From the NCBI GenBank assembly GCA_947600345.1, contig CANQGC010000002.1, positions 1-32,791 of the forward strand: a DNA stretch of 32,791 nt, given 5' to 3'. This DNA is from an uncultured Clostridia bacterium (GTDB lineage Bacteria > Bacillota > Clostridia > Christensenellales > Aristaeellaceae). The position numbers and the translations under genes were made by a program. A model generated the notes under the pieces. The model was not told the DNA's origin. It saw nothing but the letters and a program-made list of their open reading frames with translations, and did not search any database. Positions 1 to 32,791 of this stretch are shown one piece after another (the stretch's first letter is position 1; each line of letters opens with the position of its first letter).

Positions 1-1
1 C

Positions 2-229
2 GTGCTGCTGGCCAAGCTGATGAACGTGCTCTCCGGCGGCACGATCAACCCGCTGATCGGCTCCGCGGGCGTGTCGGCGGTCCCGATGGCCGCGCGCGTG
101 TCCCAGAAGGTGGGCCAGAGCGAGGATCCCGGCAACTTCCTGCTGATGCACGCCATGGGCCCGAATGTGGCCGGCGTCATCGGCTCCGCGGTCGCGGCTG
201 GCGTGTTCATCTCGCTGTTCGCGCATTGA
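2..229 (+). CDS. Sodium ion-translocating decarboxylase beta subunit (OadB/GcdB/MmdB family), C-terminal fragment cut by window start
   Basis: Translation ...[62 protein letters not shown] is the conserved C-terminus of this family; followed by an oadA-like gene. Confidence 0.9.
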
Positions 230-242
230 CGAACCGCTCGCG

Positions 243-286
243 CGGCGGGCTGCTCCCTGTGGCCCGCCGGGCTGCGGACGGGTTTT
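243..286 (+). other. Intercistronic stem-loop (CGGCGGGC/GCCCGCCG) followed by a T5 run; possible weak or attenuating terminator
   Basis: Perfect 8-bp inverted repeat 243-250/262-269; TTTTT at about 282-286 is some 12 nt downstream of the stem. Confidence 0.4.
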
Positions 287-315
287 TCCTATAGTTGATT
301 GAGGAGGAAAACATT

Positions 316-1728
316 ATGGGCAAAGTAATGATTACCGAGACCATCCTTCGCGACGCCCATCAGTCCCAGGCGGCGACGCGCATGCGCACCGAGGATATGC
401 TCCCGGCGTGCGAGGTTCTCGATAAGGTTGGATACTACTCTCTGGAGTGCTGGGGCGGCGCGACCTTCGACAGCTGCCTGCGCTTCCTGAACGAGGATCC
501 GTGGGAGCGCCTGCGCAAGCTCAAGGCGGCGCTGCCGAACACCAAGCTGCAGATGCTCTTCCGCGGCCAGAACATACTGGGCTATCGCCACTACTCCGAC
601 GACGTGGTGGACGAGTTCGTCCGCCTGTCCATCAAGAACGGCATCGACGTCATCCGCATCTTCGACGCGCTGAACGACCCCCGCAACCTGGAGGCCGCCA
701 TCAAGGCCACCAAGAAGTACGGCGGCATCTGCGAGGTCGCGATGAGCTACACCATCAGCCCGGTGCACACCGAGGAGTACTTCGTGGAGCTGGCCAAGAA
801 GCTCGAGGGCATGGGCGCGGACAACATCTGCATCAAGGACATGGCGAACCTGCTGCTGCCCTACGCGGCCTACTCGCTGGTCAAGAAGCTCAAGCAGGAG
901 CTCAAGCCCGAGACGCTGGTGCACCTGCACACCCACAACACCACCGGCACCGGCGACATGGTCAACCTGAAGGCCATCGAGGCGGGCTGCGACATCGTGG
1001 ACTGCGCGCTGTCCCCGCTGGGCAACGGCACGTCCCAGCCGGCCACCGAGGCGCTGGTCGCCACGCTGCGCGGCACCGAGTACGACACCGGCATCGACCT
1101 GAACCTGCTGACCCAGGCCACCGAGCACTTCCGCGGCGTGGCCGAGAAGCTGCAGAAGCAGGGCATCCTGGATCCGAAGGTTTTGAAGGTGGACGTCAAT
1201 ACGCTGAAGTACCAGGTGCCGGGCGGCATGCTGTCCAACCTGATCAACCAGCTCAAGCAGGCCGGCAAGTCCGACAAGCTCTACGAGGTGCTGGCGGAGG
1301 TTCCGCGCGTGCGCGAGGACTTCGGCTATCCGCCGCTGGTCACGCCGACCTCCCAGATCGTCGGCACGCAGGCCGTGATGAACGTCATCACCGGCGAGCG
1401 CTACAAGATGAACCCGAAGGAGAGCCAGGGCCTGATGCGCGGCGAGTACGGCACGCTGCCGGCCCCGGTGAACGAGGAGGTTCGCAGGAAGGTCATCGGC
1501 GACCGCAAGGTCATCACCTGCCGCCCGGTGGACGATCCGGAGTACGGCGTGAAGCATCTGGACGAGTTCCGCAAGGAGATCGGCCAGTACTACACCCAGG
1601 AGGAGGACGTGCTCAGCTACGCCCTGTTCCCGCAGGTGGCCGAGAAGTTCTTCCAGGCGCGCCAGGCTGCCCAGCTCGGACTGGACAACAGCGTGCGCGA
1701 CGCCAAGAACAACGCCATGCCGATCTGA
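316..1728 (+). CDS. oadA: Oxaloacetate decarboxylase alpha subunit / pyruvate carboxylase subunit B-like carboxyltransferase, without biotinyl domain
   Basis: ITETILRDAHQSQAATRMRTEDMLP..., ...QMLFRGQNILGYRHYSDDVV..., HLHTHNTTGTG; ATG at 316 preceded by GAGGAGG (the ORF track's TTG at 295 is less likely). ORF ends before any MKM biotin motif. Confidence 0.9.
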   Translation: MGKVMITETILRDAHQSQAATRMRTEDMLPACEVLDKVGYYSLECWGGATFDSCLRFLNEDPWERLRKLKAALPNTKLQMLFRGQNILGYRHYSDDVVDEFVRLSIKNGIDVIRIFDALNDPRNLEAAIKATKKYGGICEVAMSYTISPVHTEEYFVELAKKLEGMGADNICIKDMANLLLPYAAYSLVKKLKQELKPETLVHLHTHNTTGTGDMVNLKAIEAGCDIVDCALSPLGNGTSQPATEALVATLRGTEYDTGIDLNLLTQATEHFRGVAEKLQKQGILDPKVLKVDVNTLKYQVPGGMLSNLINQLKQAGKSDKLYEVLAEVPRVREDFGYPPLVTPTSQIVGTQAVMNVITGERYKMNPKESQGLMRGEYGTLPAPVNEEVRRKVIGDRKVITCRPVDDPEYGVKHLDEFRKEIGQYYTQEEDVLSYALFPQVAEKFFQARQAAQLGLDNSVRDAKNNAMPI

Positions 1729-1759
1729 TCGGATCGCGTTTGTACCGCATGAATCGGAT

Positions 1760-1786
1760 GCCCGGGGCGCAAGCCTCGGGCATTTT
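1760..1786 (+). terminator. Rho-independent terminator after oadA
   Basis: GCCCGGGGC-GCAA-GCCTCGGGC stem (one G.U) followed by ATTTTCC. Confidence 0.7.
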
Positions 1787-1792
1787 CCTGCG

Positions 1793-1821
1793 TTGCAAAG
1801 CGGGCGCGTTCGTGGTATAAT
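1793..1821 (+). promoter_or_regulatory. Sigma-A type promoter for the capA-like gene
   Basis: TTGCAA (1793-1798), 17 bp, TATAAT (1816-1821) with extended TGG; start codon at 1857. Confidence 0.75.
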
Positions 1822-1856
1822 CGAAGCAGCAAATCCGAACCAGGGGGGAGCTTGGC

Positions 1857-3431
1857 ATGGCCACGAAGGAGAGCAGGGGTTCGAGCAAACCCAAGAGCCC
1901 GGCGGAGGGCAGGAGCCCGGGCAAGCACCGGAGCCCGAGCCCGGGCGCGAGCGCGAGCAAGCCCAAGAGCTCAAACGGGCACAAGAGCGGCGGCAAGCAC
2001 GCGAGCGCGAGCAAGGGCAGCGCGAAGAGCAGGCGCCTGCGGGAGCAGCGGCGAAAGCAGCGCATGCGCCGGCGGCTGATCCTGACGGGCGCGCTGCTGC
2101 TGTGCTGCGCGCTGGTCGTGGCGCTGGTGGTGTTCCTGTCGCACCGGTCCGGCGACAGCGACCTGCAGCGCACCGCGCAGCTGGAGCTCGAGGAAGGCGT
2201 GGAGCTGGAGCCTTCGGCCTCGGAGGAGGCGAGCGCGGAGCCCTCGCCCAGCGCGACGCCGACGCCCACGCCCACGCCTACGTTCACCCCCACGCCCACG
2301 CCGGAGCCCACCCCGGAGCCGACGCCCACGCCCGTGCCCGAGCCGGTGACGATCACGATCACCGCCACGGGGGACGTGACGCTGAGCTCCTACAAGACGC
2401 GCTATGGCACCATCAGCAACTTTGAGAAGGCCGTGGAGGAGAAGGGCTACGAATACTTCCTGGAGAACTTCGCGGACTACTTCGCCCAGGACGACCTGAC
2501 CATCGTCAACCTGGAGGGCCCGCTGACCGAGAGCGACACCAAGCGCGCGGGCCGCGTGTTCAACTTCCGAGGCAAGCCCGAGTATGTGAACATACTCACC
2601 AGCGCCAGCATAGAGGTCGCGAGCCTGGCGAACAACCACTCGCTGGATTACGGTAAGCAGGGCTTCCAGGATACCATGGACGTGCTCAAGGAGGCGGGCA
2701 TCGGCGCCAGCGGCTACGGCGTGGAGTACTTCACCGAGGTCAAGGGCATTACGGTGGGCTTCGTGGGCTTCACCGAGTGGAACTTCAAGAAGAACGCCAT
2801 ACTGAAGGCGGTGGCCGCGGCGCGGGAGAAGTGCGACCTGCTGATCGTATCCATGCACTGGGGCTCCGAGGGCTACGATACCTTTACCTCCTACAGCCTC
2901 AACATGGGCCCGAAGCTGGTGGACGCCGGCGCGGACCTGGTGATCGGCAACCATCCCCACGTGCCCGGCGCGATCCGGAAGTACAAGGGCAAGTACATCA
3001 TCCACACGCTGGGCAACTTCCTGTTCGGCGGCAACGACGAGCCCGGGCGCAAGGTGCGGCGCTGCGCGGTGTTCCGCCAGAAGTTCATCGTACAGCCGGG
3101 CGGCGCCGTGGAGGACGGCGGCATCGACATCGTGCCCGGCTGGATCAGCGGCACGATCAAGTATAACGATTTCCACCCCCTCGTCGCCAACAAGGAGGAC
3201 GGCACCGGGATACTCAACGATATGCGCAAGGCGACCCGGAGCAACATGGACTGGAGCGAAGTCGTCTGGCTGGACGACAGCTACGTCTACCAGCAGGGAA
3301 TCCTGCGCAACCCCAACCAGCAGGCGGCGAGCGCGACCGCCGCGCCGCAAGGCGCGGACCCAAACGCGGCGGCGCAGGGCACGGACGCGAACGCTCCGCC
3401 CCAGGGCGCGGACCCAAACGCGGCGGCGTGA
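1857..3431 (+). CDS. CapA family protein (poly-gamma-glutamate synthesis-type metallophosphatase), single TM anchor with Pro/Thr linker
   Basis: TITATGDVTLS...DDLTIVNLEGPLT...VASLANNHSLDYG...LLIVSMHWGSE...ADLVIGNHPHVPGAIRKYKGKYIIHTLGNFLFGG; N-terminal K/S/G-rich segment, TM helix, PTPTPTP linker. Confidence 0.88.
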   Translation: MATKESRGSSKPKSPAEGRSPGKHRSPSPGASASKPKSSNGHKSGGKHASASKGSAKSRRLREQRRKQRMRRRLILTGALLLCCALVVALVVFLSHRSGDSDLQRTAQLELEEGVELEPSASEEASAEPSPSATPTPTPTPTFTPTPTPEPTPEPTPTPVPEPVTITITATGDVTLSSYKTRYGTISNFEKAVEEKGYEYFLENFADYFAQDDLTIVNLEGPLTESDTKRAGRVFNFRGKPEYVNILTSASIEVASLANNHSLDYGKQGFQDTMDVLKEAGIGASGYGVEYFTEVKGITVGFVGFTEWNFKKNAILKAVAAAREKCDLLIVSMHWGSEGYDTFTSYSLNMGPKLVDAGADLVIGNHPHVPGAIRKYKGKYIIHTLGNFLFGGNDEPGRKVRRCAVFRQKFIVQPGGAVEDGGIDIVPGWISGTIKYNDFHPLVANKEDGTGILNDMRKATRSNMDWSEVVWLDDSYVYQQGILRNPNQQAASATAAPQGADPNAAAQGTDANAPPQGADPNAAA

Positions 3432-3436
3432 TCGGA

Positions 3437-3477
3437 ATTGCACGGCGGATTCGAGCGAATCGCCGTGCAATTTGTTT
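3437..3477 (+). terminator. Rho-independent terminator after the capA-like gene
   Basis: ATTGCACGGCG(G)ATTCG-AG-CGAATCGCCGTGCAAT, one-base bulge, followed by TTTGTTT. Confidence 0.8.
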
Positions 3478-3557
3478 CAAAATTTCGAGGAATATCACAA
3501 TATAATGAACAAAGGCAGAAACATGATCAAATTCGTGGAATATCAAAGAATTTTTGG

Positions 3558-3563
3558 TATAAT
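3558..3563 (+). promoter_or_regulatory. Putative extended -10 promoter element for the small membrane protein gene
   Basis: TGGTATAAT in a local AT-rich patch 40 nt upstream of the ATG at 3603; -35 is weak. Confidence 0.5.
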
Positions 3564-3602
3564 AATAAGAAAGGTTTTCATGATGGAGGATTTCGTGGTC
3601 CC

Positions 3603-3947
3603 ATGAGTACGAAGCGAAGGAAGGCACAGTATGGCAACTACAGCCGCCGCGACCAGCGGCGGGTCATGAGCGGTGTGACGATGCTGTTCGCGCTTTGCGT
3701 GGCGCTGATCGCGATGATGGCGGTGGTCAACCGCCTGCCCATCGGCAGCCGCTACACCTACACGGAGGCCAGCGACATGTGGATCCTGGAGGGCGGAGAT
3801 ATGGCGATTGCCGCGCCCGAGGTGATCCTCTACTCCGCGGCGCCGGAGGTCACGCCCACCGCGACGCCGTCGCCCACCCCCGAACCGAGCCCGACGCCCG
3901 TGACGGTGCCCGCGCAGCCGCTGGCGGTCGACGCCCGCATCGCGTAG
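3603..3947 (+). CDS. Small single-TM protein with extracellular Pro/Thr/Ser-rich tail, unknown function
   Basis: MSTKRRKAQYGNYSRRDQRRVMSGVTMLFALCVALIAMMAVVNRL...PEVTPTATPSPTPEPSPTPVTVPAQPLAVDARIA; GGAGG upstream of ATG 3603; upstream promoter-like sequence argues against the longer ORF from 3438. Confidence 0.65.
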   Translation: MSTKRRKAQYGNYSRRDQRRVMSGVTMLFALCVALIAMMAVVNRLPIGSRYTYTEASDMWILEGGDMAIAAPEVILYSAAPEVTPTATPSPTPEPSPTPVTVPAQPLAVDARIA

Positions 3948-4001
3948 GCGCTTGGAGGGAAAACCCGGAACGAAAAATTGAAAGGCAAAGAAGGATACGA
4001 G

Positions 4002-5717
<1,716 letters not shown>

Positions 5718-5724
5718 ATCCACG

Positions 5725-5756
5725 GCGAGAAGGCGGAGGCCTTCTCGCTGTTTTTT
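5725..5756 (+). terminator. Rho-independent terminator after glnS
   Basis: GCGAGAAGGC-GGAG-GCCTTCTCGC followed by TGTTTTTT. Confidence 0.9.
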
Positions 5757-5771
5757 GAATGGAGGATGAGG

Positions 5772-8700
5772 ATGTTGAAGCACCGCGCATGGAGGGGCAT
5801 CGTGCTGCTCCTGTTGATCGTGCTGATCGGGGGTGCGCTTCCGATCAGTGCGCTGGCGGGCGCGAGCGACGGGGAGTTCGAGCTTCGCGCACCGGAAATT
5901 GATCTCTACAAGGAGAAGCTGGGCGTGCCGGAGAACGTGCTGATCTCCGATTACGACTGCGACCGCTACAATCCCTGGTCGGGCGAGGAGACCTTCAACA
6001 TCGTGCTCTACTCGGGCGGCCAGAAGGTCTGCGCGGCAAAGATACGCGCGGAGGACGATACGCCCATCGAGAACATCGAAACCTACCAGGACTTGCTCGC
6101 GGCGGGCGAAATCGACGAATCGCGCCTGGAATACAGTGATTTCAGCTACGACGGGTCGGATTATGGCGGGTCGGATTACGGCGAGTCCGATTACGATGGG
6201 TTCGATTACGACGGGTCGGATTACGAAGAGTCCAGTTACGATGGTTCGGATTCCGCCGAGAGCAGCCATGCGTACGTACATGATGCGCTCGAAGCGGCGC
6301 TCGAGGCATCGGAGGAGACGCCCGGGATGCTGATGAGCGTAGCCGAGGACTATTTCGATGAGCGCAGGCCGCGCTTGCTGGGCCCGCTGTTCGAGAATAG
6401 CAATGAGATTCGCTGCGTGGAGTTTGTGTCGAGCCTGCGCCAGGCGCCCTCGGAGGCGTGGGATGTATCCGCGCTGGAGGACGGCAGCGTGCTGGCCTGG
6501 GCGGAGCAACAGGGGGACGGGTGCACGCTCTACATCGGGGCGGAGGGCGGCGTCAAGGCCAATCCGAACAGCGCGGATCTGTTCGAGTTCCTCCCGAGCC
6601 TTGAGGAGGTCCGCTTCAATGGAAGCTTCGATACCTCGCGCGTGATCGACATGACGGAGATGTTTGCCAACTGCAATATGCTGACTTCGCTGGATCTGAG
6701 CAGCTTCGATACCTCGTCGGTGATCAGCATGAACTACATGTTCGGCTGCTGCTACGCGCTGCGCGAGCTCAATTTGGATGGATTCGATACCTCGAGCGTC
6801 CGGGATATGGCGTTCATGTTTGAAAGCTGCTGCGCGCTGAACGCGCTGGATCTGACGAGTTTTGACACCTCGCAGGTCGGGAACATGTCGTACATGTTTT
6901 CCAATTGCAGCGTAAGCAAATTGGATTTGACGAGCTTTGATACATCCAGCGTCATTGAAATGGACATGATGTTTATCGGATGCGTAGATTTGCAGTCTAT
7001 TCTTGTGTCGGACAGCTTCGTCCTCGCGCCGAAGCGAATCGCCATGATGGAGGACTGCGGCGTGCGGAACGTGACCTACGTCGATTCGAAGGGCGCGGAA
7101 GCCACGCTTCCCTGGTTTCAGGAATCCTCCGAGTCCGGGCCGGACAAGGGCGTGCTGAAGTCGTTTAGCGGCGCGGGAATGACGCCCGCGGTAAGTTATT
7201 TGGACAAGGAGGATGTGGGGGAGATTCACTTCCTGTCGGATACCTTCGATGCGCCGCCAGATGCCGAGGATTTCTCGGAGGAGGGCGACTGGAGCGTGCT
7301 CGCCTGGGTCGAGGCCCTGGACACGGAGCTGGAGGAGGGAAACTTCGCCCTCTACATCGCCGCGAACGGGGGCGTCAAGGCCAACATGGACAGCTACGGC
7401 CTGTTCGTGGACTACGTGAATCTGCGCGCGCTGGACTTCAACGACAGCTTTGATACCTCCGCGGTCAAGAGCATGGACAACATGTTCTCCGGCTGCGGCA
7501 AGCTGGCCGCGCTCGACCTGAGCGGCTTCGATACTGGCAATGTGGTCGCCATGCGGGAGATGTTCAAGGGATGCGCGTCGCTGACCGAGCTTGATCTGAG
7601 CAACTTCGACAGCTCGAAGGTCTTCGATATGACCGGCATGTTTGAGGGCTGCTCGAAGCTGACGAAGCTGAACCTCTCCGGGCTGGACACCTCCAGGGTC
7701 GAGCACATGAGCAGCATGTTCGACGGCTGCTACAATCTGGCCGCGCTGGACGTGGGGGACTTCGACACGAGAAGCGTGCAGGACATGGAGGCGATGTTCT
7801 GCGGCTGCAATTCGCTGACGGAGCTGGATGTGAGCGGCTTCGATTGCTCGAATGTGTACACCATGAAGGGCATGTTCTCGATGAGCGACGGGCTGAGGCG
7901 CGTGCGGCTGGGGAAGCTCAACACCGGAAGCGTAGAGGATATGTCGGAGATGTTCCAATACTGCGAGCAGCTGACGGATATCGATCTGAGCGGGCTGGAT
8001 ATGCGCAGCGTGGAGACGACGTACAGCATGTTCCGGGAGTGCACCTCGCTGGCCCGGGCGAACTTGCGCGGGCTCGACATGGGCAGCGCGCGGAACATGA
8101 ACGGCATGTTCTACGGTTGCAGCGCGCTGAAGTCGGTCGATTTGCGCGGCGTCGATACCTCGGGCGCGACCGATATGGCCGAAATGTTCTATGGATGCGA
8201 ATCGCTGACCAGCCTGGATTTGAAGGACTTCAATACCCTCCGCGTGCAGGATATGAGCAATATGTTCATCGGCTGCGAATCGCTCAGGGAGATCCGGGGC
8301 CGCAAGAACCTTGCGCTCCTGGGATGCACGGAGGGCATGTTCGAATACTGCGGAACGGATCACATCACCTACCCGGCGAATTCGAAGCCCGCCGATCCCC
8401 GAACGCTGCGCGGCGGCGTGATGCTGGGCGGCGGAAGCGATGCGTCGCCCCACGGGATCTACAGCTTCTTTGAAAACGCCGATTTCAGCGACCTGGAGTT
8501 CATCGGCTACCCCAGACCTGAGCGTATAGACATCACGGCGATCTATTTCCACGATACGCTGAACGAAATGACGACGTTCAACTTCGACCTGTCCGCGGCG
8601 CGCGACGGAAGCGTCCGCGGCTGGCTGGATATCCCGAGCGAAAGTGCCACGAGCTATGCGCTCCACATCGGCTCGACGGGCCGGGTCGTGGCGAGTCCGA

Positions 8701-9299
8701 ACTGCTTTGCGCTGTTCGCCCACTCCACCTTCCTCACGCGGGTGGTTTTCAACGGATGCTTCGATACCTCCCAGGTGGAGGATATGAGCTACATGTTTTA
8801 TAACTGCATGCGGATGGAGAGCGTGGATATCGAGAGCCTGGACTGCTCCTCGGTTCGAAATATGCGGTACATGTTTGCCATGGACTTCATGCTGCGGTCG
8901 CTGGATGTGAGCGGTTTGGACACCCGGAAGGTGACGAATATGTCCCACATGTTCGAGGGCTGCATGTCGCTGTCAAATCTGAAGCTTCGGCCTATGGATG
9001 CGGAGGGGAACGTGGCCGGAGGCGCGTTCAATGCGATCATCAAGGCGATTCCTCTGATTTCGCATGGGTTCGATACTTCGAACGTGACGGACTTCAGCTA
9101 CATGTTCACGGCCTGCAGGTCGTTCGTCGCGCTGGATCTGCGGGACTTCGATACTTCAAAGGCGCGCAGCATGGAGGAGATGTTCAGCTACTGCGATCAT
9201 CTCGAGCGCATTTTCGTGCCGGACGGCTTCCTGCCCGACGGCGTCGAGACGAACCGCATGTTCCATGAGTGCAAGACGCAGGAGTTGATTTACCCCTGA
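5772..9299 (+). CDS. BspA family leucine-rich-repeat surface/secreted protein
   Basis: Signal peptide (GIVLLLLIVLIGGALPISALAGA), many FDTSxVxxMxxMFxxCxxLxxLDLSxFDTS repeats typical of BspA-type (DUF285) LRRs. GGAGG at 5761 favours ATG 5772 over 5766. Confidence 0.9.
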   Translation: MLKHRAWRGIVLLLLIVLIGGALPISALAGASDGEFELRAPEIDLYKEKLGVPENVLISDYDCDRYNPWSGEETFNIVLYSGGQKVCAAKIRAEDDTPIENIETYQDLLAAGEIDESRLEYSDFSYDGSDYGGSDYGESDYDGFDYDGSDYEESSYDGSDSAESSHAYVHDALEAALEASEETPGMLMSVAEDYFDERRPRLLGPLFENSNEIRCVEFVSSLRQAPSEAWDVSALEDGSVLAWAEQQGDGCTLYIGAEGGVKANPNSADLFEFLPSLEEVRFNGSFDTSRVIDMTEMFANCNMLTSLDLSSFDTSSVISMNYMFGCCYALRELNLDGFDTSSVRDMAFMFESCCALNALDLTSFDTSQVGNMSYMFSNCSVSKLDLTSFDTSSVIEMDMMFIGCVDLQSILVSDSFVLAPKRIAMMEDCGVRNVTYVDSKGAEATLPWFQESSESGPDKGVLKSFSGAGMTPAVSYLDKEDVGEIHFLSDTFDAPPDAEDFSEEGDWSVLAWVEALDTELEEGNFALYIAANGGVKANMDSYGLFVDYVNLRALDFNDSFDTSAVKSMDNMFSGCGKLAALDLSGFDTGNVVAMREMFKGCASLTELDLSNFDSSKVFDMTGMFEGCSKLTKLNLSGLDTSRVEHMSSMFDGCYNLAALDVGDFDTRSVQDMEAMFCGCNSLTELDVSGFDCSNVYTMKGMFSMSDGLRRVRLGKLNTGSVEDMSEMFQYCEQLTDIDLSGLDMRSVETTYSMFRECTSLARANLRGLDMGSARNMNGMFYGCSALKSVDLRGVDTSGATDMAEMFYGCESLTSLDLKDFNTLRVQDMSNMFIGCESLREIRGRKNLALLGCTEGMFEYCGTDHITYPANSKPADPRTLRGGVMLGGGSDASPHGIYSFFENADFSDLEFIGYPRPERIDITAIYFHDTLNEMTTFNFDLSAARDGSVRGWLDIPSESATSYALHIGSTGRVVASPNCFALFAHSTFLTRVVFNGCFDTSQVEDMSYMFYNCMRMESVDIESLDCSSVRNMRYMFAMDFMLRSLDVSGLDTRKVTNMSHMFEGCMSLSNLKLRPMDAEGNVAGGAFNAIIKAIPLISHGFDTSNVTDFSYMFTACRSFVALDLRDFDTSKARSMEEMFSYCDHLERIFVPDGFLPDGVETNRMFHECKTQELIYP
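6145..6255 (+). repeat. Degenerate 15-bp tandem repeat encoding G-S-D-Y-(D/G/E) units within the BspA-like gene
   Basis: SYDGSDYGGSDYGESDYDGFDYDGSDYEESSYDGSDS. Confidence 0.8.
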
Positions 9300-9338
9300 T
9301 GCCGGAATTCAATCCGGAGCGCGTTCCTGCGGGACGGC

Positions 9339-9372
9339 AAAGGGCGGAGGCGCGATCGCGCCCCCGCCCTTT
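9339..9372. terminator. Probable bidirectional terminator between the convergent BspA-like gene and prs
   Basis: AAAGGGCGG...CCGCCCTTT inverted repeat with internal GGCGCGATCGCGCC; no long U tract. Confidence 0.5.
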
Positions 9373-9384
9373 GTGCGGTAAGGT

Positions 9385-10386
9385 CTACAGCGTGAGGCCC
9401 GCCAGTGTGAAGCCGGCCTTTACGATGGGCTCGGGCAGCTGGCTGAACATGTCGTTGACCGATTCGCAGTTGTAGTAGCGCATGATGGTTTCGGCGAACA
9501 TCGGGGCCACGGAGATGGTCTTGAACTTCGGCTCATTCTCGATGTTCGGGTTGTAGACCGTATCCGTGGAGTAGACGGTCTGGATCGGACTTGCGTTGAT
9601 CTTCTGCACGCCGGCGGTGGAGATGATGTTGTGGCTGAGCATCGCCTGGATGCTCCTCGCGCCGCGGGCGACCAGGCTGCTGGCCAGGTTCACCAGCGTG
9701 CCGCCGGAGATGGTGAAGTCATCCACGATCAGGCAGTTCTTGTCCTTCACGTCGCCGATGACCTCGAGGATCGAGGCGTTCTCGGTGTGATCGACGCGCT
9801 CCTTGTCGCCGATGGCGATGGGCAGGTGCAGCATCGAGGCGAACTTGCGGGCCTGCTTGGCGTAGCCCGCGTCGGGGGAGACGATGACCATGTCCTCCGT
9901 GCCGATGCGCTTGACGACCTCGGCCAGCATCGGCGTGGCGTAGAGGTGATCCATGGGCTTCTTGAAGAAGCCCTGGAGCTGCTGGGCGTGCAGATCCATC
10001 GTGACGAAGCGGTCGGCGCCGGCCAGCTCCATGCACTCCGCGCAGACCCGGGCGCGGATCGACACGCGGGGCTCGTCCTTCTTGTCGCCCTTGCCGTAGC
10101 CGAAGTAGGGCATGATCAGCGTGCAGGAGTGCGCGTTGGCGCGCTTGAAGGCGTCCATCCAGAACAGGATCTCCACGAACTCATCGTTGGAGTGCATGCC
10201 GATGGGCTGCACCAGCAGCACGTCCCGGTCGCGCACGGATTCGTTGATGCGCACGAAGGTGTTGCCCTCCGAAAACCGAATGACCTCCGACGAGCCCAGG
10301 CGCTTGTTCATGTACTTGCACATGCGCTGGGCAAAGACCTGTCCGCCGCTTCCGGCAAAGATGGACACGTTTGCCGATTGGAACAT
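9385..10386 (-). CDS. prs: Ribose-phosphate pyrophosphokinase, divergent clade
   Basis: MFQSANVSIFAGSGGQVFAQRMCKYMNKRLG...FSEGNTFVRINESVRDRDVLLVQPIG..., MDLHAQQLQGFF, VDDFTISGGTLVN. Confidence 0.9.
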   Translation of the reverse strand: MFQSANVSIFAGSGGQVFAQRMCKYMNKRLGSSEVIRFSEGNTFVRINESVRDRDVLLVQPIGMHSNDEFVEILFWMDAFKRANAHSCTLIMPYFGYGKGDKKDEPRVSIRARVCAECMELAGADRFVTMDLHAQQLQGFFKKPMDHLYATPMLAEVVKRIGTEDMVIVSPDAGYAKQARKFASMLHLPIAIGDKERVDHTENASILEVIGDVKDKNCLIVDDFTISGGTLVNLASSLVARGARSIQAMLSHNIISTAGVQKINASPIQTVYSTDTVYNPNIENEPKFKTISVAPMFAETIMRYYNCESVNDMFSQLPEPIVKAGFTLAGLTL

Positions 10387-10489
10387 GGGAAATCCACTCT
10401 CCTCTTCTGTTGTTATTCCGAGGTTGGGTACCGTTCCGGGATTCCAGGATTCTATTCTAAGGATTCGATCCTTGGGATTCTGGTGTGCC

Positions 10490-10870
10490 TCACTTCTCCA
10501 TGGTGGCGATGGCCTCCACCTCCACCAGCGCGTCCATCGGGAGCTTCGCCACCTCCACGCAGCTGCGGGCGGGGAAGTCCGCGCCGAAGAAGTCCGCGTA
10601 GATAGCGTTGACCTTGCCGAAGTCGTTCAGATCCTTCAGAAACACCGTGGTCTTGAGCACGGAGGCGGGAGTCAGGCCCAGCTCATCCAGCACCGCGCCG
10701 ACGTTCGCCAACGCCTGCCTGGCCTGGGCCTCCGGGCCCTCGGGCAGCTTGCCGGTGGCGGGGTCGATGCCCAGCATGCCGGACAGGAAGCACAGGGAGC
10801 CGCAGATGTTGGCGGTGGAGTAGGGTCCGAGGGCCTTGGGGCCGCGCTGGGTCAGAAAGCACTTCTTCAT
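10490..10870 (-). CDS. ridA: RidA family reactive intermediate/imine deaminase
   Basis: GPKALGPYSTANICGSLCFLSGMLGIDPATGKL...QARQALANVGAVLDELG...FPARSCVEVAKLPMDALVEVEAIATMEK. Confidence 0.93.
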   Translation of the reverse strand: MKKCFLTQRGPKALGPYSTANICGSLCFLSGMLGIDPATGKLPEGPEAQARQALANVGAVLDELGLTPASVLKTTVFLKDLNDFGKVNAIYADFFGADFPARSCVEVAKLPMDALVEVEAIATMEK

Positions 10871-10922
10871 GGGAAATTCGCTCCTTTATATTTGTGGTTG
10901 TCGATATCGATTCCGATTCGCA

Positions 10923-12707
10923 TCAGTTGCCGCTCGCGCCGTCGCTGGACGGTTCCGCCGATTCGGTAGGGGCGCTCGAAGTGTCGGGGCCGCCCTCCTC
11001 GTCGCGGGAGTGCACGCCGCGCCAGTAGATGTTGTAGCCGGACTCGTACATGTCGCGGGAGAGCTGCCGGCGCTCGACCTCCTCGTTGGTGTCCCAATCG
11101 TAGGCGACGAGCCAGCCCTCGCTGGTCAGGGCCGCGTGGCCCTCGCTGTAGAGCTTGGTTTCATCGGTGTAGTAGCAGTAGGTGCCATCCACATCGTCGA
11201 TGTAGGCGGTCTTCTTCGCGCCGCTGTCCTGGCTGATGATGTGGGATTCGAGCTCGTAGCGATACTTGGGCCGCGCGCCGTAGATCTGCACCGTCGCGTA
11301 CTCCTTGGTGACCTCGGTGTAGATGGTGATGGCGCTGTCGGTGTCGTTGCGGAAGCGCAGATCCTTGCTGCTGGTCTCGGTGACGGCGGCGTCGAGGCTG
11401 GGATCGACGTAGGCCACGGTCATCGAGTGATTCGATCGCGACAGTATGGTCATTCCGGCCTTGAGCAGCGCGCCGTAGAGCGTGGAGCTGGCCTGGCAGA
11501 TGCCGCCGCCGTAGCCCTCCTGGGACTTGCCGCCGCCGATGTACTCGGTGCCGGGCTGCCAGCCGCGCTCCTTGGTGCGGGGACCGACGACCTCGTTGAA
11601 GCTGACCTCCTCGCCGGGCTGCACGATCATGCCGTAGAAGTAGCTCAGGCCCTTGCGCACGTTGAAGCGGCCGTAGTAGCCGCGGGCCGAGGTGTCGGTC
11701 TTGTATTCGACGATCAGGTTCAGCGTATTCATCGCCTGCTCCGTGGTCAGCGAGGGCTCCAGCGTGAGCACCGGCAGCACGTCGCCGCCCTCGCCCGTCT
11801 CCAGCAGGGAGACGATCTGGGCGCGCGCCGTCTCGCGGTCGAGCTCCTGTCCCTCGGCGGAGCCCTCGGCCAGCTCCGGGCTGGTCAGGTTGGCCACGAC
11901 GGTGGCGTCCCGCGGGGGGATGTAGAGCGCGTTGTAGATCTGATCCACAAAGCCGTCCACCTGCTCCTCGTTATAGCTCACGGGCGCGGTCAGGTAGATG
12001 GGATTGTGTCGCAGCGAGAGTATGGACGAGCTCCGGTCGAATATGTTGCCCACGTGGCCGATGTTCCACGCGCGGTCCATCACATTGTCGGTCTCGATGC
12101 TGCCGCCGAAGTCCTTCGCGGAGAAGCTCCAGCTGTTGCCCTGCCAGTTCAGCGTGTGCTGCGCGTTGATCCGCTCGGTGGATTGCTCGCGCACGTACTC
12201 CATGCCCTCCTCCTTGGAGTAGCGGGAGATGTCGATGCCGTTGATGAATATGTTGCTGCAATAGGTGGATTTGTTTACCGTAGAGATGAGCCAGGAGGAG
12301 CCTACATAGACGATCCCGGCCAGCAGCGCCAGGCCCAGCACGATGGGAACGATGATCGCCGCAGGGTCGCGTCTGCGCCTGCGGGGCCTGGGGCGTGAGG
12401 TGTTGCGGTAGCTGCCGTCGTCGAAGCGGGAACGCCCGGCGCGGGAGCCGTCGTCGAAGCGGGACTGCCCGGAGCGAGGATTGCCCTCGTCGAAGCGGGA
12501 CTGTCCGGCGCGGGAGCTTCCCCCGGCGGAACGGGACTGCCCGGCGCGAGAGCTTCCGCCGTCGAAGCGGGACTGCCCGGCGCGGGAGCTTCCCCCGGCG
12601 GAGCGGGTGTACTCGCCGCGGAGGCTGGTGGCGGACGCGCGCCTCTCTCCGGAGGAGGCGGCGCCGCGACCGGAGGCATCCGGCCTGCGATTCGATCTGA
12701 ATTCCAT
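10923..12707 (-). CDS. VanW family protein with N-terminal cytoplasmic repeat region and one TM
   Basis: TM PAAIIVPIVLGLALLAGIVYVGSSWL; VanW core EEVSFNEVVGPRTKERGWQPGTEYIGGGKSQEGYGGGICQASSTLYGALLKAG. Start at 12707 (MEFRSNRRP) supported by GGAG; the longer ORF from 12854 runs through promoter-like sequence. Confidence 0.9.
   Translation of the reverse strand: MEFRSNRRPDASGRGAASSGERRASATSLRGEYTRSAGGSSRAGQSRFDGGSSRAGQSRSAGGSSRAGQSRFDEGNPRSGQSRFDDGSRAGRSRFDDGSYRNTSRPRPRRRRRDPAAIIVPIVLGLALLAGIVYVGSSWLISTVNKSTYCSNIFINGIDISRYSKEEGMEYVREQSTERINAQHTLNWQGNSWSFSAKDFGGSIETDNVMDRAWNIGHVGNIFDRSSSILSLRHNPIYLTAPVSYNEEQVDGFVDQIYNALYIPPRDATVVANLTSPELAEGSAEGQELDRETARAQIVSLLETGEGGDVLPVLTLEPSLTTEQAMNTLNLIVEYKTDTSARGYYGRFNVRKGLSYFYGMIVQPGEEVSFNEVVGPRTKERGWQPGTEYIGGGKSQEGYGGGICQASSTLYGALLKAGMTILSRSNHSMTVAYVDPSLDAAVTETSSKDLRFRNDTDSAITIYTEVTKEYATVQIYGARPKYRYELESHIISQDSGAKKTAYIDDVDGTYCYYTDETKLYSEGHAALTSEGWLVAYDWDTNEEVERRQLSRDMYESGYNIYWRGVHSRDEEGGPDTSSAPTESAEPSSDGASGN
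12407..12620 (-). repeat. About 36-bp tandem repeats encoding (G)GSSRAGQSRFD units at the VanW protein N-terminus
   Basis: SAGGSSRAGQSRFDGGSSRAGQSRSAGGSSRAGQSRFDEGNPRSGQSRFDDGSRAGRSRFDDGS. Confidence 0.85.
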
Positions 12708-12737
12708 AGCTGCTATTTCTCCTATATAGTCAATTTG

Positions 12738-12743
12738 ATTATA
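12738..12743 (-). promoter_or_regulatory. Extended -10 promoter for the VanW-family gene
   Basis: On the minus strand TGCTATAATC; weak -35 (TTTATC) 17 bp upstream; about 30 nt before ATG 12707. Confidence 0.6.
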
Positions 12744-12852
12744 GCATAGTTTCGGTAAATGATAAAGCATATTTCCCTTTATAAGATGGAAAATATTATC
12801 AAGCTGTTTCCAATTTCGGACAATGTGGGCGATAAATTGCGTCAAACTGCGC

Positions 12853-12882
12853 AAAAAAGCGCCCGCCGCTGTGGCGGGCGCT
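12853..12882 (-). terminator. Rho-independent terminator after ftsH
   Basis: Minus strand AGCGCCCGCC-ACAGC-GGCGGGCGCT followed by TTTTTT. Confidence 0.92.
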
Positions 12883-12893
12883 CCTTGCTGGGG

Positions 12894-14930
12894 TCACAGG
12901 CTGCCTTCGGCGGCGGGCTTGCCGGAGGGGAAGGACTCGCTCTCGTTGGAGAGATTGCTCTCCGCTTCGGGCTCGGGCGCGGGGGCCGGAGTGGGCGCCT
13001 GGCCGGGCAGGCTCTTGCCCTCCATGAAGCTGGCGAACTCCTCCTCGTCCAGCTTCTCGCGCTCGATCAGCAGCGCCGCCAGGCTGTCCAGCTGGTCGCG
13101 GTGGTCGGTGAGGATTCCCTCGGCCCTGCGGTACGCGCCCTCGATCAGCGCGTGGACCTCGGAGTCGATGGCCTCGTTTACGTTCTCGGAGAAGCCGCTG
13201 TTCTGCTGGGAGAAGCTCTTGCCCAGGAACACCTCGTGCTCGGAGCCCAGGAACACCGGGCCCAGCTTGTCGCTCATGCCGTACTCGGTGACCATGCCCC
13301 GGGCGATCTCGGTGGCCTGCTTGATGTCGCTGGACGCGCCGGTGGAGATGTCGCCGAACACGATGGCCTCCGCCACGCGGCCGCCCATCAGGCTCGCCAT
13401 CTGCGCCTTGAGGCGCGCGGTGGTGATGTAGTTGAACTCCTCCTGGGGCAGGTACATGGTGTAGCCGCCGGCCTGGCCGCGGGGGATGGTGGTGATCTCG
13501 TGCACCTTGTCGCACTCGGGGATGTAGTAGCTGACGATGGCGTGGCCGCCCTCGTGGTAGGCCACCAGCCTGCGGTCCATGTCGGTGATGCGCTTGGAGC
13601 GCTTCTCCGGGCCGGCCATCACGCGGGTGATGGCCTCCTCGATGGTCGCCATGGTGATCTTGGCCTGATCCTTGCGGGCGGTGAGCAGCGCCGCCTCATT
13701 CATGACGTTCATCAGGTCCGCGCCGGTGAAGTACGGCGTGCGCCGGGCGAGGACGTGCAGATCCACGTCCGCCGCCAGCGGCTTGTTGCGGCAGTGCACC
13801 TTCAGGATCTCCTCCCGGCCGATCACGTCGGGATAGTTGACGATGATGCGCCGGTCGAACCTGCCGGGGCGCAGCAGCGCCGGGTCGAGCACGTCGCTTC
13901 GGTTCGTGGCCGCCATGACGATCACGCCCTCGTTGTGGGTGAAGCCGTCCATCTCCACCAGCAGCTGGTTCAGCGTCTGCTCGCGCTCGTCGTGGCCGCC
14001 GCCCAGGCCCGCGCCGCGCTGGCGGCCCACCGCGTCGATCTCGTCGATGAACACGATGGCGGGGGCGGCCTTCTTGGCCTCGTTGAACAGGTCGCGCACG
14101 CGGCTCGCGCCCACGCCCACGAACATCTCCACGAAGTCGGAGCCGGAGATCGAGAAGAAGGGAACGCCCGCCTCGCCCGCGACCGCGCGCGCCAGCAGCG
14201 TCTTGCCCGTGCCGGGCGGGCCCACGAGCAGCATGCCCGTGGGAATCTTCGCGCCCACGCGGGTGAACTTCTGGGGATTCTTCAGGAACTGGACGATCTC
14301 CTTGAGCTCCTCCTTCTCCTCGTCGGCGCCGGCCACGTCGTCAAATGTGACCTTGTTGTCCGTCGGGAGGGACTGGCGGGCGCGGGACTTGCCGAAGCCC
14401 ATCATGCCGCCCTTGCCGCCGGTCTGCTGGCGCATCAGGAAGTACCAGAGCAGGCCGACCATCACCAGCGTCAGGAACATCGGCAGAAGCTCCGCCAGCC
14501 AGCTGGTCTGGGCGGGAAGCTCCGTGGCGAACTGGAAGGCGTACTCGGTGGGCCGCACGCTGTGGCCCAGCACGTCCGTATAAATCAGATTCGCGTCCGC
14601 GTAGAACTGCTCCTCGCTGGGCACGATCACCTTGAAGTCGTAGCTGTCCGGGAAGTTGGCGGCGGGGATCAGGCTGTTCTCCTTCAGGCCGTACAGCGTG
14701 TTCGACTGGATCACGATGCGATCGATGGACATGTCCTTCTGCGCGTCGCTGAGCTTCTCGCCGTTGGCGGCCCGCAGGTCGGCCTCCACCCACTCCAGGA
14801 ACTCGGAGTAGTTCAACGTCACCGAGGGCGTCGCGTCGCCGGAGCCCAGCATCCATACCACGCCGAGGATCGCCACCAGCAAGAGCAGGTACATCAGCGG
14901 GCCCTGCCAAAGGCTTCTCTTCTTCTTCAA
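12894..14930 (-). CDS. ftsH: ATP-dependent zinc metalloprotease FtsH
   Basis: [49 protein letters not shown] region RPGRFDRRI, zinc motif HEGGH; TTG start at 14930 with GAGG upstream. Confidence 0.96.
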
Positions 14931-15007
14931 TCCGGAAATCCTCTCTTTCTGCTTTACCGAAAAAACCGTTTGAATTGTACAGCGATTCTATCAACCGGGT
15001 ATAAACC

Positions 15008-15553
15008 TCAGCTCTTGGCGTAGACCTCGGGCTTGAGTATGCCGATGTAGGGCAGGTTGCGGTACTGCTCGGCGTAGTCCAGGCCGTAGCCCACCACGAA
15101 CTCGTCCTCGATCACGAAGCCCACGTAGTCCGGCTCCAGCGTCACCGCCGGGTCGCGCCGGGAGGGCTTGTCCAGCAGCGTCACGATCTTCACGCTCTTC
15201 GCGCCGCGCTTGAGCAGCAGCGGTTTGAGCAGGTTCAGCGTCCGGCCGGAGTCCATGATGTCCTCGACGATGATCACGTCCTTGCCCGATATGTCCGTGG
15301 TCAGCTCCTGGCGGATGTGGATCGCGCCGCCCGTGGTGCCCGCGCCGTAGCTGGACACCGACATGAAGTCCAGCCGCAGCGGTATCTGCATGTGGCGCAG
15401 CAGGTCGGTGTAGAACATCACCGAGCCCTTCAATACGCACACCACCGTGGGCGTCCTGCCGTCGTACTCCTCCACCAGCGCCTGGGCGAGCTCGGCCACG
15501 CGCCCTTGAATTTGCTCCTCGGATACCAGGATCTCCCGAATGTCGTTCTTCAT
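15008..15553 (-). CDS. hpt: Hypoxanthine(-guanine) phosphoribosyltransferase
   Basis: MKNDIREILVSEEQIQGRVAELAQ..., PRPP loop VIIVEDIMDSGRTL; ATG overlaps the tilS stop (ATGA). The 646-aa ORF from 16948 in the same frame is antibiased read-through upstream. Confidence 0.95.
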   Translation of the reverse strand: MKNDIREILVSEEQIQGRVAELAQALVEEYDGRTPTVVCVLKGSVMFYTDLLRHMQIPLRLDFMSVSSYGAGTTGGAIHIRQELTTDISGKDVIIVEDIMDSGRTLNLLKPLLLKRGAKSVKIVTLLDKPSRRDPAVTLEPDYVGFVIEDEFVVGYGLDYAEQYRNLPYIGILKPEVYAKS

Positions 15554-16893
15554 CGATCTTCCTCCGATGCGTCTTTGGTAATGGGGATCAGCGTGAGCTT
15601 CGCGGCCGGGGAAGCGAAGTCCCGCACCCGCGCCGTCTCGCTCAGCCCCAGGCCGCAGGCCCAGAGCACGCGGCTTCCCGCCGCCACCAGCGGAAGGAAG
15701 TCCCGCAGCGGGCGGTCGAGCTTGCGGTCGGTCAGGTAGTCGGACAGCAGCCGGTCCCCGGGCGCGCCCAGCGGATGGAAGCGGTCGCCGCTCCGGCGGG
15801 TGCGCAGCACCGCGCCGCGCAAAGCGGCCGGGTCGCAGAGCTCCGTAAATCTGTCGTCCGGCGCGAGGGGAAAGCTTCCGATCTCCGCCCGGACCCGCGC
15901 CACGCCGGACAGCTCCGCCTCCCCGGGCAGGGGCAGCGGCGCTTCCAGATTCTGCCGCCTCGCTGTGGGCAGCAGGTAAAGCTTGCCGTTCGTGCGCTCG
16001 GCGCGGATTCCGCCGGGCAGCTCCATCGCGCCCCGGGGCTGGCGAACCAGTTCGACCAGCGCGTCCGTCCGCGCGGCGTCGAGCTTCGGGCAGAGCGACC
16101 GCAGCGCGCGCCGCAGCAGCGCCTCCGCCTCGCTCCCGTCCAGCCGGAGCCTGCGCCCGTAGGGGCCGGATTCCAGCCGGCGGCGCAGGAAATCCTCCGC
16201 CTGCCCTGCCACAAAATCCCGCTCGATGCGCATGAGCTTCGCGTGGCGCGCCAGCGCTTCCGCCGCCGATGGATAGCTTCTCTCGATTTCGGGCAACACA
16301 TTCAGGCGGAGCGCGTTGCGCGGCGTGTCCGGAATGGCGTTGCTGGCGTCCTCGCGCCAGGGAATGCCCTCGCCTTCCAGGAATTCCCGAAGCGCGCGCC
16401 TGGGAACGTCCAGCAGCGGCCGGTACAGGTCGCCCTCCAGCCGGGCCATGCCGCAGGCGCCGTCGGGGCCCGCGCCGCGCAGCAGGTGCATCAGCACGGT
16501 CTCGGCCTGATCGTCCCGGTGGTGGGCCAGCGCGATCCAGTCCGCGCCGCAGCGCCGCTTCGCGTCGCGCAAAAACGCGTAGCGCGCCTCCCGCGCCGCC
16601 GCCTCGATGCCGATGCTTCGGGCCCTGGCGAGGGCGGGAACGTCGCCGCGCCCCTCGATCAATTGGACGCGCAGCTTGGCGCAAAGTTGCCTGACAAATT
16701 CTGCGTCGGCGTCGGCGGCCTCGCCGCGGATGCCGTGGTGGTAGTGGGCGGCGGCGAGCTCGAAGCCGGCGGCCTCGCGCCGCCTCGCCAGGAGGACCAG
16801 CAGCGCCACCGAGTCCGCTCCGCCGGATACGGCGGCCAGCAGCCGCTTTCCCCGGGCGTCCTCGAAGCGCGTCGACGCGATGTCCGAGTCCAT
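15550..16893 (-). CDS. tilS: tRNA(Ile)-lysidine synthase
   Basis: PP-loop LLAAVSGGADSVALL, HYHHGIRGEAADADAEFV, WIALAHHRDDQAETVLMHLLRGAGPDG; operon context tilS-hpt-ftsH. Confidence 0.94.
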   Translation of the reverse strand: MDSDIASTRFEDARGKRLLAAVSGGADSVALLVLLARRREAAGFELAAAHYHHGIRGEAADADAEFVRQLCAKLRVQLIEGRGDVPALARARSIGIEAAAREARYAFLRDAKRRCGADWIALAHHRDDQAETVLMHLLRGAGPDGACGMARLEGDLYRPLLDVPRRALREFLEGEGIPWREDASNAIPDTPRNALRLNVLPEIERSYPSAAEALARHAKLMRIERDFVAGQAEDFLRRRLESGPYGRRLRLDGSEAEALLRRALRSLCPKLDAARTDALVELVRQPRGAMELPGGIRAERTNGKLYLLPTARRQNLEAPLPLPGEAELSGVARVRAEIGSFPLAPDDRFTELCDPAALRGAVLRTRRSGDRFHPLGAPGDRLLSDYLTDRKLDRPLRDFLPLVAAGSRVLWACGLGLSETARVRDFASPAAKLTLIPITKDASEEDR

Positions 16894-16919
16894 AGCATAA
16901 TCCTCCCACTTTATTCACC

Positions 16920-16948
16920 ATTATAGACGTTTTGCGCCCATTTCGCAA
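16920..16948 (-). promoter_or_regulatory. Sigma-A type promoter for tilS-hpt-ftsH
   Basis: Minus strand TTGCGA (16943-16948), 17 bp, TATAAT (16920-16925). Confidence 0.75.
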
Positions 16949-17174
16949 CCTCTTTTCGCCGAAAAATGGTTTATTCCGATGGAAAAGCGGTTAAAATCGT
17001 GCGACGGCTGGAAGAATCCGGGAGTGGCTTCCCGGCGCGCCGCGACTTTCGAGCGCCGTGCGCCAGCCATTCCCAGCATACCGGGGAATTGGCAGCATGG
17101 GCGCATTTCCCCCCGGGGAGAATGAAGGCTGCGATCGGCGGTGGATCGCAAAACGGATGGGGGATGATTCTAAT

Positions 17175-18443
17175 ATGAAGGAGTTGAAATGGAAACCCCT
17201 GCGGGGAGCGTGGGCGCTGGCGCTGGCGGCGATGCTGGGCGTCGGCCTGGCCTCGCCGGGCGTGCGGGCGCTGGGAGCGCTGCCGGAGCGGCTTTCGCTG
17301 GCGGCGGGCTCCAACGCGGCGCTGGAGCTGGCGATCCCGGGCAGCGCGCAGCTCGACTCGGGCAGCACGGACGCCAGGCTCACGCGCAGGGACGGAGGCA
17401 TTGAGATCGAAGCGGGCGACACCTGCGGCAGCGGCAGCCTGATCTTCAAGCTGCTGGGCATACCGGTCAAGCAGGTGGAGCTGGAGGTCAACGAGGAGCG
17501 GCGGCTGATTCCCGGCGGAGCGTCGGTGGGCATCGCCGTCGAGACGGAGGGCCTGGTGGTGGTCGGCACCTCCGACCTGGGAAGGAGCGCGAGCCCCGCG
17601 CGGCTGGCGGGGCTCAACTCCGGGGACGTGATCACGCGGGTCAACGGCGCGGACGTGCGCTCGGCGGCGGAGCTGGCGTCGCAGCTCAGCGCGGGCGAGC
17701 CCGCGGCGGTGACGGTCATGCGCGACGGCAGTGAGCGCACGCTCACGCTCACGCCCGTGGCCGATCCCCGGGACGGCAGCCTGCGCATCGGCGCCTGGGT
17801 GCGCTCGAGCACCGCGGGAGTGGGCACTTTGACCTACGTGGATCCCGAGACGGGCAGCTTCGGCGCGCTGGGCCACGCCATCTCCGACGTGGACACGGGA
17901 ATCACGCTGCCCGTGGCGGACGGCGGCATCTACCAGTGCGACGTGGTGGAGGTGCGCAGGGGGGAGCGCGGCGCTCCCGGCGAGATCGTGGGCGACTTCC
18001 TGGCCCGGCAGGAGCAGATCGGCGAGATCACGTCGAACTGCGCCTACGGCATCTTCGGCGAAGGCTGCGACGGGAAGGCGATCGATTCGCCCTATCCCGA
18101 GGGCCTGCCGGTGGGGAGCTGGAGCCTGATGCACACGGGCGAGGCGCAGATCCTGACCACCGTGGACGATGCGGTGCGCGCCTACGATTGTGAGATCGAG
18201 CAGATCGCGCCCAACGGCGCGCGCGATACCCGCTCCATCGTGGTGCACGTGACCGACCCGGCGCTCCTGGCCCGCACCGGCGGCATCGTGCAGGGCATGT
18301 CGGGCAGCCCGATTTTGCAGGACGGAAGGATCGTGGGCGCCGTTACGCACGTGTTCGTCAACGATCCGACCCGGGGCTACGGCATCGGCATCGAGGCGAT
18401 GCTCGACGCCGCCCCGGCCGCGGAGGATTCCGCGGCTACATAG
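17175..18443 (+). CDS. spoIVB: SpoIVB peptidase (PDZ plus S55 serine peptidase)
   Basis: PDZ segment SPARLAGLNSGDVITRVNGADV; SFGALGHAISDVDTG (His) and GGIVQGMSGSPILQDGRIVGAVTHVFVNDPTRGYGI (Ser). Confidence 0.93.
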   Translation: MKELKWKPLRGAWALALAAMLGVGLASPGVRALGALPERLSLAAGSNAALELAIPGSAQLDSGSTDARLTRRDGGIEIEAGDTCGSGSLIFKLLGIPVKQVELEVNEERRLIPGGASVGIAVETEGLVVVGTSDLGRSASPARLAGLNSGDVITRVNGADVRSAAELASQLSAGEPAAVTVMRDGSERTLTLTPVADPRDGSLRIGAWVRSSTAGVGTLTYVDPETGSFGALGHAISDVDTGITLPVADGGIYQCDVVEVRRGERGAPGEIVGDFLARQEQIGEITSNCAYGIFGEGCDGKAIDSPYPEGLPVGSWSLMHTGEAQILTTVDDAVRAYDCEIEQIAPNGARDTRSIVVHVTDPALLARTGGIVQGMSGSPILQDGRIVGAVTHVFVNDPTRGYGIGIEAMLDAAPAAEDSAAT

Positions 18444-18461
18444 CCGGTGCCCGGCGCGGGC

Positions 18462-21400
18462 CTACTTCGGGCGGCGGATCTTGTATTTGCGAGAGGTGTA
18501 ATAGCTCTTGTCGCGGATCGAGGTGGAGACGCAGTTGGAGTAGAGGTCGTCTCCGCCGCCGCCCTGCTCGATGACCACGAACTGGTCGCGGGCCGCGTTG
18601 GTGTAGTAGAGGAACATCACCACGTGGTGGCCGCCGGAGCAGATCAGGTCGCCGGGGCGCATCTTGTCCCAGGTGTTGATGGTCTTGTAGTAGCTGGCGT
18701 CGGCGATGCCGTTGGTGGTATCGCTGTTGCGCCCGCTGCCGTAGCCCCACAGCGCCATCGAGCAGTAGCTGGAGCAGTCGCTGCCGGGATATTCGCGGCT
18801 GGTGAAGCTGTTGGTGGTGCGGTAGTGGTCGCCCTCCGGCACGACGAAGCCCTTGTTGATCAGCCGCTGCGGGTAGTAGGTGCGGTGGTACTGGGTGTAG
18901 GGCATGCCGAAGTAGTAGGTGTCCTTCTTGAAGTCCTTCTCTCCGCCCTCGGAGTTCGCGGCCTTCCAGTAGCGCTTGAGGGAATTGGGGCTCCAGGGGA
19001 AGGCGAACATGTCGAAGGCGCGGTCGATGGCATTCAGGCGCTTGTTGTACTCGGAATCGCTGATGCCATCATTGGCCGAGACCTCGTTGAGCTCCGCGTA
19101 GGCGGACTCGCGCACCGCCTGGATCTGCCGCATGTTGGAGGCGATGGTGGAGGGATCCTTGGTGCGGTGCTCCGGCATGACCAGGCAGCGGTAATGGGAG
19201 AGCACCACCACCTTAAACTTTACCGCCGAGAGCTTGGGGTTGCTCGCGGATGTGCCGGTGATGGTCACGCGCCCGGGGGATACGGCCAGTATCGAGCCGT
19301 CGCTCTGCACGCGGGCGATCTCCGCGTTGGAGGAGGTCCACTGCATCCGGGGATCGACGCCCTCGGGGAACACGTAGAGCTCGGGCGCGTAGCTGTCGCC
19401 CGCCTCCAGATAGACCGGCGACTGGCCCGCGAACTTCAGCAGCGCGGGGGCGCTGAGATCCTCCAGCACCCAGACCGTGGTCTTGGCGCTCACCTTCTTC
19501 GGCGTGTTTTTGGTGGTGACGGTGACCTCGCAGCGGCCGACCTTTTTGGGCGTGATCCAGCCGGTGTCGGCGTCGATGGCGAAGAAGCCCTTCTTCTTGT
19601 TCGCGCCGCTGAGTGCAAACGTCAGGTCCGCCGCGGAGTTTTCGGGCAGGAACGCCACCGGGAGCTGCGCGCCCTCGGTGTTCAGCTGCACGGCGAAGTT
19701 CTCCGGCAGCTGGATTGCCTCCGGCGTGGGCACGACGTCGATGGGGAAGTCGCGGTACAGGCCCTCCACATGGGTGTAGGCGCGGATGACGGCCTCGCCC
19801 TCCCGCAGGGCGGCGATGTGGATTCCATCTTCGATCGCCACGATCCCCTCGCCGGAGATCAGCTCGAAGCGCAGCGAGGTGTGCGCGCCCTCGGGCGTCA
19901 GCGCGTATTTGGGCGTGAAGCTCTCCTGGCCCACGCTGATGCGCTGGGGCTCCTCGAATTCGATGTCCTCGGGCGCGGGCACGACGGTCACTTCGCAGCG
20001 CGCACTCTTGCCGTTGTGGGTGGTGACGGTGATGATCGCCGCGCCCTCCGAGGCGGCGGTGATCGTGCCGTCCGGCGCGACGGTGGCGATTTCCTCGTCG
20101 TCGCTCTCGTAGCGCAGCGTGGTGGCGCTGTTCTTCGTGATCGTCGGGTGGAGCGTGAAGGTCTCGCCCACGCCCAGCGTCAGCTTCTGCTCCCCGGCGT
20201 CGAGGCTCACCTTGCTGGGCTTCTTCTTGACGTTGACGCTCAGACTGACGCTCACGCCGTTCTGGGCGGTGATGGTGATGGCAGCCTTGCCCGTCTTCTT
20301 GCCCTGCACCAGGCCGTCGGCGCTCACGGAGGCGCGGCTGGCCTTGCTGGACTTGTAGCTGTAGGTCGCGGCGCAGCCCTCGGGCACGACCTCCGGAAGG
20401 ATCTGGTAGCTGTCGCCCACGCCGAGGTCGATGCTCTTCTCGGGCAGCAGCAGCTCCTCGGGGGCGGGAACGACCCGCAGCGGCGCCGTGGCGGAGACGC
20501 CCTCCGCGTAGGTGTAGGCCTCCAGCGTGCCGATACCGGCGGTCTTCGCCAGAACGTTGCCGTCCGCGTCGACGGTGGCGACGTCCCTTCCGCTGCCGTC
20601 CGCGGCCTGGGAGTCGATCACCCGGTATCGAATCAGGCCGGCGCTGCCCTCGTTCAGCGCGGCCACGATCCTGCCGGTGGAGTTCACGCCCAGCTCCTCG
20701 GGGGCCTCGACGATGCGCATGGATTCGGGCCGGGGCAGGACCTCGATGGTCACGGCCTTGGCCCTCTTGTTGTTGTGGGTGACGGCGTTGAGGGAGAACG
20801 TTCCGACGCTGTGGGCGGTGATCTGCCCCGCTTCATCGACGGTGGCGATGCCCCACTGCTCCTCCGGGATGGAGAAGGAAACCGTGCCCGCGGAGCCGGA
20901 GGTCAGCTTGTAGCCCGGCTGGAGCGTCTCGCCCACGCCCAGCTGGTTGCGGTCGACGGAGATGCTGACCTTCGACGGGGCCTTCTTGACGGTGATGGTG
21001 AGCTCCGCCCTGAGCTTGCCGTTGTAGGTGGTGGCGGTGATCTTCGCCTTGCCGGCCTTCTTGGCGGTGACCACGCCGTCGGCGCTCACCGACGCCACGG
21101 AGGGCTTGCTGGACTTGCAGCTGAGCTCATAGCTGCCCTCGAAGGGCGCGTCGCCCATCCGCAGCGCGGAGATGAGCCGGAGCGTTTCCCTGACGCCGAT
21201 CGTGGTCCTGCCGCCCTCGGCCTCCAGCACCAGCTCGGTGGGGGCGGGCACGATGGTCACGGAGAGGCTGGCCTCGACGCCGTTGTAGGCGGCGGCGGTG
21301 ATCTCCGCATCGCCCACGCCCACGGCGCGGATCTCGCCGCTGTCGGGATCGACCTCGGCGACCTTCGGATTCGAGCTGCGGAAGCTGAGCTTGCCCGCGG

Positions 21401-22940
21401 CGCCCTCGCTGAGCGCCCACTCGGGCGTGCAGCTGTCGCCCATGCCGATGGTCAGCGGCTCGGAGGGCGGTATCACGGCGGTGGGCGCGGCCTTGACCTC
21501 GATGGTGGCCTTCGCCTTCTTGCCGTTGTAGGTCTGCAGGTTGAGCGTGAAGGAGCCCTGCCTGTGGGCGGTGACCGCGCCGTCCTCGCCGACGCTGGCG
21601 ATGTCCCGCTGCTCCTCCGGGATGGAAACGCTGACCCTGCCCGCCGCGGAGGAGGGGGAGAGGGCGTAGTTCGCCCGCATGGTCTCGCCCACGCCCATCT
21701 CCCTGCGCGCGCCGCTCAGGAGGATCTTCGTGGGCGCCTTCTTGACGGTGACCGGGATCTCGACCCGAAGCTTCTTGTCCTTCGTCTCGAGGATCAGCGT
21801 CGTCTTGCCGGTCTTCTTGGCGGTGAGGTTGCCATCCTGATCGCCCACGATGGGGCCACGGGGCTGGGCGTCGTAGGTCATTTCGACCGGGGCGGCGCCC
21901 TCCGGCTCCAGCGTGTAGTCGATGTGGAACTTCTCGCCCTTCCCCAGCACCAGCTCCGTGACGGAGGGCACGATGGCCCTGGCGGCGACGCCGCCGGCCG
22001 CGCGCTCCAGCTCACTGAGAGAGGTCCGCAGGGAGACCTCGGCGCGGCAGCCGCTTTCGGATACGGTGGCCTGCGCCTCCGGGGCGAGCTCCCACAGGAG
22101 GCCGGGCAGCACCTCGGCGACGCTGAGCGCCTCGCCGGCGTTGTAGAGGGAGAGCGCGCCTTCGCCCGCCTCCAGCGCCTCCGCCAGCAGCGCGCGCAGC
22201 TCATCCGCCCCGTCGAAGGCGCGGCAGCCGAGCTCCCGGACGAAGTAGCTGTTCCGCGCGCCCGCACAGGCGGGAAGCTCCGCGGACCAGGCGTGGTCCC
22301 GGGCCATCGCGGCGTCGCTCAGGCCGAAGTGCGCGCCGAAGCCGTCGGGGCCGTCGTCGCGGAAGGCGTCGATGTGCGTCCACTCGCCTTCGAGCTTCGC
22401 CAGGTTCCAGGCATCCCCGTCTCCCTCGACGACCGCGCACTCGATGCCCGCCGCGCCCAGCAGCGAGGCGTAGGCCCGGGCGTAGCCCAGCGGGGAGCCG
22501 CTCAGGTTCATCATCGCGTAGAGGGGGTCGTCCGATTCGCCACGCTCGAAGTTGATGATCACGGCCTCGTACAGCCACAGGGCGCGCTCGTAGTCGCCGC
22601 GAACGCCGTCGGCGTCCATGTCCGACACCCAGCCCGAGGCCAGCGCCTCCAGCTCGCCGTCGCCGTCCGGCGCGGAAACCTCGTCCGTCGAGGGCGCCTC
22701 CGCGTCCCCGGCGGGCGGCTGCGCGCCGTCATCGGCTTCAACGCCGCCCTCATCCGGCTCCTCGGGCGCGGGGGGAAGCTCGCCCGTCTCCTCGATCTCC
22801 GCGATTTGCATCTCGACCGCGGACTCCGTCAGGACGGTTTCATCCGCCGACGCGCGAAGCACGCTCGCGGGCGCGTCGGTGAACAGCAAAACAGCGCACA
22901 GCAGCGCGCTGAGCAGACGCGTCATTCGCCTTCGATCCAT
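18462..22940 (-). CDS. Large secreted multidomain protein: signal peptide, inactive transglutaminase-like domain, about 11 Ig-like (Big_2-type) repeats, C-terminal NlpC/P60-like cysteine peptidase domain
   Basis: Signal LLSALLCAVLLFTDAPAS; YARAYASLLGAAGIECAVVEGDGDAWNLAKLEGEWTHIDAF...HFGLSDAAMARDHAW; repeated (L)GVGET...S.NP.VA.V..DG.ITA...G.A.IT..TYNGK; C-terminal PGSDCSSYCSMALWGYG...MRPGDLICSGGHHVVMFL. Confidence 0.85.
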   Translation of the reverse strand: MDRRRMTRLLSALLCAVLLFTDAPASVLRASADETVLTESAVEMQIAEIEETGELPPAPEEPDEGGVEADDGAQPPAGDAEAPSTDEVSAPDGDGELEALASGWVSDMDADGVRGDYERALWLYEAVIINFERGESDDPLYAMMNLSGSPLGYARAYASLLGAAGIECAVVEGDGDAWNLAKLEGEWTHIDAFRDDGPDGFGAHFGLSDAAMARDHAWSAELPACAGARNSYFVRELGCRAFDGADELRALLAEALEAGEGALSLYNAGEALSVAEVLPGLLWELAPEAQATVSESGCRAEVSLRTSLSELERAAGGVAARAIVPSVTELVLGKGEKFHIDYTLEPEGAAPVEMTYDAQPRGPIVGDQDGNLTAKKTGKTTLILETKDKKLRVEIPVTVKKAPTKILLSGARREMGVGETMRANYALSPSSAAGRVSVSIPEEQRDIASVGEDGAVTAHRQGSFTLNLQTYNGKKAKATIEVKAAPTAVIPPSEPLTIGMGDSCTPEWALSEGAAGKLSFRSSNPKVAEVDPDSGEIRAVGVGDAEITAAAYNGVEASLSVTIVPAPTELVLEAEGGRTTIGVRETLRLISALRMGDAPFEGSYELSCKSSKPSVASVSADGVVTAKKAGKAKITATTYNGKLRAELTITVKKAPSKVSISVDRNQLGVGETLQPGYKLTSGSAGTVSFSIPEEQWGIATVDEAGQITAHSVGTFSLNAVTHNNKRAKAVTIEVLPRPESMRIVEAPEELGVNSTGRIVAALNEGSAGLIRYRVIDSQAADGSGRDVATVDADGNVLAKTAGIGTLEAYTYAEGVSATAPLRVVPAPEELLLPEKSIDLGVGDSYQILPEVVPEGCAATYSYKSSKASRASVSADGLVQGKKTGKAAITITAQNGVSVSLSVNVKKKPSKVSLDAGEQKLTLGVGETFTLHPTITKNSATTLRYESDDEEIATVAPDGTITAASEGAAIITVTTHNGKSARCEVTVVPAPEDIEFEEPQRISVGQESFTPKYALTPEGAHTSLRFELISGEGIVAIEDGIHIAALREGEAVIRAYTHVEGLYRDFPIDVVPTPEAIQLPENFAVQLNTEGAQLPVAFLPENSAADLTFALSGANKKKGFFAIDADTGWITPKKVGRCEVTVTTKNTPKKVSAKTTVWVLEDLSAPALLKFAGQSPVYLEAGDSYAPELYVFPEGVDPRMQWTSSNAEIARVQSDGSILAVSPGRVTITGTSASNPKLSAVKFKVVVLSHYRCLVMPEHRTKDPSTIASNMRQIQAVRESAYAELNEVSANDGISDSEYNKRLNAIDRAFDMFAFPWSPNSLKRYWKAANSEGGEKDFKKDTYYFGMPYTQYHRTYYPQRLINKGFVVPEGDHYRTTNSFTSREYPGSDCSSYCSMALWGYGSGRNSDTTNGIADASYYKTINTWDKMRPGDLICSGGHHVVMFLYYTNAARDQFVVIEQGGGGDDLYSNCVSTSIRDKSYYTSRKYKIRRPK

Positions 22941-22980
22941 AGGGCATCCTCCCCCTGCTATAAAAATCCTATGTAACCAT

Positions 22981-23009
22981 ATTGTAGCACATATTTAATA
23001 TCTATACAA
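22981..23009 (-). promoter_or_regulatory. Promoter for the Ig/NlpC protein gene
   Basis: Minus strand TTGTAT (23004-23009), 17 bp, TGC-TACAAT (22981-22986); GGGGGAGGA RBS before ATG 22940. Confidence 0.65.
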
Positions 23010-23049
23010 GGGTTTGGAAACAACATTTTGGCGAAATATGCGGCAAATT

Positions 23050-23099
23050 CCCGGCGGAACTGTGGCGGAATGAAGATAGAAATTTTCCGCCGGGTTTTT
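23050..23099 (+). terminator. Terminator-like hairpin with no upstream plus-strand gene (orphan terminator or leader element)
   Basis: CCCGGCGGAA (23050-23059) pairs with TTCCGCCGGG (23085-23094), followed by TTTTT; a second copy GGCGGAA (23064-23070) could compete for the same 3' arm. Confidence 0.5.
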
Positions 23100-23133
23100 G
23101 TGCGGAAACCGTGCAAAAGTAAAAGAAATGTTG

Positions 23134-23139
23134 TATAAT
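23134..23139 (+). promoter_or_regulatory. Putative -10 element for araD
   Basis: TTGTATAATGG; the ORF track's ATG 23138 overlaps it, so translation more likely starts at 23186. Confidence 0.5.
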
Positions 23140-23185
23140 GGAGGCAGCGACTAAAGCACCGATCAAAGCGAAGGAGATGGAGAAC

Positions 23186-23881
23186 ATGCTTGAACAGCTC
23201 AAGAAGGACGTATACGAGGCCAACATGGAGCTGCCCCGCCGGGGCCTGATCACCTACACCTGGGGCAACGTCAGCGGCCGCGATCCGGAGACCGGGCTCT
23301 TCGTCATCAAGCCTAGCGGCGTGGACTACGACAAGCTGAGCCCGGACGACATGGTCGTCGTCGATCTGGACGGCAAGGTGGTGGAGGGCAGGTACCGCCC
23401 CTCCTCGGACACGCCCACCCACGTGGAGCTCTATAAGAAGTATCCGGAGATCGGCGGCATCGTGCACACCCACTCGCCGGAGGCGACCTCCTGGGCCCAG
23501 GCGGGCCGCGACATTCCGCTCTACGGCACCACCCACGCCGACTACTTCTACGGCCCGATCCCCTGCGCCCGGAGCCTGACCAGGGAGGAGATCGAGGGCG
23601 AGTACGAGAAGAACACCGGCCTGGTGATCATCGAGACCTTCGAGACCCGGGGCATCAACCCGGTCTACACGCCCGGCGTGCTCTGCGTCAACCACGGCCC
23701 CTTCACCTGGGGCAAGGATGCCGCCGAGGCGGTGCACAACGCCGTGGTGCTGGAGGAGGTCGCCAAGATGGCCACCAAGACCGAGCTGATCAACCCCAAG
23801 GTGCGCACCGCGCCCGACACCATCCGCGACAAGCACTTCTTCCGCAAGCACGGCGCGAACGCCTACTACGGACAGAAGTGA
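23186..23881 (+). CDS. araD: L-ribulose-5-phosphate 4-epimerase
   Basis: [68 protein letters not shown]...PSSDTPTH...[42 protein letters not shown] 9 nt before ATG 23186. Confidence 0.93.
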
Positions 23882-23966
23882 GCTCCATCCGGCGAAGTAC
23901 GGCCGGATCGACAGCCCGGGGGCCCGCGCCGGACGCGGGCCCCGATAGGGGAGGTAAAACGAAGAT

Positions 23967-26615
23967 ATGCTTAGGATATGGGAACTGACGGTCAATCACC
24001 TGCGGGAGGCCGTCGGCCTGGATGAGTCGCCGCGCTTCTCCTGGAAGATCGAATCGGATCTGCGCGACTTTGTGCAGCGGGGCTATCGCCTGCAGATTGC
24101 GGCGGACGCGGAGTTTGCCGTGGCGCTCTACGACAGCCGCTGGGTGGACTCCGACCGCTCGGTATGCGTCGCCGCGCCGGGCTTCGATATGGCCCCGGCG
24201 CGCGCCTACTTTGCCCGCGTGGCCGTGGCCGGGGACGGGGAGGAATCCGGATGGAGCATGCCGCTGCGCTTCGTCAGCGGGCTCTGCGGCTCGCCCTGGA
24301 TCGCGAAGTACGTCACCGCCGAAAACCCGCCCTGTCCGGACGAATCGAAGGGCAGCTGCGTGCGCGGAAGCTTCAGCGTGCTGGGGGAGGTGCGGGAGGC
24401 CTACCTGTTCTGCTCGGCGCTGGGCATCTACGTGCCCTACCTCAACGGCCGCCGGGTGGGCGAGGATCTGCTCGCTCCGGGCTGGACCAGCTACAACCGC
24501 CACGGCCTGTACCAGACCTACGAGGTCACCTCGCTGCTGCGCCGGGGCAGGAACGCGGTCGGCGCCATGCTGGGCGCGGGCTGGTACAAGGGCAAGATGG
24601 GCGTGTTCCAGGATCGCAACATCTACGGCGACCGCACCGCCTTCCTGGCCCAGCTGCTGATCCGCTACGCCGACGGCCGGGAGCAGATTGTCGCCAGCGA
24701 CGAGAGCTGGACCGGCGGCGATAGCCCGGTGCTCTTCTCCGAGATCTACGATGGCGAGATCTACGACGCCCGCCTGGAGAACCCCGCCTGGTGCCTGCCC
24801 GGCGATGCGCCCGAGGGTTGGCGGCCGGTGAGCGCCGTCGAGGGCAACCGCGCCGTGCTGGAGGCCCAGCCCGGCTGCCGCATCCGCTGCCGGGAGAAGC
24901 GCAGGGCCGCGCGCATACTGATCACCGCCAGGGGCGAGCGCGTGGTGGACTTCGAGCAGGTGCTCACCGGCTGGCCGGAGTTCGCCATTCGCGGAGCGGC
25001 GGGCAGGAGCTACAAGCTCAAGTGCTTCGAGACGCTGGACGCGAGCGGCAACGTCTATACCGCAAACCTGCGCACCGCCAAAGAGGAGCTCGTCTACACC
25101 TGCCGGGGGAGCGGCGAGGAGCGCCACCATCCGGAGTTTACCTTCTACGGCTTTCGCTACATCCAATTGGTGGATTGGCCGCTGGACGCCCAGCCCGAGG
25201 ACTTCACCGCCTGGGTGATTCACTCCGACATGCAGCCCACGGGCGCCTTCGAGTGCTCCGATCCGCTGGTGAACAGGCTTCACCGCAACATCCTCTGGGG
25301 CCAGAAGGGCAACTTCCTGGACGTGCCCACCGACTGCCCCCAGCGCGACGAGCGCCTGGGCTGGATGGGCGACGCCCAGATCTTCTGCCGCACGGCCACC
25401 TTCCTGATGGACGTGTACGGCTTCTTCCGCAAGTGGCTCAAGGATGTGCGCGCCGATCAGCTTCCCGACGGCGGCGTGCCCCACGTGGTGCCCGACCTGT
25501 TCACCTGCAGCCCGAACGCCAAGAACGACTGGCTGATCTGCCAGGGCACCCACTCCGCCGCGGGCTGGGCCGACGCCATCATCATCTGCCCCTGGAGCCT
25601 GTACCTGGCCTACGGCGACCTTCAGGTGGTCGAGGAGCAGTACGAGCCCATGCGCCGGTGGATCCACTTCATGCGCGACCACTCCGAGGACTACCTGTGG
25701 AGCTTCGGCCTGCAGTTCGGCGACTGGGTGGCGCTGGACGCGGAGCAGGGCAGCTACTTCGGCGCGACGCCCAACGAGCTCTGCTGCACCGCCTACTACG
25801 CCTACTCGGTCAGCCTCTTCGTCAAGATGGCGAAGGCGCTGGGGCGGACGGAGGACGTGGAGACCTACGGCAAGCTGCGCGACGGCATCGTGGACAAGTT
25901 CCGCCGGACCTTCTTCACGCCCGAGGGCGACATGACCGCCCAGACCCAGACCGCCCATATACTGGCGCTGCACTTCGAGCTGGTGGCGCCCGAGCTGCGC
26001 GCGCGCACCGCCGCGAACCTGGTCAAGCTCCTTCAGAAGGAGAACGGCCACCTGGTGACCGGCTTCATGGGCACCACCTACTTCACCCAGACGCTGGCCG
26101 AGTGCGGCTACGTGGACGAGGCCTACGACCTGCTGCTCAAGGACGACTTCCCCTCCTGGCTGTACCAGGTCAAGGCCGGGGGCACCACCATATGGGAGCA
26201 CTGGGACGGCATTCGCCCGGACGGCAGCATGTGGAGCCCGGACATGAACTCCTTCAACCACTACGCCTACGGCGCGGTGGGCGAGTTCCTCTACCGCTTC
26301 GCCGCCGGTCTGGACGCCGACCCCGAGGATCCGGGCTACCATCACGCCTTCCTGCGGCCGAGGATCAACCCGCGCCTTTCGAGCGCGCGCGCCAGCGAAC
26401 AGACGCCCTACGGCGAGCTGGCCTGCGGCTGGGAGATCGACGGGGATGAGGTGCGCGTGGACGTGCGCGTGCCGGCCAACGCCAGCGCCACGCTGACGCT
26501 GCCGGACGTGGCGGAGATCGCGGAGGCCGGCGGCGCGGAGTTCGCGCGCGACGGCGCGGACATGACCGCCCGCATCGGCTCCGGGGAGTATCGCTTCATT
26601 TATAAGAGAAAGTAA
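23967..26615 (+). CDS. Alpha-L-rhamnosidase (GH78), no signal peptide
   Basis: FECSDPLVNRLHRNILWGQKGNFLDVPTDCPQRDERLGWMGDAQIFCRTATFLMDVYGFFRKWLKDVRADQLPDGGVPHVVPD...GTTIWEHWDGI...MNSFNHYAYGAVGEFLYR; N-terminal fibronectin-like substrate domain. Confidence 0.92.
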   Translation: MLRIWELTVNHLREAVGLDESPRFSWKIESDLRDFVQRGYRLQIAADAEFAVALYDSRWVDSDRSVCVAAPGFDMAPARAYFARVAVAGDGEESGWSMPLRFVSGLCGSPWIAKYVTAENPPCPDESKGSCVRGSFSVLGEVREAYLFCSALGIYVPYLNGRRVGEDLLAPGWTSYNRHGLYQTYEVTSLLRRGRNAVGAMLGAGWYKGKMGVFQDRNIYGDRTAFLAQLLIRYADGREQIVASDESWTGGDSPVLFSEIYDGEIYDARLENPAWCLPGDAPEGWRPVSAVEGNRAVLEAQPGCRIRCREKRRAARILITARGERVVDFEQVLTGWPEFAIRGAAGRSYKLKCFETLDASGNVYTANLRTAKEELVYTCRGSGEERHHPEFTFYGFRYIQLVDWPLDAQPEDFTAWVIHSDMQPTGAFECSDPLVNRLHRNILWGQKGNFLDVPTDCPQRDERLGWMGDAQIFCRTATFLMDVYGFFRKWLKDVRADQLPDGGVPHVVPDLFTCSPNAKNDWLICQGTHSAAGWADAIIICPWSLYLAYGDLQVVEEQYEPMRRWIHFMRDHSEDYLWSFGLQFGDWVALDAEQGSYFGATPNELCCTAYYAYSVSLFVKMAKALGRTEDVETYGKLRDGIVDKFRRTFFTPEGDMTAQTQTAHILALHFELVAPELRARTAANLVKLLQKENGHLVTGFMGTTYFTQTLAECGYVDEAYDLLLKDDFPSWLYQVKAGGTTIWEHWDGIRPDGSMWSPDMNSFNHYAYGAVGEFLYRFAAGLDADPEDPGYHHAFLRPRINPRLSSARASEQTPYGELACGWEIDGDEVRVDVRVPANASATLTLPDVAEIAEAGGAEFARDGADMTARIGSGEYRFIYKRK

Positions 26616-26638
26616 TCAATTCAGCCCATTATGCAACA

Positions 26639-26678
26639 AACGCCGCCGCGATGAACAAATCCGGCGGCGTTCGTTTTG
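26639..26678 (+). terminator. Terminator-like hairpin after the rhamnosidase gene
   Basis: AACGCCGCCG...CGGCGGCGTT followed by CGTTTTGT. Confidence 0.65.
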
Positions 26679-26751
26679 TAAGAAATGCAAAATCGAGAGG
26701 TTTTCACTTAACCTGTCAAATATTCGACTTGTGAATTGTGACATTTCACCA

Positions 26752-26780
26752 TTGAAATAAGCTTGCAATTTGTATATAAT
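26752..26780 (+). promoter_or_regulatory. Strong sigma-A type promoter for the ABC transporter operon
   Basis: TTGAAA (26752-26757), exactly 17 bp, TATAAT (26775-26780); RBS TAGGAGG before ATG 26816. Confidence 0.88.
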
Positions 26781-26815
26781 ATTAGTGGTACAATTTTTTA
26801 GTAGGAGGTAAAACC

Positions 26816-28093
26816 ATGAAGAAGTTTCTTGCAATCCTGCTGACCGCGATGCTCTGCCTGGGCGCGCTGGGCGGATTCTCCGCGCTGGCCGAGGGCACCC
26901 GCACGATCACGATGCTGACCGACACCGACATGTCCATGGACGGCTTCAACGCCGTGGCCGCGCTGGCGGAGGAGAAGCTGGGCATCCACGTCGAGGTCGA
27001 GTTCCGCGTGGGCGGCGCCGAGGGCGACAACATCGTCAAGACCCGCCTGGGCTCTGGCACGATGGCCGACATTCTGGCCTACAACTCCGGCTCCCTGCTC
27101 AACGCGCTGAACCCGGCGCAGTACCTGGCGCCGCTGAACGATCAGCCCTTCGCGGAGCGCCTGGACGACACCTACGCCTCCTCCGTGACGGTGGACGGCA
27201 AGCTCTACGGCGTGCCGATCACCTCCACCCAGGCCGGCGCGGTGGTCTACAACCGCGAGGTCTATGAGAAGTACGGCCTGGAAGTGCCCAAGACCTGGGA
27301 TGAGTTCATCGCCAACTGCCAGAAGATCAAGGACGAGGGCGGCATCGCGATGATCGGCGGCTTCGGCGACAGCTGGACCTCTCAGGTGCTGTTCCTGGGC
27401 GACCACTACAACGTGCTGGCGCAGGAGCCCGACTTCACCAAGAACTTCGAGGCCGGCACCGCCAAGTACGCTACCACCCCGGCGGCCACCCGCTCCTTCG
27501 AGAAGTACGAGGATCTCGTGGAGTTCTATGATCCCGCGTACCTGGCCGACACCTATGACAACGCGGTGGATAAGATCGCCTACGGCGACGGCGCGCACTG
27601 GATCATCCTGACCCAGGTGCTGTCCAACATCTACTCGCTGGAGGGCAAGGAAGTCGTGGACAACCTGGGCGTCTTCGGCATCCCCGCCGACGAGGGCGAG
27701 ACCGGCCTGACCGTCTGGATGCCCACCTCCATGTACGCCAACAAGGACAGCGAGAACCTGGACACCGTCATGGAGTTCTTCGACTTTTACACCAGCAAAG
27801 AGGCGCTGGACGCCTACGTCTCCGCCCAGCTGCCCGACGGCCCCTTCTGCATCAAGGGCTACGAGCTGCCCGACACCGCCTATCGTCCGGTCGCCGAGGA
27901 CATGCAGGCCTACTTCGACGCGGGCCTGACCCACGTGGCCATGGAGTTCGAGACCGCCGTCAAGGGCGCGAACTGCATGCAGATCTGCGTGGAGGTCGGC
28001 TCCGGCCAGGTCACCGGCGCGGAGGCCGCCCAGATGTACGACGACGACTGCAAGCTCCAGGCGACGCAGCTCGGCATCGAGTGGCCCGAATAA
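26816..28093 (+). CDS. ABC transporter extracellular sugar-binding protein (CUT1 family)
   Basis: Signal peptide MKKFLAILLTAMLCLGALGGFSALA; DGKLYGVPITSTQAGAVVYNREVYEKYGLEVPKTWDEFIANCQKIKDEG. Confidence 0.92.
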   Translation: MKKFLAILLTAMLCLGALGGFSALAEGTRTITMLTDTDMSMDGFNAVAALAEEKLGIHVEVEFRVGGAEGDNIVKTRLGSGTMADILAYNSGSLLNALNPAQYLAPLNDQPFAERLDDTYASSVTVDGKLYGVPITSTQAGAVVYNREVYEKYGLEVPKTWDEFIANCQKIKDEGGIAMIGGFGDSWTSQVLFLGDHYNVLAQEPDFTKNFEAGTAKYATTPAATRSFEKYEDLVEFYDPAYLADTYDNAVDKIAYGDGAHWIILTQVLSNIYSLEGKEVVDNLGVFGIPADEGETGLTVWMPTSMYANKDSENLDTVMEFFDFYTSKEALDAYVSAQLPDGPFCIKGYELPDTAYRPVAEDMQAYFDAGLTHVAMEFETAVKGANCMQICVEVGSGQVTGAEAAQMYDDDCKLQATQLGIEWPE

Positions 28094-28114
28094 TCTTCCT
28101 GCGAATCGTCAACC

Positions 28115-28138
28115 GTCAGCCGCCTTCGGGCGGCTGAC
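28115..28138 (+). other. Intercistronic UUCG-tetraloop stem-loop
   Basis: GTCAGCCGCC-TTCG-GGCGGCTGAC, perfect 10-bp stem, no U tract. Confidence 0.85.
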
Positions 28139-28165
28139 ATTCCAATGCGCAAGGGGGATGAGAAC

Positions 28166-29050
28166 ATGCAAAAAGCAGTCAAGCCGAGGGCGCGGACGGG
28201 GGACAGCATCTATTCCTATTGGTTCCTGGTTCCCGCGTTCGTGATCTTCATCGTATTCTTTATCGTGCCGATGGTCATATCGCTGTACTTCAGCATGACC
28301 GTGTGGGACTTCGAGAGCTCGCGCTTCGTGGGGTTGGACAACTTTAAAACCTTCCTATCCACCTACTCGATGAGCATCGGCATCAAAAACACCTTTATCT
28401 ACGCGATTCTGACCAGCGGCATCAAGGTGATCCTGGCCTTCTTCATCGCCGTGTTCCTGACCGGCAAGATCCGCTCGAAGAACATACTGCGCTCCATCGT
28501 GTTCTTCCCGAACCTGGTCTCGGCCATCGCCATCGGCATCGCCTTCAAGGCGCTGATGCACCCGACGAACGGCCTGATCAACCGGGGCCTGGCACTGCTG
28601 GGCATCAGCGGGCCGGACTGGCTGGGCAACCGCAACATCGCGCTTTACTCGGTGATCTTCACCGACATATGGAAGGGCCTGTCCATCGCGACGGTCATCT
28701 ACATCGCCGGCATCACGTCCATCGACCAGAGCTACTACGAGGCGGCCGAGATCGACGGCGCCACCGGCTGGCAGAAGATTCGCTACGTGACGCTGCCGCT
28801 GACGGCGTCCTCGCGCAACACGGTCATCATACTCTCGTTCATCGGCGGCCTGCGCTCCTTCGAGCTGATCTGGACGATGACGGGCGGCGGCCCGGGCTTC
28901 GCCACCGACGTGCTGGCGTCCATCATCTACAAGCAGTACGCGCAGGGCTACTACGGCCTGTCCACGGCGGGCAACGTCATCATGCTGGCGCTCACCGCGA
29001 TACTGGCCTTCCCGCTCCAGGCGTTCCTGAATCGGAAGGAGGGGAAGTAG
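28166..29050 (+). CDS. Carbohydrate ABC transporter permease (MalF/UgpA type)
   Basis: SYWFLVPAFVIFIVFFIVPMVISLYFSMTVWD...FVGLDNFKTFL...EAAEIDGATGWQKIRYVTLPL; ATG 28166 preceded by GGGGGATGAGAAC. Confidence 0.92.
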   Translation: MQKAVKPRARTGDSIYSYWFLVPAFVIFIVFFIVPMVISLYFSMTVWDFESSRFVGLDNFKTFLSTYSMSIGIKNTFIYAILTSGIKVILAFFIAVFLTGKIRSKNILRSIVFFPNLVSAIAIGIAFKALMHPTNGLINRGLALLGISGPDWLGNRNIALYSVIFTDIWKGLSIATVIYIAGITSIDQSYYEAAEIDGATGWQKIRYVTLPLTASSRNTVIILSFIGGLRSFELIWTMTGGGPGFATDVLASIIYKQYAQGYYGLSTAGNVIMLALTAILAFPLQAFLNRKEGK

Positions 29051-29051
29051 C

Positions 29052-29882
29052 ATGAAGGAGAGAAGCATCAAGCGCACCATCGCGGAGATCATCGCCTGGT
29101 TCGTGGCGCTGGTCGTGTTCATACTGCCGTTTTTGTTCATGCTGCTCAACTCGCTGAAGGATCGCCGCGGCGCGAACAAGTTGGCGCTGACGCTGCCGGA
29201 GACCTTCGAGTGGGGCAACTACTCCAAGGTGCTGACCGAGAACAACTTCCAGGTGCTGCGCGCCTTCAAGAACAGCTTCCTGCTGATGATCCTGAGCGTG
29301 GCGGTGCTGGTGATCTTCGGCGCGATGGCGGGCTATGTGCTCCAGCGCAGGAGTTCGAAGGTCACGGCCTTCGCCAGCACGCTGCTGATGATCGGCCTGA
29401 TGATCCCGGCGTCGATCCTGCCCACGATCTGGGTGCTGCAGGCGCTGCACATCTACCAGACGCTCTTCGCCATGGTGATGATCGAGGCCGCGCTGAACTT
29501 CCCGTTCACGATCATGCTGTTCCGGGGCTTCATGGACACCATCCCCAGGGAATTGGAGGAGGCGGCGATGATCGACGGCTGCAACAAGGGGCAGATCTTC
29601 TATAAGGTCGTGTTCCCGCTGCTCAAGCCGGTGACCTCCACGGTCATCATTCTGAACGCCGTTACGATCTTCAACGACTTCACCAACCCGCTGTACTTCT
29701 GGCCGGGCACGCAGAATACCACGGTGCAGCTGACGCTCTACACCTACCTGGGCCAGTATTCCAGCTCCTACAACATGCTGTTCGCGGACGTGATACTGAT
29801 CACGATCCCGATGCTGGTGCTGTTCCTGATCTTCAACAAGAAGATCATCGACGGCATGGTTGCCGGTGCTGTGAAGGGCTGA
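29052..29882 (+). CDS. Carbohydrate ABC transporter permease (MalG/UgpE type)
   Basis: FILPFLFMLLNSLKDRRGANKLALTLPETFEWGNY...EEAAMIDGCNKGQIFYKVVFPLLKPV; starts 1 nt after the upstream stop. Confidence 0.92.
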   Translation: MKERSIKRTIAEIIAWFVALVVFILPFLFMLLNSLKDRRGANKLALTLPETFEWGNYSKVLTENNFQVLRAFKNSFLLMILSVAVLVIFGAMAGYVLQRRSSKVTAFASTLLMIGLMIPASILPTIWVLQALHIYQTLFAMVMIEAALNFPFTIMLFRGFMDTIPRELEEAAMIDGCNKGQIFYKVVFPLLKPVTSTVIILNAVTIFNDFTNPLYFWPGTQNTTVQLTLYTYLGQYSSSYNMLFADVILITIPMLVLFLIFNKKIIDGMVAGAVKG

Positions 29883-29911
29883 CGGGCAAGCAAAATCCGA
29901 GGCAAAGGCAG

Positions 29912-29940
29912 AGGGCCGTTCCGATATGGAACGGCCCTTA
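29912..29940 (+). terminator. Terminator-like hairpin at the end of the ABC transporter operon
   Basis: AGGGCCGTTCC-GATAT-GGAACGGCCCT followed by TAAATT. Confidence 0.65.
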
Positions 29941-30013
29941 AATTGTGGGTTTTGGGGATGGCGCTGCGGTGGGTGGGGAAGGGAATGCGGGGCGTTCGGT
30001 TGCTCGTTTGGCT

Positions 30014-30233
30014 CGGAAAGCTTGCGCTTTCCGACCATAAACTCGCCTCGCTCCGGCCCGCGCTTGGGGGCGATGGAGCCTTGGTTCGTATTGCCGAAGC
30101 TTTGTCTTGTTTGCGCGGGCCGGAGGGGGAACGCTGGGCTCCGCCCAGACCCGGCGGGCGCTGCCCGGACCTGCTCAAGGGGCTTTGCCCCTTGAGAATC
30201 CTCACCAAGGAACCTGAGGTTCCTTGGATTCTC
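30014..30233. repeat. Dense cluster of intergenic palindromes/hairpins, possible dispersed repeat or structured RNA
   Basis: CGGAAAGC-TTGC-GCTTTCCG; CTCCGGCCCGCGC(49 nt)GCGCGGGCCGGAG; CTGGGC-TCC-GCCCAG; CGGGC-GCT-GCCCG; CTCAAGGGGC-TTT-GCCCCTTGAG; CCAAGGAACC-TGA-GGTTCCTTGG with outer GAGAAT/ATTCTC. Confidence 0.8.
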
Positions 30234-30243
30234 CCTTCTGGGG

Positions 30244-30687
30244 TTACGCGGTTTGGCCTTCGATGTAGTTCTTCAAAAACAGAATCGCCTGGCGGTAGCC
30301 CTCGAAGCCCAGGCCCATGTAGGTCTTGACGCAGGCCAGGCGGGCGTAGGAGATCTGCCGGAAGTCCTCGCGGGTGGAGACGTCCGAGATGTGCACCTCC
30401 ACGGCAGGCAGGCAGACGGCCTTCAGCGCGTCCAGGATTGCCACGCTGGTGTGGGTGTAGGCGGCGGGGTTGATCACGATGCCGTCGCAGTCGCCCATCG
30501 CGGCCTGGATCTTATCGACGATCGCGCCCTCGTGGTTGGACTGGAAGATTTCGACCTCGACGCCGGCCTCCTTCGCGGCGTCGCGCACCAGCGCCTCGAG
30601 CGCCTTGTAGTCCTGGCGGCCGTAGATGTTCGGCTCGCGCGTGCCCAGCAGGTTCAGGTTCGGCCCGTTAACGACGAGAAATTTCAT
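30244..30687 (-). CDS. aroQ: 3-dehydroquinate dehydratase, type II
   Basis: MKFLVVNGPNLNLLGTREPNIYG...FQSNHEGAIVDKI...GIVINPAAYTHTSVAILDAL...VEVHISDVSTREDFR. Confidence 0.97.
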   Translation of the reverse strand: MKFLVVNGPNLNLLGTREPNIYGRQDYKALEALVRDAAKEAGVEVEIFQSNHEGAIVDKIQAAMGDCDGIVINPAAYTHTSVAILDALKAVCLPAVEVHISDVSTREDFRQISYARLACVKTYMGLGFEGYRQAILFLKNYIEGQTA

Positions 30688-31903
30688 GGTACACCTCCAA
30701 CATCTTCTCTGCGGTCTTTTCGGGGATGCCGGTGCTCTCGACCCGCGCGTCGGCGAAGGCCAGGTACATCGGCAGGCGGACTTTGTACATCTCCTCCAGG
30801 GAGTTGCGCTGGGACAGCGGGCGGCCCTTCTTGGACAGCAGCGCCAAGTCGCGCTCCAGGAAGATCACCACGCCGTTCTGCTTGAGCAGGTTCAGGTTGC
30901 GGGGCTGGGTGATGCAGCCGCCGCCGGTGGCGACGACCAGCGAGCTGCGCTTGCAGGTGTCGGCGATGGCCCGCGTCTCCTCGTCCCGGAAGGCGGGCTC
31001 GTCGTGGGTCTCGAAGAACTCCGGGATCGTCATGCCGATGTTGGCCTCGATCACGTCGTCCAGGTCCACGAACTCCCGGCCGGTGCGCGCGGCGATGATC
31101 TCGCCCACGGTGGTCTTGCCGCAGCCGGGCATGCCGATGAGTATGATGTTCTGCGTCTGCGCGCGCAGCAGGGCGAGGATTTCGTCGGACTTTTCAGCGG
31201 GGATTTTGCTCCCGGTGAAGGTCTCCGACGCGGCGCGCGCCTGCTCCACCAGCATCACGAGGCCGGCCATGCAGGGGATGCCCCGCGCCATCGCGTCCTG
31301 GATCAGCCGCGTGCGGGCGGGATTGTAGATCACGTCCAGCACGGCCTCGAGCTTCGGAAGCCTTTCGATGTCCAGCGGGGCGACGTTCGTGTTCGGGTAC
31401 ATGCCCACCGGCGTGGTGTTGACCAACACGCTGGCGTCGGCGTGGCGCTCGAGGTTTTCGTAGTTGTCCGGCCCGCTGCGGGAGATGACGATCACCTCCG
31501 CCGCGCCGCGCGACTTCAGCACGTGCCGCGCGGTCAGCGAAGCGCCGCCGCTGCCCAGCACCAGCGCCTTCCTGCCGCGCAGGTCGACGCCCAGCCGGTC
31601 GAGCATGGCGCTGAAGCCGTCGGCGTCGGTGTTGTGGCCGAAGATTGTTCCGTCGGGGCGCTTCACCAGCGTGTTGACGCTGCCGATCTGCCGCGCGGCC
31701 TCGCTCAGCTCCGCGCAGTAGGGGATCACGTCCCGCTTGTAGGGGATGGTGACGTTCAGCGCGTCCCAGGGGCCGTTGCGCAGGAAATCGTCCAGCGCCT
31801 CCGGCTCCACCTCGAACAGGTCGTAGCTGTAGTCGGCCAGCATGGCGTGAATCTGGGGCGAGAAGCTGTGGCCGAGCACGCGGCCCAGAAGTCCGGCGCG
31901 CAT
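30668..31903 (-). CDS. aroEK: Bifunctional shikimate dehydrogenase / shikimate kinase (AroE-AroK fusion)
   Basis: AroE: GLLGRVLGHSFSPQIHAML, LNVTIPYKRDV, GSVNTLV, GHNTDADGF, LVLGSGGAS. AroK: IILIGMPGCGKTTVGEIIAARTGREFVDLDDVIE, VVATGGGC, RPLSQ. Confidence 0.95.
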   Translation of the reverse strand: MRAGLLGRVLGHSFSPQIHAMLADYSYDLFEVEPEALDDFLRNGPWDALNVTIPYKRDVIPYCAELSEAARQIGSVNTLVKRPDGTIFGHNTDADGFSAMLDRLGVDLRGRKALVLGSGGASLTARHVLKSRGAAEVIVISRSGPDNYENLERHADASVLVNTTPVGMYPNTNVAPLDIERLPKLEAVLDVIYNPARTRLIQDAMARGIPCMAGLVMLVEQARAASETFTGSKIPAEKSDEILALLRAQTQNIILIGMPGCGKTTVGEIIAARTGREFVDLDDVIEANIGMTIPEFFETHDEPAFRDEETRAIADTCKRSSLVVATGGGCITQPRNLNLLKQNGVVIFLERDLALLSKKGRPLSQRNSLEEMYKVRLPMYLAFADARVESTGIPEKTAEKMLEVYHEISRR

Positions 31904-31904
31904 G

Positions 31905-32791
31905 TCAAATCACCTCGGAGTAGCTGCCCAGGTAGCGGAACTCCTCGCTGATGGCGTCCAGATCGTCGATCATCTTGCCGAACTCGTCGGCGTAGACCGA
32001 CGTGCCCAGGTCGAAGTAGAACATGAACTGGAAGTCCCGCTCGGGGATGGGGCGGCTTTCGAGCTTGGTGATGTTGATGCCCAGCGCGTAGAAGCGCGAC
32101 AGCGCCCGGCACAGCGAGCCCGGCCGGTGGGGCAGCGTCATCATGATGCTGGTGCGGTCCGCACCGGGGTAGATCTCCAGGTTCTTGGAGATGCAGATGA
32201 AGCGCGTGTAGTTGTTGCCGCGATCCTGTATGTCGCCGTCCAGGCACTTGAGCCCGTAGAGCTCGGCGCAGCTGTGGGAGGAGATGGCGGCGATGTCGCT
32301 CCTGCCGGACTTCGCCACGTACTCCGCCGCCAGCGCGGTGTTCTCGAAGCGCGTGATCTTCACGTCCTTGCCGAACTTCTCCAGGTACCCTGCGCACTGG
32401 TCCAGCGCCTGCTGGTGGGAGATGATCTCCTTGATGTCCTCCTTCTTCGTGCCGGGCAGCACCAGCAGGTTGTGGTCCACTTTCAGCCGCGCGCTGCGCA
32501 CGATGTAGAAGTTGTGCCGGAGCATCAGGTCGTACACCTGCTTGACCGAGCCGGCGCTGGAGTTCTCGATGGGCAGGATTCCGTACTGGCAGAAGCCGCT
32601 GTCGATGGCGGAGAACACGCTGTCGAAGCTCTTGAAGTACATGATCTTCGGCGCGGAGAAGAAGCGCTCCGCCGCGAGCTGGGAGTAGGCGCCCTCGGTG
32701 CCCTGGCAGGCCACGAAGGCCGTGGAGGGGAACAGGCGCGGCGTGTTCTCGATGGCGGCGCGCACCCGCTCGCCCAGCGCGCTGCGCTCGC
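31905..32791 (-). CDS. pheA: Prephenate dehydratase with ACT domain; reading frame continues off the window edge, possibly a chorismate mutase-prephenate dehydratase fusion
   Basis: VACQGTEGAYSQLAAERFF...YGILPIENSSAGSVKQVYDLM...NNYTRFICISK; ACT region RTSIMMTLPHRPGSLCRALSRFYALGINITKLESRPIP. No stop before window end (upstream ERSALGERVRAAIE in frame); the GTG at 32765 is not necessarily the start. Confidence 0.93.
   Translation of the reverse strand, partial: ERSALGERVRAAIENTPRLFPSTAFVACQGTEGAYSQLAAERFFSAPKIMYFKSFDSVFSAIDSGFCQYGILPIENSSAGSVKQVYDLMLRHNFYIVRSARLKVDHNLLVLPGTKKEDIKEIISHQQALDQCAGYLEKFGKDVKITRFENTALAAEYVAKSGRSDIAAISSHSCAELYGLKCLDGDIQDRGNNYTRFICISKNLEIYPGADRTSIMMTLPHRPGSLCRALSRFYALGINITKLESRPIPERDFQFMFYFDLGTSVYADEFGKMIDDLDAISEEFRYLGSYSEVI

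Follow-up and report, generated by a model that had tools for sequence, protein, structure and literature searches.

A high-copy, modular repeat of six hairpins beside aroQ in an uncultured Clostridia bacterium

The intergenic DNA next to aroQ in the window (the whole stretch analysed, 32,791 nucleotides) holds one copy of what we read, with a probability of about 0.7, as a modular, non-autonomous interspersed repeat of six hairpins that spreads in trans and has its palindromes kept at the level of DNA. The repeat is present in high copy number, is modular and intergenic, occupies sites that are empty in a relative, and its stems covary. An earlier note, drawn from the letters of the window, had said that no feature explains this region; a genome search overturns that statement, as the region is a high-copy repeat.

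The whole element runs from 29985 to 30249 on the forward strand and ends in the motif CCCTTCTGGGGTTACG, its left boundary being approximate to ~15 bp either way. These limits are those of the block conserved in alignments of 43–62 copies, outside which the flanks are unalignable. The earlier note had placed it at 30014–30233, a span that takes in the hairpins correctly but is somewhat short of the true element, whose right end overlaps the aroQ stop. All six inverted repeats listed there are present at those positions when the sequence is read directly (the hairpins are given without strand). H1, the hypervariable hairpin, pairs CGGAAAGC (30014–30021) with GCTTTCCG (30026–30033) around the loop TTGC and is flanked by TTTGG...CCA. 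H2 is a 13-bp perfect inverted repeat, CTCCGGCCCGCGC (30051–30063) with GCGCGGGCCGGAG (30113–30125), around a 49-nt loop. H3 pairs CTGGGC (30134–30139) with GCCCAG (30143–30148) around TCC and is a module absent or doubled in some copies. H4, CGGGC (30155–30159) with GCCCG (30163–30167) around GCT, is the first half of a double-hairpin core found family-wide, and H5, CTCAAGGGGC (30174–30183) with GCCCCTTGAG (30187–30196) around TTT, is the second; the core model R1 matches the window at 30154–30201. H6 pairs CCAAGGAACC (30205–30214) with GGTTCCTTGG (30218–30227) around TGA, and has outer arms GAGAAT (30194–30199) and ATTCTC (30228–30233). The right-end motif GGGGTTACG (30240–30249, forward strand) includes the TAA stop of aroQ (30244–30246, minus strand). 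The predicted folding energy of 29990–30255 lies far below that of 200 dinucleotide-preserving shuffles, with z of −6.3 as DNA, −5.9 as RNA of the forward strand and −6.4 as RNA of the reverse strand, and none of the 200 shuffles was as good.

Copies are ~250 bp long and modular, with the order H1–H6 in common. Two right-end forms occur, CTGGGGTTACG and CTGCTGCCGCG, and the left ends also have two forms. Modules are missing, doubled or inserted: several copies lack profile positions 160–211, others have H3 twice, and extra hairpins separate H5 from H6 in L060 and L072. In L120, L126, L067 and L059 the left end is preceded by one more small hairpin (e.g. GCAGGCTTCGCCTGC, GCACCGCGCTTCGCGCGGTGC), which is retained at a site shared with the sister species (L067/L105). 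In the right flanks of L029, L067, L069, L118 and L124 a different repeated hairpin, such as GACGGACTTTGGGCCC-GTAGAT-GGGCCCAAAGTCC, often comes after the CTGCTGCCGCG end.

The adjoining gene, aroQ (30244–30687, minus strand), encodes a class II 3-dehydroquinate dehydratase (DHquinase_II, Pfam PF01220, E 2.7e-56). Upstream of it, at 30668–31903, lies one reading frame with shikimate dehydrogenase-like and shikimate kinase domains. On the other side of the element is a forward-strand ABC transporter operon for a solute-binding protein and two BPD_transp_1 permeases. A separate hairpin 3' of the permease gene, GGGCCGTTCC gatat GGAACGGCCC TT (29913–29939, forward strand), was found by reading the sequence; it is outside the element, is not common to the copies, and is probably the ordinary terminator of the ABC operon.

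The window's own genome assembly (G000) comprises 3.03 Mb in 393 contigs and is 79% complete. A search of it with the element gave 48 matches from the best 40 of 337 first-look candidates, and a second query at least 41 matches with 340 candidates; genome-wide, first-look candidates number 337–345. A profile built from 43 copies (threshold E<=1e-8) was run on 362 kb of G000, where it found 30 copies, and on 390 kb of G001, a same-genus metagenome-assembled genome (MAG; 'uncultured Clostridia bacterium', CANQEW01), where it found 15. The total for G000 is estimated at ~250–340 copies, an extrapolation and not a count. The dispersed repeat that was one of the candidates of the earlier note is thus borne out, and the search that it proposed of the same genome and relatives returned many copies, not a single one. 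Several large G000 contigs begin within a copy, and the repeat probably contributes to fragmentation of the assembly. Even the two copies most alike share no more than 93% identity, and the closest pairs have flanks in common, which argues that no burst of spread is under way. Some copies form inverted pairs with a gene between them: a gene for a short protein that weakly matches a bacterial SH3 domain (L049 1592–1915, G000:C1), the flanking sequence of which is found again in L053 and L066, and a gene with a Bro-N domain (L124 5527–6462, G000:C12). Neither is a transposase.

All sampled copies in G000 and G001 lie between called genes, one partial match at a contig edge excepted, and they occur in both orientations relative to the genes. 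With both samples pooled, 10 copies lie in convergent regions and a single one in divergent regions, of which there are about as many, although copies are few and the contrast is significant in neither genome taken separately (p 0.06 and 0.22). The element's own TAA serves as a stop codon in three copies. G001 and G000 are sister species, with ~87% identity in aligned DNA. At five orthologous loci one species has the element and the other a clean gap (the element being in G000 at four and in G001 at one), with cassettes of ~280–500 bp, and the aroQ site itself adds a case, as G001 and G002 lack the element there. Part of these gaps may reflect deletion, and each difference may be a gain or a loss. 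Two further loci, found among loci chosen for carrying the element, are apparently occupied in both species.

Pairing within the stems was followed in 62 copies and 54 pairs, a set not selected for perfect hairpins. In this set 97.5% of cells are paired, with 257 two-sided changes, where cells count sequences and not independent events; none of 500 shuffles was as high, and sliding the arms abolishes the signal. The covariation that the earlier note had suggested looking for is therefore strong across the 62 copies. By stem, 98.2% of cells are paired in H2, whose core GGCCCGCG / CGCGGGCC is near-invariant across copies, 98.7% in H4, and 99.8% in both H5, which has compensatory changes, and H6. 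H1 has 44 distinct 5' arms in the 62 copies, of which 48 have perfectly matched 12-nt arms. At the shared site L067/L105 the frame is retained but the H1 hairpin, still perfect, has an altogether different sequence, its G001 stem being 20 bp and perfect. In G000, 77 of 78 H6 stems are perfect across five stem sequences, the CTTAAG- and CCAAAG- variants staying perfectly paired, and in one copy the H6 loop is inverted from TGA to TCA with the stem retained.

The intermediates bear on how the arms are kept alike. G-U is tolerated in RNA, and selection on one RNA strand should make G-T and A-C unequal. Against 256 two-sided changes there are 29 G-T and 20 A-C intermediates; H3, which is partly misaligned and whose counts are blurred by misaligned duplicates of the H3/H4 modules, supplies more than half of the G-U cells, and G-U counts are similar for the two strands. 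Since G-T and A-C counts are similar and intermediates few, the arms appear to be kept up at the DNA level. Template switching that creates and maintains stems has been documented (PMC8794818), and the hairpins described there share with this element coupled changes in two arms and few intermediates. Those hairpins lie in RNA genes, whereas here the hairpins belong to a DNA repeat dispersed through one genome in hundreds of parallel copies. We infer that the perfect palindromes are best explained by template-switch correction during DNA replication, although matched arms may instead originate from strong purifying selection and founder effects.

The double-hairpin core extends the family beyond the genus. 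Of 100 genomes from the same bacterial family, 38 have a match to a covariance model of H4–H5; they represent 22 of 50 genera and often carry at least tens of copies, with no more than 61 candidates scored. The 398 genomes from elsewhere in the phylum gave no match (E<=1e-4, stricter filters). A relative assembled to 100% completeness (G007) has ~20 copies of the core. Across genera its plan is GGGGC-nnn-GCCCC, ACCCCGC, (T)CAAGGGGC-nnn-GCCCCTTGA and GAATCC, with stems that vary in concert. Two-sided changes number 125 and one-sided changes 2 in an alignment fitted to the model, whose seed sequences were picked from perfect hairpins and so favour perfect pairing. In G016, from a different genus, the core stands in a tandem array of five units of 158–160 bp (L094 1493–2194, G016:C31). 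Searches of plasmids and phages with the element found no match, nor did a scan of viral contigs with the H6 sequence. The 51-nt core consensus has a 23-nt match (E 0.02) near the mobV relaxase gene of an E. coli plasmid (L231 2501–2523) and a 23-nt identity upstream of floR on an Actinobacillus plasmid (L230 214–236); both were judged to be probably chance or an unrelated hairpin. Weak matches were also seen in unannotated faecal 'phage' scaffolds. Rfam, at gathering and relaxed thresholds, gave nothing credible, and the open literature searched by sequence words and topic holds no description of the repeat, which is apparently undescribed.

Very strong covariation, and copies near the 3' ends of genes, are what would be expected of a structured RNA, a 3' UTR module or a non-coding RNA (ncRNA) under selection for RNA pairing, with copies serving many genes. 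Presence and absence differ between sister species, however, both orientations relative to genes occur, Rfam offers no match, and G-U pairs are few and alike in number on both strands. A structured RNA, also entertained in the earlier note, is thus disfavoured by the sister-species differences and the scarcity of G-U intermediates, and we consider it improbable. Somewhat less improbable, though still unlikely, is that the element is mainly a bidirectional transcription terminator or barrier to RNA decay, of whatever origin, with mobility secondary. The right end lies 4–31 bp from an opposing stop codon in ~23 of 52 copies (an approximate figure, based on open reading frames in a GC-rich genome), and divergent regions are avoided. 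But the element has no T tracts, at the aroQ site G001 and G002 carry a short terminator of the ordinary kind with another gene downstream, and 16 of the 21 G000 copies placed between called genes have co-directional neighbours. The absence of U tracts after the hairpins, already pointed out in the earlier note, is real, and the sole terminator-like match inside the element is at chance level; an intrinsic terminator was rejected, as the GC hairpin lacks a following T tract. A bidirectional barrier effect is possible as a side effect.

Numerous, intergenic and palindromic copies, sometimes in inverted pairs such as C23:15415(−)/15842(+), recall the REP/BIME repeats moved by RAYT (TnpA_REP), a Y1 HUH transposase; those repeats are likewise intergenic palindromes with hundreds of copies, sometimes in inverted pairs (PMC8266576). 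REPs are palindromes of 20–50 nt with a conserved tetranucleotide in front, mostly GTAG (PMC8266576), whereas this element is a composite several times longer, and GTAG or GGAG within 8 nt 5' of the hairpin was found in 0 of 47 cases for H5, 0 of 49 for H6 and 1 of 31 for H4. The linked transposase that the earlier note proposed to look for was not found either: Y1_Tnp is represented in G000, a 79% complete assembly, only by a 28-aa fragment at a contig edge (L097 3–68, G000:C329), in G001 by mostly broken copies, and in the near-complete carriers G007, G015 and G016 not at all, and the Y1 genes examined have no copies of the element alongside. The REP/BIME label does not hold, and we regard that reading as very improbable indeed. 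The size, the intergenic sites and the occupied and empty loci would agree with a classical MITE, derived by deletion from a DDE insertion sequence and mobilised in trans by the transposase of that sequence, and prokaryotic MITEs too are short, non-coding and present or absent between relatives (PMC10969869). No terminal inverted repeats (TIRs) or target-site duplications (TSDs) were detected, in contrast to those MITEs: over 49 copies the mean longest inverted match is 5.2, against 5.4 in shuffled pairings, and target duplications show no excess (6.3 against 6.1, p 0.18), with imprecise boundaries (~15 bp on the left) such that short TSDs could be missed. The MITE suggested by the earlier note therefore keeps its occupied and empty sites and loses its TIRs; it is a minority possibility. 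Reverse transcriptase (PF00078) and IS110 DEDD transposase (PF01548) are absent from G000 and from the 100%-complete carrier G007, and an element derived from either was rejected on that account. Searches for Y1_Tnp, RVT_1 and the IS110 DEDD transposase thus found no enzyme linked to mobilisation of the repeat.

On the preferred reading, that of a non-autonomous interspersed repeat, a selfish DNA element would spread by means of a putative enzyme acting in trans, and would be tolerated mainly beside the 3' ends of genes, where it may do least harm. Template switching between the arms at replication would copy a change in one arm into the other, in place of step-wise selection on RNA. In the window, where the element sits at the end of aroQ, the aroQ mRNA would acquire a long and structured 3' UTR, and whatever this did to transcript ends or stability would be incidental. 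The family would still be gained or lost between sister species. The nearest known kind appears to be that of modular non-autonomous interspersed repeats such as BOX, a likeness in manner of working, with no claim of common descent. BOX of Streptococcus pneumoniae (boxA-boxB-boxC), with RUP and SPRITE, is likewise high-copy, modular, structured and non-autonomous (PMC3049150). In BOX, as here, size follows the number of modules and copies are enriched between convergent genes; BOX is read as parasitic, and the bias of pneumococcal repeats towards convergent regions has been taken as a sign of mobile parasitic repeats (PMC3049150). The present element differs in being GC-rich, with six hairpins, mostly three-base loops and one hypervariable perfect hairpin, and with no TIR or insertion-sequence partner found. 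A bolder proposal, offered tentatively and with considerable doubt, is that the repeat represents a novel class of DNA element, built of hairpins, self-spreading and confined to one uncultured Clostridia family; it would move as folded single-stranded DNA by a putative enzyme, and template switching would time and again turn the hypervariable H1 into a fresh perfect palindrome.

For the bacterial family, whose assemblies are probably fragmented in part by this repeat, the finding adds a repeat family that has no Rfam entry. It also shows that strong covariation is by itself no proof of a functional RNA. The hundreds of parallel hairpin copies in one genome are natural replicates of stem evolution, from which one can count directly, in a bacterium, whether compensatory changes come from a pair of separate mutations or from a single template switch. 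The family is well suited to asking how perfect palindromes are maintained in bacterial DNA.
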